DNA from: Emcibacter sp.
Lineage (GTDB): Bacteria; Pseudomonadota; Alphaproteobacteria; Sphingomonadales; Emcibacteraceae
Direction: 5' to 3'
Assembly (NCBI GenBank): GCA_021774785.1
Contig: JAJFIQ010000026.1
Location: 62,001 to 126,000, forward strand
DNA: 64,000 bases
Shown: piece after piece, positions 1 through 64,000 of the stretch
How positions within the stretch are numbered: position 1 is the stretch's first letter
Layout of the letters: each line of letters opens with the position of its first letter
Made by a program: the position numbers and the translations under genes
Notes under the pieces: model-generated
Seen by the model: only the letters and a program-made list of their open reading frames with translations
Told to the model about the DNA's origin: nothing
The model's database searches: none

Positions 1-525
1 GGAATTAAGCATAGCCCATGCTGCTGATAATTCTTCCGGGCTTTTGACGATGGCTTGCCCCTTTCCATCATAGCCAAAACGACGGGTTTTCAAAACGGCG
101 GGATAGGTGATGATTTTTAAAGCTTCCACCGCCTCACCCTCTGTCATGACAGCGGCATAGGGGGCCGTCTCAACACCAATTTTATTTAGAAAGTTTTTCT
201 CGTGCAGCCGATCCTGTGAAACCTGTAATACCTGGGCACTGGGAAATGTCGGCACATGCTGGTTCAGTAATTCCACAGTTTCCACTGGAATATTCTCGAA
301 CTCATAAGTAACAACATCAACCACTTTGGCAAAACGTATCAACGCCACTTCATCGGTATAGCTGCTCCGGCTAAGTCGGTTCGTAACCTGTTCTGCCGGA
401 TTTTTTTCATCGGGACAATATATATGAGTATGATACCCAAGCTGCGCAGCCGCCATAGCTAACATCCGGCCCAGCTGTCCCCCACCAAGAATACCGATGA
501 CCGATCCGGGTTCCAGCTTTATCAT
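1..525 (-). CDS. purK: PurK, N5-carboxyaminoimidazole ribonucleotide synthase, N-terminal part (runs off left edge)
   Basis: PurK is an ATP-grasp enzyme that carboxylates AIR with bicarbonate to N5-CAIR in purine synthesis. Only the first 175 codons are in the window. The frame is open from the ATG at 525 to base 1 and reads MIKLEPGSVIGILGGGQLGR, the usual nucleotide-binding glycine-rich N-terminus of the family. The gene starts 18 bases after the purE stop on the same strand, so purE-purK is an operon and PurK hands its unstable product to PurE. The ATP-grasp C-terminal half lies outside the window. Confidence 0.95.
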   Translation of the reverse strand, partial: MIKLEPGSVIGILGGGQLGRMLAMAAAQLGYHTHIYCPDEKNPAEQVTNRLSRSSYTDEVALIRFAKVVDVVTYEFENIPVETVELLNQHVPTFPSAQVLQVSQDRLHEKNFLNKIGVETAPYAAVMTEGEAVEALKIITYPAVLKTRRFGYDGKGQAIVKSPEELSAAWAMLNS

Positions 526-543
526 TATCCTTGTCTTTCGTGA

Positions 544-1038
544 TTATTGATCAACGGGCACAATGGCAACTGAAGCCGTCTGGGTCTTGCGCCATGCGGC
601 CAGTTTTCCGGATATATTTTCATCCAGAAGGGATATGATTGATGCCGCCATCAGTCCTGCATTTTTGGCCCCGGCCTTGCCAATAGCAAGAGTTCCCACT
701 GGCACACCGCCCGGCATTTGCACGATAGACAAAAGACTATCCATGCCTTTTAAGGCTTTGCTTTCCACCGGCACCCCCAGCACGGGAAGCGCCGTCATGG
801 AGGCGGCCATGCCCGGCAAATGAGCCGCCCCGCCAGCACCGGCAATGATCACCTTCAACCCTCTGGTGGCCGCCGTTTCAGCATATTCCACCAACCGCTT
901 TGGTGTCCGGTGGGCGGAGACAATCCTGGCCTCATAATCAATACCCAGTTGATCCAAAATATCCGTCGCATGCTTCATGACCGGCCAATCAGACTGACTG
1001 CCCATAATCACACCTACAACTGGTTTATTGTCGCTCAT
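544..1038 (-). CDS. purE: PurE, N5-carboxyaminoimidazole ribonucleotide mutase
   Basis: This 164-residue protein moves the carboxyl group of N5-CAIR to give CAIR, the step after PurK in de novo purine synthesis. Class I PurE motifs are all visible: the phosphate-binding GSQSDWPVM near residues 13-21, SAHRTP at 41-46 with the catalytic His, and the loop [12 protein letters not shown] at 66-77. Length is normal for the family. It is the first gene of a minus-strand operon with purK 18 bases downstream. The upstream region is shared with the divergent diguanylate cyclase gene. Confidence 0.97.
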
Positions 1039-1182
1039 TATTTTATTCCCATAATAGAACCCAAAGACTTCAAAACCTAAGGTGTCCCAGAAAGTCGCGA
1101 ATTATAACGATCCTTGGTCTGAGTGCAAGTTTTCCATCACAGCCACAGGCCACAAATGAATGTTTCTGGATAATATATGAAA

Positions 1183-1218
1183 TTATGTTATCATGCATAT
1201 TAATTCATAATAACATAA
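1183..1218. promoter_or_regulatory. Long inverted repeat upstream of the diguanylate cyclase gene
   Basis: Arms TTATGTTATCATG (1183-1195) and CATAATAACATAA (1206-1218) match at 12 of 13 positions with a 10-base spacer. The dyad ends 19 bases before the ATG at 1238 and sits between divergent purE and the cyclase gene. It lacks a GC-rich stem or T-run, so an operator is likelier than a terminator. The binding protein is unknown. Confidence 0.45.
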
Positions 1219-1237
1219 GTATATTGGATTACACGTA

Positions 1238-1972
1238 ATGAGAGTACCAACAACGGGCCCAACGAGAAGAGCCGAGCCACTGCGCCGAAAAACCGTGGGC
1301 AAAGTAGAGAGTTCAACTCAGTCTGCCCCAGTAAACGGTATACGTAATATACAGGATACCAGCAGTATCATGGGTATTCCGGCGGGGGAAGTCACCGAAA
1401 AAGTGCGCAATGCGATCATGACGCTAATGTCAGAAGTGGACAGCATGCGCAAAGACCTGGAGTTGGCACACCGCAAAATATCCGAACTTGAAAAGTTGGC
1501 CGATCAGGACAGCCTGTTAGAAATTTCCAACCGTCGGGCCTTCGTGCGGGAAATGACCCGGATGATTTCCTACTCCCAGCGCTATGGCATTAACAGCTCG
1601 CTGGTATATTTGGATATGAATGACCTGAAGAAAATCAATGATAGCTACGGCCATCAGGCAGGAGATACAGCGCTTTCCCACATGGCCAATGTCATTGTAA
1701 AAAATCTGCGTACTTCAGATATTGTCGGCAGACTTGGTGGCGATGAATTCGGCATCATCCTGCCCAAAGCAGATGAGGAAACAGCCAGAGTGAAAGCTCA
1801 GTCCCTGATAGAAGCTATCAAGAATACCCCCTTGAATTGGCAAGGCAACAACGTCATCCTTAGGGTTGCTTATGGTATTCATCCCTTAATGGGCCATGAA
1901 AGTGCCGATCAGGCTCTGGATAAAGCCGATCAAAATATGTATGCCCATAAAAAAGAATTGAAAAAAGAATAG
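1238..1972 (+). CDS. Soluble GGDEF diguanylate cyclase
   Basis: The protein has 244 residues and should make cyclic di-GMP from two GTP. The GGDEF domain fills residues about 88-244: the DSLLEISNRR start, the metal-binding LDMNDLKKINDSYGH around 125-139, and an intact GGDEF active site at 167-171. An RxxD inhibitory site (R158, D161) lies five residues before GGDEF, so product feedback inhibition is expected. The first 85 residues contain a basic stretch and a short probable coiled coil (about 55-88) but no recognised sensor and no membrane segment. It stands alone, and a long dyad lies just upstream. What activates it cannot be read from the sequence. Confidence 0.92.
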   Translation: MRVPTTGPTRRAEPLRRKTVGKVESSTQSAPVNGIRNIQDTSSIMGIPAGEVTEKVRNAIMTLMSEVDSMRKDLELAHRKISELEKLADQDSLLEISNRRAFVREMTRMISYSQRYGINSSLVYLDMNDLKKINDSYGHQAGDTALSHMANVIVKNLRTSDIVGRLGGDEFGIILPKADEETARVKAQSLIEAIKNTPLNWQGNNVILRVAYGIHPLMGHESADQALDKADQNMYAHKKELKKE

Positions 1973-1982
1973 CGGATATATT

Positions 1983-2186
1983 TTAGGCTATAATATCAGG
2001 CAATAAATCATTCTCCATTCGGGTTATTCTGTCACGCAGGTAAAGTTTCTGTTTTTTGAGGCGTTGAATCTGAATAACGTCTGATTTACCACTTTCAATC
2101 AGGGCCTCTATTGCCATATCAAGGTCCCGATGCTGTATGATCAGCTGCCGAACCTTTTCAGCAATTTCACTTTCATCCATTGTCAT
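1983..2186 (-). CDS. YdcH-like DUF465 family small protein
   Basis: A 67-residue protein of the YdcH/DUF465 family, recognised by the pattern HRDLDMAIEAL...QIQRLKKQKLYLRDRI. The family forms a short alpha-helical, probably coiled-coil, hairpin of unknown function and is common in alphaproteobacteria. The ATG at 2186 is used here, and a second Met two codons on is also possible. The gene is convergent with the diguanylate cyclase, its stop lying 10 bases after that gene's stop. A second family member lies at 2630-2800 on the other strand. Confidence 0.85.
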   Translation of the reverse strand: MTMDESEIAEKVRQLIIQHRDLDMAIEALIESGKSDVIQIQRLKKQKLYLRDRITRMENDLLPDIIA

Positions 2187-2629
2187 AACACTAAAAAGTC
2201 CACTGGTAAGTTAGAAGCACAATCACTTAAATATAATAACATATTTCACAAGGTTTGACTTTAACATTTTTCCAATTTCCATCGTCACCTGCTTCCGCCG
2301 TCCCCTCAAACCACATCAACAACATGGGCCAACAATATTGAAGTGACCAAAAGAGCACCCCACATCCCCTTGGGCGAGGCGTTCCAACAAGTGCGCGCCA
2401 CAACAAATGCCGGATATGCCTATGATTATTTTTCCCTTTATTAACGGATATGGAATTTGGCCTTTAATTCTTAAAATTTTCAGAAAGTCTCACGAAATAT
2501 TAATTCATATACTGAAATAATATTACCTACCATGCCAAGATTTTAAATTGAATCATAGATTTTCGTGACAAATCCCGTGTTTTATGCTCTAATATTTTGG
2601 CTAAATCCTTTCAATCAGGAGAACCGAAT
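2187..2629. other. Intergenic region with a GC-richer island, possible gene remnant
   Basis: No complete gene is visible between the two divergent YdcH-like genes. Bases about 2275-2440 are clearly more GC-rich than the AT-rich flanks and hold short open frames on both strands. The plus-strand frame ends YDYFSLY and stop near 2445; one minus-strand frame contains a hydrophobic run MWGALLVTSILLAHVVDVV. None has a start codon with a ribosome site. I do not recognise the products. It could be a decayed gene fragment or simply noncoding. Confidence 0.3.
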
Positions 2630-2800
2630 ATGCATTTAGAATCTCATCTTGCTACACTTTCAGAAAAACATCAAAAATTAGACAGCATTATCCTCAAAGA
2701 GGAACTCAGACCTTCCCCCAACAGTGTCATACTCCACGGGCTTAAAAAAGAGAAACTGAAACTTAAAGACGAGATGGAACGATTTAGACGAACGGGATAA
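2630..2800 (+). CDS. Second YdcH-like DUF465 family small protein
   Basis: A 56-residue protein with the same pattern as its neighbour (SEKHQKLDSII...LHGLKKEKLKLKDEMERF), so a DUF465/YdcH paralogue of unknown function. The start at 2630 is chosen because AGGAGA lies eight bases upstream. A longer frame from a TTG at 2597 has no ribosome site and would add residues outside the conserved domain. It is followed closely by a strong rho-independent terminator, so it is probably a single-gene transcript. Confidence 0.8.
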   Translation: MHLESHLATLSEKHQKLDSIILKEELRPSPNSVILHGLKKEKLKLKDEMERFRRTG

Positions 2801-2815
2801 CAGACCCACAGCAAC

Positions 2816-2843
2816 AGGCCCCCAAGCGGGGGCCTTTTTATTT
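2816..2843 (+). terminator. Rho-independent terminator
   Basis: A perfect 8-base stem AGGCCCCC / GGGGGCCT with loop AAGC is followed by TTTTATTT. It ends the transcript of the small YdcH-like gene at 2630-2800. Confidence 0.9.
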
Positions 2844-2868
2844 AGTCATTTCACAAAGAAATAGCAAA

Positions 2869-3495
2869 TTATTCAGACAAACTTTCGGATACTACTTCAG
2901 TGACTTCTTCTGCCTGTGCTTCTTCTGTCTGTGCTTCTTCTGTCTGTGCTTCTGGCGCATCTTCTTCAGCTTCCACTACGGGTGGTGCTGATTTGATTAC
3001 TGCCGCATCCAGCTCACTCTGTTTACATAATCCAAGCAATACCGGATCAACAGCCTTGATTTCGGACATATTCCAATGGCTTCGTTCCCGAATAGCCAAA
3101 ATGGTCGGCTTGGTTGTACCCACCAGACGACATATTTGCGGATCAGTAAGTTCCGGGTGATGTTTCAGCAACCAAGCAATGGCATCCGGCTTGTCCTGCC
3201 TTTTAGACACCGGCGTATAGCGCGCACCACTGGAACGGGTTTTGGCTGGAATTTCATCTTCTACCAATTTCAGGCTACTGGTGCTGTCTTTTTGACAGCG
3301 TTCAATATCATCCCAAGTCAACTGACCGTTGACAATTGGATCCAGCCCAACAATATTCTGGGCCACCTGTTCATCGGCGATGCCCTGCACTTCCAATTCA
3401 TGCAGACTACAAAATTCACCAATCTGCCTAAAAGACAGACTTGTATTATCAACCAACCATACGGCTGTTGCCATTGGCATCAAAGGCTGTATCAT
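2869..3495 (-). CDS. trcR: TrcR/DUF1013 family cell-cycle transcriptional regulator
   Basis: This 208-residue protein belongs to the alphaproteobacterial DUF1013 family, annotated as the cell-cycle regulator TrcR. The N-terminus (LMPMATAVWLVDNTSLSFRQIGEFC) looks like a helix-turn-helix, followed by the conserved GLDPIVNGQLTWDDIERCQKD, RYTPVSKRQDKPDAIAWLL, LVGTTKPTILAIRER and DPVLLGLC blocks. The start has an excellent GGAGG four bases before ATG. The last 35 residues are an acidic tail with a tandem EAQTE repeat (15-base DNA repeat near 2910-2955), which looks like lineage-specific expansion. Target genes are not indicated by the neighbours. Confidence 0.88.
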   Translation of the reverse strand: MIQPLMPMATAVWLVDNTSLSFRQIGEFCSLHELEVQGIADEQVAQNIVGLDPIVNGQLTWDDIERCQKDSTSSLKLVEDEIPAKTRSSGARYTPVSKRQDKPDAIAWLLKHHPELTDPQICRLVGTTKPTILAIRERSHWNMSEIKAVDPVLLGLCKQSELDAAVIKSAPPVVEAEEDAPEAQTEEAQTEEAQAEEVTEVVSESLSE

Positions 3496-3771
3496 TTAAC
3501 CTCCTACGGGACTTAACTCCGCTTTCCTAAATATCCAAGATAACTACGGCGTAACATAAAGGAATTCGCTCAATAGGCAAAGCTTTATGCACGCTAATGG
3601 GTCATATTTGTTTCTTGGGCAAAGGGCAAGCAAAAAAAACAATCCCGTCTCCATACGTCAGGACACGTAAATGTGATGGCTACCATAGGGAAACAGATAT
3701 AAAATTGATGAGTTTACGGCCATAATCCTTTATGATAGTTTTTTATAATTTCAAACAAGCGACGAGACATC

Positions 3772-4341
3772 ATGAAGCACGTCCTCACACTATGCATCAG
3801 TATATCATTATTCTTTGGGTATTTTTTTACGGCTCATGCCATAACCCCTCTCGGTGAAAATGATATTCAACATTTCATGAATGCCATGAAACCCCTGCAG
3901 GAATTAGGGGAAAAATATGACTTTCCTGAAAATACAGATACACCAGCAGAAAACCCGGACTTTGCTGACTTCTCCCCCATGTCACGTGCTTTAAAAGACG
4001 TAAAAGACCATGAATCCTATGAAGAATTTAAAACAATAATTCTTGCCGCTGGTTTTTCTACCCCGCAGCAATGGGCTTCCATTGGTGACCGAATTATGCG
4101 GGCCTACACTTCCGCCAAGATAATTGAGACGATGACGCCGGAAAAAATACAGAAAATGCTGAAAAGTATTGAAGAAGTTAAAAAAAACGAATATTTATCA
4201 CCGGAAATAAAAAAACAACTCCTGAATAACCTGACGCAAGCTTTGACCATGACAGATAACTTGACCGAAAGCACCAAAGCTGATCAGGAAGCCCTGAAAC
4301 CCTATCTAGCCAAACTAGAACGACTATTTGAGGAACGATAA
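3772..4341 (+). CDS. Secreted helical protein of unknown function
   Basis: A 189-residue protein with a clear Sec signal peptide (about residues 1-23, cleavage after FTAHA). The mature part is rich in Glu, Lys and Leu and looks mostly helical, with no metal-binding or catalytic motif I recognise. Its stop overlaps the ATG of the DUF3126 gene by one base (TAATG), so the two are co-translated and may work together. I do not assign a function. Confidence 0.75.
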   Translation: MKHVLTLCISISLFFGYFFTAHAITPLGENDIQHFMNAMKPLQELGEKYDFPENTDTPAENPDFADFSPMSRALKDVKDHESYEEFKTIILAAGFSTPQQWASIGDRIMRAYTSAKIIETMTPEKIQKMLKSIEEVKKNEYLSPEIKKQLLNNLTQALTMTDNLTESTKADQEALKPYLAKLERLFEER

Positions 4342-4574
4342 TGAATAGAACAGAAATTTTGCGTCTGCGTAAATATCTGAATGATAAATTTAGCACAAAC
4401 AATTTTGAACTAGATGCAGGCAACCAGAAAGACGGCAGCATGGAATTGCATTTCGCCGGTGAATTTCTTGGTGTTATCTATCGGGATGAAGATGAGGGCG
4501 AAGTATCATACGCGCTGAATATCGCAATTTTAGAAGAAGACCTGCCCAGCGCATCCGATGCATCATTGATCTAG
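4341..4574 (+). CDS. DUF3126 family protein
   Basis: A 77-residue protein that fits the alphaproteobacterial DUF3126 family: N-terminal LRKYLNDKF, then ELHFAGEFLGVIYRDEDEGEVSYALNIAILEEDL. The family is short, cytoplasmic and of unknown function. It overlaps the upstream secreted-protein gene by one base and forms a two-gene operon with it. No catalytic motif is visible. Confidence 0.85.
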   Translation: MNRTEILRLRKYLNDKFSTNNFELDAGNQKDGSMELHFAGEFLGVIYRDEDEGEVSYALNIAILEEDLPSASDASLI

Positions 4575-4593
4575 ACTCTGCTGACAATTAAGG

Positions 4594-5226
4594 TCAGGGT
4601 GTTGGCGATCTAGATTTTACTAGTTCTAGCCTTGCCAACCTTATAATACGAATGCTGGCCGTCACGGAAAGCGTCGCCATGATAGTGGCAACCAGAAAAT
4701 CCGGCCAGCCCGTACCGGTCATAAAAACGCCTGATGCTGCCATAATAATCGCCAGATTACCAATGGCGTCATTGCGCGAGCAAAGCCAAACAGACTGCAT
4801 ATTGCTGTCGCCCACCCGATACCGATAAAGCAAGGCCGCACTAAACAGGTTGGCAAGAAAAGCAATAATTCCCATCATGCCCATGATTTCAAAGGACGGG
4901 ATTTGTCCCTTGATCAGGTAATATAACATCTGTCCATATACCCACAGGCCAAGCAGACCAAGGCTGATCCCCTTAAACATGGCAACCTTTGCCCTGACTT
5001 TCAGGGAATAGCCCATCGCCATCAGGGTAATGGCATAGGTCACCGTGTCACCAAGGAAATCCAGCGCATCCGCCTGCAATGATACGGACCCGGCAAAAAA
5101 CGCGCTGCTGAATTCAGCAAAAAACATTATTCCGTTAATGATCAGCACCACCCATAATACCCTGCGGAATGATTTTACCTGTAAAGCCGCCTGATCAATA
5201 TCATCATGGTTACAGCATCCGGACAT
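4594..5226 (-). CDS. Cation diffusion facilitator-like metal transporter
   Basis: A 210-residue membrane protein with about five to six hydrophobic helices. The N-terminus has a possible metal site (CCNHDD at 4-9), and the acidic motifs SLQADALDFLGD and SRNDAIGN match the two metal-binding helices of cation efflux (CDF) proteins. It lacks the long cytoplasmic C-terminal domain of full-length CDF proteins and is shorter than the usual 290-300 residues. It overlaps the upstream ArsR-type gene by one base, so the pair is a regulator-transporter operon. The metal (zinc, cobalt or similar) cannot be fixed from sequence. Confidence 0.85.
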   Translation of the reverse strand: MSGCCNHDDIDQAALQVKSFRRVLWVVLIINGIMFFAEFSSAFFAGSVSLQADALDFLGDTVTYAITLMAMGYSLKVRAKVAMFKGISLGLLGLWVYGQMLYYLIKGQIPSFEIMGMMGIIAFLANLFSAALLYRYRVGDSNMQSVWLCSRNDAIGNLAIIMAASGVFMTGTGWPDFLVATIMATLSVTASIRIIRLARLELVKSRSPTP

Positions 5227-5519
5227 TAGATACCCCCCTGACCTTCCTTGATATGGACAACCATATCCCGAATATGATCATCTTCTGCCGCATAAAAAAT
5301 TTGTCTTCCCCGCCTGTCGTTAGCCAAAATACGGGCCGCTTTCAACAGCCGCAGATGATGACTGACCAGCGAAGGGCTTAAGCCCAGTCCTTCCGCCAAC
5401 GCGCCGGCACTGACAGGCTCCCCCAGACAGGCATAAACAATCCGTAATCTGCTGGCATCGCCAAGCAAATGGAATATTTCCGCCAATTCTATGGCGTCAT
5501 CACCGTGTAATTTTTCCAT
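5226..5519 (-). CDS. ArsR/SmtB family metal-sensing repressor
   Basis: A 97-residue winged-helix repressor. The recognition helix region is LSPSLVSHHLRLLKAARIL, followed by the beta-hairpin RRGRQIFY. The C-terminal helix carries a D-x-H then H-x-x-E pair (DDHIRDMVVHIKE), resembling the alpha-5 zinc site of SmtB/CzrA but with four fewer residues between the pairs. The ATG at 5519 is preferred; the frame extends to a TTG at 5534 that would lie inside a long palindrome, the likely operator. It should repress its own operon with the downstream metal transporter until metal binds. Confidence 0.88.
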   Translation of the reverse strand: MEKLHGDDAIELAEIFHLLGDASRLRIVYACLGEPVSAGALAEGLGLSPSLVSHHLRLLKAARILANDRRGRQIFYAAEDDHIRDMVVHIKEGQGGI

Positions 5520-5533
5520 AACTAATTTATACA

Positions 5534-5559
5534 AATATTTAAATAATTATTCAAATATT
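5534..5559. promoter_or_regulatory. Probable ArsR operator, 26-bp palindrome
   Basis: Left half AATATTTAAATAA (5534-5546) and right half TTATTCAAATATT (5547-5559) are complementary at 12 of 13 positions. It lies 15 bases upstream of the repressor ATG. Length and AT-rich core resemble the 12-2-12 operators of SmtB-type repressors. Confidence 0.65.
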
Positions 5560-5643
5560 AAAATAATATAATGATCTTAAATAGTTTGCTTTATCGCCAT
5601 TTTTTCTAGGACATTGTCAAAGGCTTTATGTAGAATCCGATTC

Positions 5644-6312
5644 ATGAATAAATTATATCATTATTGGTTTTCACCTTTTTCCAGAGCGATCCGAATGGCG
5701 CTGGGGGAAAAAGGCATTGAGTTTGAGCTGGTCCTTGAATTGCCTTGGGCGCGCAGACTTGAATTTCTTGCCCTGAACCCAGCCGCGACTGTGCCAGTCA
5801 TGACACAGGACGACGGACCTATACTAACGGGCAGCTACGCCATCCGCGAATATCTGGAAGAAACCGTCCCAAATGCGTCGCTACTGGGTGACGGCGCCGA
5901 TGAACGGGCTGAAATCCGGCGGCTTATAGATTGGTTTGATGTAAAGTTTAATGAAGAAGTAACGTCACTTTTGATCGCCGAGAAGGTAATGAAACGCTTT
6001 CTAAAGCTTGGCGTGCCAGAGGCCGATAATATCCGTTGTGCCGCCAGCAACATCAAGCAACATTTAAAATATATCGAATATCTGTCAGAACGCCGTAACT
6101 GGCTGGGTGGAGAGAATATCTCCCATGCGGACATAACCGCAGCGGCCCATCTGTCATGCATTGATTATCTGGGTGATGTACCCTGGGCTGACTTTGAGGG
6201 AGCAAAAGACTGGTATGCTCGCATCAAGTCACGGCCTTCTTTCCGGCCCTTGCTCAAAGATCTGATCGCCGGGCTACCGCCGGTGTCTCATTACAAAAAT
6301 CTTGATTTCTAG
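5644..6312 (+). CDS. Glutathione S-transferase family protein
   Basis: A 222-residue protein with the GST fold: thioredoxin-like domain from the start (LYHYWFSPFSRAIRMALGEKGI), cis-proline segment AATVPVM near 51-57, and the glutathione-contacting GSYAIREYLEE around 65-75, then an all-helical C-terminal domain. The ATG at 5644 starts directly at the fold; an upstream TTG at 5614 adds ten unconserved residues. SPFSR near the N-terminus suggests Ser or Cys/Tyr-type thiol activation, and the class is unclear. It ends four bases before queG and is probably co-transcribed. Confidence 0.85.
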   Translation: MNKLYHYWFSPFSRAIRMALGEKGIEFELVLELPWARRLEFLALNPAATVPVMTQDDGPILTGSYAIREYLEETVPNASLLGDGADERAEIRRLIDWFDVKFNEEVTSLLIAEKVMKRFLKLGVPEADNIRCAASNIKQHLKYIEYLSERRNWLGGENISHADITAAAHLSCIDYLGDVPWADFEGAKDWYARIKSRPSFRPLLKDLIAGLPPVSHYKNLDF

Positions 6313-6316
6313 TATC

Positions 6317-7435
6317 ATGCCGGACAAGCAGGCTGCCAAAGACCATATTATAAAGACAGCAAGGGACGCGGGCTTTGACCTGATCAAAATCACTGACCCT
6401 TTTGGCTTGACACTTAATGCCCGCTATTACCAGCAATTCCTTGATCAGAATCGCCACGGCGATATGACATGGATGACGGAAAAAACCGAAAGACGGTCAG
6501 ACCCGACAACCCTTTGGCCGGATGTTAAAAGCATCATTCTTCTGGCCATGAATTACGGCCCCAATCAAGACCCCTTTGAAACCCTGAAATTAAAAGACAG
6601 AGCAAATATTTCTGTCTATGCGCGGGGCAAAGATTATCATGATGTGGTCAAGAAGAAGCTCAAACAGGTGGCCCGTGATATTCACCGGAAATATGATGAA
6701 GAGGTCAAAGTCTTTGTGGATACTGCGCCGGTCATGGAGAAACCGCTGGCGGAGAAAGCCGGACTTGGCTGGCAAGGTAAACATACCAATCTGGTAAGCC
6801 GAGAATTTGGCTCATGGCTTTTTCTGGGCAGCATATTCACCACCCTTGAGCTCACGCCGGATACGCCGGAAACGGACCATTGCGGAAGTTGTCGTAAATG
6901 TCTCGACATCTGTCCGACCGATGCCTTCCCCGCACCAAACCAACTGGATGCCAGACGTTGTATATCCTACCTTACTATTGAATATAAAGGCCATATTGCC
7001 AAGGAATTTCGCAAAGCCATGGGTAACCGTATCTATGGCTGTGATGATTGTCTGGCGGTCTGCCCGTGGAATAAATATGCCCGCAGACTGGATGAGCCCG
7101 CCTATCTGCCCCGTGCCGATATGGCATTTCCGGCACTGGCTGAACTTGTGGAGCTGGATGACGCCACTTTTCGTACCACTTTTTCCGGCTCACCCATAAA
7201 ACGCATAAAGCGGGATTTTTTCATCCGCAATATACTGATCGCCATTGGTAATAGTGGCAATGTTAAATTCATTCCACAAGTTGAACAAAAGCTAAGTGAG
7301 CCTTCCCCATATATCCGCGCCATGGCCGTTTGGTCTCTTGGTGAGCTATGCGATGATAAGCAGTGGCTGATCTTCAAACAAAAATATTGCAAAAGTGAAA
7401 CAGATATTCATGTCCTTCAAGAATGGAAGAGCTGA
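6317..7435 (+). CDS. queG: QueG, epoxyqueuosine reductase
   Basis: A 372-residue cobalamin-dependent iron-sulfur enzyme that reduces epoxyqueuosine to queuosine at the tRNA wobble position. Two [4Fe-4S] motifs are intact: CGSCRKCLDICP (Cys 189, 192, 195, 199) and CDDCLAVCP (Cys 242, 245, 249), with a further Cys at 215. The catalytic-region VDTAPVMEKPLAEKAGLGWQGKH is conserved. A HEAT-like C-terminal segment is present, as in many QueG. The ATG at 6317 is chosen over an upstream TTG. It starts four bases after the GST stop. Confidence 0.96.
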   Translation: MPDKQAAKDHIIKTARDAGFDLIKITDPFGLTLNARYYQQFLDQNRHGDMTWMTEKTERRSDPTTLWPDVKSIILLAMNYGPNQDPFETLKLKDRANISVYARGKDYHDVVKKKLKQVARDIHRKYDEEVKVFVDTAPVMEKPLAEKAGLGWQGKHTNLVSREFGSWLFLGSIFTTLELTPDTPETDHCGSCRKCLDICPTDAFPAPNQLDARRCISYLTIEYKGHIAKEFRKAMGNRIYGCDDCLAVCPWNKYARRLDEPAYLPRADMAFPALAELVELDDATFRTTFSGSPIKRIKRDFFIRNILIAIGNSGNVKFIPQVEQKLSEPSPYIRAMAVWSLGELCDDKQWLIFKQKYCKSETDIHVLQEWKS

Positions 7436-7439
7436 GCCA

Positions 7440-7733
7440 TCACCGCGTACAGGGAAGATCACCGATCTCAACTTTATTACTGCCCTTTTTTTTATTTTTT
7501 TTAGGGGCCGTACAGTCTCCTTTTTTAGGCTTTCCGTCATATCTTAGAGGTTTAGCACCCCCGCTTTTGCCGGTATGAGCTTTCTTGGCTTCTTTTTTCA
7601 CCATCATTTCGGCTTTTTTCTTGTCACCTTTTTCGCCCGCATGAACAATTGCCGGGCTAATAACAAATGAAGCCGCCGTCAATATCGCGACCATGAGCTT
7701 TAGTGAAACATTAGTTTTTACTGGTTTAAGCAT
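7440..7733 (-). CDS. Small secreted Lys-rich protein (paralogue A)
   Basis: A 97-residue protein with a signal peptide (residues about 1-31, ending SPAIVHA). The mature part begins GEKGDKKKAEMM, is strongly basic, and contains two Cys near the C-terminus (GDCTAPKK and DLPCTR). The ATG at 7733 has AGAGGGA upstream; a frame start at 7763 would add residues before the signal peptide. The signal peptide and first mature residues are nearly identical to the neighbour at 7884-8168, so the pair arose by duplication with divergent tails. Function unknown. Confidence 0.7.
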   Translation of the reverse strand: MLKPVKTNVSLKLMVAILTAASFVISPAIVHAGEKGDKKKAEMMVKKEAKKAHTGKSGGAKPLRYDGKPKKGDCTAPKKNKKKGSNKVEIGDLPCTR

Positions 7734-7838
7734 AAAAAATCCCTCTTTCTGATTACTTGTCAATCTTGTTTAAATATTATGCAAATTATCTGTTTAATAT
7801 AACATAATATTATTATTGCCCCTAAGAAATCCAAAAAT

Positions 7839-7861
7839 AAAGAAGGCACTATGCCTTCTTT
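7839..7861 (-). terminator. Rho-independent terminator after paralogue B
   Basis: A 9-base stem AAAGAAGGC / GCCTTCTTT with a five-base loop. On the minus strand it is followed by ATTTTTGG, downstream of the gene at 7884-8168 and upstream of the gene at 7440-7733. Confidence 0.75.
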
Positions 7862-7883
7862 ATGAAATCTATTTAGAAATGAA

Positions 7884-8168
7884 TTAATCGTCGGAATCCT
7901 CTTTGTCTTTCTTCATCTCTTTTTTATGGTCTTTCATTTCTTTTTTATGCTTCTTCATTTCTTCCTTATGAAGCTTCATCTCTTCCTTTTTGGCTTTTTT
8001 CTCAGCCTTATGAGCTTCATGCTCTGCTTTCTTGGCTTTTTTCTTCATCATCATTTCGGCTTTTTTCTTGTCACCTTTTTCGCCCGCCTGTACGATCGCA
8101 GGACTAACAACAAATGAAGCGGCCGTCAAAACAGCAACCATGAGCTTTGGTGAAACGAGTTTACGCAT
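7884..8168 (-). CDS. Small secreted Lys/Glu/His-rich coiled-coil protein (paralogue B)
   Basis: A 94-residue protein with a signal peptide nearly identical to that of the gene at 7440-7733 (cleavage after SPAIVQA), then GEKGDKKKAEMMMKKKAKK. The rest is a repetitive charged helix (repeats like KEEMKLHKEEMKKHKKEMK) that should form a long single helix or coiled coil, ending in an acidic DSDD. Regularly placed His and Met could bind metal, but that is inference. It starts after a GAGGAG ribosome site. No known family recognised. Confidence 0.7.
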   Translation of the reverse strand: MRKLVSPKLMVAVLTAASFVVSPAIVQAGEKGDKKKAEMMMKKKAKKAEHEAHKAEKKAKKEEMKLHKEEMKKHKKEMKDHKKEMKKDKEDSDD

Positions 8169-8239
8169 AGAAGTCTCCTCTTTCAGTGATTGATATTACT
8201 TACTATATTTTGTGTGGCTCATGGTGTCCGGCAAATATG

Positions 8240-9052
8240 TCATAATTGTGACTTTAGCAAATCGATATTCGTCCGGGCCATATCCGCATATTCAGATTTC
8301 GGATAAAGGTCTATTATCCTCTGCCACGCCATACCGGCCTCTAGCTTTTTTCCCTCTTCCCGTGACAGAATACCACTTTCCAGTAAAATACCCGGATGAT
8401 CCGCCTCAAATTGTGAGGCAATACGCAAATCCAGTCGCGCCTTTAGAAAAGACCGTCTTTTACGGTAAGCCTTGGCCCGTTGCAGAAACCCTTCAAACTG
8501 TTTGTCATTCTTTTCTATGGCAAGGGTAAAATCTTCGATCGCGGCCTTATATTGCCCCCGCAAAACCTGTAATGTTCCCCGCTCCAGATATAATTCATAA
8601 TACAGGGTATTATTAAATGATAAGGCATCCGTACCCATGCCTGAAAGGGCGGCACTATAGGCCATATATGATTTGTCAAAATCCCCAGCCCCTTTCCACG
8701 CCAGCGCCGCCTGCCCATATAGCTGTACTTTGAGATTAGCATTTTTCTGCCGGGTTGCAGGGTCCGTATCCCCACCGATGACCATGTCATCCACCAGTTT
8801 CTCCAGCAATCTGGCTGCAGTTTTTACCTTGCCCCCTTCAAGCAATCCAAGTGCCTTGCAATGTCCGGCAGGAACCCCGCCCGTACCACCAAATATCCAG
8901 TCATTAGCAAAGGTCACTGCAGCTTTTGGTTCACTTTCCACCAAAGCCATACATTTTTGGTATTTCAGGGCATCATCCTCAGACGCTCGTGCTGCAATTG
9001 GCCACAGACCTGAGATAATAAGTAACAATAAATATTTCATTATATATTTCAT
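8240..9052 (-). CDS. Secreted TPR-repeat protein
   Basis: A 270-residue protein with a Sec signal peptide (MKYIMKYLLLLIISGLWPIAARA) and several tetratricopeptide-like repeats: an Ala/Tyr-rich pair around AALAWKGAGDFDKSYMAYSAAL, then LYLERGTLQVLRGQYKAAIEDFTLAIE and GFLQRAKAYRKRRSFLKARLDL. Three Cys-containing segments sit near the N-terminus. It probably acts as a periplasmic protein-interaction scaffold, partner unknown. The start may instead be the Met at 9040. It is divergent from the epimerase gene at 9134. Confidence 0.75.
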   Translation of the reverse strand: MKYIMKYLLLLIISGLWPIAARASEDDALKYQKCMALVESEPKAAVTFANDWIFGGTGGVPAGHCKALGLLEGGKVKTAARLLEKLVDDMVIGGDTDPATRQKNANLKVQLYGQAALAWKGAGDFDKSYMAYSAALSGMGTDALSFNNTLYYELYLERGTLQVLRGQYKAAIEDFTLAIEKNDKQFEGFLQRAKAYRKRRSFLKARLDLRIASQFEADHPGILLESGILSREEGKKLEAGMAWQRIIDLYPKSEYADMARTNIDLLKSQL

Positions 9053-9133
9053 TTGCAGGAATATGGCCTTAAAATTAAACAAGATCAAATTAATATAGTG
9101 ATCTTTACGGCTAAAATATGGATCAGGATTAAA

Positions 9134-9991
9134 ATGAAACGAAAGCTATTCTGTTTTGGGTTAGGCTATAGCGCAAAAAATCTCATCCGACATTTGAAGC
9201 AACGGGACACTGGCTGGCAATTTTCCGGCAGCTGTCGCACGGCATCCGATGACAACAGCCTTATTTTCGATGGCATTAAACCCATGAAAAATGGCACAGA
9301 GCTACTTGCCGATGTCACCCATATGCTCATCTCCATCCCACCGCAGAATGATATGGGTGATCCTGTTCTGCACCATCATGGGGTGGATATTTCAAAACTC
9401 AAAAACCTTCAATGGCTTGGATATTTATCCACGACCGGCATCTATGGTGACCGCAATGGCGATTGGGTCGACGATGATAGCTTGCCTGCGCCCTCATCTG
9501 TCAAAGGGCAGCAACGGCTTGACGCTGAGCAGGCTTGGCTCCGATTATTACAGGATCATAACCTGCCCGTACATATTTTCCGGCTTGGCAGCATCTATGG
9601 ACCGGAACGAAGCCAGCTCGCAAGTCTTCTGAAGGGAAAGGTAAAAAAGATCGTCAAACAGGGTCAATATTTCTCCCGCATCCATGTGGATGATATTGCG
9701 CAAGTGCTGATGGCCTCCATAAAATCGCCAAATCCCGGGCAAAGCTATAATGTGGTTGATGATATGCCGGCATCCCCCTCGAATGTCATTGACTATATCT
9801 GTGATCTGCTTCACCGGCCCCCTCTGTCACCCATAAATTTAAGTGATGCGGACATTTCCCCCATGATGAAAATATTCTATTCAGAGAATAAACGGGTTGG
9901 CAACAGGCGCATCAAACAGGAACTTAATGTCACCCTGACATATCCCACATATAAAGAAGGCTTCTCAAGCTTGGTGAGAAGCCTTCCCTGA
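9134..9991 (+). CDS. SDR-family NAD(P)-dependent epimerase/dehydratase-like protein (YeeZ-like)
   Basis: A 285-residue extended short-chain dehydrogenase-like protein. The N-terminus (KLFCFGLGYSAKNLIRHL) holds a GxGxxA nucleotide-binding turn, and LSTTGIYGD and FRLGSIYGPERS match the conserved catalytic and substrate blocks of the YeeZ-like subgroup. The usual YxxxK is not obvious: the segment is SSVKGQQRLDAEQAW. AGGA lies six bases before the ATG at 9134; an upstream in-frame start at 9053 would overlap the divergent gene. Substrate unknown. Confidence 0.8.
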   Translation: MKRKLFCFGLGYSAKNLIRHLKQRDTGWQFSGSCRTASDDNSLIFDGIKPMKNGTELLADVTHMLISIPPQNDMGDPVLHHHGVDISKLKNLQWLGYLSTTGIYGDRNGDWVDDDSLPAPSSVKGQQRLDAEQAWLRLLQDHNLPVHIFRLGSIYGPERSQLASLLKGKVKKIVKQGQYFSRIHVDDIAQVLMASIKSPNPGQSYNVVDDMPASPSNVIDYICDLLHRPPLSPINLSDADISPMMKIFYSENKRVGNRRIKQELNVTLTYPTYKEGFSSLVRSLP

Positions 9992-10007
9992 ACGTTATAG
10001 ATATTGA

Positions 10008-10457
10008 TTATTTCTTGAATGTTACTTCCTGAAGCAGAACACTACCATTCAATGTTCTGAGTGCTTCCCGATCAATATTGGCCTGAGTTGATTTATCCAA
10101 TGACCCCTGAATTTTCTTAGCCATCTTTTCGAAATATTCATTACCCCGATCAAAAGTTGCCCAATTTTTAAATTCCACCATCAAAACCAGATTTGATTCG
10201 TTTTTTCGGCGGGCCGCTACATTCATAATTTTATAGGATAAAATATCCCCGTCTTTCATTTGGGCTTCTATATATTTTCGCCAGACATTATTCAAATCTG
10301 CCAGATAGTCATTATATTTTCCCGGCTTGGTCTGAACGAATGAAATGTTCCACACAGAACCACTTTCATAAACCCGGTCCGCAGATAATGCGGACGTTGA
10401 CATAAAACTCATACATACAAAAACAGACGCAACAACACTCAATATATATTTCAACAT
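10008..10457 (-). CDS. Secreted protein, possible ferredoxin-like (Dabb/NIPSNAP-like) fold
   Basis: A 149-residue protein with a signal peptide (residues about 1-25, ending TSALSA). The mature part starts VWNISFVQTKPGKYNDYLADLNNVW and later has VLMVEFKNWATFDRGNEYFEKM, a strand-helix layout like small alpha/beta-barrel dimer proteins that act on or carry small ligands. That fold assignment is a guess from pattern. GGAGAG lies just upstream of the ATG. No neighbours give a function. Confidence 0.65.
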   Translation of the reverse strand: MLKYILSVVASVFVCMSFMSTSALSADRVYESGSVWNISFVQTKPGKYNDYLADLNNVWRKYIEAQMKDGDILSYKIMNVAARRKNESNLVLMVEFKNWATFDRGNEYFEKMAKKIQGSLDKSTQANIDREALRTLNGSVLLQEVTFKK

Positions 10458-10567
10458 TGTCTCTCTCCTTTTTTGTTGGAATCATATTTACGTTTTAGAA
10501 AAGGAAAGTTAGAATATACACATATTCTAACTTTATCAACTATTTAGTGTGTTAAGTAATTTACCCG

Positions 10568-11236
10568 CTACGCCAATAACCCAAAGGCCCGAACCGGGAA
10601 AGTACCCATGCCCTTCACCTTTACTGGCACCGCAAAGAATTTAAATCCGCTTTCAGGCAAGATATTCAAACGGGTCATATGCTCAACTATGGGAATATCT
10701 GCACCCAGCAGAATAGTGTGAACCGGGCGGGACGCACCCCGTGTATCATCTATGTTATGAGAATCAATGCCTACAAGCTCGGCGCCATTATCACGCAAAT
10801 ATTCTGCGGCAGATGCGTGTAAATAAGGAAAATTTTCAAAATATTGATCTGTTGCCCAATGGGTGGACCAATCTGTACGGATCAATACGGCCTTGCCCTT
10901 CACATCCACATGGGAAAGATGCTCATCCGTAATTTCACGCACATCAACCCCAACATTAATCACAACAGCATCCAGATTTGCCAAACTTGATAAATCCAGA
11001 TCCGACAGATCCTTGCCGTCCTCAAACCGGTGGAAAGGGGCATCCAGATAGGTTCCCGTATTTGCCACCATATCAATGTGGCCAATGTGAAAAGAGGTGC
11101 CATCTTCATAGATATCCTTTGAAGCCTCCCGCGAGAGAAAATCGCAAATAATTGGTGCGGGCAACCCTTTATAGGTGATCATGCCATGCTCAACCGTATG
11201 GCTGACATCAATTAATTTTTGCTTCTCATGGCTCAT
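10568..11236 (-). CDS. Cyclase/kynurenine-formamidase-like metal hydrolase
   Basis: A 222-residue member of the cyclase (PF04199-type) family, which hydrolyses amide or ester bonds using a metal pair. The core motif normally reads HxGTHxDxPxH; here it is NTGTYLDAPFH (about residues 59-69), so the Asp and last His are kept but the first two His are Asn and Tyr. DSHNIDD and an HTILLGADIPIVEH segment follow as in the family. Its ATG overlaps the stop of the alpha/beta hydrolase gene by four bases, so the two are translationally coupled. Substrate unknown. Confidence 0.8.
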   Translation of the reverse strand: MSHEKQKLIDVSHTVEHGMITYKGLPAPIICDFLSREASKDIYEDGTSFHIGHIDMVANTGTYLDAPFHRFEDGKDLSDLDLSSLANLDAVVINVGVDVREITDEHLSHVDVKGKAVLIRTDWSTHWATDQYFENFPYLHASAAEYLRDNGAELVGIDSHNIDDTRGASRPVHTILLGADIPIVEHMTRLNILPESGFKFFAVPVKVKGMGTFPVRAFGLLA

Positions 11237-11976
11237 GTCAACACACCTGAAAGTTCCTTAACCACCTGACATAATCGTTTTAAATCTGAATCAGTCGACA
11301 GACGGTGGTCGCCATTTTTGACATAGGTAATCACCACATCATCCGATTTAAGTCGCTCTGAAATCCGTTGTGCTGTGACGGGTGGCACATCCGTGTCCTT
11401 CATGCCCTGTATCAGGCGTACCGGACAGTCAAGGTCAATTTTTCCATCCATGATGAGGTGATCATTACCCTCAACCAATAACGTCATGGTCATGGCGTAG
11501 GGATCATCACCGTAATCGCAAGCCTCATAATAGACCCCGTCCCGCTTCAGCACTTCCTTGATCTCGTCCGAATATTGGTCCCAGCATAGCTCTTTGGTGA
11601 AATCAGGCGCCGCGGCCAACCCCACAAAACCCCTTATTCGTGCTTTTAACTCTATGGCACACAGCAATCCGATCCATCCCCCCATACTTGAACCAACCAA
11701 AATCAGATCGCCTGTGGTCACCTGATTAATGACCGCCAGCGCATCCGCTTTCCATGCGCCGATAGTGCCATCGGTAAATTCACCGGAAGATTTCCCATGA
11801 CCCGAATAATCAAAGCGCAGATAAGCTTGCCCACGGCTCCGACAAAAACTGTCCAATGCCAGAGCTTTTGATCCTTCCATATCGGACATGAACCCCGCAA
11901 AGAAAACTACTGTCGGCCCCTTGCCGTCAATTTTTTCATAGGCCAGTTTCCGGTCATTATGGCTGATAAAGTCCAT
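11233..11976 (-). CDS. Alpha/beta hydrolase (ABHD10-like)
   Basis: A 247-residue serine hydrolase. The nucleophile elbow is GSSMGGW (Ser near residue 95), the acid is probably in GMKDTDVPP, and the His is in NGDHRLS near the C-terminus. The N-terminal VVFFAGFMSDMEGSKALALDSF and FDYSGHGKSSG resemble ABHD10-type thioesterases/esterases, common in alphaproteobacteria. It is coupled by a four-base overlap to the downstream cyclase-family gene; both hydrolases may act on the same compound. No signal peptide, so cytoplasmic. Confidence 0.85.
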   Translation of the reverse strand: MDFISHNDRKLAYEKIDGKGPTVVFFAGFMSDMEGSKALALDSFCRSRGQAYLRFDYSGHGKSSGEFTDGTIGAWKADALAVINQVTTGDLILVGSSMGGWIGLLCAIELKARIRGFVGLAAAPDFTKELCWDQYSDEIKEVLKRDGVYYEACDYGDDPYAMTMTLLVEGNDHLIMDGKIDLDCPVRLIQGMKDTDVPPVTAQRISERLKSDDVVITYVKNGDHRLSTDSDLKRLCQVVKELSGVLT

Positions 11977-12102
11977 ATGCTTTCCTTCTCGACATATTAT
12001 CCAACTATATTTATAAGTTTACAGTCTTAAAAGGCAACTGCTACTTGACTCTGGGGTTTTTCCTTTTAATGTCACGCGGAAATTAAAGTCTATAAAAAAA
12101 TA

Positions 12103-14049
12103 ATGAGTGATCAAATGAATAAAAGTGCCAATGTCGCCCTAACCCTGCCCGATGGCAGTGTCCGTACCTATCCGGGTCCGGTGACCGGCAGCATTTTGGC
12201 CGCTGATATAGGGCCGGGACTAACCAAGGCCGCTATCGCCATCGTGGTCAATGGTGACCAATGGGACTTGAGCCGGGAAATAGAACAAAATTCAGACGTT
12301 GCCATCATAACCAACCGGGATGAGGCGGCTCTGGAAATTCTGCGTCATGATGCCGCCCATATTCTTGCCGAAGCGGTAAAAGAACTTTACCCTGAAGTTC
12401 AGGTCACCATCGGCCCCGCCATTGACAATGGCTTTTATTATGATTTTGCCCGTGACATTCCCTTCACCACAGACGACCTGGCCATCATCGAAAAACGCAT
12501 GGTGGAAATCATTGAACGCGATGAAGACATCATCCGCAGTGAAATGGACCGGAATGACGCGGTTAAATTTTTCCACAATATGGGCGAAGATTACAAAGCT
12601 GAGCTAATCGCCGCCATTCCAGAGGGCCAGGCCATCACCCTGTACAAACAGGGCGATTTCATTGACCTGTGCCGGGGGCCGCATCTGCCCAGCACCGGAA
12701 AGCTGGGTAAGGATTGCTTCAAGCTGATGAAAGTGGCCGGTGCCTATTGGCGCGGCGACAGCAATAATGAAATGCTACAACGAATTTATGGCACCGCCTG
12801 GCGCACCAAGAAAGAACTGAAAGCCTATCTGATCCGTCTGGAAGAAGCCGAAAAGCGCGACCACAGGAAACTGGGCAAGCAGATGAAGCTCTTTCATTTT
12901 CAGGAAGAAGCCGCCGGCATGCCCTTCTGGCATCCCAATGGCTGGACCATATATCAGGAAATTGAGGCCTACATCCGCCGCATACAAAAAAATTATAGCT
13001 ATCAGGAAATCAAAACGCCGCAGCTTGTGGACCGTATCCTGTGGGAAAAATCAGGCCATGCCGATAAATTCCATGAACATATGTATACCACCGAATCCGA
13101 CAATCGGACTTTTGCCCTGAAACCCATGAATTGCCCTTGCCATGTGCAGGTGTTCAATCAGGGAATTGTCAGTTATCGCGACCTGCCCTTACGCATGGCG
13201 GAATTTGGCTCCTGCCACCGCTATGAGCCGTCCGGCGCGTTGCACGGATTAATGAGGGTACGGAGCTTCGTGCAGGATGACGCCCATATCTTCTGTACAG
13301 AAGAACAGATAACAGACGAATGTATCACCTTCTGTAAGATGCTGCTGGAGGTTTATAAGGATTTCGGCTTTGAAGATGTGAAGGTTAAATTTTCTGACCG
13401 TCCGGATGTGCGCGCGGGAAATGATAATGTCTGGGATAAAGCAGAAGCCGCCCTGATCGCTGCGGTGGACAGTGCAGGCCTTGATTATACGCTGAACCCC
13501 GGCGAAGGTGCCTTTTACGGGCCAAAACTGGAATTTGTTTTGACCGACGCCATAGGGCGCGATTGGCAATGTGGTACATTTCAGGTGGACTATGTTCTGC
13601 CCGAAAGGCTGGATGCCCAATATGTCGGCTCTGACAATGACAAACATCGCCCTGTCATGCTACATCGAGCAATTCTGGGGTCATTTGAACGCTTCATCGG
13701 TATCCTGATTGAGGAACATGCCGGACGATTCCCAATGTGGCTTGCACCGACACAAGTGGTTGTCACGGGCATTACATCAGATCAGGACGACCATGTGCGT
13801 AGCGTGTATAAGCAGCTAATAGCCGCAGGGCTTCGTGCTGAAATGGATCTGCGCAGCGAGAAGATAAATTATAAGATTCGCGAACATTCCCACGCCAAGA
13901 CTCCAGCCATTTATGTGGTTGGCGCGCGGGAGGCCGAGGAAAATACCGTAACTGTGCGCCGTTTGGGGTCAAAACAACAGAGAACTCTCGATTTGAACGC
14001 TGCAATTAATGATCTGAAGGCTGAATCACTGGCTCCAGACCAAAGATAG
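12103..14049 (+). CDS. thrS: Threonyl-tRNA synthetase
   Basis: A 648-residue class II synthetase charging tRNA-Thr. In order: TGS domain (about 1-70), editing/SAD domain with HDAAH at 82-86 and CRGPHLP, catalytic core with [44 protein letters not shown] and [19 protein letters not shown], then the anticodon-binding C-terminal domain from about 545. Length is typical. infC follows after about 110 bases, the classical thrS-infC-rpmI-rplT-pheST order, interrupted here only by a gene on the other strand. Confidence 0.98.
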
Positions 14050-14162
14050 GTCAATGATCATTGCAATTTACAAATTTTTCAGTAATAAAGAGTAAAACTA
14101 CACCAACTTTAACAGCTAAGCGGAACTGAGCCGAAATATGGCTCCCCGCAGGAGGAAATTAA

Positions 14163-14699
14163 ATAGCCAGACGACCAATGCAGGGCCCCCCATCCAAAAA
14201 AGGATTACGGGTTAATGATGATATCACCGAAGATAAAATCAGGTTAATTGATGATAGCGGGGAGAATCATGGAACAGTGGATCTTGAAAAGGGTCTGACC
14301 ATGGCAAAAAGTGCAGGGCTGGATCTTGTTGAGATTTCCCCCAATGCCGAACCCCCCGTGTGTAAAATTCTGGACTATGGCAGATTCCGTTATGCTGCCC
14401 AGAAGAAGGCCAGCCTAGCCAAAAAGAAACAAAAGACCGTCGAGGTAAAAGAAATCAAACTTCGTCCCGGCATTGAAAAGCATGACTATGATGTAAAAAT
14501 GCGCGCTGTGGATAAATTTCTGACCCAAGGCGACAAAGTCAAAATCACATTGCGTTTCCGGGGTCGGGAAATGGCCCATCAAGAACTGGGCATGGATATT
14601 TTAAAACGGGTCGAAGCCGACTTTCTGGAACAGGCCAAGGTGGAACAGGCCCCGAAAACGGAAGGCCGCCAGATAATCATGATACTTTCGGCCAAATAA
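14163..14699 (+). CDS. infC: Translation initiation factor IF-3, apparent AUA start
   Basis: IF-3 checks start codons and keeps 30S subunits free. The body is clear: RVNDDI, the N-domain ending [19 protein letters not shown], the Lys-rich linker, and the C-domain with [18 protein letters not shown]. The first ATG (14178) has no ribosome site nearby. An AGGAGG at 14150-14155 lies seven bases before the in-frame ATA at 14163, directly after a TAA at 14160. Starting there adds ARRP, giving [13 protein letters not shown], like the basic N-termini of other alphaproteobacterial IF-3. infC is known to use rare starts such as AUU for self-regulation. Gene 178 codons. Confidence 0.93.
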
Positions 14700-14737
14700 T
14701 TTTACGAGTCGGCCCACAAATAAATTAGAATGATTTT

Positions 14738-14791
14738 AAAAAGCCCCCTAAGTTTAACGCTCATAGCTCGTGTTGATTTAGGGGCTTTTTT
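14738..14791 (+). terminator. Terminator after infC
   Basis: A long hairpin with outer stem AAAAAGCCCC(C)TAA / TTAGGGGCTTTTT (one bulged C) and inner stem TTAACGC / GTGTTGA is followed by a T-run. It ends the thrS-infC transcript. Confidence 0.8.
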
Positions 14792-14801
14792 AAGGTATAA
14801 T
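14773..14801 (+). promoter_or_regulatory. Sigma70-type promoter for a candidate small RNA
   Basis: TTGATT (14773-14778), a 17-base spacer, and a consensus TATAAT (14796-14801). The -35 lies inside the right arm of the infC terminator. A second TATAAT occurs at 14809-14814. No gene follows on this strand before the terminator at 14888. Confidence 0.55.
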
Positions 14802-14807
14802 GCTGAC

Positions 14808-14922
14808 ATATAATGTGCACCCAATGGTAAGCACATCTTGGTACGGTGAGAAATAACAGCTGAATTTTCCAACGTGACCAGAGCAAGAACCCGTCAGAGA
14901 CTATGTGTCCGGCGGGTTTTCT
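14808..14922 (+). ncRNA. Candidate small RNA between infC and the TraB-like gene
   Basis: A region of about 115 bases begins about six bases after a near-consensus promoter and ends with a hairpin AACCCGTC / GGCGGGTT (14888-14918) followed by TTTTCTTC. It holds no open frame with a ribosome site. I do not recognise it as 4.5S, 6S or tmRNA. The hairpin could alternatively serve only as a convergent terminator for the TraB-like gene. Confidence 0.4.
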
Positions 14923-15831
14923 TCATTGTATTTTGTCAACTTGGTAGCCTTTGTCACGCAGCATCCTGACAATGCCGTCCGGCCCCACCAGATGAGCAGC
15001 CCCGACAACAATAAAAATCGTCTTGTCGCCATTAATATGGGCTTCGATCGCTGGTAACCAATTCTTATTTCGGTCAACCAACAAAGCCTGATACATGGCC
15101 TGATGGGTAGCCATATCATCAATCATGGTTTTTGATAACACGTCCGAATCGCCCGATGCCCATGCCTTAAGATAACTGTTGATATAGCTTTTGAAATCCT
15201 CAAGCTTGTCCAGCGTATCCGTTAACATGGCTGATTGAACAGATAATGGATGTTTCATCAGAGCATTCATGGAATCCTGTGGTGTTTCAAGGCCAGATAT
15301 GGCCATATTTTCTTTTCCCGCCAAGACTTCTAGATATTTATCCACGCCGGAACTGGGGTCCATGCCGGTTGACATAATAGAGATGACAGAGATTTGAAGA
15401 CCCAGAAACCATGGCTTCATCTTTCGTGTCGCCGCCTCATCCATGCCCATCAGTTTTTTGGCCTGTTCCAGTATCTTGTCATAATAGACTCTATCCAGAT
15501 AATTCTGCAAATTATCATCCGCCGCAAAGAAAGCATTTTTCATTACCGTCGCCTGTAAGGCTGCCGTGGCCTCCGATGTCATTTTCGCTTCCATCACCAA
15601 TTCTTCTGAACTGTCAAAAGACTGGCTGATAATGCCATCAAACCACTGATAATTCTTCGGCAGTAGATGAAAAGAGCCAAGCAGATAAACTTTGCCCTGA
15701 CCTTTTTTGACCTGCCACAGGGCCGGACTGGCATTTACCACATCTGTTTCGGCTGCCCTGAGTGGGCCAGACAGGGTCACAACACCAAAAAACAGGATGG
15801 TAAAAAGACGCAAACTTATACTAAAAAACAT
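14923..15831 (-). CDS. TraB/GumN family protein
   Basis: A 302-residue protein with a Sec signal peptide (about 1-26). It has the two family motifs: GSFHLLP near residue 52 and GAAHLVGPDGIVRMLRDKGYQV near the C-terminus, the conserved GxxH pair of TraB/PrgY/GumN/TIKI proteins, some of which are metalloproteases. A conserved Glu in LVMEAK and GLETPQDS fits the family. It is probably periplasmic or surface-linked, with unknown substrate. It sits on the minus strand within the otherwise plus-strand translation gene block. Confidence 0.88.
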   Translation of the reverse strand: MFFSISLRLFTILFFGVVTLSGPLRAAETDVVNASPALWQVKKGQGKVYLLGSFHLLPKNYQWFDGIISQSFDSSEELVMEAKMTSEATAALQATVMKNAFFAADDNLQNYLDRVYYDKILEQAKKLMGMDEAATRKMKPWFLGLQISVISIMSTGMDPSSGVDKYLEVLAGKENMAISGLETPQDSMNALMKHPLSVQSAMLTDTLDKLEDFKSYINSYLKAWASGDSDVLSKTMIDDMATHQAMYQALLVDRNKNWLPAIEAHINGDKTIFIVVGAAHLVGPDGIVRMLRDKGYQVDKIQ

Positions 15832-15934
15832 GTGAATTCCTTTGATCGAAACCTGATAAAAATTCCTTTTACAAAAGTTAGGTTTTAATCATGTTAACAA
15901 CAAGGCAAATTTTAATAAATACACTTAGTGTCTG

Positions 15935-16096
15935 TTGACAATTAAAAGCCGTTAAATCCACTTGCAATCCCTGATGAAGAGGGTTATACACCTCAACTTC
16001 ATTGGGTGGTATGGCTAATGTAAGGGCATGCCTCATCACCCGGAAAGCTTGTCACAGGCAACTGCGACATAATATTTAAGTAAAAGGAAAAGCTAA
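15935..16096 (+). promoter_or_regulatory. rpmI-rplT leader with stem-loops
   Basis: A TTGACA at 15935-15940 may be a -35 box, but no good -10 is seen at normal spacing. The leader holds the hairpin CCCT/AGGG (15969-15983) and a larger one, GGGTG/CACCC (16004-16008 with 16037-16041) enclosing GGTATG/CATGCC. In other bacteria L20 binds such leaders to repress this operon; that role here is inferred. Confidence 0.35.
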
Positions 16097-16294
16097 ATGC
16101 CCAAGATGAAAACCAAAAGTAGTGCCAAAAAGCGCTTCAAAATCACCGCTACGGGAAAAGTACGCTCATCACAGGCTGGTAAACAGCATGGTATGATCAA
16201 GCGCACCAACAAACAGCTCCGCAACCAACGCGGAACCACCATTCTGTCTGATCAGGATGCGCGGATCGTCAAAAAATACATGCCTTACGGTTGA
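16097..16294 (+). CDS. rpmI: 50S ribosomal protein L35
   Basis: A 65-residue basic protein matching L35 from end to end: [22 protein letters not shown], then [18 protein letters not shown] and the terminal VKKYMPYG. It is a late-binding component of the large ribosomal subunit. AAAGGAAAAG lies just before the ATG. rplT follows 14 bases later, the standard rpmI-rplT operon. A structured leader of about 150 bases precedes it. Confidence 0.98.
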
Positions 16295-16308
16295 TTTAGG
16301 AAAAGAAA

Positions 16309-16668
16309 ATGGCACATGTTAAAAGAGGCGTGACATCTCACGCACGTCACAAAAAAGTTTTAAAACTGGCAAAAGGTTATCGCGGTCGCCGTAAAAACAC
16401 GATCAGGATTGCCATGCAGGCTGTTGAAAAAGCCGGCCAATATGCATACCGCGATCGGAAAGTTCGCAAAAGAACATTCCGCGCATTGTGGATTCAACGC
16501 ATTAATGCGGCAGCTCGTATCAACGATATGACCTACTCACGATTTATGAACGGCCTGAAACTCGCAGGCATCGAACTTGACCGTAAAGTTCTGGCTGATC
16601 TGGCCGTTCGCGAACCGGAAGCTTTCAAAGCAATTGCTGATCAGGCACAGGCAGCGTTAAACGCTTAA
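16309..16668 (+). CDS. rplT: 50S ribosomal protein L20
   Basis: A 119-residue protein with the L20 hallmarks: [30 protein letters not shown], a long basic helix that binds 23S rRNA, and the globular [16 protein letters not shown] region. L20 is essential for early 50S assembly and in several bacteria also binds its own mRNA leader to control the operon. It is followed by a strong terminator at 16704, so pheST is transcribed separately or by read-through. Confidence 0.98.
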
Positions 16669-16703
16669 AGTCTCTCGATCGCATTTCGGACTACTGTTCA
16701 AGG

Positions 16704-16740
16704 AAGGAGCCTGCTAACATAGCAGCAGGCTCCTTTTGTT
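16704..16740 (+). terminator. Rho-independent terminator after rplT
   Basis: A perfect 12-base stem AAGGAGCCTGCT / AGCAGGCTCCTT with an eight-base loop is followed by TTGTT. It separates rpmI-rplT from pheST. Confidence 0.9.
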
Positions 16741-16777
16741 TATTTTAGGGCAAAATTTTTATATATTGAGTGAAAAT

Positions 16778-17941
16778 ATGGAAGACCTCCAGAAGTTAGA
16801 AACGGATATTCTCAAGGCAATCACCGTGCTGGATAATCTGGCCGCATTGGAAGACCTCAGGGTATCCGAAGTGGGGAAAAAAGGCCGTGTCAGTCTTTTG
16901 ATGCGCGAACTGGGCAAGATGACACCGGAAGAAAAAAAGAAATTTGGTCCAAAATTGAACGGCCTTAAAAATACTATCATACAGGCCATCACAGACCATA
17001 AAGCAACGCTGGAAGCTGAAGAATTAAACCGTCGCCTACAGTCTGAACGCGTTGACATCACGCTGCCTAGCCCGCCAGAAAACCAGGGAAGTATCCACCC
17101 CATCACCCAAGTGATGGATGAAGTGACGGAGATATTCACTGAGCTGGGTTTCAGCGTTGCTGAGGGGCCAGAGATTGAAGAAGATTTTTATAACTTCACC
17201 GCCCTGAATATCCCGCCCGAGCATCCCGCCCGCCAAATGCATGATACCTTCTATTTTCCCGAAAATGCTGACGGCAACCGTAAACTTCTGCGAACCCATA
17301 CTTCGCCGGTTCAAATAAGAACCATGATGGAAGGCGAACCGCCTTACCGGATCATTGTGCCGGGTCGGACGTACCGCTGTGACAGTGACGCGACCCATAC
17401 CCCCATGTTTCATCAGGTGGAATCTCTGGTCATTGATAAAGACATCCACATGGGCCACCTGAAATGGTGTATTGAGGAATTCTGCCGTAAGTTTTTTGAA
17501 CTGGATGATGTTAAAATCCGTTTCCGCCCAAGCTATTTCCCCTTCACAGAGCCATCGGCCGAAGTGGATATCGGATGCGCGTTCAAGGATGGCGAAATCC
17601 TGATCGGCGAAGGCGATGACTGGCTGGAGATTATGGGCTGTGGCATGGTCAATCCACGGGTTCTGGAAAATGTCAATCTGGATCCGGACGTGTATCAGGG
17701 TTTTGCCTTTGGCATGGGGCTTGACCGCATATCCATGCTGAAATGGGGTATTCCCGACCTGCGCGATTTCTTCGCAGCCGACATGCGTTGGCTGAAACAT
17801 TACGGGTTTGCCGCCCTCGACATTCCATCCCTCAGCACACAAAACAATAATCCGGGGGGGAGATCGCAAAGCAATCGGGGGGGCTCAAGCAGCCCAACGG
17901 GGGATAGACCCCCCATCAATAATAATGCGGGAGGCAAGTAG
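16778..17941 (+). CDS. pheS: Phenylalanyl-tRNA synthetase alpha subunit with unusual C-terminal tail
   Basis: The alpha subunit of the alpha2-beta2 enzyme. After an N-terminal coiled coil (residues 1-90) comes the class II core: [62 protein letters not shown] and [17 protein letters not shown]. The domain ends at [16 protein letters not shown] further 34 residues rich in Gly, Asn, Ser and Pro follow, encoded by a palindromic element (17854-17914). The ATG at 16778 is chosen because family similarity begins there; the frame opens upstream at 16736 inside the terminator. pheT begins one base after the stop. Confidence 0.97.
17854..17914. repeat. Palindromic element within the 3' end of pheS
   Basis: A run of short inverted repeats: GATCGC/GCAATC (17862-17876, one mismatch), GGGCT/AGCCC (17881-17895) and GGGGG/CCCCC (17899-17914), with a G7 run at the left end. 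Composition is unlike the gene around it. It has the look of a mobile palindromic unit inserted in frame. Confidence 0.5.
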
Positions 17942-17942
17942 G

Positions 17943-20333
17943 ATGAAATTCACCCTTTCATGGCTCAAAGAGCATCTGAATACGGAAGCAAATATAAACG
18001 AAATTTCCGAAAAACTGACCGCTATCGGACTTGAGGTTGAAGAAATTCACAATCCCGCCGATGATCTGGCACCCTTCATCATTGCCGAAGTATTGGAGGC
18101 TGGGCCTCATCCCGATGCGGATAAGCTACAAGTGCTGAAGGTCAGCACCGGAAGCAAGACCCTACAGGTTGTCTGCGGCGCACCCAATGCACGGGCTGGC
18201 CTGAAAGGAGCCTTTGCACCATCCGGTTCCACCATCCCGTCCAACGGCATGAAATTGCGTCCGACCAAAATACGCGGTGTGGAATCCAATGGCATGATGT
18301 GTTCCGAACGTGAACTAGGTCTTGGTGAAGATCATGACGGCATCATCGACTTACCCGCTGATGCGCCCGTGGGTGCAAAATTTTCTGACTATATGGATAT
18401 GGATGATCCGGTAATCGAGATTGCCATCACACCAAACCATCAGGATGCCCTGGGCATATACGGCATTGCCCGTGATCTAGCTGCGGCAGGAATTGGCACG
18501 TTAAAGTCACAGAATATAATCCCGGTTAAAGGCACATTTGACAGCCCACAAAAGGTTGTTCTGGCTAACCCGGAAGCATGCCCCACATTTGCCGGGCGAT
18601 ACATCCGCAACATCAAAAATGGCTCAAGCCCCGAATGGCTCCAGAAAAAACTGCGGGCACTTGGTATGAAGCCTATTTCTGCCCTGGTCGATATTACCAA
18701 TTTTCTGACCTATGATATGGCACGGCCACTTCATGTATTTGATGCCGATAAACTTCAGGGTGACATTGTTGTTCGCCTGTCCAAATCTGGTGAAACCCTC
18801 ACTGCACTGGATGACGAGGAATATACCCTTGACGATGGGGTCTGCGTAATCACCGACGACAGCGGCGTCATTGGCCTTGGCGGTGTCATGGGTGGGGTCA
18901 GCACAGGATGCCAGCCAGAAACAACCAATGTCTTTCTCGAAGCGGCGTGGTTTGATCCGGTCACCATCGCCATGGCCGGACGGAAACTGGGTATTGACAG
19001 CGATGCCCGTTATCGTTTTGAGCGCGGGGTTGATCCTGAAACCATGCTACCAGGCATCGAGCTTGCCACAAAGCTTATCCTTGACATGTGTGGTGGGGAG
19101 CCCAGCGATGTTATCGTTGCCGGAGATATCCCAATCATTTCAAAAAATGTTACTTTACGCCCGGGCCGCGTCGGCCATCTTGGCGGCGTGGATGTGAGCG
19201 AAGAGGAAATTACCAAAATTCTATCCAATCTTGGTTTTCAGGTCACAAAGAATGGCGACAAGCTCGACGTCATGACGCCGTCATGGCGTTGTGATATTGA
19301 CGGTGAAGCTGATCTGGTGGAAGAAGTCCTGCGTATCCATGGTTTCGAGCATATCCGTTCCGAACCGCTGCCCCCATCCAGCCGCCACATCAGCATTGGC
19401 CTGAATTTAATGCAAAAAAGGGTACGCTCTGCCAAAAGAACCGCCGCTGGGCGAGGCTTGCGCGAAGCGGTAACCTGGGCTTTCCTGCCATCAGCACAGG
19501 CAGAATTATTCGCTGAACTGAAATCTGAACTGGTTTTGAGCAACCCGATCAGTTCTGATCTGGATGCCATGCGTCCAAATCTGCTGCCTAATCTGATAAC
19601 GGCGGTGGGTCGCAATATGGACCGGGGTTTCAAAAATGTCGCCCTGTTCGAAAGTGGTAATCAATTTGCCAATGACACGCCAGAGGGTCAGTCACTGGTT
19701 CTTGCCGGAATCCGAAGGGGCCAGGACAGTGCCAAACATTGGAACGACACACCGAAAGACGTAGATGCATTCACCGCAAAAGCAGATGCCGAAGCAATCT
19801 TGAGAGCTGTGGGTGCCAAAATTGACAATGCACAGGTCGTAGCCGAAGCACCCGGATGGTACCATCCGGGACGCAGTGGTGCGATCCGTTTGGGGCCAAA
19901 GAATATTCTGGCGTGGTTCGGAGAAATACATCCGGCTATATGCAAATCACTTGATGTTAAGGGGCCTTTGGTGGGTTTTGAAATCCTGTTGGAAAATATA
20001 CCTTTCCCCAAAGCCAAATCCGGTAACAGCCGTGGCCGCCTTGAGGCGTCGGATTTTCAGGCAGTCGAGCGGGATTTCGCCTTTGTTGTCGACCGGAATG
20101 TAGCCGCCGCCGACCTTATCAAGGCCGTACGCGGGGCGGATAAAAAACTCACCCGAGAGGTTACCCTGTTTGATGTCTATGTTGGTGCCGGTATCGATGA
20201 AAATCAGAAATCTATCGCCATCAGCGTTACCTTGCAACCGACTGACAAAACACTGACCGAAGAAGAGATTGAACAATTCTCGTCAAAGGTTATTGCCAAT
20301 GTGGGAAAAAGAACTGGCGGTACTTTACGTTAA
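17943..20333 (+). CDS. pheT: Phenylalanyl-tRNA synthetase beta subunit
   Basis: A 796-residue beta subunit. In order: an EMAP/tRNA-binding domain (about 40-150, HPDADKLQVLKV), the B3/B4 editing region (ARPLHVFDADKL), a B5 DNA-binding-like domain near 395-465, the catalytic-like core, and a C-terminal FDX-ACB anticodon domain (SDFQAVERDFAFVVDRNVAAADL). The ATG at 17943 has GGGAGG about eight bases upstream; the frame is open back into pheS but those residues are not conserved. The ribosome site lies immediately after the palindromic element in pheS. Confidence 0.97.
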   Translation: MKFTLSWLKEHLNTEANINEISEKLTAIGLEVEEIHNPADDLAPFIIAEVLEAGPHPDADKLQVLKVSTGSKTLQVVCGAPNARAGLKGAFAPSGSTIPSNGMKLRPTKIRGVESNGMMCSERELGLGEDHDGIIDLPADAPVGAKFSDYMDMDDPVIEIAITPNHQDALGIYGIARDLAAAGIGTLKSQNIIPVKGTFDSPQKVVLANPEACPTFAGRYIRNIKNGSSPEWLQKKLRALGMKPISALVDITNFLTYDMARPLHVFDADKLQGDIVVRLSKSGETLTALDDEEYTLDDGVCVITDDSGVIGLGGVMGGVSTGCQPETTNVFLEAAWFDPVTIAMAGRKLGIDSDARYRFERGVDPETMLPGIELATKLILDMCGGEPSDVIVAGDIPIISKNVTLRPGRVGHLGGVDVSEEEITKILSNLGFQVTKNGDKLDVMTPSWRCDIDGEADLVEEVLRIHGFEHIRSEPLPPSSRHISIGLNLMQKRVRSAKRTAAGRGLREAVTWAFLPSAQAELFAELKSELVLSNPISSDLDAMRPNLLPNLITAVGRNMDRGFKNVALFESGNQFANDTPEGQSLVLAGIRRGQDSAKHWNDTPKDVDAFTAKADAEAILRAVGAKIDNAQVVAEAPGWYHPGRSGAIRLGPKNILAWFGEIHPAICKSLDVKGPLVGFEILLENIPFPKAKSGNSRGRLEASDFQAVERDFAFVVDRNVAAADLIKAVRGADKKLTREVTLFDVYVGAGIDENQKSIAISVTLQPTDKTLTEEEIEQFSSKVIANVGKRTGGTLR

Positions 20334-20434
20334 CTCAGGATAGGTTGTTAAAATGGTGTATATTTATTAACACTATATAAACGTCATTCTATTAGAATTC
20401 TTCGCAGTTTAATGTTTATTATGATAGTTGGTAA

Positions 20435-21415
20435 ATGGCTGAAAGTACTGATAATATTAAGGTTCCCCTTAAGTTAAGGTTTAAAACCTGGTGGAAGGGT
20501 TATGATCTTGACGATGTCAAAGCACGTCTGAAAGATCTTCAGGGGGAAGAACCATCAGAAAAAAATAACGCTAAATCATCCGCTTCCGCTGGTGGTGAAC
20601 CAAAAGAAAAAATCACAAGCCTGCCGTGGGATAAAATCCGCATGGAGATGACCCAGTTGATCTGGGGTGATGGTTATTGTGGACCCGGCGGCAAAGAACA
20701 TATTGAAAAGATGTGTAAGCTCCTGACCATGAATTCTGAAATGAGCGCTGTCGTGATCGGCGCAGGGCTCGGTGGCCCGGCACGGGTTCTGGCTGAGGAA
20801 TTTGGTGTCTGGATTACGGGATATGAGCTATCCAAAGATCTGGCCGAGCAGGGCATGCAAATGTCCACTGATGCGGGCCTCGCCTCGAAAGCCATAATTC
20901 AGCATATCGACCCGGAACAAAAAAATCCTTTTGATAGGCAATTTGACCGGGCTTTTTCAAAGGAAGCACTCTATTGCTTTCCCAATAAAGAAAAAATTCT
21001 GAAAGATACCTTTGATACCCTAAAAGATAGCGCATTATTTCTGATTACGGACTATACTTTGTCAGATTTATCTGCTCTGGAAAATCCGGATGTACAAAAA
21101 TGGCTGAAACAGGAAGCGACACAGCCCTATCCGGTCACGGCGCGCAATATGAAAAATCATTTGGAAGAGGTTGGCTTTACTATCAGGGTCAATGAGGATA
21201 TTTCCAGTGAATATGTAGACCTTATTGAGCATAGCTGGTCAAAAGCCGCAATCGTAGCACAACATTTATCGGAAAAAGGGGAAGAAGGCACAACCGCCAT
21301 AAAATCATTAATGGAAGAGGCCGAACATTGGGCATTGAGGGCAAAAATATTAAAGGAAGGCCATATACATGTATGGCGTTTTCTTGCCAACAAACCCAAC
21401 AAAGAAATACGTTAG
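20435..21415 (+). CDS. SAM-dependent methyltransferase-like protein (paralogue 1)
   Basis: A 326-residue class I methyltransferase-like protein. The Rossmann motif I is VVIGAGLGGPARVLAEEFG near residues 107-125, followed by the acidic GYELS, and later FLITDYTLSD. Before it, MTQLIWGDGYCGPGGKEHI is strongly conserved with the next gene. The N-terminus carries a Trp-rich amphipathic helix (LKLRFKTWWKGYDLDDV) that may bind membrane or a partner, then a low-complexity linker. No signal peptide. The substrate is unknown. It is followed nine bases later by a frame-shifted paralogue. Confidence 0.75.
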   Translation: MAESTDNIKVPLKLRFKTWWKGYDLDDVKARLKDLQGEEPSEKNNAKSSASAGGEPKEKITSLPWDKIRMEMTQLIWGDGYCGPGGKEHIEKMCKLLTMNSEMSAVVIGAGLGGPARVLAEEFGVWITGYELSKDLAEQGMQMSTDAGLASKAIIQHIDPEQKNPFDRQFDRAFSKEALYCFPNKEKILKDTFDTLKDSALFLITDYTLSDLSALENPDVQKWLKQEATQPYPVTARNMKNHLEEVGFTIRVNEDISSEYVDLIEHSWSKAAIVAQHLSEKGEEGTTAIKSLMEEAEHWALRAKILKEGHIHVWRFLANKPNKEIR

Positions 21416-21424
21416 GAAGCGTAT

Positions 21425-22377
21425 ATGGCGGCTAAAACAGATAAAAAAGATAAAAAAATTCCATTAAAATGGCGCCTGATCGCCTGGTGGGAAGGTTTTG
21501 ACCCCGCCGACATCGAAGAGAGAATGCGACTGCGGGAACTGGAAAAGAACGCCGGAAAGAAAAAAAACCCGCCCTCACAGAAGAAGAAGATCAAGAACTA
21601 TGGGATAAAGCCCGCGTTAAGGTCACACAAATGATCTGGGGCGAAGGGTTTTGTGGGCCGGGGGGCCGGCAGAATGTCATCGACATGTCAAAATTGCTGG
21701 CCCTGTCACCAAAAATGAGTGCCATGGTCATCGGCGCTGGTCTCGGCGGACCGTCACGGGTTCTGGCTCAGGAATTCGGTGTCTGGATTAACGGCTATGA
21801 AACCAGCGAGCTACTGGCCAAAGAAGGTATGCAATTATCCGTCGACAAAGGCTTAGAGAAAAAAGCCCAGATTATACATAGTGATTTAAATGATAACCCC
21901 GCATTTGACAGGACATTTGATCGGGCGTTTTCCAAGGAATACCTTTACATCATAGAAAATAAAGCTCCCCTGATCAAAAGCATTTATGAGCAGTTAAAGG
22001 AAGACAGTCTGTTTCTTATCAGTGATTATATCATCAAGGATAATTCCAGCCTGACCCACCCCCATATGATTGAATGGCTTAATCACGTGCCCAATAAACC
22101 TTTTTTATTAACATCAGGTGCCATGATTGAATGTATGGAAGATGCGGGCTTCAATATCCGAATTCATGAGGACATCAGCGATCATTATCTGGACATGATT
22201 AGCGCGGCCTGGGAAAATACCAGTGCCGTGATTCAACAAATGTCGGATGATGAGAAAAGCGCCCAGAAAAACATGCTCGCCATTCAAAAAGAAGCCGAAT
22301 TATGGAGCCGGACAACCAAAGTCCTGCGCTCCGGCGAACTCCGTCTATACCGTTATCTGGCCCATAAACCTCATTAG
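21425..22377 (+). CDS. SAM-dependent methyltransferase-like paralogue 2, interrupted by a -1 frame change
   Basis: Two frames together match paralogue 1. Frame one (21425 to about 21570) encodes the Trp-rich N-terminus PLKWRLIAWWEGFDPADIEERM. The other encodes ELWDKARVKVTQMIWGEGFCGPGG, then AMVIGAGLGGPSRVLAQEFG, to the stop at 22377. They join by a -1 shift at a run of eight A followed by CCC (21570-21580), where codons read AAA AAA AAC, a slippery heptamer type. The joined protein would be about 317 residues, similar to its neighbour's 326. Either programmed frameshifting, a recent mutation or a homopolymer sequencing error explains it. The ATG at 21631 alone would lack the N-terminal helix. 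Confidence 0.6.
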
Positions 22378-22425
22378 AGCCTTTTAGCAGTTTACGCCCC
22401 CCCCAATGAATGATAAAAGCCCTGC

Positions 22426-24231
22426 ATGACTGAGCTTAGCAAAATAAGAAATTTCTCCATCATCGCCCATATTGATCATGGAAAATCCACATTAGCCGAT
22501 CGCATGATCCAGCATTGTGAGGGCCTGACAGATCGTGAGATGAAGGATCAGGTGCTCGACAGTATGGATATTGAGCGCGAACGCGGCATCACCATCAAGG
22601 CCCAGACCGTGCGCCTGACCTATAAGGCTAATGATGGGGAAACCTATATCCTTAACCTTATGGATACGCCGGGACATGTGGACTTCGCCTATGAGGTCAG
22701 CCGCTGTCTTTATGCCTGTGAGGGATCACTATTGGTGGTCGACGCATCACAGGGGGTTGAGGCTCAAACGCTAGCCAATGTTTATCAGGCCATCGATAAT
22801 AATCACGAAATCGTGCCCGTGCTCAATAAAATTGACCTGCCCGCCGCCGAGCCGGAACAGGTGCGCGCCCAGATCGAAGATGTGATCGGCATTGATGCTT
22901 CTGGTGCCATCAAAGTATCCGCCAAAACCGGCGAAGGTATTGATGAACTCTTGAACAGCCTCGTTGAAACCCTGCCTCCGCCAGAGGGCAACGCGGATGC
23001 GCCCTTAAAAGCGCTGCTGGTGGATAGCTGGTATGATACCTATCTCGGCGTTATGGTTTTGATCCGGGTCATAGACGGCAAAGTCCACAAGGGCATGAAG
23101 ATCAAAATGATGGTCGCGGAAACCGAACATACGCTGGACCGTGTCGGCGTCTTCACGCCCAAGGAAGTATTGGTCGATGAACTGGGGCCGGGCGAAGTAG
23201 GTTTCTTCACCGCCTCCATCAAGGAAGTCTCGCAAACCCATGTGGGCGATACCATCACCGAATTCAAGAATGAAACCGCCGAACCCCTGCCCGGTTTTAA
23301 GCCGGTGCAAAGTGTTGTTTTCTGCGGGCTGTTCCCCGCCGACGCCGCCGATTTTGAAACCCTGCGCGAAAGTATGCATAAGCTGCGGCTTAATGATGCG
23401 AGCTTCTCTTTTGAGACCGAAACCTCAACCGCGCTTGGCTATGGTTTCCGTTGTGGCTTCCTTGGCATGCTTCATCTGGAAATCATACAGGAACGGCTGA
23501 CAAGAGAATTTGATCTGGACATCATCACCACATCACCCAGCGTGATCTATAAACTGCACCTGAATAAAGGTGATGTGAAGGAACTTCATAATCCCGCCGA
23601 TATGCCCGACCCGGTCTTTGTCAATTATATTGAGGAACCGTGGATTCTGGCGACCATTCTGGTGCCCGACGAACATTTGGGCTCAGTCTTAAAGCTGTGT
23701 CAGGAAAAACGCGGTGAGCAGGTGGAGCTGACCTATGCAGGAACCCGCGCCATGCTGATCTATCGCCTGCCGCTCAACGAAGTGGTTTATGATTTCTATG
23801 ACAAACTGAAATCCATCTCGCGCGGCTATGCCAGTTTTGATTATCAGATGGACGGCTACCGCGAAGGCGATCTGGTCAAGCTCAGTATCATGGTCAATGC
23901 GGAACCGGTGGATGCGCTCGGCATGATGGTTCACAGATCACAGGCTGATTTTCGGGGCCGCGCACTCTGCGCACGCTTAAAAGACCTGATCCCGCGCCAA
24001 TTGTTCAAAATACCGATCCAAGCCGCCATTGGCGGCAAGATCATCGCCCGTGAGACATTAAGCGCCATGCGCAAAGACGTGACTGCCAAATGCTACGGCG
24101 GCGACATCACCCGCAAGAAAAAGCTGCTGGAAAAGCAGAAAAAAGGCAAAAAGAAAATGCGGCTGTATGGCAATGTTGAAATCCCACATTCAGCGTTTAT
24201 CGCGGCACTGAAGATGGGGGATGATAAGTAA
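22426..24231 (+). CDS. lepA: Elongation factor 4 (LepA)
   Basis: A 601-residue translational GTPase that acts on stalled or mispositioned ribosomes. GTPase motifs are complete: AHIDHGKST (G1), the switch I region [14 protein letters not shown] (G3), NKIDLP (G4). Domains II, III and V follow, and the LepA-specific C-terminal domain includes [23 protein letters not shown]. Length is typical. It is convergent with ilvC; a palindromic repeat and a bidirectional terminator lie between them. Confidence 0.98.
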
Positions 24232-24242
24232 TAGCCTATCCT

Positions 24243-24312
24243 GTCACTCCCGCGAAGGCGGGAGCCTAGTCTTCTTATAATAAAACTGGATTCCTGCCTT
24301 CGCAGGAATGAC
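24243..24312. repeat. REP/MITE-like intergenic palindromic repeat
   Basis: A 70-base unit bounded by GTCA and TGAC. It holds two hairpins, CTCCCGC-GAAG-GCGGGAG (24247-24264) and ATTCCTGC-CTTC-GCAGGAAT (24290-24309), and the two halves are also imperfect inverted copies of each other. This is the familiar alphaproteobacterial style of intergenic repeat built on CTCCCGCGAAGGCGGGAG. Only one copy is in the window. Confidence 0.75.
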
Positions 24313-24326
24313 GACTTGGATATAAA

Positions 24327-24360
24327 AAAAGTCCCCTCAGTTTAACCTGAGGAGACTTTT
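24327..24360. terminator. Bidirectional terminator between lepA and ilvC
   Basis: Stem AAAAGTC/GACTTTT plus CCTCAG/CTGAGG with one mismatch and loop TTTAAC. A and T runs on both sides let it serve both convergent genes. Confidence 0.85.
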
Positions 24361-24379
24361 AATTTCTGAGAACCAAACC

Positions 24380-25411
<1,032 letters not shown>

Positions 25412-25440
25412 TTAGATTTTAAATATTTTAATAATTATCT

Positions 25441-25965
25441 TTATAACGGCTGCGCCCCACGGGTCAGGGCAGCAACCCCGGTCCGGACGGCCTCGACCAG
25501 ACCAACATCTTCCATCAGGCGGATGAACGCCCTGATCTTGTCGGTTTTTCCGGTCACTTCAAATATATAGCTTTCAAAACTACTATCGACGATCTTGGCG
25601 CGGAATGCCTCGGCAATGCGAAGGGCAGCCTGCTGTTTTTCATTCTGGCAATGCACCTTGATCAGGGCCAGCTCACGTTCAATATGGGGGCCGCTTGCGG
25701 TCAGGTCACCGACCTTATGCACCGGAACCAGACGATCCAATTGCGCCTGTATCTGTTCGATCACATGGGGCGTACCGGTGGTGACCACAGTAATGCGGGA
25801 TTCAGAGCCCTGCAAATCAACGGGGGCCACGGTCAGATGCTCAATATTATAGCCACGACCGGAAAACAGGCCAATCACCCGAGCCAGAACCCCGGCTTCA
25901 TTATCCACAATTATGGAAAAAGTGTGACGGGCGGCAATTTCAATTTCTTTATGGGTATGATACAT
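25441..25965 (-). CDS. ilvN: Acetolactate synthase small (regulatory) subunit
   Basis: A 174-residue regulatory subunit. The N-terminal ACT domain is TFSIIVDNEAGVLARVIGLFSGRGYNIEHLTVAP (residues about 14-47), the valine feedback site, followed by the second ACT-like domain (LALIKVHCQN...FRAKIVDSSFESYIFEVTGKTDKI). It binds the large subunit encoded 18 bases upstream and makes it valine-sensitive. The gene is also called ilvH in some species. ilvC follows after about 40 bases. Confidence 0.97.
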   Translation of the reverse strand: MYHTHKEIEIAARHTFSIIVDNEAGVLARVIGLFSGRGYNIEHLTVAPVDLQGSESRITVVTTGTPHVIEQIQAQLDRLVPVHKVGDLTASGPHIERELALIKVHCQNEKQQAALRIAEAFRAKIVDSSFESYIFEVTGKTDKIRAFIRLMEDVGLVEAVRTGVAALTRGAQPL

Positions 25966-25983
25966 ATTTTTTCTCCCGCTGCC

Positions 25984-27738
25984 CTATACCAGAGCCGCAC
26001 CCCCTTCAAATTCTCTGATCTCTTCTTCTTCGGGCAAAATCATTTCGTTATGGGCGGCCCCACTGGGCACCATAGGGAAACAATTGGCCAACTTCTCAAC
26101 CCGGCAATCGACGATAACCAAACCATCGGTTTCCATCATTTCTTTGATGGCCCCGTCTACGTCACCCGGCTTGTCAACCACTATCCCGTGACCACCATAG
26201 GCTTTCGCCAGAGCGATAAAATCCGGCAGGCTATCGGAATAGGACTGGGAATATCGGCTGCCATGGTTCATTTCCTGCCATTGACGCACCATGCCCATAT
26301 ATTCGTTGTTCAGGATGAAAATTTTCACTGGCAGACCATATTGTATGGCGGTGCCAAGCTCCTGAATATTCATCTGGATAGAGGCTTCCCCCGCCACATC
26401 AATCACCAGTGAATTCGGGTGGGCAATCTGCACGCCGATCGCGGCGGGAAAGCCATAACCCATAGTACCAAGACCGCCCGAGGTCATCCAGCGGTTAGGG
26501 TCTTCAAATTTCAGGAACTGCGCGGCCCACATCTGATGCTGGCCCACTTCTGTGGTGAAATAAACATCCTTTTCCTTGGTCAGTTCCTGTAAACGCTCAA
26601 GCGCATATTGCGGCATGATAACATCGTCAGATTGACTATATTTCAAACAATCCCGCTCGCGCCACTTCTCAATTTGTACCCACCAATCATCGTAAGACTG
26701 TTGACCTTTTTCAAGCACAGATGCTTTCCATAATTTCAACATATCTTCCAGAACATGGGCCACATCACCCACAATCGGCACGTCCACGCGCACTGTCTTA
26801 TTGATAGAAGAACGATCAATATCGATATGGATTTTCTTGCTATTGGGGGAGAAGGCATCTAGCCGCCCCGTAACCCGATCATCAAAACGCGCCCCAACGC
26901 AGATCATCACATCACAGTCATACATGGCATGATTGGCCTCATAGGTGCCGTGCATCCCCAGCATGCCCAGAAACTGCTTGTCAGACGCGGGGTAGGCCCC
27001 AAGTCCCATGAGCGTGCTGGTGATCGGCGCGCCAGTAAACTGTACAATTTCACGCAGCAATTGCGCCGCCGCAGGGCCGGAATTAATTACGCCACCGCCA
27101 GTATAAAAGATCGGTTTCTTTGCCCCGGACAGAAGTTTGACCGCCTCTCTTATGGCGTTGATGTCACCCTTTACTTCCGGGCGGTAGCTTCTGTGTTTTA
27201 CCTGTCCCTTATGAACAGTGCTACTGGTGAAAATCTGAACGTCTTTTGGTACGTCGACCACAACCGGGCCCGGACGACCGCTTGTCGCCACATAAAATGC
27301 CTCATGAATGGTTTGTGATAATATATCCACATCCCGCACCAGATAATTATGCTTGGTACAATGGCGGGTTATGCCAACGGTGTCGGCTTCCTGAAAAGCA
27401 TCGCTGCCGATCAGATGAACCGGAACCTGTCCCGTCAGGCAAATAACCGGAATGGAATCCAGCATGGCATCGGTTAATCCGGTCACCGCATTGGTCGCCC
27501 CCGGGCCAGATGTGACCAGAACAACACCCGGCTTTCCGGTGGAACGGGCATAGCCCTCTGCCGCATGAACGGCAGCCTGTTCGTGGCGCACAAGAATATG
27601 ACGGATTTTATCCTGTTCAAACAGCGCATCATAGAGCGGAAGCACGGCACCACCGGGATAGCCGAAAATAACCTCGACACCCAAATCCACTAGTGAATTT
27701 ATGATGATTTCTGCGCCGCTATACTCTTTGCCGGACAT
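25984..27738 (-). CDS. ilvB: Acetolactate synthase large (catalytic) subunit
   Basis: A 584-residue thiamine-diphosphate enzyme condensing pyruvate with pyruvate or 2-ketobutyrate. Seen: the activating Glu region VRHEQAAVHAAEGYARSTGKPG, the FAD-domain segment TGGGVINSG, GARFDDRVTGRL, and the ThDP/Mg motif VDVAGEASIQMNIQEL with ILNNEYMGMVRQWQ, the AGEAS form commonly seen in alphaproteobacteria. AAAGGA precedes the ATG. It heads the ilvB-ilvN-ilvC operon, with a promoter about 180 bases upstream. ilvI is an alternative name. Confidence 0.97.
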   Translation of the reverse strand: MSGKEYSGAEIIINSLVDLGVEVIFGYPGGAVLPLYDALFEQDKIRHILVRHEQAAVHAAEGYARSTGKPGVVLVTSGPGATNAVTGLTDAMLDSIPVICLTGQVPVHLIGSDAFQEADTVGITRHCTKHNYLVRDVDILSQTIHEAFYVATSGRPGPVVVDVPKDVQIFTSSTVHKGQVKHRSYRPEVKGDINAIREAVKLLSGAKKPIFYTGGGVINSGPAAAQLLREIVQFTGAPITSTLMGLGAYPASDKQFLGMLGMHGTYEANHAMYDCDVMICVGARFDDRVTGRLDAFSPNSKKIHIDIDRSSINKTVRVDVPIVGDVAHVLEDMLKLWKASVLEKGQQSYDDWWVQIEKWRERDCLKYSQSDDVIMPQYALERLQELTKEKDVYFTTEVGQHQMWAAQFLKFEDPNRWMTSGGLGTMGYGFPAAIGVQIAHPNSLVIDVAGEASIQMNIQELGTAIQYGLPVKIFILNNEYMGMVRQWQEMNHGSRYSQSYSDSLPDFIALAKAYGGHGIVVDKPGDVDGAIKEMMETDGLVIVDCRVEKLANCFPMVPSGAAHNEMILPEEEEIREFEGGAALV

Positions 27739-27913
27739 GATGATCCTTTCTTAATCCTGTTTCACTATGCCTCCGAAGAATATCCAAGAAAATACTAGAA
27801 AGGCAAAATTTAATGCTATCTTATGCACACATAAGAAAAGAAAGCATTATATATCTGTTTCTTGTGCCTATGGCAACTGAAACGAACATATTGATTGCTC
27901 TCTTATAATGCGC

Positions 27914-27942
27914 ACAATAGTAACACATTATTGCTTAGTCAA
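27914..27942 (-). promoter_or_regulatory. Predicted ilvB promoter
   Basis: On the minus strand TTGACT (27942-27937), a 17-base spacer, and TATTGT (27919-27914). Transcription would start near 27907, leaving a leader of about 170 bases before ilvB. A long palindrome abuts the -35 on its upstream side. Confidence 0.55.
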
Positions 27943-27945
27943 GCC

Positions 27946-27974
27946 GTTATTTTGTAATAATAGTACAAAATAAC
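27946..27974. promoter_or_regulatory. Palindrome upstream of the ilvB promoter
   Basis: A perfect 11-base inverted repeat GTTATTTTGTA / TACAAAATAAC with a seven-base spacer, four bases upstream of the predicted -35. AT-rich with no T-run, so a regulator binding site is likelier than a terminator for miaA, although it lies 20 bases after the miaA stop. Confidence 0.5.
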
Positions 27975-27993
27975 TATGAATGATATATCAATA

Positions 27994-28878
27994 TTACAAT
28001 TTAAGTCGATTCCACTGTCCGCATTGATTGCGAAACCAGGTTAATTGCCGTTTGGCAAATTGTCTGGTCGCTATCTGGCTGAGTTCGATCATCTCATCCC
28101 GGGTTATTTGCTCGCGCAGATAGCGCATTATCTGCGGTACACCTAGGGACTTCATCACCGGCAATGACTGTGAATAGTTGCGTGCCATCAAGGTCCGTAC
28201 TTCCGCTATAGCATTGCCTTTCTCAATCATCATAATGAACCGCCTGTCGCATCGCTCATATAGCTTCGGGCGCTCCATGGTGATGACATTCTTTTCAACG
28301 ATCACATCATCGCGATCGCACAAGCCGCCCGTGGGCGGTATATCCTGCCAGAATTTCAATGACTTTCCCGTGGACAGAATGACCTCAAGCGCGCGCGAGA
28401 TACGCTGGGTATCGCCGGGGGCAAGCCTGTCGGCCATCTCAGGATCGAGTTTCTTTAATCTGACGTGGGCTTCCCGTGCAGTATCGGGCGTTATGGTTTC
28501 CCGTATCTCCTGCCGGATTTCCAAGTCTATTTCTGGAACAGGTGATAACCCTTCGGTCAGGCTTTTAAAGTAAAGCCCCGTGCCACCGACCACTATGGGA
28601 ACAGCCCCGCGCTGCCATATATCCTCGATGACCGCCAGCGCCATATCCCGCCAGCGATCGGCAGAACAGGGGGCATCGCCCTTTAAGGTGCCATACAGAT
28701 GGTGGGGGCATTGGGCCACCTCCTCAGCATTAGGGCGGGCGGTCAGGTCCGATAATTCACCATAGACCTGCATACTGTCGGAATTGACAATTTCCCCACC
28801 ATAGTCACGCGCCCAGCCAAGGGCGGTTGCTGATTTTCCGCTGGCGGTTGGTCCGGCCAGTAAAATTATTTTTTTCAT
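27994..28878 (-). CDS. miaA: tRNA dimethylallyltransferase
   Basis: A 294-residue enzyme that prenylates A37 of tRNAs reading UNN codons. The P-loop is LLAGPTASGKSATALG at about residues 5-20, followed by the catalytic-Asp region NSDSMQVYGELSDLTARP, the substrate segment VGGTGLYFKSLTEGLSP, and the C-terminal QLTWFRNQC. The start at 28878 is chosen because the P-loop then sits at the normal distance; a frame Met at 28890 adds four residues. Divergent from serB. Confidence 0.96.
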   Translation of the reverse strand: MKKIILLAGPTASGKSATALGWARDYGGEIVNSDSMQVYGELSDLTARPNAEEVAQCPHHLYGTLKGDAPCSADRWRDMALAVIEDIWQRGAVPIVVGGTGLYFKSLTEGLSPVPEIDLEIRQEIRETITPDTAREAHVRLKKLDPEMADRLAPGDTQRISRALEVILSTGKSLKFWQDIPPTGGLCDRDDVIVEKNVITMERPKLYERCDRRFIMMIEKGNAIAEVRTLMARNYSQSLPVMKSLGVPQIMRYLREQITRDEMIELSQIATRQFAKRQLTWFRNQCGQWNRLKL

Positions 28879-28946
28879 ACATTGTCCCATAATAGGGAAC
28901 TATATATAACATGTTCTCATTAACTGCAAAAACAGGTTCAAGATTT

Positions 28947-29834
28947 ATGCCCAACCTTCTCACCTTAATTTCAAATCCGGCAATGCCCACATTAAATGAT
29001 GACATTGTTTCCGTCTATGCCTCACGGCTGGAAGGGGTAACGGCCATTTCATGGCTTTCGGAAGGTGTAGCGGTTGATATATTTTTTGATGGTGATCTGG
29101 CAGAAGCAAAAGCTAGTCTCAGTTCTGATCTGTTGGCAGAAAATTTCGATTTCGGGTTTCAGCAGGCTGCAACCCGTATGAAAAAACTGCTGGTGGCTGA
29201 TATGGATAGCACCATCATCCAGTGCGAGTGCATTGATGAGCTGGCCGACTTTGCAGGCTTGAAGGCTGAAATTGCGGCCATGACCGAAGCCGCCATGCAG
29301 GGTCATCTGGATTTTGAACAAGCACTTCGGGACCGCGTGGCCCTTCTCGGTGGTATGGATGCCGCTGTTCTGGAACGGGTTTATACGGAACGGGTGAAGC
29401 TGATGCCCGGGGCGGAAACCCTGATTAAAACAATGAATGCAAACGAGGCCAATACCGTTCTGGTTTCCGGGGGATTTACTTTCTTTACCTCAAGAGTAGC
29501 CGAGGTCACTGGCTTTCAGGTCAACCGGGCTAATACACTGGAAATAAAGGATGGCAAGCTGACGGGCCATGTCCTGCCGCCAATCGTGGACAGCACAACC
29601 AAGGTTAACAGCCTGATTGAATTTCGCGACAAGGCCGAACTGTCAAACAGTGATGTCATGACGGTTGGGGACGGGGCCAATGATATTCCTATGATCCGTG
29701 AGGCGGGGCTGGGCATCGCCTATCACGCCAAACCCGCCGCAGCAAACGCCGCCGACATCGCCCTGCGTCATGCTGACCTGACGGCACTATTATATTTACA
29801 AGGTTATGGCGACGGGGAATTTGTCACCGCATAA
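28947..29834 (+). CDS. serB: Phosphoserine phosphatase
   Basis: A 295-residue HAD-family phosphatase that makes serine from phosphoserine. HAD motifs are complete: DMDSTIIQCE (nucleophile and acid Asp), SGGFTFF, the Lys in STTKVNSL, and GDGANDIPM. An N-terminal ACT-like region of about 80 residues precedes the catalytic domain, as in the long SerB type. The start at 28947 (MPNLLTLIS) is preferred; an upstream ATG at 28911 would lie very close to the divergent miaA start. Confidence 0.95.
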   Translation: MPNLLTLISNPAMPTLNDDIVSVYASRLEGVTAISWLSEGVAVDIFFDGDLAEAKASLSSDLLAENFDFGFQQAATRMKKLLVADMDSTIIQCECIDELADFAGLKAEIAAMTEAAMQGHLDFEQALRDRVALLGGMDAAVLERVYTERVKLMPGAETLIKTMNANEANTVLVSGGFTFFTSRVAEVTGFQVNRANTLEIKDGKLTGHVLPPIVDSTTKVNSLIEFRDKAELSNSDVMTVGDGANDIPMIREAGLGIAYHAKPAAANAADIALRHADLTALLYLQGYGDGEFVTA

Positions 29835-29884
29835 GCCATAACACTGTAAGAAACCTTTGCAAATATTATCCTAAATATTGAGAT

Positions 29885-30766
29885 TCAGCTTAAATGCTGT
29901 TTGAAAAACGCCATTGTACGTTGCCAGGCAAGCTTGGCTTCGGGCGCCGCGTAACGGCTGGTAGAATAATTGTGAAAACCATGGTTCACCCCGTCATAGA
30001 TATGAGCTACATAATCCTTGCCATTTTCTTTTAAAGCTGATTCATAGGCAGGCCAGCTAGCGTTTACCCGCTTATCCAGTCCGGCAAAATTCAACAACAA
30101 GGGTGCCTTGATGTTGGGGACATCTTCTAATGCAGGCGCACTGCCATAAAAGGGGACCGCCGCCGCCAAGTCCGGCACTCTCGTGGCCAGCTTGTTTGAC
30201 ACACTACCACCATAACAAAACCCGACACACCCAACCTTTCCCGTGCTGTCATCTCTATTTTGTAAATAATCAACGGCGGCAACAAAATCTTCAAACATTT
30301 CCGCCCGGTTCCGTTTGCGCTGCATGGTCCGCCCATCATCATCATTGCCAGGGTAGCCACCCAAGGGATAAAGCGCATCGGGAGCCAGTACTTGATAACC
30401 GCCAAGGGCCGCACGTCGGGCCACATCTTCTATATAGGGGTTAAGGCCGCGATTTTCGTGGATAACCACAATGCCGGCTAATTTACCGTCAGAGTCGGTA
30501 GGCCGCACATACAACCCCTCCATTATGCCCGCACCATTTGGCGAGGGGTAGGTAATGCGTTGTGATGTTATGCGGCTGTCATCCTGTGCCACTTCCTGTG
30601 CATTCGCATATTTTGGCATCAGGCTGTCGGTCAGGGCCGCTACTGTTAAGCCACCGACCGCATAGGTGCTAAGTTTGCATAGAAAGCTGCGGCGGTCCAT
30701 GAAACCGTGAGCATATTTATCGTAAAGGTCATAAACTTCTTGTGATGGATTGATTTTCATCGCCAA
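29885..30766 (-). CDS. Exported dienelactone-hydrolase family protein
   Basis: A 293-residue alpha/beta hydrolase of the dienelactone hydrolase family. The nucleophile Cys is in [16 protein letters not shown], with Asp in [12 protein letters not shown] and His in [10 protein letters not shown] near the C-terminus. The N-terminus has a twin-arginine-like motif DRRSFLCKL followed by a hydrophobic stretch, so export by Tat is likely. Exported family members with this N-terminus are common in proteobacteria, with unproven substrates. No operon partner. Confidence 0.88.
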
Positions 30767-30888
30767 CCCCTTCTGTTATATTCCCGGAAAATTACACCCA
30801 TAACCTGTTATGGGGCAATAATTAATAATAAAGTTTGTCGATCAATTATACTGGCTCTGTGGCCGAATACCAGTAACAAGAAGTTTAC

Positions 30889-30918
30889 AAAAAAAAGCCA
30901 TGACGGTTAAGCCATGGC
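30889..30918 (-). terminator. Terminator after the peroxiredoxin gene
   Basis: On the minus strand, stem GCCATG / CATGGC around a ten-base loop followed by a run of eight T, about 25 bases after the stop of the gene at 30943. Confidence 0.85.
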
Positions 30919-30942
30919 CCATTAAATTTATTTCAAATCAAA

Positions 30943-31461
30943 TTACTGCTTCAAGTAAGCCAGCATTGTATCTGCATCGGATACTTCAAAAGGATCGGCG
31001 CCATGATTGTCTTCAAAGCCGTCTTCGATGAACATTTTTGTAATCTCGCCATCTTCCACAACCATAGAATAACGCCAACTGCGAAAGCCAAAGCCCACAT
31101 TGTCTTTGTCAACCAGCATGCCCATTTTACGGCTGAATTCGCCACTACCGTCAGGAAGCAGGAAGACATTTTCCGCATTCTGTGCCTTGCCCCAGTTATA
31201 CATAACAAAGGCATCATTGACCGACAGACAAACAACGCTATCTACACCCAATGCCTTGAACTCATCAAAATGATCTTCATAACCCGGCAAATGCGTTGTG
31301 GAACAGGTCGGTGTATAAGCACCCGGAAGGGCAAACAGGACCACTTTCTTGCCTTTAAAAATTTCATCCGAAGTCAGCATCTTCCATTCAAATGGATTTG
31401 GGCCTTCCAAGGCATCATTGCGGACACGGGTTTTAAAAGTTACGGTAGGTACTCTGGTCAT
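30943..31461 (-). CDS. Peroxiredoxin, Prx5 type
   Basis: A 172-residue thiol peroxidase. The peroxidatic Cys is in the hallmark PGAYTPTCSTTHLPGYEDHF (Cys near residue 54), with the conserved Arg in FGFRSWRYSMVVEDG. The length and the PGAYTPTCS motif are those of the Prx5/PMP20 group, which reduce H2O2 and alkyl hydroperoxides, usually with glutathione or thioredoxin. It is cytoplasmic, with no signal peptide. Monocistronic, with its own strong terminator. Confidence 0.95.
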   Translation of the reverse strand: MTRVPTVTFKTRVRNDALEGPNPFEWKMLTSDEIFKGKKVVLFALPGAYTPTCSTTHLPGYEDHFDEFKALGVDSVVCLSVNDAFVMYNWGKAQNAENVFLLPDGSGEFSRKMGMLVDKDNVGFGFRSWRYSMVVEDGEITKMFIEDGFEDNHGADPFEVSDADTMLAYLKQ

Positions 31462-31679
31462 GGTAATTTCCTTTATTTTAAATATGAATCAGAAGGTGAA
31501 GAATTCTGCTATCTATATACAACAGGATTCGCCAAAAAGCAAATTAGAATTATTAAATTTTATGAATTAACTAGTTATAAATTAAAGATTTTCCCCCACC
31601 TAAGAAAGTGCATTGCCTTATAAATAAATATGGAATGATTATACATCATTCTTGCCAAATTATCCATGCATCAACCAAC

Positions 31680-31708
31680 AAAAAAAGACCGGATCGCAAG
31701 ACCCGGCC
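31680..31708 (-). terminator. Terminator after the DegP-like protease gene
   Basis: On the minus strand GGCCGGGTC / GATCCGGTC (9-base stem, two wobble pairs) with loop TTGC, followed by seven T. It lies about 30 bases after the stop at 31737. Confidence 0.85.
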
Positions 31709-31736
31709 TTTCTGTCATATAGAATTAATGTCTGAA

Positions 31737-33227
31737 CTAGTCTTCCGCATCAAATTTGACGGTTACAAAGGCTACATTACCCCGACGGATAAATTTAAGC
31801 AGTACGCTCTTGCGGCCTTTATCTTTCAGCTCTTCGATACGGGCAACAGCATCATTCACTGTCGTCACAGCTTCCTGTGTTATTTCCACAATGACATCAC
31901 CCCGGCGCAAGCCTCTTTCACCGGCGGGACTATTCCGGTCAATGGATGCTATCAGCACACCTTCCACATCATCTTCCAGCTTCAAAGCTTCACGGACCTT
32001 TTCGGTTATGGGTTCAAGACTCATACCCAGAATGTCCTTGCCTTCCACGGCCTCATCTTCATCTGATATGACCGGCTCATCTTCGGCAACCACATCTTCG
32101 GGAAGCTCATCAATCACGAGGGTAAGTTTCTTTCTTTTGCCCTTGCGCAAAACAACCAGCTTCACTTTCTTGCCAATTTCCGTATTGGCGACCCAAATCG
32201 GTAGTTCATTGCGTTTCTTAATGACCTTGCCTTCATATTCAATAATGATATCACCCGCAAGAATACCGGCTCTGTCCGCAGGTCCACCTTCAACGACAGC
32301 GGATACCAAAGCGCCATGACCTTCTTCCATGCCAAGGCTTTCTGCTATGTCATCTGTCACCTGTTGGAAGCTGATACCAATACGGCCACGTTTCGTATGG
32401 CCATATTTGCGCAATTGACCAATTACATGCTGTGCCTGATTGGAGGGAATGGCAAAGCCAATACCAATATTACCACCAGAGGGGGAAAAGATTGCCGTGT
32501 TAATGCCAATCACCTCGCCTTTCATGTTGAACATCGGCCCGCCGCTATTGCCACGGTTGATGGAGGCATCGGTTTGAATATATCTGTCATATGGTCCGGA
32601 ATTAATGTCACGGTTACGGGCGGAAATAATTCCAGCCGTTATGGTGCCACCCAGAGAATAGGGGTTGCCAATGGCCAATACCCAATCCCCAATACGGGAT
32701 TTGGCATCATCACCAAATGTGACAAACGGCAATGGTTCGTCCGTTTCCACTTGTAGAACCGCAAGATCAAGCTTGTCATCTTTGCCAATTACCTTGGCCT
32801 CAAATTCCCGACCGTCATGCATCTTGATCATCACCACATCTGCCTTGTCAATCACATGGTTGTTGGTGATGATAATGCCCTTTGGATCAATGATAAAACC
32901 AGAACCCAAAGATTGGCGTTGACGGGTTAAGGGGCGTTCTTCTTTATTGTCACGCCCTTCTTCGCCTTCGCGATTACGGTCACTGTTTCGATCACGTTCT
33001 CTGCCAAAACGTCTGAAAAAATCTTCCATGCCGGGGATTTGCGGCATGGTCCTGCGTTCAATTTTAATGGTTTGGGTCGTATTTACGTTAACCACTGCGG
33101 GCAATAATTTATCGGCTAGGTCAGCAAAGCTGTCCGGCGCCCCTTTAGCAAGGGCTGAGGTAGGCGCGATAACAACATAGGATGCGACAATTATCGCCCC
33201 TATAAAAAATTTCTTTAATTCACTCAT
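31737..33227 (-). CDS. DegP/Do-type periplasmic serine protease-chaperone
   Basis: A 496-residue HtrA-family protease that degrades or holds misfolded envelope proteins. A signal peptide (1-28, ending TSALA) is followed by an unusually Arg/Glu-rich linker (about 70-105), the trypsin-like domain with the triad His124 (NNHVID), Asp154 (DLAVLQ) and Ser228 (GNSGGP), then two PDZ domains (PADRAGILAGDIIIEYEG and PAGERGLRRGDVIVEI) with an acidic linker between them. Start at 33227 with AGGAA seven bases upstream. Adjacent to hflC-hflK, another protease-control locus. Confidence 0.94.
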   Translation of the reverse strand: MSELKKFFIGAIIVASYVVIAPTSALAKGAPDSFADLADKLLPAVVNVNTTQTIKIERRTMPQIPGMEDFFRRFGRERDRNSDRNREGEEGRDNKEERPLTRQRQSLGSGFIIDPKGIIITNNHVIDKADVVMIKMHDGREFEAKVIGKDDKLDLAVLQVETDEPLPFVTFGDDAKSRIGDWVLAIGNPYSLGGTITAGIISARNRDINSGPYDRYIQTDASINRGNSGGPMFNMKGEVIGINTAIFSPSGGNIGIGFAIPSNQAQHVIGQLRKYGHTKRGRIGISFQQVTDDIAESLGMEEGHGALVSAVVEGGPADRAGILAGDIIIEYEGKVIKKRNELPIWVANTEIGKKVKLVVLRKGKRKKLTLVIDELPEDVVAEDEPVISDEDEAVEGKDILGMSLEPITEKVREALKLEDDVEGVLIASIDRNSPAGERGLRRGDVIVEITQEAVTTVNDAVARIEELKDKGRKSVLLKFIRRGNVAFVTVKFDAED

Positions 33228-33382
33228 ACTTATTCCTGATATCTTCCATTTATCCAAATTTTATTTTTCTTCCCGGAATTTATTTTTATGGTTTTATCAT
33301 TACCATACTTTGTGACAGAAATGAGAAGTCAAATACCCGTTGATCGTATTTTTTTACAACTTCGTCGCAAAAATGGCCAGAA

Positions 33383-33415
33383 ATAAGGGTGCATACACAT
33401 AAAATGCACCCTTAT
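33383..33415 (-). terminator. Stem-loop after hflC
   Basis: A perfect 12-base inverted repeat ATAAGGGTGCAT / ATGCACCCTTAT with a nine-base loop, about 20 bases after the hflC stop. On the minus strand it is followed only by TTCTGG, so it is a weak or rho-assisted terminator. Confidence 0.65.
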
Positions 33416-33434
33416 CCCTTACTGTATATTTAGC

Positions 33435-34319
33435 TTATTTTTTCTTTTTATTTATGCCCGCCATATCACCAAAATATTTGAAGAAATCACTTTTAGGCGT
33501 CAGCACCATCGTAGTATTATTTTTTTGGAAAGCCACATTGTAAGCCAGCATAGACCGATAAAAAGCATAAAATTCCGCATCCTGGTTATAGGCATCGGCA
33601 AATATCTTCGCCGCTGTCGCATCGCCCTGCCCACGCAGTTTCTGTGCTTCACGCTCTGCTTCAGCCAACAACACGATCCGGTCACGGTCTGCCTTGGACT
33701 TGATACGGATCGCCTGTTCCTCACCACGGGCGCGGATTTCACGGGCCACCTGTTCCCGTTCAGCGATCATGCTGTCAAAGATGGGCTTGCTGTTCTCTGC
33801 TGGCAGGTCGGTACGCTTGATGCGCACATCCACCACCTTGATACCAAGGGCTTCGGCTTCATCCTTTACGGAATCTGAAATAGCCTGACGAAGGGCGCGC
33901 CGCTCACCGGACAGGGCATCTTTAAATTCCCGTCCGCCAAATACTTTACGCAGGTTAGAGTTAATGATGATCGAAAGCCGTGATTCAGCCCCGGTAACAT
34001 TGCGCACCGCCTGATAGACTTTCAGGGGGTCTTCAACCCGGAATTCGGTGAAAGCATCCACGATAATACGCTTCTGATCCTGGGTTATGACAATCAGTTC
34101 TGGGGTATCAAGCAACAAAATCCGCTTGTCGAAATAGACCACATCCTGCAGGAAGGGCGTTTTGAAATGCAGTCCGGCTTCGGATACGGTTTTCTTCCAT
34201 GAACCAAGTTCCAGTACCAGAGCCTGTTCGGTTTCCTTGACGGTAAAAACAGACGCGCCCAGCAAAACAACACTGGCCCCCAGGATGATCAATATAATCA
34301 GTGATTTTAAACTATTCAT
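33435..34319 (-). CDS. hflC: HflC, FtsH protease modulator
   Basis: A 294-residue inner-membrane protein of the SPFH/prohibitin family that forms a cage with HflK around the FtsH protease. One N-terminal membrane helix (residues about 5-25) is followed by the SPFH domain (TEQALVLELGSWKKTVSEAGLHFKTPF) and a long Glu/Arg/Ala-rich coiled coil (IAEREQVAREIRARGEEQAIRIKSKADRDRIVLLAEAEREAQKLRGQGDA). It lies 15 bases after hflK in the usual hflK-hflC order. Confidence 0.95.
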   Translation of the reverse strand: MNSLKSLIILIILGASVVLLGASVFTVKETEQALVLELGSWKKTVSEAGLHFKTPFLQDVVYFDKRILLLDTPELIVITQDQKRIIVDAFTEFRVEDPLKVYQAVRNVTGAESRLSIIINSNLRKVFGGREFKDALSGERRALRQAISDSVKDEAEALGIKVVDVRIKRTDLPAENSKPIFDSMIAEREQVAREIRARGEEQAIRIKSKADRDRIVLLAEAEREAQKLRGQGDATAAKIFADAYNQDAEFYAFYRSMLAYNVAFQKNNTTMVLTPKSDFFKYFGDMAGINKKKK

Positions 34320-34334
34320 TATCTTTATCCTATC

Positions 34335-35375
34335 CTAGTTCTGTTTCTTAATGGCGGGCAATGGCAGGTAAGGCAGCACGCCGCTATTTTCATTTTCCAG
34401 AATAACCTTGTCCGTATTACTGAGGATTCTCTCCATAGTTTCCAGATACAGACGACGACGGGTCACATCTTTGGCCAGCTTATATTGCTCGTAAACGGAC
34501 AGAAAGCGGGCGCTTTCCCCCTCGGCCTTGGTAATGGCCCGGGCTTTATAGGCTTCAGCTTCCTGATTCATTCTTTCCGCCTGACCACGGGCTGTGGGGA
34601 CGATCTTATTCTGATATTTCTTGGCTTCATTGATGGTTTTATCCCGATCCGCTTCGGCCTTCTGCACATCATTAAAGGCTTCAGACACTTGGCTCGGCGG
34701 GGAAACTGTATCCATCTTGATCTGAGTAATCTCAATACCGGCTTCATAGCTGTCTAGTACGCTCTGCATGATGCCACGCACTTCGATTTCAATCTCCAGA
34801 CGTTCCGATGTCATGATCTGTTGAATAGCTGTTCTGGCCACCACTTCACGCATGGCACTTTCAGACACGGCTTTAATACTTTGCTCACGCTGCTCAAGAT
34901 TAAACAGAAAGCGTGCCGGGTCTTTGATCCGCCATAGGATGGAATATTGTACGTCAACGATATTTTCGTCGCCGGTCAGCATCTGGCGCTCTTTCTTGCC
35001 GCCGCCAAAGCCCACGTCGATCTTGTTCACCGCCGTGACTTTGGGAATGATCACTTGATCAATGGGCGGGAAATGGAAATGAAGGCCGGTGCCTTTTGTT
35101 TCTATCCATTTGCCAAAACGCAGAACAACACCTGCCTCATCGGGCTGGACTTTATAAAAAGCCGCATAGAGATAGCCAACAAGGAACATCATGAGGATCA
35201 TCAGGAACATTCCCCTGCCGCCACCTCTGCTGCCACCGCCGCCAAAAGTATTACGGAATTTATCCTGACCCTTGCGAATCAGCTCGTCGATATTTGGTGG
35301 CTCCTGCCCACCTCCGGGCCCACTGCCCCAAGGTCCACGATCTTTACCACCACCATTATTATTTTGCCAAGGCAT
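34335..35375 (-). CDS. hflK: HflK, FtsH protease modulator
   Basis: A 346-residue partner of HflC. The N-terminus is rich in Gly, Asn and Pro (first 50 residues), then one membrane helix (GMFLMILMMFLVGYLYAAFY), the SPFH domain (PDEAGVVLRFGKWIETKGTGLHFHFPP), and a coiled-coil region (NEAKKYQNKIVPTARGQAERMNQEAEAYKARAITKAEGESARF). This layout and length are standard for HflK. It is the first gene of the hflKC operon, divergent from the Mrp gene at 35516. Confidence 0.95.
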   Translation of the reverse strand: MPWQNNNGGGKDRGPWGSGPGGGQEPPNIDELIRKGQDKFRNTFGGGGSRGGGRGMFLMILMMFLVGYLYAAFYKVQPDEAGVVLRFGKWIETKGTGLHFHFPPIDQVIIPKVTAVNKIDVGFGGGKKERQMLTGDENIVDVQYSILWRIKDPARFLFNLEQREQSIKAVSESAMREVVARTAIQQIMTSERLEIEIEVRGIMQSVLDSYEAGIEITQIKMDTVSPPSQVSEAFNDVQKAEADRDKTINEAKKYQNKIVPTARGQAERMNQEAEAYKARAITKAEGESARFLSVYEQYKLAKDVTRRRLYLETMERILSNTDKVILENENSGVLPYLPLPAIKKQN

Positions 35376-35515
35376 GTAAATGCTCCTTACATAAGAAAAT
35401 ATCAGCCAACAACAGGAAAAATCATATTCCCCCTGTAAAAAAAAATCTTAATCCTTATATTCCAACTGTGAGCCCAGAACAATAGAATTACAACAGAATC
35501 ATAGATAGGGACTTT

Positions 35516-36598
35516 ATGGCCGAGATCAAGCGCGAACAGCTACTGAATATCCTAAAAAATATCCTTCACCCCAACAAAGGCGCTGACATTGTCTCACTTG
35601 GCATGGTTCAGGGGCTTGTGATCAAGGGTGATGAAGTGGGTTTTGCCCTCAATATCAACCCGTCAGAAGCCGAAATGATGGAACAGATCAGGAAAATCTG
35701 TGATGCAAAACTGTTGGAAATCCCCGGCATTGGCAAGGTGGTCTCTGTATTGACGGCGGAACGGGATCCATCGAAAGAAGTTCCGAACATGCAATCCCCG
35801 ACCAAGGGTAGCGGCCCCCTGAAACATACCAGCAAAATTCCCGGTGTGAAACATGTGATCGCGGTCGCCAGCGGCAAGGGCGGTGTGGGCAAATCCACCA
35901 CCGCCGTTAATCTGGCATTGGCCCTGCAGGCTGTCGGCCTGAAAGCCGGAATTTTTGATGTTGATATTTACGGCCCCTCGGTCCCCATGCTGTTGGGTGT
36001 GACGGTAAAGCCTGCCCAAGGCCCGGACAAGAAAATCATCCCCATCATCGCCCACGGCCTTGTCAGCATGTCACTGGGTTATCTGATGAAACAGGATACC
36101 GCCACCATCTGGCGCGGTCCTATGGTGATGAGCGCCGTCAAGCAAATGATTGCCGATACCAAATGGGATGTGAATGGCGAGCTTGATGTCCTTGTCCTTG
36201 ACCTGCCGCCGGGCACTGGCGACGTGCAGCTGACCCTGGCCCAGAATGTAGATATGGATGGGGCTGTTGTAGTCTCGACACCACAGGATATTGCCCTGAT
36301 TGATGCCCGCAAGGGGTTGGATATGTTCGAGAAGACTGACACAAAAGTTTTTGGCATCATTGAAAATATGAGTTATTTCCTCTGCCCGTCCTGTGGTGAA
36401 CGGTCTGACATATTTGGCCATGGCGGCGCACGCGAAACTGCTGAAAAACTGAATGTTGACTTCCTCGGTGAAATTCCGCTTCATATGGACATCAGAACCA
36501 CGTCCGATAACGGCACACCCATCGTGAGCCACACCCCCGATAGTCCCCATGCCGAGATTTATATTAATATCGCCCGTAAGGTGGCGGCAAAATTATGA
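35516..36598 (+). CDS. Mrp/ApbC-family iron-sulfur cluster carrier ATPase
   Basis: A 360-residue P-loop ATPase that carries and transfers [4Fe-4S] clusters. An N-terminal MIP18/DUF59 domain (residues 1-85) is followed by a deviant Walker A SGKGGVGKSTTAVNLALAL (120-127 core), the IFDVDIYGPSVPMLLG segment, the Asp-rich VLDLPPGTGDVQLTLAQ, and the cluster-binding pair FLCPSCGE near residues 284-287. Cytoplasmic. It overlaps the next gene by four bases (ATGA). Confidence 0.96.
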   Translation: MAEIKREQLLNILKNILHPNKGADIVSLGMVQGLVIKGDEVGFALNINPSEAEMMEQIRKICDAKLLEIPGIGKVVSVLTAERDPSKEVPNMQSPTKGSGPLKHTSKIPGVKHVIAVASGKGGVGKSTTAVNLALALQAVGLKAGIFDVDIYGPSVPMLLGVTVKPAQGPDKKIIPIIAHGLVSMSLGYLMKQDTATIWRGPMVMSAVKQMIADTKWDVNGELDVLVLDLPPGTGDVQLTLAQNVDMDGAVVVSTPQDIALIDARKGLDMFEKTDTKVFGIIENMSYFLCPSCGERSDIFGHGGARETAEKLNVDFLGEIPLHMDIRTTSDNGTPIVSHTPDSPHAEIYINIARKVAAKL

Positions 36599-37002
36599 AT
36601 GATGCTTATCTGATAGATATTCTGGCCACGACCAAGTCCATTGCCCTTGTAGGCGCAAGCCACAAGCCAGCGCGGCCCTCTCACCGGGTAATGACGTTCC
36701 TGATTGCACAGGGTTACGATATGTATCCCGTCAACCCGGGACTGGCGGATACCGAACTGCTGGGGTGTAAAGTATATGCCAGCCTGTCCGACATCCCCTT
36801 TGACATTGATATGGTGGATATATTTCGCAAATCCGATGCGGTAGGGCCCATCGTTGATGCGGCCATTGAAAAAGGCGTCAAGGTTATCTGGATGCAGCTA
36901 GGCGTAATCAACCATGATGCCGCCAGGGTCGCTGAACAGGCGGGACTGAAGGTGATCATGGATCGATGTCCCGCTATTGAAATACCAAGATTAGGGCTAT
37001 AA
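36595..37002 (+). CDS. CoA-binding domain protein (YccU-like)
   Basis: A 135-residue protein with a CoA-binding Rossmann domain: SIALVGASHKPARPSHRVMTFLIAQGYDMYPVNPGLADTELLGCKVYASLSDIP, then VDIFRKSDAVGPIVDAAIEKGVKVIWMQLGV. This is the small stand-alone family often called YccU. It binds CoA in known structures, but the physiological role is not settled. It overlaps the Mrp gene by four bases, so translation is coupled. Confidence 0.88.
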   Translation: MNDAYLIDILATTKSIALVGASHKPARPSHRVMTFLIAQGYDMYPVNPGLADTELLGCKVYASLSDIPFDIDMVDIFRKSDAVGPIVDAAIEKGVKVIWMQLGVINHDAARVAEQAGLKVIMDRCPAIEIPRLGL

Positions 37003-37041
37003 GAAAATAGATATAATACTGTATAATATTGGAAAACTTCT

Positions 37042-37506
37042 TTGAATATTCAATTGGATGACCTGAAGGGTAAAGAGGTAGAAAAGTTATTGAGGGAACA
37101 TCTTGAAGATATGTTCACCCATTCTCCCCCTGAAAGTGTTCATGCACTGGATTTGACCTCATTAAAAGCCCCTAATATCACTTTTTGGACTGCATGGGTA
37201 GAGGGCAATCTAGCGGGATGTGTGGCTTTAAAAGAACTGGATAAGCACCACGGAGAGGTTAAATCAATGCGGACATCTTCATCCCACCTAAGACAAGGTG
37301 TTGCCGCTAAATTACTCAACCATATATTAATCGAGGCTAAAAGCCGTTCTTATACAAGAATTAGTCTTGAGGCCGGGTCGATGGACGCATTCCTTCCTTC
37401 CCGAAAATTATACAAGAGGTTTGGCTTCAATAAATCTGCCCCCTTTGATAACTATAAAGAAGACCCGAACAGTGTATATATGACAAAAATTATCCACCTT
37501 GAATAA
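37042..37506 (+). CDS. GNAT family N-acetyltransferase (YsnE-like)
   Basis: A 154-residue acetyltransferase. The conserved stretch SPPESVHALDLTSLKAPNITFWTAW and the acetyl-CoA segment HGEVKSMRTSSSHLRQGVAAKLLNHILIEAK match the YsnE-like group, as do SLEAGSMDAFLPSRKLYKRFGF and the end DPNSVYMTKI. The substrate is unknown. The start appears to be TTG at 37042 with GGAAAA five bases upstream; no ATG occurs before the conserved part. The sequence is more AT-rich than the neighbours. Confidence 0.85.
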   Translation: MNIQLDDLKGKEVEKLLREHLEDMFTHSPPESVHALDLTSLKAPNITFWTAWVEGNLAGCVALKELDKHHGEVKSMRTSSSHLRQGVAAKLLNHILIEAKSRSYTRISLEAGSMDAFLPSRKLYKRFGFNKSAPFDNYKEDPNSVYMTKIIHLE

Positions 37507-37639
37507 GCACTAATTTTCTTTCTCTTTTACAAAAAACCCTATAGCCTATGGGTAAGGTTACCAATAAAATAATATGCGTTTTACGGTATTTAAGGACTGA
37601 TATTGTCCTGTAAGTTGAGAACAAAAGGAATATTTTCAT

Positions 37640-37831
37640 ATGAATTGGCTTCTGATACTGATTGTTGTTGGTATATTTATCACGGCCGGAATTATGCTTA
37701 TGGGTGTTGCATCCATGAGCCAGGGCGGTGATTTCAACGAGAAACACGGCAACAAATTAATGCAGGCACGAATTATATCCCAATTTGCGACCCTGATCCT
37801 CATCGTCCTGTATCTGTTTTTGTATACCTGA
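37640..37831 (+). CDS. Twin-transmembrane HIG1-like small protein
   Basis: A 63-residue membrane protein with two helices (about 3-25 and 42-62) joined by a short polar loop SQGGDFNEKHGNKLMQAR, the pattern of the HIG1-like twin-transmembrane proteins of alphaproteobacteria. HIG1 proteins in mitochondria stabilise respiratory complexes; the bacterial role is unknown. AAAGGAA lies upstream of the ATG. It ends four bases before the cobalamin adenosyltransferase gene, a pairing that recurs in this class. Confidence 0.82.
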   Translation: MNWLLILIVVGIFITAGIMLMGVASMSQGGDFNEKHGNKLMQARIISQFATLILIVLYLFLYT

Positions 37832-37835
37832 GCCC

Positions 37836-38390
37836 ATGGTAAAACTGACCAAGATATATACCCGCGGCGGAGACAAGGGCCAGACGTCCCTAACTGATGG
37901 CAGCCGCCAGCCGAAATATGCGCCCCGTATCGAAGCTTACGGAACCATTGATGAGGCCAATGCGGCTTACGGTCTTGTCCGGCTGCATACAAGCGGCCTC
38001 TATGATGACATGCTGTCCCGCATACAGAATGATCTGTTTGATGCGGGGGCTGATGTTTCCATGCCGGTGAAGTCTGAATATGAGCTTAGAATCATCGATG
38101 ACCAAGTTACCCGCCTTGAGCAGGAAATTGATAAGATGAATGACAAGCTTGAACCGCTTAATTCCTTCATTCTGCCGGGGGGAAGTGCGGCGGCGACTTA
38201 TCTGCATTTATGCCGAACAATTGTCCGGCGGGCGGAACGGTTGCTGGTGCAGGTTGCGGAAACAGAAGATATTAATCCGGTGGTTATCCGCTATCTCAAC
38301 CGCCTATCCGATCATGCTTTTGTCATGAGCCGCGCCCTTAATAATCACGGGGCCGATGATGTGCTCTGGGTGCCCGGCGCCAACCGTTAA
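37836..38390 (+). CDS. Cob(I)alamin adenosyltransferase, PduO type
   Basis: A 184-residue enzyme that transfers adenosyl from ATP to cob(I)alamin, making adenosylcobalamin. PduO-type motifs are clear: N-terminal KIYTRGGDKGQTSLTDGSR, EAYGTIDEANAAYGLVR, and the C-terminal RTIVRRAERLL...INPVVIRYLNRLSDHAFVMSRALN. Cytoplasmic, trimeric in known members. The presence of this gene and queG implies use of cobalamin. Translation probably follows the twin-TM gene four bases upstream. Confidence 0.95.
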   Translation: MVKLTKIYTRGGDKGQTSLTDGSRQPKYAPRIEAYGTIDEANAAYGLVRLHTSGLYDDMLSRIQNDLFDAGADVSMPVKSEYELRIIDDQVTRLEQEIDKMNDKLEPLNSFILPGGSAAATYLHLCRTIVRRAERLLVQVAETEDINPVVIRYLNRLSDHAFVMSRALNNHGADDVLWVPGANR

Positions 38391-38392
38391 GC

Positions 38393-38432
38393 AAAAAAAA
38401 TGCCGCCTTCAAAATTGGGAGAAGAAGGCGGC
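38393..38432 (-). terminator. Terminator after the molybdenum hydroxylase operon
   Basis: Stem GCCGCCTTC / GAAGGCGGC (9 bases perfect) with a 13-base loop; on the minus strand it is followed by about eight T. It ends the operon 38461-42178, and the convergent adenosyltransferase gene may use it too. Confidence 0.85.
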
Positions 38433-38460
38433 AAGGCAGTTGGAAATTAATTTTCCTTTG

Positions 38461-40815
38461 TTATGCGTTATTTTTTTCCTCTAATGCTTTGAGGATTTTT
38501 TCCGGTGTGATCGGGGCTTCCAAAATCTGAACACCAATGGCATTAAAGATGGCATTCGCCGTGGCGCCCACGGGCGGTACAATACCGGCTTCACCAACAC
38601 CCTTGGCCCCAAAGGGTCCGGTGGGGTCTGGATTTTCAACCAGAATATTAGTCATTTTAGGCATATCGGACGGCCCAAACATTTTATAATCGGTAAAGCT
38701 GTTATTCAGACAGATACCTTTTTCGTCAAAATAGGTCTCCTCTGTCAGCGCCATACCAAGCCCCTGTTGCGCCCCACCGTCAAGCTGTCCTTCCACGACA
38801 CCCGGATGAATGGCACGACCCACATCATGGGCATTGACCAATTCAATCACTTTAACCTCTCCCGTTTCCGTATCCACTTCCACTTCAGCAATGGTCGCGC
38901 CAAAGGGCGGTGCGTTGTGGGGTGGGAAGAAACTGGCATAGCCCTGTATCTGTCCGGGCTGGCCGATAAGTTCGCCGGTTTCAGGATTCATAAAATTATT
39001 GACCCCCTGATCAGCGATAGTCTGGACCGAAATTGACTTGTTGGAAGCGCCCTTCACATGAATGATCTTATCTTCCATGTAAAGATTACTGGCGTCCTCC
39101 TCCAGTTCCAGTGCCGCCCGGTCAAAAAGCTGCCGCCGGACATCTTCACAGGCCTGTTTCACGGCCCCGCCACCCACATAGAGCGTCCGGCTGGCATGGG
39201 CACCAATATCAAATCCGGCGGCATCAGTATCACCCGTAGCAATATGAATATCATCATAGGGGAAATCCAATGTTTCCGCCGCCACCTGCCTGAGCGTAGT
39301 ATGCGACCCCTGCCCCATGTCAGAACAGGCGAGATTGATGGTTGCGGTCGCGTCCTGATGAAGTAAGACATCACAGACCGTATGCTCCAACAGCATGGGC
39401 ATGGCCCCGCTGGTATGGTTCATAACCGCAACCCCAATCCCCCGGCGCTTCACGCCAGTCTGGTTCTTATATTTCACGCGCTTTTCAGTCCAACTAATGG
39501 CCTCTGCAGCCCGGTCCAGACATTCATCAAGCGCACAGCTGTTATAAGGAACACCAATGCACCAACCATCATCGCCTATTGTTTTATGCCATTTCTTGCG
39601 CCATTCAATGGGATCAGCACCAAGCTGCGCACAGCCCCGATCAACCATCTGTTCCATGACAAAATTTGTCTGGGGGTTACCATATCCGCGAAAAGCACCG
39701 CAGATGCTCTGATTGGTGTAATAGGATTCGCCCCGATAGCGCAGACTGTCGAATTTATACATACCGCCGAGCCACGCACCTGTGGTAAAGGCCGTGCCGG
39801 ATGCGTCCACATAATAGGCCCCTTTATAATTCTCAAATTTAGCATCGCAGGCAACCGGTGTACCATCTTTCTTGAAGCCCATCTTCATCCAGTATTTACC
39901 CGGATGGCGGGATGGGGATGTGAGCCAGTCTTCTTCCCGTGGCGACAGCAATTTTACCGGACGTCCCGGAACTGCCATGGCAAGGGCACAAGTTTCCGGC
40001 TCCAGCACCATGCCAAGCCGCGCGCCGAACCCGCCGCCGATAACCGTGGTGTGAATCTTGACCCGCGTCATGGGCAGTTCATACAGATTGGCGAGCTTTT
40101 TCTGCACCAGCTTCGGCATCTGGGTCGATGTCCAGCAATTCAGGCGTTTCTGATCATCATAAAGCGCAATATAGCTGCCAGGTTCCATCTGGCATTGTTT
40201 TTGTTTTGAGACATAGAAACTATCTTCCACAATTATATCAGCCTCGGCAAAACTGTCATCAACCTCACCCCAGGCATAGGCATTATTGGGGAAAGCCATT
40301 TCCGGCAGTTGAAACGCCAGATTTCCCGGTTTTTCCGGTCGAAATTGCAGGGCATCCGGTTGTTTGGCATCATCCGCAGTCAGATAAACCGGTAATTCTT
40401 CGTAAGTGGCCTTGATTTTTTCGGCGGCCCGCTCGGCGGCTTCTTCCGATGTGGCTATCACGGCCGCAATGGCATCACCATAATGCTTCACATGGTCGGT
40501 GAAAATGCTCTGGTCATCAATATCGCCCAGAACACCACGCATATCGGCGGATACCATCATATCAAGCACAGAGGCATTATATTCTTTTTGGGTCACATCT
40601 TTTGGCCCAAGCACTTTTATCACGCCCTTGCATTTGACGGCCTCGCTAAGGTCCAATGACGTCACACGTGCATGGGCATGATCATAACAACGGACAATCT
40701 TTCCGTACAACATACCCGCGAGCTGCACGTCGGCGGCATAGAGCGCCCCGCCTGTTACTTTGGACCGCACATCAACCCGTTCAACCTTTTTACCAACGAC
40801 TTTTAATTCACCCAT
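38461..40815 (-). CDS. Molybdenum hydroxylase large subunit (xanthine dehydrogenase/CoxL family)
   Basis: A 784-residue molybdopterin-binding catalytic subunit. It starts with the small a/b hammerhead domain (RVDVRSKVTGGALYAADV), then the cofactor-binding blocks: GGGFGARLG, CGAFRGYGNPQTNFVMEQ, GSHTTLRQVAAETL, and the catalytic Glu in GAKGVGEAGIVPP near the C-terminus. The GAFRGYG loop is not the AYRCSFR loop of form I CO dehydrogenase, so CO oxidation is unlikely. The substrate (aromatic, purine or aldehyde) is unknown. It follows the Fe-S subunit by two bases. Confidence 0.93.
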   Translation of the reverse strand: MGELKVVGKKVERVDVRSKVTGGALYAADVQLAGMLYGKIVRCYDHAHARVTSLDLSEAVKCKGVIKVLGPKDVTQKEYNASVLDMMVSADMRGVLGDIDDQSIFTDHVKHYGDAIAAVIATSEEAAERAAEKIKATYEELPVYLTADDAKQPDALQFRPEKPGNLAFQLPEMAFPNNAYAWGEVDDSFAEADIIVEDSFYVSKQKQCQMEPGSYIALYDDQKRLNCWTSTQMPKLVQKKLANLYELPMTRVKIHTTVIGGGFGARLGMVLEPETCALAMAVPGRPVKLLSPREEDWLTSPSRHPGKYWMKMGFKKDGTPVACDAKFENYKGAYYVDASGTAFTTGAWLGGMYKFDSLRYRGESYYTNQSICGAFRGYGNPQTNFVMEQMVDRGCAQLGADPIEWRKKWHKTIGDDGWCIGVPYNSCALDECLDRAAEAISWTEKRVKYKNQTGVKRRGIGVAVMNHTSGAMPMLLEHTVCDVLLHQDATATINLACSDMGQGSHTTLRQVAAETLDFPYDDIHIATGDTDAAGFDIGAHASRTLYVGGGAVKQACEDVRRQLFDRAALELEEDASNLYMEDKIIHVKGASNKSISVQTIADQGVNNFMNPETGELIGQPGQIQGYASFFPPHNAPPFGATIAEVEVDTETGEVKVIELVNAHDVGRAIHPGVVEGQLDGGAQQGLGMALTEETYFDEKGICLNNSFTDYKMFGPSDMPKMTNILVENPDPTGPFGAKGVGEAGIVPPVGATANAIFNAIGVQILEAPITPEKILKALEEKNNA

Positions 40816-40817
40816 GA

Positions 40818-41303
40818 TTATTCTCCCACGCCTGAAAGTCGATTGCTGGCGTCCTGCACGGCATCAACAATTTTGGTATATCCGGTACAGCGACAAATAC
40901 TGCCCTCTAGCCCGTGACGAATTTCTTCCTCGGTGGGGTTTGGGTTTTCATCCAGAATACTGACAGCTTTCAGCACCATGCCCGGTGTACAAAAACCGCA
41001 TTGGATAGCATCATTATCAATGAAAGCCTGTTGTACGGGGTGCAGGTTGCCATCACGCGCCAGACCCGCCGCTGTGGTTATGGACTTACCGTCCATGGTC
41101 GCCGCCAGAGTCAGACAGCCGTTAATGCTTGTCTTCCCATCGACCAATACTGTGCAGGCCCCACATTCGCCGGTGCCACAACCATATTTGGTGTCGGTAT
41201 AACCCAGATCATCCCGAAGCGCATCCAGAAGAGTACGGTTTGATGGTACGATCAAATCCCGTTCTTCGCCATTAACTGTCAATGTTATTGCATGCTTTTT
41301 CAT
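40818..41303 (-). CDS. Molybdenum hydroxylase [2Fe-2S] small subunit
   Basis: A 161-residue electron-transfer subunit with two [2Fe-2S] clusters. The plant-ferredoxin-type site is CGTGECGAC plus a later Cys (Cys 42, 47, 50, 63), and the helical-domain site is CGFCTPG and CRCTGY (Cys 102, 105, 137, 139). All eight ligands are present. It passes electrons from the molybdenum centre to the FAD subunit. Its start overlaps the FAD-subunit stop by four bases, fixing the operon order FAD, Fe-S, Mo as in coxMSL-type clusters. Confidence 0.95.
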   Translation of the reverse strand: MKKHAITLTVNGEERDLIVPSNRTLLDALRDDLGYTDTKYGCGTGECGACTVLVDGKTSINGCLTLAATMDGKSITTAAGLARDGNLHPVQQAFIDNDAIQCGFCTPGMVLKAVSILDENPNPTEEEIRHGLEGSICRCTGYTKIVDAVQDASNRLSGVGE

Positions 41304-42178
41304 TGATCATTTCCTTCATTCAGGGCTAGTTTTATAACACGCTTTACCAAAACACCCGCCACCTTTAGGCGATATTCTGCGGAAGACCGTATATCATCTA
41401 TGGGGTTAATTTCAGAGGCAACTGTGTCTGATATTTCCTGCAGTAGCTCAGGCGTAACGACTGACCCAGCGAGCATATTTTCCACCTTGGGCAGGCGGAT
41501 CAATGTGGGGCCGACACAGCCCATGGCGACCCGTGCGCCTGTGCATTCATCGCCGTCCATCTGCAGGCAAACAGCCGCATTGAGCTTGGACAGATCCTCT
41601 GTCACTCTTGTCATACGGCGGAAGGCGCTTTTCTGACCTGTCGCCGGTGCCGGAACCTGAAGCGAAATAGTCAGTTCGTCATCCTTCCGTGCGGTAACAC
41701 CGTAAGAAATCCAGAAATCATCCAGATCAACTTCCCGTCTGCCTGTGGCATTTTCCAGTGTCAATATTCCGCCAAGCGCATAAATGGCAAGACTGCAATC
41801 CCCCGCAGGAGAAGCCCGCAGGATATTACCGATAACCGTTGCCGTATTACGCAGTTGTGGTGTGGCAAAAACTTTTGCCGACTGCCATAAAGCGGGATAA
41901 TATTCTTTCACATCCGAAGATTTCAGCAGATCGGCTATGGTCACCTTGGCCCCGATGGCAAGCCCGCGCTCTGAATCAAACTCAAGGACATCCAGCCCCG
42001 GCACTAAAGCCAGTGAAACGACATTATCGATGTCATAGTCAAACTTCAAGGCGACCAAAAGGTCGGTTCCACCTGCCAGAACGGCGGCTTTGTCTTTATG
42101 GGTGGCGAGCAATGTAATGGCCTGCGCCACAGATTCCGGCAGCAACAGGTCAAAGTCCCGCATCACGCGACTGGTCAT
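41300..42178 (-). CDS. Molybdenum hydroxylase FAD-binding medium subunit
   Basis: A 292-residue FAD subunit of the CoxM type. The N-terminal FAD motif is AVLAGGTDLLVALKFD, followed by the second flavin loop ATVIGNILRASPAGDCSLAIYALGG, and the C-terminal CO-dehydrogenase-flavoprotein domain. The ATG at 42178 has AGGAGA upstream; the longer frame from 42226 is not supported. First gene of the three-subunit operon; nnrS lies about 100 bases upstream on the same strand and could be co-transcribed. Confidence 0.93.
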   Translation of the reverse strand: MTSRVMRDFDLLLPESVAQAITLLATHKDKAAVLAGGTDLLVALKFDYDIDNVVSLALVPGLDVLEFDSERGLAIGAKVTIADLLKSSDVKEYYPALWQSAKVFATPQLRNTATVIGNILRASPAGDCSLAIYALGGILTLENATGRREVDLDDFWISYGVTARKDDELTISLQVPAPATGQKSAFRRMTRVTEDLSKLNAAVCLQMDGDECTGARVAMGCVGPTLIRLPKVENMLAGSVVTPELLQEISDTVASEINPIDDIRSSAEYRLKVAGVLVKRVIKLALNEGNDQ

Positions 42179-42275
42179 TATGATCTCCTCATATAATTCC
42201 CAGTCAGCTTGAACTCTTAAGAACAAGTCGTCTATTCATATGGTGCGGGTGTTATTTAGATTCTGCACTGGATTG

Positions 42276-43505
42276 TCACGAGGCGGATTCCACAGCCCGA
42301 CCTTTTGGGCCTTTTTGCTTTGGCAAACTGGCTTTAATCAGCATCAGGCCATGCAATAAAATATATATCACAAAAGCAATTGACCAGATTACTGCGGTTA
42401 CAGGTAACCAGTCACCGGACAAAAACCCCAACGATATCATTACCCGTAAAATGGCGACAAAAAATATGATGGCAAAAGAAAGTAGCATTGCTTTGGCTGG
42501 CACAAGCGGACGCCCCGTATGTCGCAACGCCACCCGCGTTATTAACGACAACATCATCAAGCTCAAAGCGCCAACCGTGAAAGCATGGAGCCAGACATTT
42601 GGCCCAATGCCCGGGATAAAGGCCACCGCGCCAAATAAAACCAGCGCAGCGATAAACCAAAGGTAAGCCAGATGCATAATAAGCACCAATGGCGCATCAA
42701 GGACATGTAACGTTCCCCACCGTAAAAAACGCACCAATTGCACTAAGGCGGCTATAAAGGCAAAACCTGCGGCAAGATTTTGCGAGGCGCCTGACAATGC
42801 CCCATATATAAAAAGAGCTAGGGAAAAGGCCGATATATATTCCAGGAACGGGCTTACCGTAAGCACCGACCCGTTTTTTTGCCTAAGCGCATTGCCAGTG
42901 AATACTGTCGCAAGGAAACCGCCGGCCAAGATGAATTTTACCACAATCCCCATAAGCCCGATCTGAATACCCCAGGACGCGCGAACCATATCACCGTCCA
43001 TGATGCCCAAATGAAAGATCACATTGCCCAGGCAAAGCATTAACAATATCGGTAACAAGGCCAGATAATGTTTATTTTCCGCCTGAAGCAGTCCTGGCAA
43101 AACCATAATCATAGCGGCAAAATAAAGACTGCTATCCAGTATCAGCACCCCGTAAGGCGGGATGAAGCCGCCGCTGTAGAAGGCTATTCTGCCTAAAAAC
43201 CAGAGCAATACCAATAGGGCCAGCCGCCCACCACTTATTTCTTCCGTTCCCGCCCAACCCGGCAAGGCAGTCAGGATAAATCCGGCAACCACGGCACCGG
43301 AAAATCCAAAAATCATTTCATGACCGTGCCAGAGTGACAGGCTGTATGGGTCAAATGTAAAATCAATAGTTCCAAGGGTTGTTAATATCCACAGACCCAT
43401 TATCCCCAGGCCATAAACCACCCCTACCAGATAGAATGGCCGAAAAGCACTATGCCATATTGGTGCGGCAAACAATCCGGAAGGTGGTTGGGAAGAGTTA
43501 TTCAT
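42276..43505 (-). CDS. nnrS: NnrS family heme-copper membrane protein
   Basis: A 409-residue integral membrane protein with about twelve helices. The family signature WHGHEMIFGFSGAVVAGFILTALPGW is near the N-terminus, and TRVALRHTGRPL near the end; both His clusters are thought to hold heme and copper. NnrS genes track with denitrification and protect against nitric oxide or nitrosative stress in known cases. The start is either 43505 or 43511. It is about 7 kb from the nos operon in the window but functionally fits with it. Confidence 0.92.
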   Translation of the reverse strand: MNNSSQPPSGLFAAPIWHSAFRPFYLVGVVYGLGIMGLWILTTLGTIDFTFDPYSLSLWHGHEMIFGFSGAVVAGFILTALPGWAGTEEISGGRLALLVLLWFLGRIAFYSGGFIPPYGVLILDSSLYFAAMIMVLPGLLQAENKHYLALLPILLMLCLGNVIFHLGIMDGDMVRASWGIQIGLMGIVVKFILAGGFLATVFTGNALRQKNGSVLTVSPFLEYISAFSLALFIYGALSGASQNLAAGFAFIAALVQLVRFLRWGTLHVLDAPLVLIMHLAYLWFIAALVLFGAVAFIPGIGPNVWLHAFTVGALSLMMLSLITRVALRHTGRPLVPAKAMLLSFAIIFFVAILRVMISLGFLSGDWLPVTAVIWSIAFVIYILLHGLMLIKASLPKQKGPKGRAVESAS

Positions 43506-43764
43506 TTTCATTCTCAATTCTGTAGATCAGTTCTATTATGAAACGACCGCTTTCACTTGTACAGTTTTTTGCTGACAGAACCGAAATAGGCTGAAAAGCC
43601 GCACAAAATAAACAGCGACTGCATTATCTGAATAGCCCAACATTCATATTCGGAAAATACTGATAAAAATATATAATAAATTTACTAATAAAAAAATACA
43701 ATAAATTCAGTTAATTTAACATATTAAACAATATCAAATAAAAACCAAGCTTGTGGAGGCTATC

Positions 43765-46167
43765 GTGCAAAGAAAAAATATTTCCCAGAAAAAGGTAAAT
43801 CTGACAACAGGTCTGCTATATGGAACTATCCTGACATCAATAATGCTCACAGCACCTCTTACTGCTTATGCAGCAGAGGATGAAAATAGCACGAGCTGGC
43901 TTCTGGAAGAAATTACAGTGACCGCTCGGAAACGGGAAGAAGGGCTGCAAAACACCCCCATTGCTATTTCCGCCTTTTCCGGTGACAGTCTTGAATATCG
44001 CGGAGTGACCAATGTGGGCGAAATTGCACAATTTACGCCAAATCTGTCATTCCAGAATAACCCAAGCTTTGGCGGAGCCAGCAATTCTGCCGCTATTTAC
44101 ATTCGTGGTGTCGGACAAAAAGAATTTCTGCCGACCGTTGATCCGGGGGTTGGTCTTTATGTGGACGGTGTTTATATCGCCCGCTCCGTCGGCGGCATAC
44201 TTGACCTTGTGGATGTGGAACGGGTGGAGGTACTTAAAGGCCCGCAGGGAACACTCTTTGGTCGGAACACCATTGGTGGTGCCATCAGCATCACTACCAA
44301 AAAGCCTCATGACCAAATGGAAGGAGCGGTTTCCGCCACCTATGGCACCGATGAGCGTATTAACTTGAAAGGTTCCGTAAACCTACCCATTTCTGACAAG
44401 TTTTTCAGTAAATTTGCCGTGGCCTATATGAAACAGGATGGTTATGTTCTGCGCGATGACGGTCTTGATCTCGGTGATGATGATACCCTGACCGGGCGGG
44501 CGACATTCCTGATGATCCCCAGTGAAGACCTTGAAATTAGCTTCTCCATTGAAGGCAGTCGTGACCGTGAAAATGGCCCGGCCCTGACGATGATTGGCAT
44601 TAACTTCGCAGGCCCCAACCCCCTTAGCCTTGCCCCGCCGCCGCCGATGGTGACAATACATAATGTTGGTGCCAATCTGGGTGCCGGCGGTGGGCCGGTT
44701 CCCTGCGCCTTCCCCGGACAAACCCTTAATCTGGCGGTTCCGGGATGTTTTGATGATCGGTTTAATTTTAATGGCGAAGAAAGAACCGCCAGCACGGCGC
44801 CGGCTTTCTCTGAATCAGACCTCTGGGCAGCAAACCTGAATATCGACTGGGCTGTTAATGACAATATATCCCTACGTTCGATCACAGCTTACCGCGATTT
44901 AGACGCCTTCTTTGGCCGTGACGGAGACCATTCTCCGCATACGATATCCCAATTTACCGACGTATTGGAACAGGAACAATTCACGCAGGAGTTCCAGATT
45001 CTTGGCACATCTTTTGAAGAAAAACTCAACTGGATTCTCGGCGCCTATTATTTCAAAGAATCCGGTGTCAGCACCAATGAGCTGGCCTTTACCATAACGC
45101 GGTTCCGCAGTGGCGGCGACTATGACAATAAAAGTGCAGCCCTTTTTGCTCAAGGGACCTATGATGCAACGGATCGGTTCCATATTACAGCCGGTGTGCG
45201 TTATACCGACGAAACGAAAAAATTTACCCCCGATCAGATCATCCATGAAAATATATTTGCTCTGGCTGTGGGAACCGGACTTTCCGATGTGGAGGCTCCT
45301 TTCCTTGCCGCTGGCACAAGAATTCTGCCTTTCCTTGAAAAAGAACTGACCTACGATAATTTTGACCCCTATCTCAATCTGTCCTATGACGTGAGCGAAG
45401 ATCTAATGGTTTATGCCAGCTATTCCGAAGGTTTTAAATCCGGCGGTTTCTCTCAGCGCGTATTCCCGCCCGTTGTCCCGCCTTTCACGGCACCTCCGGG
45501 AACACCGGACATTGACCTGATCCCAACATTCCTGCCTGAATTTGTTCAGGTTTACGAACTTGGTTTTAAATTTTCCGGTATGGAAGGCAAAATGCGCCTG
45601 AATGGGGCGGCCTATTATACTGACTATACCGACCTACAGGTACAGGTCTTCACCAGCGTAGCCCCCATCACCAAAAATGCCGGGGCCGCCACCATCAAAG
45701 GCTTTGAATTGGAAATGCAGGCTACACCCGCCGACGGCTGGTTCGTAGAAGCCGGTATTGGTTATATTGATGCCGGTTATGATGAACTAGATTTTACCGA
45801 AACGCTGGTAGATATAGACAACAATCTGGACCGGGTATCCAAATGGACGGTGAGTACGGCCATATCCAAGGAAATATCCTTGGGCAATAGCGGCGCCTTA
45901 ATCCCTCGCGTTGATTGGGCCTACCGTTCAGAGTTTGACAATGATGCCTTTAACACCCCGGAAATTCACCAGGATGGCTATAATCTTGTTAATGCCAGCC
46001 TGACCTGGGAAAATGCGGATGAAAATATCGCCTTGATCGCCGGTGTCAAAAACCTGACCGATGAAAAATTTCTGCATACGGGTATTCTCGGCGACGCATT
46101 TCAGGTTTATGAAGGTCTCTTTGACAGAGGACGTCAATGGTATTTCACCGCACGATTTAATTTCTAG
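43765..46167 (+). CDS. TonB-dependent receptor
   Basis: An 800-residue outer-membrane receptor. A long signal peptide (ending LTAYAA) is followed by a TonB-box-like EEITVTARKREEG, a plug domain (NTPIAISAFSGDSLEYRG...RGVGQKEFLPTVDPGVGLYVDGVYIARSVGG...VEVLKGPQGTLFGRNTIGGAISITTKKP) and a beta barrel ending in ARFNF. This FecA/CirA-like subtype is common in alphaproteobacteria and takes up diverse ligands; no iron-specific feature is visible. The start is GTG at 43765, five bases after GGAGG. Followed by an AhpD-like gene and an AraC regulator. Confidence 0.93.
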   Translation: MQRKNISQKKVNLTTGLLYGTILTSIMLTAPLTAYAAEDENSTSWLLEEITVTARKREEGLQNTPIAISAFSGDSLEYRGVTNVGEIAQFTPNLSFQNNPSFGGASNSAAIYIRGVGQKEFLPTVDPGVGLYVDGVYIARSVGGILDLVDVERVEVLKGPQGTLFGRNTIGGAISITTKKPHDQMEGAVSATYGTDERINLKGSVNLPISDKFFSKFAVAYMKQDGYVLRDDGLDLGDDDTLTGRATFLMIPSEDLEISFSIEGSRDRENGPALTMIGINFAGPNPLSLAPPPPMVTIHNVGANLGAGGGPVPCAFPGQTLNLAVPGCFDDRFNFNGEERTASTAPAFSESDLWAANLNIDWAVNDNISLRSITAYRDLDAFFGRDGDHSPHTISQFTDVLEQEQFTQEFQILGTSFEEKLNWILGAYYFKESGVSTNELAFTITRFRSGGDYDNKSAALFAQGTYDATDRFHITAGVRYTDETKKFTPDQIIHENIFALAVGTGLSDVEAPFLAAGTRILPFLEKELTYDNFDPYLNLSYDVSEDLMVYASYSEGFKSGGFSQRVFPPVVPPFTAPPGTPDIDLIPTFLPEFVQVYELGFKFSGMEGKMRLNGAAYYTDYTDLQVQVFTSVAPITKNAGAATIKGFELEMQATPADGWFVEAGIGYIDAGYDELDFTETLVDIDNNLDRVSKWTVSTAISKEISLGNSGALIPRVDWAYRSEFDNDAFNTPEIHQDGYNLVNASLTWENADENIALIAGVKNLTDEKFLHTGILGDAFQVYEGLFDRGRQWYFTARFNF

Positions 46168-46175
46168 GAGCCATT

Positions 46176-46760
46176 ATGGCACGTGTAGAGCTAATCGACC
46201 CCAGAAAGAGCGATGACGCGGAAATTCAAGGAATATGTGAATGGGTCACAGAAATGGAAGGGGCGGTTCCCAACCATTTCTTCATAGAGATGAATTTTCC
46301 CGAATTCTTCAAGGCCAAGCTAGCCGCAACAAAAGTGCTATGGCAATTCGGCGAACTATCCTTGAACGAAATACAACATGTGGGGATTGCCGTTTCCAAG
46401 GCGAATAGCTGTTCTTACTGTACGGCAGCTTTCTGTACCATATTGAATTACGGCATGAAAACTGATGAGGATTATACCAAGAGCTTTCTGGAAAGCGGGG
46501 TCGAGGTTATTCTGGATGAGCGATTGAAAACCATCATTAATTTTGCCCTGCGTGTGAATAAGGAAATGCACGACATATGCGATGATGAAATTACAGAATT
46601 GCGTCATATTGGACTGACCGACAAGGGCATCGTACAGTTGGTTAATCTGGTGAGTGATTTTGCCTCCTACAACCGTCTCAACCTGTCGCTAAGAACCGAT
46701 TATGATTATCGGGACATGTGGCGTCAGGTCGGATTCGGGTTTTCCCCTGAAAATGATTAA
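46176..46760 (+). CDS. AhpD-like carboxymuconolactone decarboxylase family protein
   Basis: A 194-residue all-helical protein of the CMD/AhpD superfamily. It has the CxxC pair (NSCSYCTAAFC, Cys 79 and 82, plus Cys 87). AhpD has a His four residues after the second Cys; here it is Phe86, so the usual proton relay is altered. It begins eight bases after the TonB receptor stop and is probably co-transcribed with it. It may be a peroxidase-like or ring-processing enzyme acting on the imported compound. Substrate unknown. Confidence 0.82.
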   Translation: MARVELIDPRKSDDAEIQGICEWVTEMEGAVPNHFFIEMNFPEFFKAKLAATKVLWQFGELSLNEIQHVGIAVSKANSCSYCTAAFCTILNYGMKTDEDYTKSFLESGVEVILDERLKTIINFALRVNKEMHDICDDEITELRHIGLTDKGIVQLVNLVSDFASYNRLNLSLRTDYDYRDMWRQVGFGFSPEND

Positions 46761-46811
46761 TAGAAGGAACAGACCATCGAAATAATTCAGATTCGCGAAA
46801 GGTAAGATATT

Positions 46812-47813
46812 ATGCTACAGTCCATTTCTGTTGATTGTGAGCATGATATGAGCAAGCCACTAGAAAAATATAGTCTGTTTCACACCAGTGATGCAGATGA
46901 GGCAAGGGAAATCGTCAGTAAGGTCTATTGTGACCACACCCTGAAACCAAATCATTCAGGGCCGCTGGACGCATGCCATAATCGGGCGCATCTGTCGTCA
47001 GTATCCATTAATTATATGCAGTATGGTTCGGACGTTTGCGTGGAGCCTGGCTTTCTTGACCGGTTTTTCCTGTTCCAATTGCCCATGGAAGGGGCCGCAC
47101 AAATCACGACCGGAAATGTAGAATTCGACACAACTGTCGGCATGTCTTCGGCTATAAACCCCACTGACTATACCAAGATGCAATGGAATAAGGACTGTAA
47201 GAAATTAATGGTTCAGGTTCGGGCAGAAGCCATGGAAACGCGCCTGTCACGGCTACTGATGCGGCCTATTGACAAGCCAATCCTGTTTGACCAATGCATT
47301 GCGGCGGGAAACGGGCCGGCCACTGACTGGTGGCGACAGGTTAAACATCTGGCCAGTGATCTGGAGCGCGGCATGAACCCATGGCGGTCCCGCCATATTC
47401 TGGAGGATATGGAAAGGCATCTGCTGACAAATCTGCTTTACTCCTTCAACCATAATTATTTTGATGCGCTGATGGCACAGGAAATTCAGGCCGCCCCGAA
47501 ACATGTCAAACTGGCCGAAGACTATATCAATAATCACCTGAAAGAGCCCATGTCCATTGATGATCTGGTAGAAATTACCGGTGTCAGCCAAAGATCAATT
47601 TTTGAGGGCTTCCGCAGCTTTCGCGGCACAACGCCCATGAAATATGTGCTTCAGCTTCGCCTTGAAAAAGTCCGTGAAGAATTGCTCATGAGCGGCCCGG
47701 ATAGAAGTGTTACCGACATCGCCCTTAAATGGGGGTTTAGCCAACTTGGCCGTTTTTCTGTATCCTACAAAAAAGTTTACGGCGAATCCCCGTCCGACAC
47801 CCTCAAAAGGTAA
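46812..47813 (+). CDS. AraC family transcriptional regulator
   Basis: A 333-residue regulator. The N-terminal 200 residues resemble the cupin-like sensor domain of the AraC-binding-like group (SSVSINYMQYGSDVCVEPGFLDRFFLFQLPMEGAAQI). The C-terminal AraC domain (about 235-333) has two helix-turn-helices: MSIDDLVEITGVSQRSIFEGFRSFRGTTPMKYVLQLRLEKVR and VTDIALKWGFSQLGRFSVSYKKVYGESPSDTL. It lies 50 bases after the AhpD-like gene and probably controls the receptor genes in response to a small effector. Confidence 0.92.
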   Translation: MLQSISVDCEHDMSKPLEKYSLFHTSDADEAREIVSKVYCDHTLKPNHSGPLDACHNRAHLSSVSINYMQYGSDVCVEPGFLDRFFLFQLPMEGAAQITTGNVEFDTTVGMSSAINPTDYTKMQWNKDCKKLMVQVRAEAMETRLSRLLMRPIDKPILFDQCIAAGNGPATDWWRQVKHLASDLERGMNPWRSRHILEDMERHLLTNLLYSFNHNYFDALMAQEIQAAPKHVKLAEDYINNHLKEPMSIDDLVEITGVSQRSIFEGFRSFRGTTPMKYVLQLRLEKVREELLMSGPDRSVTDIALKWGFSQLGRFSVSYKKVYGESPSDTLKR

Positions 47814-47902
47814 GCCATTACCCTTTCCGTATCTGCCTGTCTTTTTCTCAAGACTTATTTTACTAATGTGCCTTAGTATATGTTCTTTTTTGGAAAAGAT
47901 TG

Positions 47903-49507
47903 ATGTCATCAAATATGATTATCCGTAAATTTCTCGAACCCCGTATGATTTTTATCATATGTGCTACAATACTGATCTGTAGTATATCCTATGTTCATAT
48001 ATTTACGCCCATCAATATTGTATCCTATGATAGGGATATATGGCACCATATGGCATCCCTTAATGCCCTGATGGATTCACCTTTTCATGCGGTTAACCCC
48101 CATATTGTGTCCGACGAAGCGTCACGAACTTTCATGCCATGGTATGTATTACTGGCCATTATTGGCAATATATTCGGGCTAACATCAACAAAAATTCTTG
48201 GGGTTAGTGCTGTTCTCTCACTAACCTTTTTTATGGTTGGAATATTTTTGTTTTCTCAAGAATATTATGAAAATAAATGGTCACCCATCATATTAATGAT
48301 GTGTTTATTCGGCACTTGGGGGTTATCGGCAAGTTATACCGGATACTATAATCTTGAAACACTTATATATTCAATTAGCTACCCTTATGGGATAAACCTC
48401 GCCCTTGGTTTTATCGGGTGGTGGTTAACACTCCGGCAACTGGACAATGATAAAATAAATTTCGGGCTTCTCGGTTTTATTATTTTCCTCTGTGCCTTTA
48501 TGTTTGCTACACACCAACTTCAAGGTGCTTTCGCCATAGGGGGAATGGCGTTATTTTCCTTATTCTCCCGACAGAATAACATATCCATAAGAATAGCCCT
48601 CCTTGGTTCCATATTAATCGGAATATTGCTTAGTGGTTTATGGCCCTATTACAACCCTTTGAAAATGGTCGTCGCCACAGGCCATGCAAACTGGAATGGT
48701 AATTTTATCCTGTTTAAGCCTGCAAATATCGCGCAATTTACTGGCTTGGCGATGTTAGGAATATTGGGGGTTTATAATTTTGAACAGAAAAAAATAAGAT
48801 ATGATTTGCTGTTGGCTATTGTGGTTATTACCGCGGGTTACTTAATTGGCGAGTCTATGAGCAACCCTATTTCACACAGGTTTCACGCCTTCATTACAGT
48901 ATTTCTGCAAATAAGTTTGGTAGCTTTTCTGCTCTCAAGATTTGCAATAGATCAGCCCTTTGGAAAATTATTGGCTTTAACACAAAAAATTTCTGGAGGG
49001 TTAATAGTTATCTTATTAGCAGTTAACCTCTATACAACTGTACAAGTCTATAAAAACACCCGTAATTATCTAAGCCATCATAACACTTCAGGCCCCAAAA
49101 CCTGGCATCCCGACATTGTAAATTCAATGTCTCAGCTCAAGCGCAAGGTTAGCCCTGACAATGTTATGATTGCACATAAAATTACGGCATACCCGGTTCA
49201 GGCATACAGGATGAAAGTCGTATCCATCCCCCGCCCGTTCCCGCTTGTCAAAGACATGGCGGAAAGGCAACAGGCCAGCATTGATTTTTTCTCTACCGGC
49301 GTATCTGAGGCACAGAGATGGGATATCATCCAGACCTATAACGTTTCACATATCATCTACCGCCTTTCGTGGCTTAATAAGTCCATTGCCGATGATCTTG
49401 ACAAATTTGGCACAAAAACAATAATTAATGACGACCTTGCACTTATTGAAACTGACTTTAATATTCATCCCATAGACCAGCCCCGAACAAAAAAGGGAGC
49501 CTTATGA
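47903..49507 (+). CDS. Polytopic membrane protein, probable GT-C glycosyltransferase
   Basis: A 534-residue membrane protein with about eleven helices and a soluble C-terminal part of about 120 residues. The first outer loop holds YDRDIWHHMASLNALMDSP, an acidic motif placed like the catalytic Asp of GT-C enzymes such as ArnT. It would then move a sugar from a lipid carrier on the periplasmic face. Direct family recognition is lacking. The ATG at 47903 follows GGAAAAG. The gene is clearly AT-richer than its neighbours. Its stop overlaps the small transporter gene by four bases. Confidence 0.65.
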   Translation: MSSNMIIRKFLEPRMIFIICATILICSISYVHIFTPINIVSYDRDIWHHMASLNALMDSPFHAVNPHIVSDEASRTFMPWYVLLAIIGNIFGLTSTKILGVSAVLSLTFFMVGIFLFSQEYYENKWSPIILMMCLFGTWGLSASYTGYYNLETLIYSISYPYGINLALGFIGWWLTLRQLDNDKINFGLLGFIIFLCAFMFATHQLQGAFAIGGMALFSLFSRQNNISIRIALLGSILIGILLSGLWPYYNPLKMVVATGHANWNGNFILFKPANIAQFTGLAMLGILGVYNFEQKKIRYDLLLAIVVITAGYLIGESMSNPISHRFHAFITVFLQISLVAFLLSRFAIDQPFGKLLALTQKISGGLIVILLAVNLYTTVQVYKNTRNYLSHHNTSGPKTWHPDIVNSMSQLKRKVSPDNVMIAHKITAYPVQAYRMKVVSIPRPFPLVKDMAERQQASIDFFSTGVSEAQRWDIIQTYNVSHIIYRLSWLNKSIADDLDKFGTKTIINDDLALIETDFNIHPIDQPRTKKGAL

Positions 49508-49854
49508 CTTTACTCAAATTTTTCCAGATATTCATGGTCGTAGGTGGTATCGCCTGTGGTCAGATTCTATTTAAGCTCAGTGCGGAAGCTATCAACACGG
49601 AAACCAACATGCTGCGCTTGTTGTATAATCCACATCTTATCTTTGCTTTCATCCTTTATGGGGGATGTACCGTATTATGGGTATATCTGTTACGGGATAT
49701 TGAATTGAATAAAGCCTACCCCGTATTCTCACTGTCATTTCTGATTGTGCCGTTGTTATCATGGGCCATATTAGGGGAGGCCATAAATAAACAGACCATA
49801 ATCGGGGCTATGCTCATCATGTCAGGTGTTTATATTATGTGTTTTCAGGAATAA
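49504..49854 (+). CDS. Small EamA/SMR-type membrane protein, possible lipid-linked sugar flippase
   Basis: A 116-residue protein with four membrane helices, of the small EamA/SMR type (IACGQILFKLSAEAI, LWVYLLRDIELNKAYPVFSLSFLIVPLLSWAILGEAINKQTIIGAMLIMSGVYIM). This resembles ArnE/ArnF, which flip undecaprenyl-phosphate aminoarabinose. Overlap of four bases with the upstream GT-C candidate and only 15 bases to the polyprenyl-type glycosyltransferase downstream support a flippase role rather than drug export. Confidence 0.75.
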   Translation: MTLLKFFQIFMVVGGIACGQILFKLSAEAINTETNMLRLLYNPHLIFAFILYGGCTVLWVYLLRDIELNKAYPVFSLSFLIVPLLSWAILGEAINKQTIIGAMLIMSGVYIMCFQE

Positions 49855-49869
49855 GGTAGGACGGGGATA

Positions 49870-50922
49870 ATGCTAGATATAATCACTCAATATCAGGATA
49901 AGCTACAGATGGAAAATACCAAAAACAGCGTTGCCGTCGTTATCCCCTGCTACAAGGTAAAAAACAAAATATTATCCGTCATTGACCGCATCCCTGATCT
50001 GGTCGAAAGAATATATTGCATTGATGATGCCTGCCCGGAAAAATCAGGCGCTCTGATAACCGATAATTGCAAAGACCCGCGCATTGAGGTTATTTATCAC
50101 GAAAAAAATCAGGGTGTTGGTGCCGCAACCAAAAGCGGTTACTTCGCGGCCATAAAAGATAATATGGACATTGTTGTTAAAATTGATGGTGATGGCCAGA
50201 TGGCACCGGAATTAATCTCCCGTTTTATCCAGCCTATTTTGCTGGGTCATGCGGATTATACCAAAGGTAATCGTTTTTTTAATCTGGAAGACCTTTCAGC
50301 CATGCCCAGAATGCGGCTTCTGGGGAATGCAGGCCTGTCATTTTTAACCAAACTTTCCAGTGGATATTGGCATTCTTTTGATCCGACAAATGGCTATACC
50401 GCGATCCATATTCATACCTTGAGGGAGGTTCCTCTCCGCAAAATATCTGACAGATTCTTTTTTGAATCCGACATGCTGTTCCGGCTTAATACGGTGGGCG
50501 CGATTGTGCAGGATATTCCCATGAAGGCCATCTATGAAGATGAAGTGAGCAACCTTAAAGTCGGCTCATCATTCTTTCATTTTCTGGGGCGTAATATCAA
50601 GAATTTCACAAAACGGGTATTTTATAATTATTTCCTGAGAGATTTTAATCTGGCCTCCCTGCAGCTACTCGCGGGTCTGTTGCTGATGATATTCGGCACC
50701 ATATTCGGGGTGAACCAATGGATGACATCCATACAAACCGGTGTTACAGTTTCATCAGGCACCGTCATGTTATCGGCCTTGCCTATAATCATCGGTTCGC
50801 AGTTCATTATCGCGTTTTTATCCTATGACACCCGCAGGCAACATCACTACCCGCTTTTTATCAGAAACTTAAAAACGTCGCTCGGAACTGAAATGCAATC
50901 ATCAAAATCAGAGGAGATTTAA
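49870..50922 (+). CDS. GT2 family glycosyltransferase (polyprenyl-phosphate sugar transferase-like)
   Basis: A 350-residue protein with a GT-A domain: VAVVIPCYKVKNKILSVIDRIP, YCIDDACPEKSG, VGAATKSGYFAA, VVKIDGDGQMAPELI (DxD-like), and FESDMLFRLNTVGA. Two C-terminal membrane helices follow (near 265-285 and 295-320), as in GtrB/ArnC and dolichol-phosphate mannose synthases, which load a sugar onto a polyprenyl phosphate. Start at 49870; the Met at 49912 is an alternative. It converges on nosX, the two stops overlapping by four bases. Confidence 0.85.
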   Translation: MLDIITQYQDKLQMENTKNSVAVVIPCYKVKNKILSVIDRIPDLVERIYCIDDACPEKSGALITDNCKDPRIEVIYHEKNQGVGAATKSGYFAAIKDNMDIVVKIDGDGQMAPELISRFIQPILLGHADYTKGNRFFNLEDLSAMPRMRLLGNAGLSFLTKLSSGYWHSFDPTNGYTAIHIHTLREVPLRKISDRFFFESDMLFRLNTVGAIVQDIPMKAIYEDEVSNLKVGSSFFHFLGRNIKNFTKRVFYNYFLRDFNLASLQLLAGLLLMIFGTIFGVNQWMTSIQTGVTVSSGTVMLSALPIIIGSQFIIAFLSYDTRRQHHYPLFIRNLKTSLGTEMQSSKSEEI

Positions 50923-51944
50923 GAGCGTAAAAACTCTTTTCCGTTATATCTGGTAATCACCCCATTCTGGTCAATGAATATTGACTGTTCAAGTTGAGGG
51001 TATTTCGCCCAGACCTGTGGGATTTTATCAACCGCCGTCACATAAAAAGCCGTCGACAGCATATCCGCCGTAGTCGCATCCTTTGCCACAACCGAAACTG
51101 AACCGTGATGATTGGCACTATGTCCCGTCCTTGGGTCCAACAAATGATGCAGATGGCTTTGGCTTGAAAAAGGACTGCCATAGCCACCGGATGTGGCAAG
51201 GGCCTGATTATCCAATGGCACCTCGAGCAACATCTTACTGTTTTTCAGGGGTGAGGATACACCGGCCTTCCATGGTCGGTCGTCTCCATGCTGGCCCTTG
51301 GCAAATGCCTCCCCCATATATACCAGAATATTATTAAACCCCCCATCCTCCAGAATCCTTGCCACCCGGTCAGTAATATAACCCTGCGCGACCCCGTTGA
51401 GGGAAATTCCCATGTCCGGTTTTGTAAAAGATATGCGCCGTGATTCCAGAATAATTTTATCAGAACCCACTATATCCAGCACCGCCCCGACAGTTTCCGG
51501 TAACGGCCCGTCCGGATTGGCGCCGGGTATAGAAAAATGATCGGCATAAAGCTTCCATAACGGCTGAATTGTCACATCAAAGGCCCCGTCGGTGACCTGA
51601 TAACAGGACAGGCAGCGGGACAATAAATCCAGAAATTCAATATCTGGATTATTCAGATAGCCGTTGCTATTCAACCGGTTTATGGCTGAACCTTTGACAT
51701 AAAGACTGAATATTTTTTCCAACCTGTCGATTTCATTCTGACATCGTATGAATATTTCACGGGCCTTTGCGCGGTCTAAGGCATAAAGCATGATCTCTGC
51801 CTGCGCCCCAAGAGCAGCCCCCTGCCAGCGCACCATCTCGGGCATGGCTTTTGCCATGCCGTTTGATGGGTCAATCATCCCAACCCCCACAGCAGCGGCA
51901 CTGATTGAAATGAAGCGTCTTCGGTTAATCTTCTGCAACATCAT
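50919..51944 (-). CDS. nosX: NosX, ApbE-type FAD:protein FMN transferase
   Basis: A 341-residue flavin transferase that attaches FMN covalently to a Thr of its target, in this setting NosR. The N-terminus is a Tat signal (INRRRFISISAAAVGVGM). Family motifs: the substrate loop ISLNGVAQGYITDRVA and the Mg-binding ATTADMLSTAFYV near the C-terminus. The start at 51944 (or 51941) overlaps the nosL 3' end by about 20 bases, with AGGTGA just upstream; the longer frame to 52010 is not used. Last gene of nosRZDFYLX. Confidence 0.92.
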   Translation of the reverse strand: MMLQKINRRRFISISAAAVGVGMIDPSNGMAKAMPEMVRWQGAALGAQAEIMLYALDRAKAREIFIRCQNEIDRLEKIFSLYVKGSAINRLNSNGYLNNPDIEFLDLLSRCLSCYQVTDGAFDVTIQPLWKLYADHFSIPGANPDGPLPETVGAVLDIVGSDKIILESRRISFTKPDMGISLNGVAQGYITDRVARILEDGGFNNILVYMGEAFAKGQHGDDRPWKAGVSSPLKNSKMLLEVPLDNQALATSGGYGSPFSSQSHLHHLLDPRTGHSANHHGSVSVVAKDATTADMLSTAFYVTAVDKIPQVWAKYPQLEQSIFIDQNGVITRYNGKEFLRS

Positions 51945-52434
51945 ATTCACCTGTATCCCCCAGAATATAATCCGGTGAGATATCGGCATAAGCCACGACC
52001 CGTCCGCCAAAATTCTGCACGAATTTGTCGGCGGCTACCCTATCACTAAAGGGTATGGTTTCTTTGGCCCCCATGCCACCGCGCTTATTGCTATCGATGA
52101 CATAAAATGCCTGTTCGGCTTTGATCCAGATACCATGATCCTGTGGTTTATTCCAGCTATTTGCCTGCCCCATATCATGAACATATATGGCCAGTATCTG
52201 CTGTGCTTCACCGGGCAGAATATTATAGGCCAAGGCATCGCGCACCGATGTGAACCAGATGGCTTGTGATCGGTCCTTTTCAAATATTTGAGCCTTTGGT
52301 CCCGGATGGTCAATGACGATCATATTACAATAATGGCCTTCTGATTCCCGGGTCAGTTGAACGGGGTCCGGTGTTTTGATGTCTTCCTGACAACCCGCAA
52401 GAAGAAACAAAGCTATTGATATTAACAGCCTCAC
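51925..52434 (-). CDS. nosL: NosL, copper-binding lipoprotein
   Basis: A 169-residue outer- or inner-membrane-anchored lipoprotein with a lipobox FLLAGC at residues about 10-15. The mature part has the CNM motif (HYCNMIVIDHPGPKAQIF), matching the Cu(I)-binding Cys/Met site of NosL, which delivers copper for the CuZ cluster of NosZ together with NosDFY. The length is within the family range. It overlaps nosY by four bases upstream and nosX downstream, so the genes are tightly coupled. Confidence 0.93.
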   Translation of the reverse strand: MRLLISIALFLLAGCQEDIKTPDPVQLTRESEGHYCNMIVIDHPGPKAQIFEKDRSQAIWFTSVRDALAYNILPGEAQQILAIYVHDMGQANSWNKPQDHGIWIKAEQAFYVIDSNKRGGMGAKETIPFSDRVAADKFVQNFGGRVVAYADISPDYILGDTGEYDVAED

Positions 52435-53264
52435 AACTGCCTCCTTTTAAATATGGCGATTGCCGCAACCAATGGGGTGATAATCCATAACAACATAATC
52501 ATAATCAGACTGAGGTCCGAAGCTCTGTGATCAGAACTTAAGCCCGCCATACCCGACAGTAATGCCGTATCATTACTGGCCATCAGGTTAAACATGCGGT
52601 AGCTGTCCGTGGGATTGATCAACATCAACCATTTCACCAGTTCACCATTAATCCCTTCACCACTGTCCGAAGCAAGCAGAGCCAACAGCCCCATGTCATA
52701 AAGCAGAACAAACATGAGCCATATACCAATAGCCAAAGCCGCCGCCATGCCGCGTTCGCTGACCCAGGAACTAATCACATAACCAATGCTTAAAAATATG
52801 GCCCCCAATAAAACAGAGGACAACAGGAGTCTAAGGAAACTATCCCATTCCTGATCCGCGAAGCCCGCCTCTCCGGTGAAGGAGATGGTCAGCCCCGCCA
52901 CACCGTAACCAACCACGATGGCGATGGTCAGCAGGAATAAATGGCCCATAAATTTACCGAGAATTACCTCTGTCCGGCTAACCGGATGGGTGAGCAACAG
53001 GGTTAATGTGCCCCGCTCTGCTTCCCCAACAACACTATCATATGTGAGCAGGAGGGCGATGAGCGGAATGAAAAATATACTTAAAGTTGACAGGCTAACC
53101 ACGGTCACGGCCAAGGGGCTGACGCTTGTGGTCCCGGTGGGCGCACTGCCCAGAAAGCTTAAAATCAGCGCAAGAGCTGTCATGACCAGCGTGATCATGA
53201 TCACCCAGCGGTTCCTGAATCCGTCTCGGGCTTCTTTTGTTGTCAATGTCCAGAGCCTATTCAT
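52431..53264 (-). CDS. nosY: NosY, ABC transporter permease for NosZ maturation
   Basis: A 277-residue permease with about six membrane helices. The N-terminus (TTKEARDGFRNRWVIMITLVMTALALILSFLG) and the segment VVGEAERGTLTLLLTHPVSRTEVILGKFMGH are typical of NosY-like ABC-2 permeases. It works with NosF and NosD in copper-cluster assembly in the periplasm. The start at 53264 is chosen because family similarity begins at MNRLWTLTTKEARD and it overlaps nosF by eight bases; the frame to 53321 is inside nosF. Confidence 0.93.
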   Translation of the reverse strand: MNRLWTLTTKEARDGFRNRWVIMITLVMTALALILSFLGSAPTGTTSVSPLAVTVVSLSTLSIFFIPLIALLLTYDSVVGEAERGTLTLLLTHPVSRTEVILGKFMGHLFLLTIAIVVGYGVAGLTISFTGEAGFADQEWDSFLRLLLSSVLLGAIFLSIGYVISSWVSERGMAAALAIGIWLMFVLLYDMGLLALLASDSGEGINGELVKWLMLINPTDSYRMFNLMASNDTALLSGMAGLSSDHRASDLSLIMIMLLWIITPLVAAIAIFKRRQL

Positions 53265-54168
53265 GCACATGTCCCTCAGTTTGGGTAAGAGCCATAAAAA
53301 CCTGCTCAAGGCTAGGGTCATTCACTTCAATATCAGCAAGGGAAATATTCAGGCCCATTAGTTCCTTCAGAAAAGCAATCTTTTCATCCGCCGGGCAGGA
53401 AAACTGCGCCACACCATTAACAAAACATTTATCGCCAAAATGTTGGGTCATAATTTTCATAGAATTAACCGGTGCATGAACTTTTATTTCTGACGCCAGT
53501 CCAATATTCTGGCGCAAATCAGCAATAGAACCCAGCGCCAATAGCTTGCCACGATTTATTATGGCCACCCTGTCTACTCTGCTATCCAGTTCCGTCAGGG
53601 CATGGGATGAAATCAATATTGTTGTCCCGGCAGATTTCATATCATTAATAATGCTATAAACATTCTGACGCGATACAGGGTCAAGGCCGGATGTGGGTTC
53701 ATCCAGAATTAATAGTTTCGGCGAGCCTATCAAAGCCTGTGCTAGACCAAGACGTTGCCGCATGCCCTTGGAATAAGTGGCAATGCGATCATCCGCCGCA
53801 TACATAAGGTCCACGCGGCGGAACAAATCGTCGAGACCGTCCCGTGTTAGCCCCTTCAGTCGGGCATAAAATTCCAGTGTTTCCCGACCCGTCATATTAT
53901 TTTGAAACAATACCTGCTCAGGTAGGAAACCAATATCCCGCCGTACCCCGTTAAAGGGAGCCGTCATTGGATTATGGCCCATAACGCTCACGTTGCCCAT
54001 CGTCGGGCTAATCAGTCCCAGAACCATCTTGATCAAAGTACTTTTTCCAGCCCCGTTATGACCGACAAGGGCAAGACATTCACCGGCAGACACCGCGAGG
54101 TCAACATTATCGACCGCTTTGGTCTTGCCATATTCCTTTGATACGGATGTGAGTGTTATATTATTCAT
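53257..54168 (-). CDS. nosF: NosF, ABC transporter ATPase for NosZ maturation
   Basis: A 303-residue cytoplasmic ATPase. Walker A is GHNGAGKSTLIKM (about residues 36-44), the signature is YSKGMRQRLGLAQAL, Walker B is LLILDEPTSGLDP, followed by the switch His in ISSHALTEL. It drives the NosDFY complex needed to build the CuZ site. It overlaps nosD by eight bases and nosY by eight bases, so translation is coupled throughout. Confidence 0.96.
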   Translation of the reverse strand: MNNITLTSVSKEYGKTKAVDNVDLAVSAGECLALVGHNGAGKSTLIKMVLGLISPTMGNVSVMGHNPMTAPFNGVRRDIGFLPEQVLFQNNMTGRETLEFYARLKGLTRDGLDDLFRRVDLMYAADDRIATYSKGMRQRLGLAQALIGSPKLLILDEPTSGLDPVSRQNVYSIINDMKSAGTTILISSHALTELDSRVDRVAIINRGKLLALGSIADLRQNIGLASEIKVHAPVNSMKIMTQHFGDKCFVNGVAQFSCPADEKIAFLKELMGLNISLADIEVNDPSLEQVFMALTQTEGHVHE

Positions 54169-55438
54169 ATTTATAAACCATATGTGTCGGTATTTTCATC
54201 AGGGGCGCGCTATCCACCACGCCACCGGGATGCAGGGCGGGGAAGGCTGACTGCGCCCATTTCAATAATAGCACCGCCGGGCTGTTCATCAATAGTTTTG
54301 CTGACGGATAACGCCATAATATCTGATCTGTCAGATCATTTGGACGGTACATATTATCGGCAATTCCGTCCCCATCCATATCAAAGGCCGAATTATCGCT
54401 CCAGTAATTACCCCGGCCTTCCTTTGACCATTCCAGCCAGCGGGTACCCACATATTTGACCTGCATTCTGTTATTCACAAAGGCATTGCCGGAAATATCA
54501 TTATTCTCGGACCCGGCGGTAAATTGCACGCCCAAATCGCAACCAGAGAGAAGATTATCACGGATAATATTCCGGTTAGAATTATAAATGAATATACATT
54601 TCTCCGGCCCACCGGTGACCCTGTTATCCTTCACCTTGATCCGGTTGGCATAATTGAACAGGATACCCCGTTCCCGATCATTCACTGATTGATTGCCGGT
54701 AATTTCCACATGGGTTGAAAACATAATAGCATAGCCAATATCATTGCCGGTGGAGATATTATTCACGACCTTGCTTTTGTTGGTATACATATAATGGACA
54801 GCAAACCGCACATTGTGGATATTATTATTTCGGAAAATATTTTCCTTACTAGTATTAACAAAGATACCATCGCGGCCATATTGAATGTCGTTGCCCTCAA
54901 CGATGGCACCGGGCGCGTTCCAGACCTGAACCCCATTGCCGCGTTCATTAACGCGCATATCCTGACGACCCTGAATGATGTTATCACGCACAATGGCTTT
55001 TTCTGCACCCCAGATATAAATCCCGATCAGGTTATCAACTATCTTATTATCTTCAACAATGGCTCCGGTAGCTTCTTTCGATAGAAATATACCTGAATCC
55101 TGGGTTTCCAGCAAAAGCCCTGATCCCGTAACAAACAGGCCCGTCAAACTCACCCCCGAAGATTTCACTGTAATCACATTGCCCCGACCTATGCCTTTAA
55201 CAATAACCCCGTCGCCGCCAATAATATTCAAGGGTCTGGATAATAAGATTGGCCCCTTATAGATCCCCGCTTTAAGAAAAAGACGATCCCCCGGTTTTGC
55301 CGCGTCTATGGCCATTTGAAGATTTTCAGATACAGCAATATCCTTGGCGACCGCCTCAAGGCAGCCGCACAGGATGAAAGATGCGGCGAAGATAATCCCC
55401 GCCGCACGCCTAAATTTATGTGATATCCTGGACCACAT
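54161..55438 (-). CDS. nosD: NosD, periplasmic copper-processing protein
   Basis: A 425-residue exported protein. A signal segment (about 1-31) is followed by a right-handed parallel beta-helix made of repeats with the pattern N-x-I-x-x-N (for example DNKIVDNLIGIYIWGAEKAIVRDNIIQG and RNIIRDNLLSGCDLGVQF), the carbohydrate-binding/CASH fold typical of NosD. It receives copper from NosL and works with NosFY to mature NosZ. It begins 11 bases after nosZ. Length is normal for the family. Confidence 0.94.
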   Translation of the reverse strand: MWSRISHKFRRAAGIIFAASFILCGCLEAVAKDIAVSENLQMAIDAAKPGDRLFLKAGIYKGPILLSRPLNIIGGDGVIVKGIGRGNVITVKSSGVSLTGLFVTGSGLLLETQDSGIFLSKEATGAIVEDNKIVDNLIGIYIWGAEKAIVRDNIIQGRQDMRVNERGNGVQVWNAPGAIVEGNDIQYGRDGIFVNTSKENIFRNNNIHNVRFAVHYMYTNKSKVVNNISTGNDIGYAIMFSTHVEITGNQSVNDRERGILFNYANRIKVKDNRVTGGPEKCIFIYNSNRNIIRDNLLSGCDLGVQFTAGSENNDISGNAFVNNRMQVKYVGTRWLEWSKEGRGNYWSDNSAFDMDGDGIADNMYRPNDLTDQILWRYPSAKLLMNSPAVLLLKWAQSAFPALHPGGVVDSAPLMKIPTHMVYKYE

Positions 55439-55449
55439 TCACAATCACC

Positions 55450-57339
55450 TTATTTGGGTTCAACCAGCATCCGGCCACGCATTTCCATATGAAGCGCATG
55501 ACAGAACCACTGACAATAGAACCAATGCACACCCGCAGAATCGGCTGTGAAAGTTACAGAAGCACTCCCCTGCGGCGGCACTTCCATAGCAACACCGTAG
55601 TTAGACAGGGAGAAACCATGGGTCAGGTCATCAACATCATCAATATTAGTGATGATTACCGTAACCTCATCGCCCTGCTTGACGGTGAATTTCTCCAGCG
55701 AGAAACTTGGTGCCTGTGAATACATATAAACACGCACTTTGTTGCCGTCGCGGATAACACCATCTGCCTCATCAAGGCTTTCAAAGCCGTCTTTTTTGGC
55801 TTGAACCGCCAGATCAGCAAAATAGGGATCATCATGACCATAGGCGTTCTTGGGGTTTACCAGTGACCGATGTACGATCATACAATCATGGGGTTCCGCA
55901 AAAGTCGGCCCATCATGAACAACCTTCATCTCATCGCCGGAGATATCAATCAACTGATCATTCTCTGGTTTCAGGGGGCCCACATTGATAAAGCGGTCCT
56001 TGGAGAATTTATTCAGAGAGATCAGCCATTTGCCATCGGCATCCTTGGTTTCACCCATAGTGGTATGATTATGACCCGGTTGATAATGCACATCCAGTTT
56101 CTGGATGATAGGATCAACATCCTTGCCAGCATATTTCTGAATAGCCTTTTCAATATCCCATTTACAAACCTGACTATCAAGGAACAATGTCGTATAGGCA
56201 TTGCCCCGGTTATCGAAGGCGGTATGAAGTGGGCCAAGACCCAACTGAGGTTCGGCAACAATCGCATCACGTGGTTTGATCTTGTCCGAAAAGACATCCG
56301 GTACTTTACGCATATCAATCACGGAAACCGTTGGCGATAATTTACCATTGATCATCATATAATTGCCATCGGGGGAGGCATTAACACCATGAGGGCTGTT
56401 GGAGATCGGAATATAACGGGTATATTTGGAACCCTTACGACCATCGAGCACGGGAACATCACCGTCATAGATTTTGAAATCACCGGCTTTAACGCCCGCT
56501 TCAATCGCTTTGATATCGAAAATCACGGCCCAGTCCTGCTCAGAAGACGTCATCTCAGCAAGGGTAACACCCTCTTCCGAGTTATAGCAACTGGCAACGG
56601 CATATTTACCTTGATAATCCGCATCAACATTATCCAGATTACCGTCCACAATAACCTGCCAGGCCACCTTCATTTCATCGCCATCAATGGCGCTGAACAC
56701 AGCATGATATTTACTGGGGTCATCCAGTACGGAGCCATCATTGGGCAATGGCACCCGATGTTCACCATTGGCAAAAATATATCCGGTACGGGGATATTTC
56801 TGAGGACGAAGCCCGTGAATATCCGCAGCATTGGGAATGGAAATAATCTTGTCTACCTTCATAATATCACAGCGGATACGGGCCACACGGGTATTGGCCT
56901 TATCATTGATAAAAACATAACGGCCATCGTAGGTACCGTCAGTAAAAGACATATGAGGATGATGGGTATCGCCATTGCGCGGAAAACCGCCCTTATCGGC
57001 CCAGAATTCCTTTTCCTGAGGCAGCATATTTTCCGTCAGTATCTTGATACTTTCGTTGGTACGGCCCCAACCGGTAGCGCTACATTGGTTAAAGACCGGA
57101 ATACGCATCAGCTCACGCATGGACGGCACACCGATGATGCGGACTTCACCGGACTGTCCGCCGCTCCAGAAACCATAATATTCATCCAGATCACCCGGAT
57201 GGACTTCATTTTTTCCTTTGGCATGCGCCGTTTGCGGCAGCATCCCCCCCACACCTATCATGCCGATACCAGCGGCAAGGGCGGACCCGCCAAGCACTGA
57301 GCGCCTGGAAAATCCAGAGTTTTTCGTTTCTTCTGTCAT
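55450..57339 (-). CDS. nosZ: NosZ, nitrous oxide reductase, clade I
   Basis: A 629-residue periplasmic copper enzyme reducing N2O to N2. The twin-arginine signal [19 protein letters not shown] marks the Tat-exported clade I type. CuZ ligands sit in a seven-bladed propeller: [18 protein letters not shown], plus His in later blades such as [18 protein letters not shown] and [12 protein letters not shown]. The C-terminal cupredoxin domain holds Cu[28 protein letters not shown] precedes the ATG. It lies 135 bases after nosR and heads nosZDFYLX. Confidence 0.98.
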
Positions 57340-57438
57340 AATTCTCTCCTGTTTTAAACTATCCCCAAAACACCGGTTTCAGGTTTCTTTCGTTAAAGGA
57401 CCCCAAAATATATACGCAGGGTCCGGTTCTGGTTACAG

Positions 57439-57463
57439 GGGTTCAGCCCTAAGGGCCTGACCC
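57439..57463 (-). other. Intercistronic stem-loop between nosR and nosZ
   Basis: GGGT(T)CAGCCC and GGGC(C)TGACCC form a hairpin with two bulged bases and loop TAA, 11 bases after the nosR stop. No T-run follows, so it is more likely an mRNA stability or processing element than a terminator, allowing read-through into nosZ. Confidence 0.45.
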
Positions 57464-57474
57464 TAATCTCTCAT

Positions 57475-59649
57475 TTAATCTCCAATTTCCCTGGTCTGAT
57501 TCAATTTGCGCGTTTTATGCAAATTCTCATTCCTTACCCGAGTCAGCTTATGAATCATCACCGGGCAGACTTTTTCATCAAAATAAGTCTGCTGACAGCC
57601 CATGCAATGCAGGCATTCATTGGGGTTGATATTACCCTTGGGGTCAATGGCCTGCACCATACAATCCTTCGCACATATGTGACAGGGGTCGCCGCAGTTG
57701 CGATAACGCTTCAGCCAATTAAACATGGCCAGCTTACCCGGAATGGCCAACGCGGCACCCAGCGGGCATAAATACCGGCAATAAAACCGTTCAATGAACA
57801 AACCCACAGCGAGCAGAACCACAACAAATAAAACATAGGGCCAGCTGCGCATGAATTTCAGGACAATGGCCGTTTTGAAAGGCTCAACCTCAGCCAGATG
57901 TTCCGCCATATTCAGGGAATAAACCGACAGCCCTATCAGTCCAAGGAAAATCATATATTTCAAGGGCCATAGTCTCTCATGCAACCACCAGGGTACGGTG
58001 ACCTGTGGCACTTTAAAATATCTGGCGATCTTGTTGGTTAATTCCTGTAATGCGCCAAAGGGGCATAACCAGCCGCAGAAGGCACCACGCCCCCAAAACA
58101 GCAGGGATGCCGCCACCGAACACCAGAGGATAAAGATCATCGGTTCCATCAGGAAAAATTCCCACCGGAAGCCAGACAGTAGCGCACTGACAAAAACAAA
58201 TACATTGACCACCGACAATTGAGCCTGCGCGAAATAGCCAATATAAAAGAGCGTGAAGATAAGGAAACCCAGCCTGATCCTATCGGTCAATGCCCGAAAT
58301 TTCACCAATTGATTCTGTACGAAAAATAAAACCGTCAGAAATAAAATAGCCAGCAACAGTATAATAATTTCCATTGCCTTGGCCTGCCACATCTTCATCC
58401 ACAAAGCATTCACGGCCTGCGCTTCGGCATCTTCCACGCTCATGCTAACGGCGGGCTGTTCCACTTTGACATATTGGTCGGGCAGTTGATAGTTTAGATC
58501 ATATGCAATGAAAACCTTTTCCAATGCACCAATAGCACGCTGCACCAGCAATTGCAGTTGCCAGTCATCCGCCGGGTTAAAAACCGCCCCTTGCGGGGTA
58601 TAGAATAAAGCCACCTCCCTAAAATCCGGGGCGCCATCAGCCAGAACTTCACCTAGATTTTTATAGCCGTGATCATTAAAGCGAAACCCTTCTTCGCCCT
58701 GCACGACCTGTATGCGGTCAAATATGCCGCCTCGCACATAACCAGAACCCCGAAAGGAATAATTCCCCATACCCATGACGATAAAAGCCTGTTGACCCTC
58801 TTTAATCCGGTTTAGATAATTGCGATATTCCCACTTGCCCAATAGACTTTTAGCAATGGTGGGCACAGCCAGAGATGCCACATACAAATCTATGAAAATA
58901 TCTTCCTCTGCGCCTTTTTCAGGCCGGGCGATGGCTTTGGCATTGCCCTGCTCCACAAAGGCCTGATTGACCTTTGCATTGGTCAAATGAAGGCGGCGTA
59001 CTGATCCATTCCCCAAAAGGCTGGTCCAGTCAAGCTCCTGCATTTCACCGGGACTAACGGCTTTTATGGCTTTGGCAATTTGAGTTTCAACACTTAATCC
59101 GCCAAGTCCCAGTATTCGTGCGGCCCGTACCGATGCCCGTTTTATGGTGTCATCAATGACCATGACCGTAACCGTAGCACCGGACACGATATCCACCGGT
59201 GGTGGCTCACCACCCTTTTCCTTGGCCATTTTCAATATATCGACGGTTTGATACCCATCAATGAAATCGGTAATTTTCTTTTCTGGTATCCCCGCAAGAA
59301 CGATGGGTTCACTATGTTTGACCAGACGCGCCCCTGAAATCCGACCATTAATATCCATTCCGATCAAAACCATGATCGGTTTGCCGGAATATCCAATAGC
59401 CCCGACAAAATCCGTATTTAGAAATGCATAACCAATGATCTCACCACCCTTTAAAACCGGGGAGATGGGCGCCTCATCTAACAGACCACCATAGCCATCC
59501 GCCGCCGGAAATAATGCTTCTACGGGCACTTCTGCCAAATATTTTCCTAAACTGCCTGTGGCGGCCATTGCCGGAAGGGACAAGGCAAACAATATTATAA
59601 ATAATATTTTGGCAAAAAAAGCCATATAAGTGCTTATATTCAACGACAT
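57475..59649 (-). CDS. nosR: NosR, membrane flavo-iron-sulfur protein for N2O reduction
   Basis: A 724-residue protein feeding electrons to NosZ and needed for nos expression. A signal peptide is followed by a periplasmic FMN-binding domain with VDIVSGATVTVMVIDD (the covalent FMN Thr is the T of SGAT), then about five to six membrane helices, two cytoplasmic CxxxCP motifs (CGWLCPFG, CRYLCPLG) and two C-terminal [4Fe-4S] sites (CHICAKDCMVQA and CLHCMGCQQTYFDEKVCP). Full-length. Start is 59649 ATG or a GTG at 59667. Controlled by the FNR/NNR-type box upstream. Confidence 0.95.
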   Translation of the reverse strand: MSLNISTYMAFFAKILFIILFALSLPAMAATGSLGKYLAEVPVEALFPAADGYGGLLDEAPISPVLKGGEIIGYAFLNTDFVGAIGYSGKPIMVLIGMDINGRISGARLVKHSEPIVLAGIPEKKITDFIDGYQTVDILKMAKEKGGEPPPVDIVSGATVTVMVIDDTIKRASVRAARILGLGGLSVETQIAKAIKAVSPGEMQELDWTSLLGNGSVRRLHLTNAKVNQAFVEQGNAKAIARPEKGAEEDIFIDLYVASLAVPTIAKSLLGKWEYRNYLNRIKEGQQAFIVMGMGNYSFRGSGYVRGGIFDRIQVVQGEEGFRFNDHGYKNLGEVLADGAPDFREVALFYTPQGAVFNPADDWQLQLLVQRAIGALEKVFIAYDLNYQLPDQYVKVEQPAVSMSVEDAEAQAVNALWMKMWQAKAMEIIILLLAILFLTVLFFVQNQLVKFRALTDRIRLGFLIFTLFYIGYFAQAQLSVVNVFVFVSALLSGFRWEFFLMEPMIFILWCSVAASLLFWGRGAFCGWLCPFGALQELTNKIARYFKVPQVTVPWWLHERLWPLKYMIFLGLIGLSVYSLNMAEHLAEVEPFKTAIVLKFMRSWPYVLFVVVLLAVGLFIERFYCRYLCPLGAALAIPGKLAMFNWLKRYRNCGDPCHICAKDCMVQAIDPKGNINPNECLHCMGCQQTYFDEKVCPVMIHKLTRVRNENLHKTRKLNQTREIGD

Positions 59650-59697
59650 TCTGGGCGGAGCTTTCACATTTTACTGTATAGTTATTATTGATAATCA

Positions 59698-59739
59698 AAA
59701 ATAGAATTTCTCTTAGTAAGCAAAATTGACACATATCAA
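59698..59739 (-). promoter_or_regulatory. FNR/NNR-type box and -10 for the nos operon
   Basis: TTGAC-ACAT-ATCAA at 59726-59739 matches nine of ten specified bases of the CRP/FNR-family site TTGAT-N4-ATCAA. On the minus strand a TATTTT lies at 59703-59698. If transcription starts near 59691, the box is centred at about -41.5, the classical activating position. Low-oxygen or NO-responsive control of nosRZDFYLX is therefore expected. Confidence 0.7.
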
Positions 59740-59864
59740 TTAAATGTCAATAAGGTGTATCTCAAATCAATCTAAAGATAAGCAATTCTGCCCTTGCTTC
59801 CCTATTTGCTTTAGGCCTTAATAAATTTTTATATCTGGATTTTATTTTTCTGTTATAAAAGCGC

Positions 59865-61685
59865 ATGCTTACAAATATTCAACAAAGTCTGAAAAAATCA
59901 CTCGATCTTCATCAGTCTGGCAATACTGACGAGGCCATAAAGCTTTGTGAAGATATTTTGAAATTTTCACCAAAAGAGCCGAACACACTTCAGCTTCTGG
60001 GGACTTTTAAGAAGACAAAAGGCGACTATAAAGCGGCAGAAGAATTCATGCGGGCATCTCTGAAGGCGAATGATCGTCAGCCCCATGTCTATAATAATCT
60101 GGGCAACCTCTATTACGAGCTTGATATTCTTGATGCGGCCATTCGCTGCTATAAAGAAGCCACGAAACAGGAAGAAAAATATGCCGATGCCTGGTTTAAC
60201 TGGGCGAACGTCCTGAAAAAACAGGATGATTATTCCGAGGGTGTGAAGATGGTGGAAAAAGCCATAAATTGTGACCCTTACAAAGCAAAATATTACAATC
60301 TTCTCGGTCTTTTTCATAAACATCAAAAGAAGTATCCCGAAGCAATCGAAGTTTTTGAAATTGCCCTGAAACTTCAACCCGCATACCTACAGGCGATTCA
60401 TAATCTGGGCACGGTTTACCGGGAAGAAGAACGGTGCGAAGAAGCTGTAAATTGTTTTAACTTCGTCCTTAATACCAAGCCCGACCAAGTGGAAACATGG
60501 GAGGCCATCGGATCTCTTTATCACAGCACAGGAGATTTTGACCGATCTATTGTTGCTTATCACAAGCTACTGGACCTTGAACCAGATAATCTGAATATTC
60601 ATCATGTGGTAAATAATATGATGTGGGAAACAGGACGCCACGAGGGTTTTCTAGGCTCTTATTTAAAAGCCATGGATGCCCGGCCTGATTCTCAAGATAT
60701 TGTCGCAGCCTATGCAGAAGAACTGGCCACAGGCAATGCCATTGATCAAGCCACAGAAGTTATTGAAAAGGCCATGAAAAGACAAGGGGAGCATCCCGAA
60801 TTATTACATCGCCTGGCCCATTTAAGGCTAAAGACCGGCAATATGGAACAGGCACTGCATCTGCTGGAGAGAACGCTTCAAGATGTAACGGACAATGACG
60901 AATATTATATGGATTATGCGGAATTATTACTGGAAAATGGCGACTATGAATATGCGTTGGCGCAAGCGGACCTCGCCGAAAAAATAAATCCCAATTTTCA
61001 AAAAGTCTGGACCATACGCGGTGATTGTTGGCGCATGTTGGGTGATGAAAGATATCATTGGCTCTGCGATTATGAAAATCTTATACAACCAATGGAGATT
61101 ACAGTTCCGGACGGTTTTGCTAATATTGATAACTTTAATGCGGCACTGGAAGAAGAACTCACCAAGCTTCATATCACCGATGTCAATCCGCGCGATCAGA
61201 CTTTGATTGGCGGCACACAAACTGTTGGTGACCTTTATCTTTATCGCAACCCGGTTATTCAAAAACTTAGAATAGCTGTTTTGGATGCGGCAAGCCGATA
61301 CATCAAAGGGTTGCCTGATGATGAAACCCACCCCCATTTGCGCCGCAAAACTGAAAGGCTGAAATTCACCGGGGCCTGGTCCGTACGGCTAAAAAGCGAG
61401 GGCTTTCATTTCGATCATTATCATCCCAAAGGCTGGATCAGTGGACCCTATTATGTCAAACTTCCAACTGAGGTGAATAACAGCACACTAGACGGTGATC
61501 GGCCCGGATGGGTGAATTTCGGGGCCAGCCCTTATGGTCCGGAAATTAAAAGAAAACCCGAAAGAGTTATTAAACCACAAGCAGGGCTACAGGTCTTCTT
61601 CCCATCCTATATGTGGCATGGAACCAATGCGTTTCAGTCCGATGAAATCCGCATGACAGCCCCCTGTGACATAGTTCCAAGCTGA
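59865..61685 (+). CDS. TPR protein fused to a 2-oxoglutarate/Fe(II) oxygenase-like domain
   Basis: A 606-residue cytoplasmic protein. Residues about 1-400 are at least nine tetratricopeptide repeats (for example PHVYNNLGNLYYELDILDAAIRCYKEA). The last 200 residues resemble the putative 2OG-Fe(II) oxygenase domain found in such proteins: FHFDHYHPKGWISGPYYVKLP supplies His/Asp ligands, and LQVFFPSYMWHGTNAF...RMTAPCDIVP a second His and an Arg. It may hydroxylate a protein or glycan held by the TPR part, but the substrate is unknown. Divergent from nosR. Confidence 0.85.
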   Translation: MLTNIQQSLKKSLDLHQSGNTDEAIKLCEDILKFSPKEPNTLQLLGTFKKTKGDYKAAEEFMRASLKANDRQPHVYNNLGNLYYELDILDAAIRCYKEATKQEEKYADAWFNWANVLKKQDDYSEGVKMVEKAINCDPYKAKYYNLLGLFHKHQKKYPEAIEVFEIALKLQPAYLQAIHNLGTVYREEERCEEAVNCFNFVLNTKPDQVETWEAIGSLYHSTGDFDRSIVAYHKLLDLEPDNLNIHHVVNNMMWETGRHEGFLGSYLKAMDARPDSQDIVAAYAEELATGNAIDQATEVIEKAMKRQGEHPELLHRLAHLRLKTGNMEQALHLLERTLQDVTDNDEYYMDYAELLLENGDYEYALAQADLAEKINPNFQKVWTIRGDCWRMLGDERYHWLCDYENLIQPMEITVPDGFANIDNFNAALEEELTKLHITDVNPRDQTLIGGTQTVGDLYLYRNPVIQKLRIAVLDAASRYIKGLPDDETHPHLRRKTERLKFTGAWSVRLKSEGFHFDHYHPKGWISGPYYVKLPTEVNNSTLDGDRPGWVNFGASPYGPEIKRKPERVIKPQAGLQVFFPSYMWHGTNAFQSDEIRMTAPCDIVPS

Positions 61686-62373
61686 CCCTGTATACGAATG
61701 TGAGCAAATAAACATTCATAAGCAATGACTTAAGAAATAAATAGGCCCGTCTATACTTAATAGATAAAATTGATTCGTTCACATCTTGAAATTATTATTC
61801 CAAACCCACCATATCCAAGCAAGAAAATTTCAAACATATGTTAGATTACACTTTGAACCTATTTGAGAAACTATTTTTCTGATTTATTCCATATTATTAT
61901 TTACCAAATAAACTAGAGATTTTTACCATCTATTCAAAATATTATTCTGTGCTTTGGTCAGAATTCACATTTATATCGAATAAATTTAATGTGTGGCATA
62001 AATGCACAACACACCTGTGGCAATAATAACACAGTCGTTTTATTAAAGAAATTGACCCCGATTTTACAGGGTGTTAGCTTCACGTAGTTATTTATCCGCT
62101 TGCCATGTGTGGGCTAATAAAACAGAGCAGATAAATAATGTACAAATTGGTTGTTTTCAATCTGTGTGGATTGAATAAAAAAGAAAACAACTATTAATAA
62201 ATTGTACTTAATGCAAATGGGACGGAAAATTGCAGCATAAGACCATGAGGAGGCCTGCCAAAATTTAGCTGTTTTTTTAACCGCTTTTCTTCTTGATAAG
62301 CGGAATGGTTGTGAGTCGAATAAATAAAAACAGACTGTCCCACAATTTTTTAACTTCCTACGGAGGAAACATT
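61686..62373 (+). other. AT-rich intergenic region and leader of the right-edge TonB receptor
   Basis: No gene is visible in these 688 bases; stops are dense in all frames. Seen: an inverted repeat TTATTTATC / GATAAATAA near 62089-62135, a small hairpin CCGCTT / AAGCGG near 62281-62303, and a strong GGAGGAA just before the receptor ATG. A TTGAAT near 62173 may be a -35 box. The length suggests a long regulated 5' leader, but no known riboswitch is recognised. Confidence 0.4.
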
Positions 62374-64000
62374 ATGAAGAGCGATTTTACTTCGCGTCTC
62401 AAATATGGTGTATCAGCTATTGCTGTCGCCGCTACTCTACCTTTTGCAATCCAGGCTTCATATGCTGCCGACGACGCGGCTGCTGCAGATGAAGACGTAA
62501 CATTTGAAGAAGTGGTTGTTACCGGTTCACGTATTAAACGTAAAGACCTGACCGCCACCAGCCCTGTTGCTGTTGTTAATGCAGACGAATTCAAATTCTC
62601 TGGTACCATCAACGTTGAACAGGTTCTGAATGCTTTGCCACAAACAGTTCCTGGCTTGACCGGTAACTCAAACAACCCTGGTAACGGTACATCAACTATC
62701 GATCTTCGTGGTCTTGGTGCTGTGCGTACATTGGTTCTTGTTAACGGCAAACGCTATATGCAGAGTTCACAGGCTAACCTCGTTGACCTGAACACCATTC
62801 CTTCTGCCCTGATCAAACAGGTTGAAGTTCTGACCGGTGGTGCTTCTGCTGTGTATGGTTCTGACGCTTTGGCTGGTGTTGTTAACTTCCAGCTGGTTGA
62901 CGACTTTGAAGGCGTTGAGTTGAACGCTCAATTTGGTTCATCAACAGCAGGCGATTCCCAGAAATGGAATGTGGATGCAACTGTTGGCGGTAACTTCGCT
63001 GATGGCCGTGGTAACGTGGTTCTGCATACAAGTTTTGCCCGTCGTGACGCTGCATTTGCTGATGACAGAGACTTCTCATTCTTCGCCCTAGGTGATAATG
63101 ATGTTCTCCCGAACACACAGGATCCTAACTTTGGGGACAGCACGCCTTGTGGTGGTGCTACAAACTGTGTTCCTGGCTTCACAAGATCCGGTAGTTCCGG
63201 TATTCCCGGCACCCGCGTATTTGGCGGACAAACATTTGATGGCAACGCTGATGGCCTTCTCTGTCTTTCAGAGTTTCAAGCTGGCTGTACTGCTGATACC
63301 CTTGACACAACTTCACTTGGTCGTTTTGACGCCGGTGGCGGTGCTCAGCTTTGGGACAATGTTAATGACCGCTTTAACTATGCTCCGGATAACTTCATTC
63401 AGCTTCCACAGGATCGCTGGTTGGTTTCTGCACAGGGCCATTATGATATTAATGACCATGTTACCTTCTATGCTCAGGCAACCTTCACACATAACCGTGT
63501 TGATGTAGAACTTGCCCCAACACCGGCCTTCCTGACTGCTGACGCAGTTGATGTTGACAGCCCGTTCTTTGCTGCAAATGTTCAGCAGGCTCTTAACGCC
63601 GATGACCGCTTCTCAACTGGTGCCGCCACTATAATTGGTGGTGTGCGGGAACGCCAAAAAGTTACTGTTGTCCGTTGGGGCGTTGGTGATACTTATCAAG
63701 ATGCCGACGATAATGATGTTATCCTGACAGCAACAACGACTGATGCCGATGGCGACCTCGTGGTTGGTATGGTAAATACGGTTACCGGACATTTTAATGC
63801 TGATGGCACACCAATTGCTGAAACCATTGACCCAAGTATTTTGGATGTTGATGGAAATGTTGTTGGTTATAATGCAGATCAGCTTCTCGGTACTGGCCTT
63901 AATGATGCAGATGGTTTTGCCTCTTTGCCTTACATTGGCCGTCGTATGGTTGAAAATGGTTCTCGTCAGAGCCTCAACACCCGTAATGGTTTTCAAGTAC
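62374..64000 (+). CDS. TonB-dependent receptor, N-terminal part (runs off right edge)
   Basis: An open frame of 542 codons from the ATG at 62374 to the window end. A signal peptide (MKSDFTSRLKYGVSAIAVAA to ASYA) is followed by an acidic linker, the TonB-box-like FEEVVVTGSRIKRKDL, and a plug domain (VEQVLNALPQTVPGL, IDLRGLGAVRTLVLVNGKRYM, QVEVLTGGASAVYGSDALAGVVNF). This is the Caulobacter-style receptor subtype used for sugars, peptides and other large ligands. GGAGGAA precedes the start. Many codons end in T, unlike the other receptor here, suggesting high expression. The barrel C-terminus is outside the window. Confidence 0.93.
   Translation, partial: MKSDFTSRLKYGVSAIAVAATLPFAIQASYAADDAAAADEDVTFEEVVVTGSRIKRKDLTATSPVAVVNADEFKFSGTINVEQVLNALPQTVPGLTGNSNNPGNGTSTIDLRGLGAVRTLVLVNGKRYMQSSQANLVDLNTIPSALIKQVEVLTGGASAVYGSDALAGVVNFQLVDDFEGVELNAQFGSSTAGDSQKWNVDATVGGNFADGRGNVVLHTSFARRDAAFADDRDFSFFALGDNDVLPNTQDPNFGDSTPCGGATNCVPGFTRSGSSGIPGTRVFGGQTFDGNADGLLCLSEFQAGCTADTLDTTSLGRFDAGGGAQLWDNVNDRFNYAPDNFIQLPQDRWLVSAQGHYDINDHVTFYAQATFTHNRVDVELAPTPAFLTADAVDVDSPFFAANVQQALNADDRFSTGAATIIGGVRERQKVTVVRWGVGDTYQDADDNDVILTATTTDADGDLVVGMVNTVTGHFNADGTPIAETIDPSILDVDGNVVGYNADQLLGTGLNDADGFASLPYIGRRMVENGSRQSLNTRNGFQV

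Follow-up and report, generated by a model that had tools for sequence, protein, structure and literature searches.

The window analysed here, a stretch of 64,000 nucleotides of an Emcibacter sp. genome, carries on its forward strand an infC gene for translation initiation factor IF-3 (IF3) at 14163..14699, comprising 178 codons counted from an ATA triplet and followed by TAA. The gene was identified by domain matches: its product matches both IF3_N and IF3_C and scores 233.3 bits against TIGR00168 (cut-off 60), as a full-length IF3 does. No other IF3 match at E ≤ 0.001 occurs in the genome of 3.5 Mb, and the closest named records belong to a Sphingomonadales bacterium (88% identity), Emcibacter sp. 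(87%) and a Kordiimonadaceae bacterium (76%). The upstream gene at 12103..14049, also on the forward strand, is a putative thrS, assigned from resemblance and from the gene order in E. coli. A consensus scan of the forward strand found no promoter in the thrS-infC interval, and the infC leader gave no Rfam match at the gathering score, so no known leader RNA was recognised there.

Downstream, infC ends at 14699 and an rpmI-like ORF opens only at 16097; the infC-rpmI-rplT adjacency of the E. coli operon does not occur in the window. Within the region 14699-16668, a reversed ORF of 302 amino acids (14923-15831) parts infC from the rpmI- and rplT-like ORFs; we take its product to resemble TraB/GumN proteins. 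Just 3' of infC, at 14740-14791, a terminator-like inverted repeat with a long loop, AAAGCCCC...TTAGGGGCTTTTTT, was noticed by eye; the terminator scan that was used does not permit a loop of this length. The repeat suggests that infC is the last gene of its transcript.

The stop-to-stop frame of infC opens at 14163, where the ATA (14163..14165) directly follows an in-frame TAA (14160..14162) that closes the frame on the 5' side. A Shine-Dalgarno sequence, AGGAGG, lies at 14150..14155 on the same strand, 7 bases before the ATA and 22 bases before the first in-frame ATG (14178..14180). A sequence-only reading of this locus had proposed that infC starts at AUA, and its coordinates for all four elements proved correct when the window was re-read; the N-terminal residues that it gave are those that follow from an ATA start. 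It had also predicted that default gene callers would misplace the start, and the mechanical ORF list does open infC at the ATG at 14178. We also considered a small ORF further 5' that would terminate at this TAA, and discarded it: by eye, the frame runs back to a TGA at 14127 without any ATG, GTG or TTG.

As a bare motif, AGGAGG-N7-ATA (AGGAGGNNNNNNNATA) occurs at chance level: it was found 10 times in the genome (3.5 Mb) and 11 times in the reversed control. Since the motif is not above chance, the reality of the site rests on conservation. The genus set comprised 16 genomes including the window's own and yielded 14 sequences (the window's own and 13 others); genome G004 gave no infC match, and a broken copy in G010 (L021), whose leader is identical to that of L009, was left out. 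The AGGAGG, a stop codon directly 5' of the start (TAG in L010, TAA elsewhere) and the ATA itself, every base of it, are kept in all 14 genus members, which bears out the proposed AUA start. Of the six other positions occupied by isoleucine in all 14 members, five use more than one Ile codon, and across the infC genes of the genus just 18 of 170 third positions do not vary. All eight other members of the same family that were read also have ATA at the start. The AUH codon stands at proper Shine-Dalgarno spacing and is conserved where canonical starts are not. The sequence-only reading had named a lack of conservation upstream of the ATG at 14178 as the observation that would speak against it; among the relatives, that segment is conserved. 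The basic N-terminus expected from an ATA start was likewise recovered, residues 2-5 being basic and proline-ended across the genus (ARRP, VKRP, AKRP, AKKP).

We also observed that codons 3 to 5 (AGA, CGA, CCA) keep their third bases almost or entirely unchanged across the genus, and by eye AGA-CC recurs in many loci of the class sample described below. These conserved third positions may reflect selection for a weakly structured start.

Translation could instead begin at the ATG at 14178 (MQGPPSKKG...), with the ATA forming part of the leader. This ATG is the first canonical codon in frame, it precedes both IF3 domains, and a counterpart is present in 11 of the 14 genus members. However, it is 22 bases away from the AGGAGG, and in L011, L012 and L013 it is replaced by ATA or GTA, with no ATG, GTG or TTG anywhere from the stop before the start up to the IF3 N-domain. 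A canonical start is similarly lacking between the assigned start and the N-domain in 71 of 114 assigned loci of the class sample, and a start at this ATG leaves the codon-level conservation of the ATA unexplained. We rejected the ATG at 14178 as the infC start because three of 14 genus members do not have it, and we regard this alternative as very improbable; additional initiation at this codon, retained in 11 of 14 members, may nevertheless occur. The position of the start, taken alone, is almost certainly the AUA at 14163, as judged by comparative sequence analysis.

To place the AUA start in a wider context, 144 alphaproteobacterial genomes were searched, of which 143 had a match and 124 loci were read; the 19 class genomes not included were four further genomes from families already sampled and the 15 with the lowest scores and the greatest divergence. 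Starts were assigned by a rule requiring a Shine-Dalgarno sequence of at least 4 bases at a spacing of 3-10. The rule assigned 114 of the 124 loci and left 10 unassigned, giving ATA 79, ATC 23, ATT 7, ATG 2, TTG 2 and GTG 1, so that AUH codons made up 109 of the 114 starts. When one of the two ATG loci (L161) was re-read by eye, an ATA was found at the homologous place behind GGAG, which brings the counts to ATA 80 and ATG 1 and the apparent canonical starts to 4 of 114. AUA is thus the commonest predicted infC start among the sampled Alphaproteobacteria. The four apparently canonical loci, L208 (ATG), L215 (TTG), L216 (GTG) and L232 (TTG), are possible natural losses of the AUH start. In many Rhizobiales loci, inspection by eye showed the homologous site to hold ATT with an Arg codon after it.

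The preference for ATA at the start differs from codon usage inside the same genes, where ATA accounts for 99 of 1179 internal Ile codons. In class infC genes with GC3 ≥ 0.8, ATA makes up 9 of 301 internal Ile codons versus 22 of 31 starts. In 51 of the 124 class loci, the stretch from the preceding stop to the IF3 N-domain contains no ATG, GTG or TTG. A stop directly before the assigned start, as found throughout the genus, occurs in just 13 of 114 class loci. A tree of IF3 required a minimum of 24 changes among the codons ATA, ATC and ATT, together with four changes to canonical codons; this count is rough, coming from a quick tree of a short protein with ATA 80 and ATG 1 as input.

A phylum sample was read with a near-identical rule that allowed starts nearer the N-domain. 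Among the best-scoring 30 of 60 genomes with a match, nine of which belong to the same class and several of which overlap the class sample, the starts were ATT 11, ATC 10, ATA 8 and GTG 1. The rule used for the class sample returned canonical codons where these are expected. In controls covering every fetched locus that carries the gene in question, 67 of 77 distinct rpmI loci received a start, which was ATG in 66; for rplT, 62 of 67 distinct loci received one, which was ATG in 60. The remaining 10 rpmI and 5 rplT loci went unassigned. Applied to E. coli infC, a near-identical rule returned ATT at the annotated RefSeq start. The sequence-only reading had described AUA as a solution parallel to the AUU of E. 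coli; the AUA start stands, and it is better described as belonging to a set of three codons (AUU, AUC, AUA) that interchange across the Pseudomonadota loci read.

These observations are most consistent with an infC gene that starts at the AUA at 14163 and is subject to feedback by its own product; we put the probability of the two taken together at roughly 0.8. According to this model, the AGGAGG at 14150-14155 would direct initiation at the AUA, yielding an IF3 of 178 residues whose first residue would be fMet from the initiator tRNA. The AUA would form a third-base mismatch with the initiator anticodon CAU, and because of this mismatch IF3 on the 30S subunit would be expected to destabilise initiation there; in vitro work, as far as the accessible text goes, describes weak third-base pairs as excluded by IF3. 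High levels of IF3 would lower infC translation and low levels would raise it, forming a homeostatic loop like that acting on the AUU of E. coli. By analogy with that system, we infer IF3 autoregulation in Emcibacter. The third base of the infC start varies among A, C and U but is scarcely ever G (ATG in 1 of 114 class loci), even though A to G is a transition. Selection for a discriminated start would be expected to produce such a pattern, and a site free to vary would not.

The AUA could also be the true start and yet set only a low, constant rate of IF3 synthesis, with no IF3-dependent feedback. Rare starts do reduce yield generally: according to PMC13009471, S. aureus reporters of genes other than infC (cvfC1, ccpN, citZ) with AUU or AUA starts gave about 10% of the AUG level in poor medium. 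A low constant rate could, however, be obtained equally well with GUG, UUG or a weak Shine-Dalgarno sequence, whereas at the infC start AUA, AUC and AUU interchange and AUG, GUG and UUG are rare. We therefore consider a constant-rate role without feedback unlikely.

The leader contains a predicted RNA hairpin at 14120..14149 on the forward strand (GCGG...GAGCC-loop-GGCTC...CCGC), the 3' arm of which abuts the Shine-Dalgarno sequence. A predicted stem ending 0 nt before the AGGAGG was obtained in all 14 genus members and also in L015, L022, L024 and L025, where the sequences differ; by eye, L012 keeps both stems with letters changed on both sides. Such a hairpin might act as a second control element besides the start codon, either as a protein-binding site or as a clamp aiding the weak AUA, and this would be compatible with the proposed feedback at the AUA. 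Elsewhere in the window, a comparable stem was found at 2 of 19 other Shine-Dalgarno-led ORFs. An arm-swap test was used because MAFFT left some 5' stem arms unaligned. In the genus the two arms tend to vary together: the sequences' own arms gave a mean of −10.0 kcal/mol versus −8.7 kcal/mol for swapped arms, and 348 of 20000 permutations were as good; this result is suggestive only, because the halves come from each sequence's own fold and relatedness is ignored.

Several observations argue against a control function of the hairpin. Folding reached z ≤ −2 in just 5 of the 14 genus leaders, and the window leader alone gave z = −0.68. The hairpin is absent in some other genera of the family: no abutting stem was predicted in L017-L020 and L023, and L014 shows no more than a −1.1 kcal/mol stem located two bases off the Shine-Dalgarno sequence, although all of these loci keep the ATA; the leader, as noted, matches no Rfam family at the gathering score. 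Across the class, a stem of some kind ends no more than 2 nt from the Shine-Dalgarno sequence in 33 of 113 loci, with a mean z of −0.35, which indicates that stems of this kind are common by chance; the hairpin was accordingly rejected as a class-wide feature. From the folding predictions, the hairpin at 14120-14149 is a plausible second leader element within the genus, but we hold a true control role for it to be possible rather than probable.

A broader interpretation would be that lineage-specific selection acts on the third base of the infC start codon, with AUA mostly kept in Alphaproteobacteria as the set-point of the IF3 loop and the hairpin added in the genus to tune the weak codon. 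We consider this combination doubtful.

The AUA start has practical and comparative consequences. It corrects the start of Emcibacter infC, which a caller limited to ATG, GTG and TTG places five codons too late, and a like misplacement would be expected in many alphaproteobacterial genomes. The near-absence of AUG (1 of 114) despite at least 24 third-base changes provides comparative evidence for a selected, discriminated start well beyond E. coli. The switches among AUA, AUC and AUU offer a natural series for studying the influence of the third base on the set-point of the proposed loop.

A non-AUG start of infC is a known kind of feature, and a rule with exceptions, a few of the loci read here looking canonical. 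The infC gene of B. subtilis is reported with an AUU start, and red-algal plastid infC with a GTG start. Excerpts of PMC5472188 describe an ATC start for Streptomyces infC, which according to the authors is misannotated in most Streptomyces; this is likewise an AUH start, but with AUC and in an actinobacterium. The Xanthomonas gene resembles the present case in that a canonical start is unavailable and the annotation was placed at a downstream ATG; it differs in having ATT and peptide evidence, peptides having been detected 5' of the annotated ATG, as stated in the accessible part of PMC5559785. None of the matches listed from open PMC papers concerns AUA as the usual infC start of Alphaproteobacteria, and a survey on arXiv (2020) of genes with a preference for non-AUG starts may cover it.

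AUA itself is not a new solution for infC. As the available sections of PMC13009471 report, retapamulin profiling (Ribo-Ret) identified an AUA start for S. aureus infC, and the authors deem E. coli-like autoregulation likely. The gene and start codon are identical to those in Emcibacter, but S. aureus belongs to a distant phylum and its start was demonstrated by Ribo-Ret, whereas the Emcibacter start is predicted from sequence comparison. What is added here is the class-wide preference for AUA, the near-absence of AUG and the genus-level hairpin abutting the Shine-Dalgarno sequence; the finding is true but of an ordinary kind, usefully extended across the class.

The best-studied counterpart is E. 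coli infC, for which an AUU start is attributed to Butler et al. 1987 and Brombach and Pon 1987 in the citing text, and for which the consulted portion of PMC5472188 describes a feedback loop acting on the AUU start and lost on its change to AUG. Both systems combine an IF3 gene, an AUH start behind a Shine-Dalgarno sequence and a third-base mismatch. They differ in the codon, AUU in E. coli and AUA in Emcibacter, in the leader, and in gene order, infC, rpmI and rplT being adjacent in E. coli whereas the reversed ORF separates infC from the rpmI- and rplT-like ORFs in the Emcibacter window.
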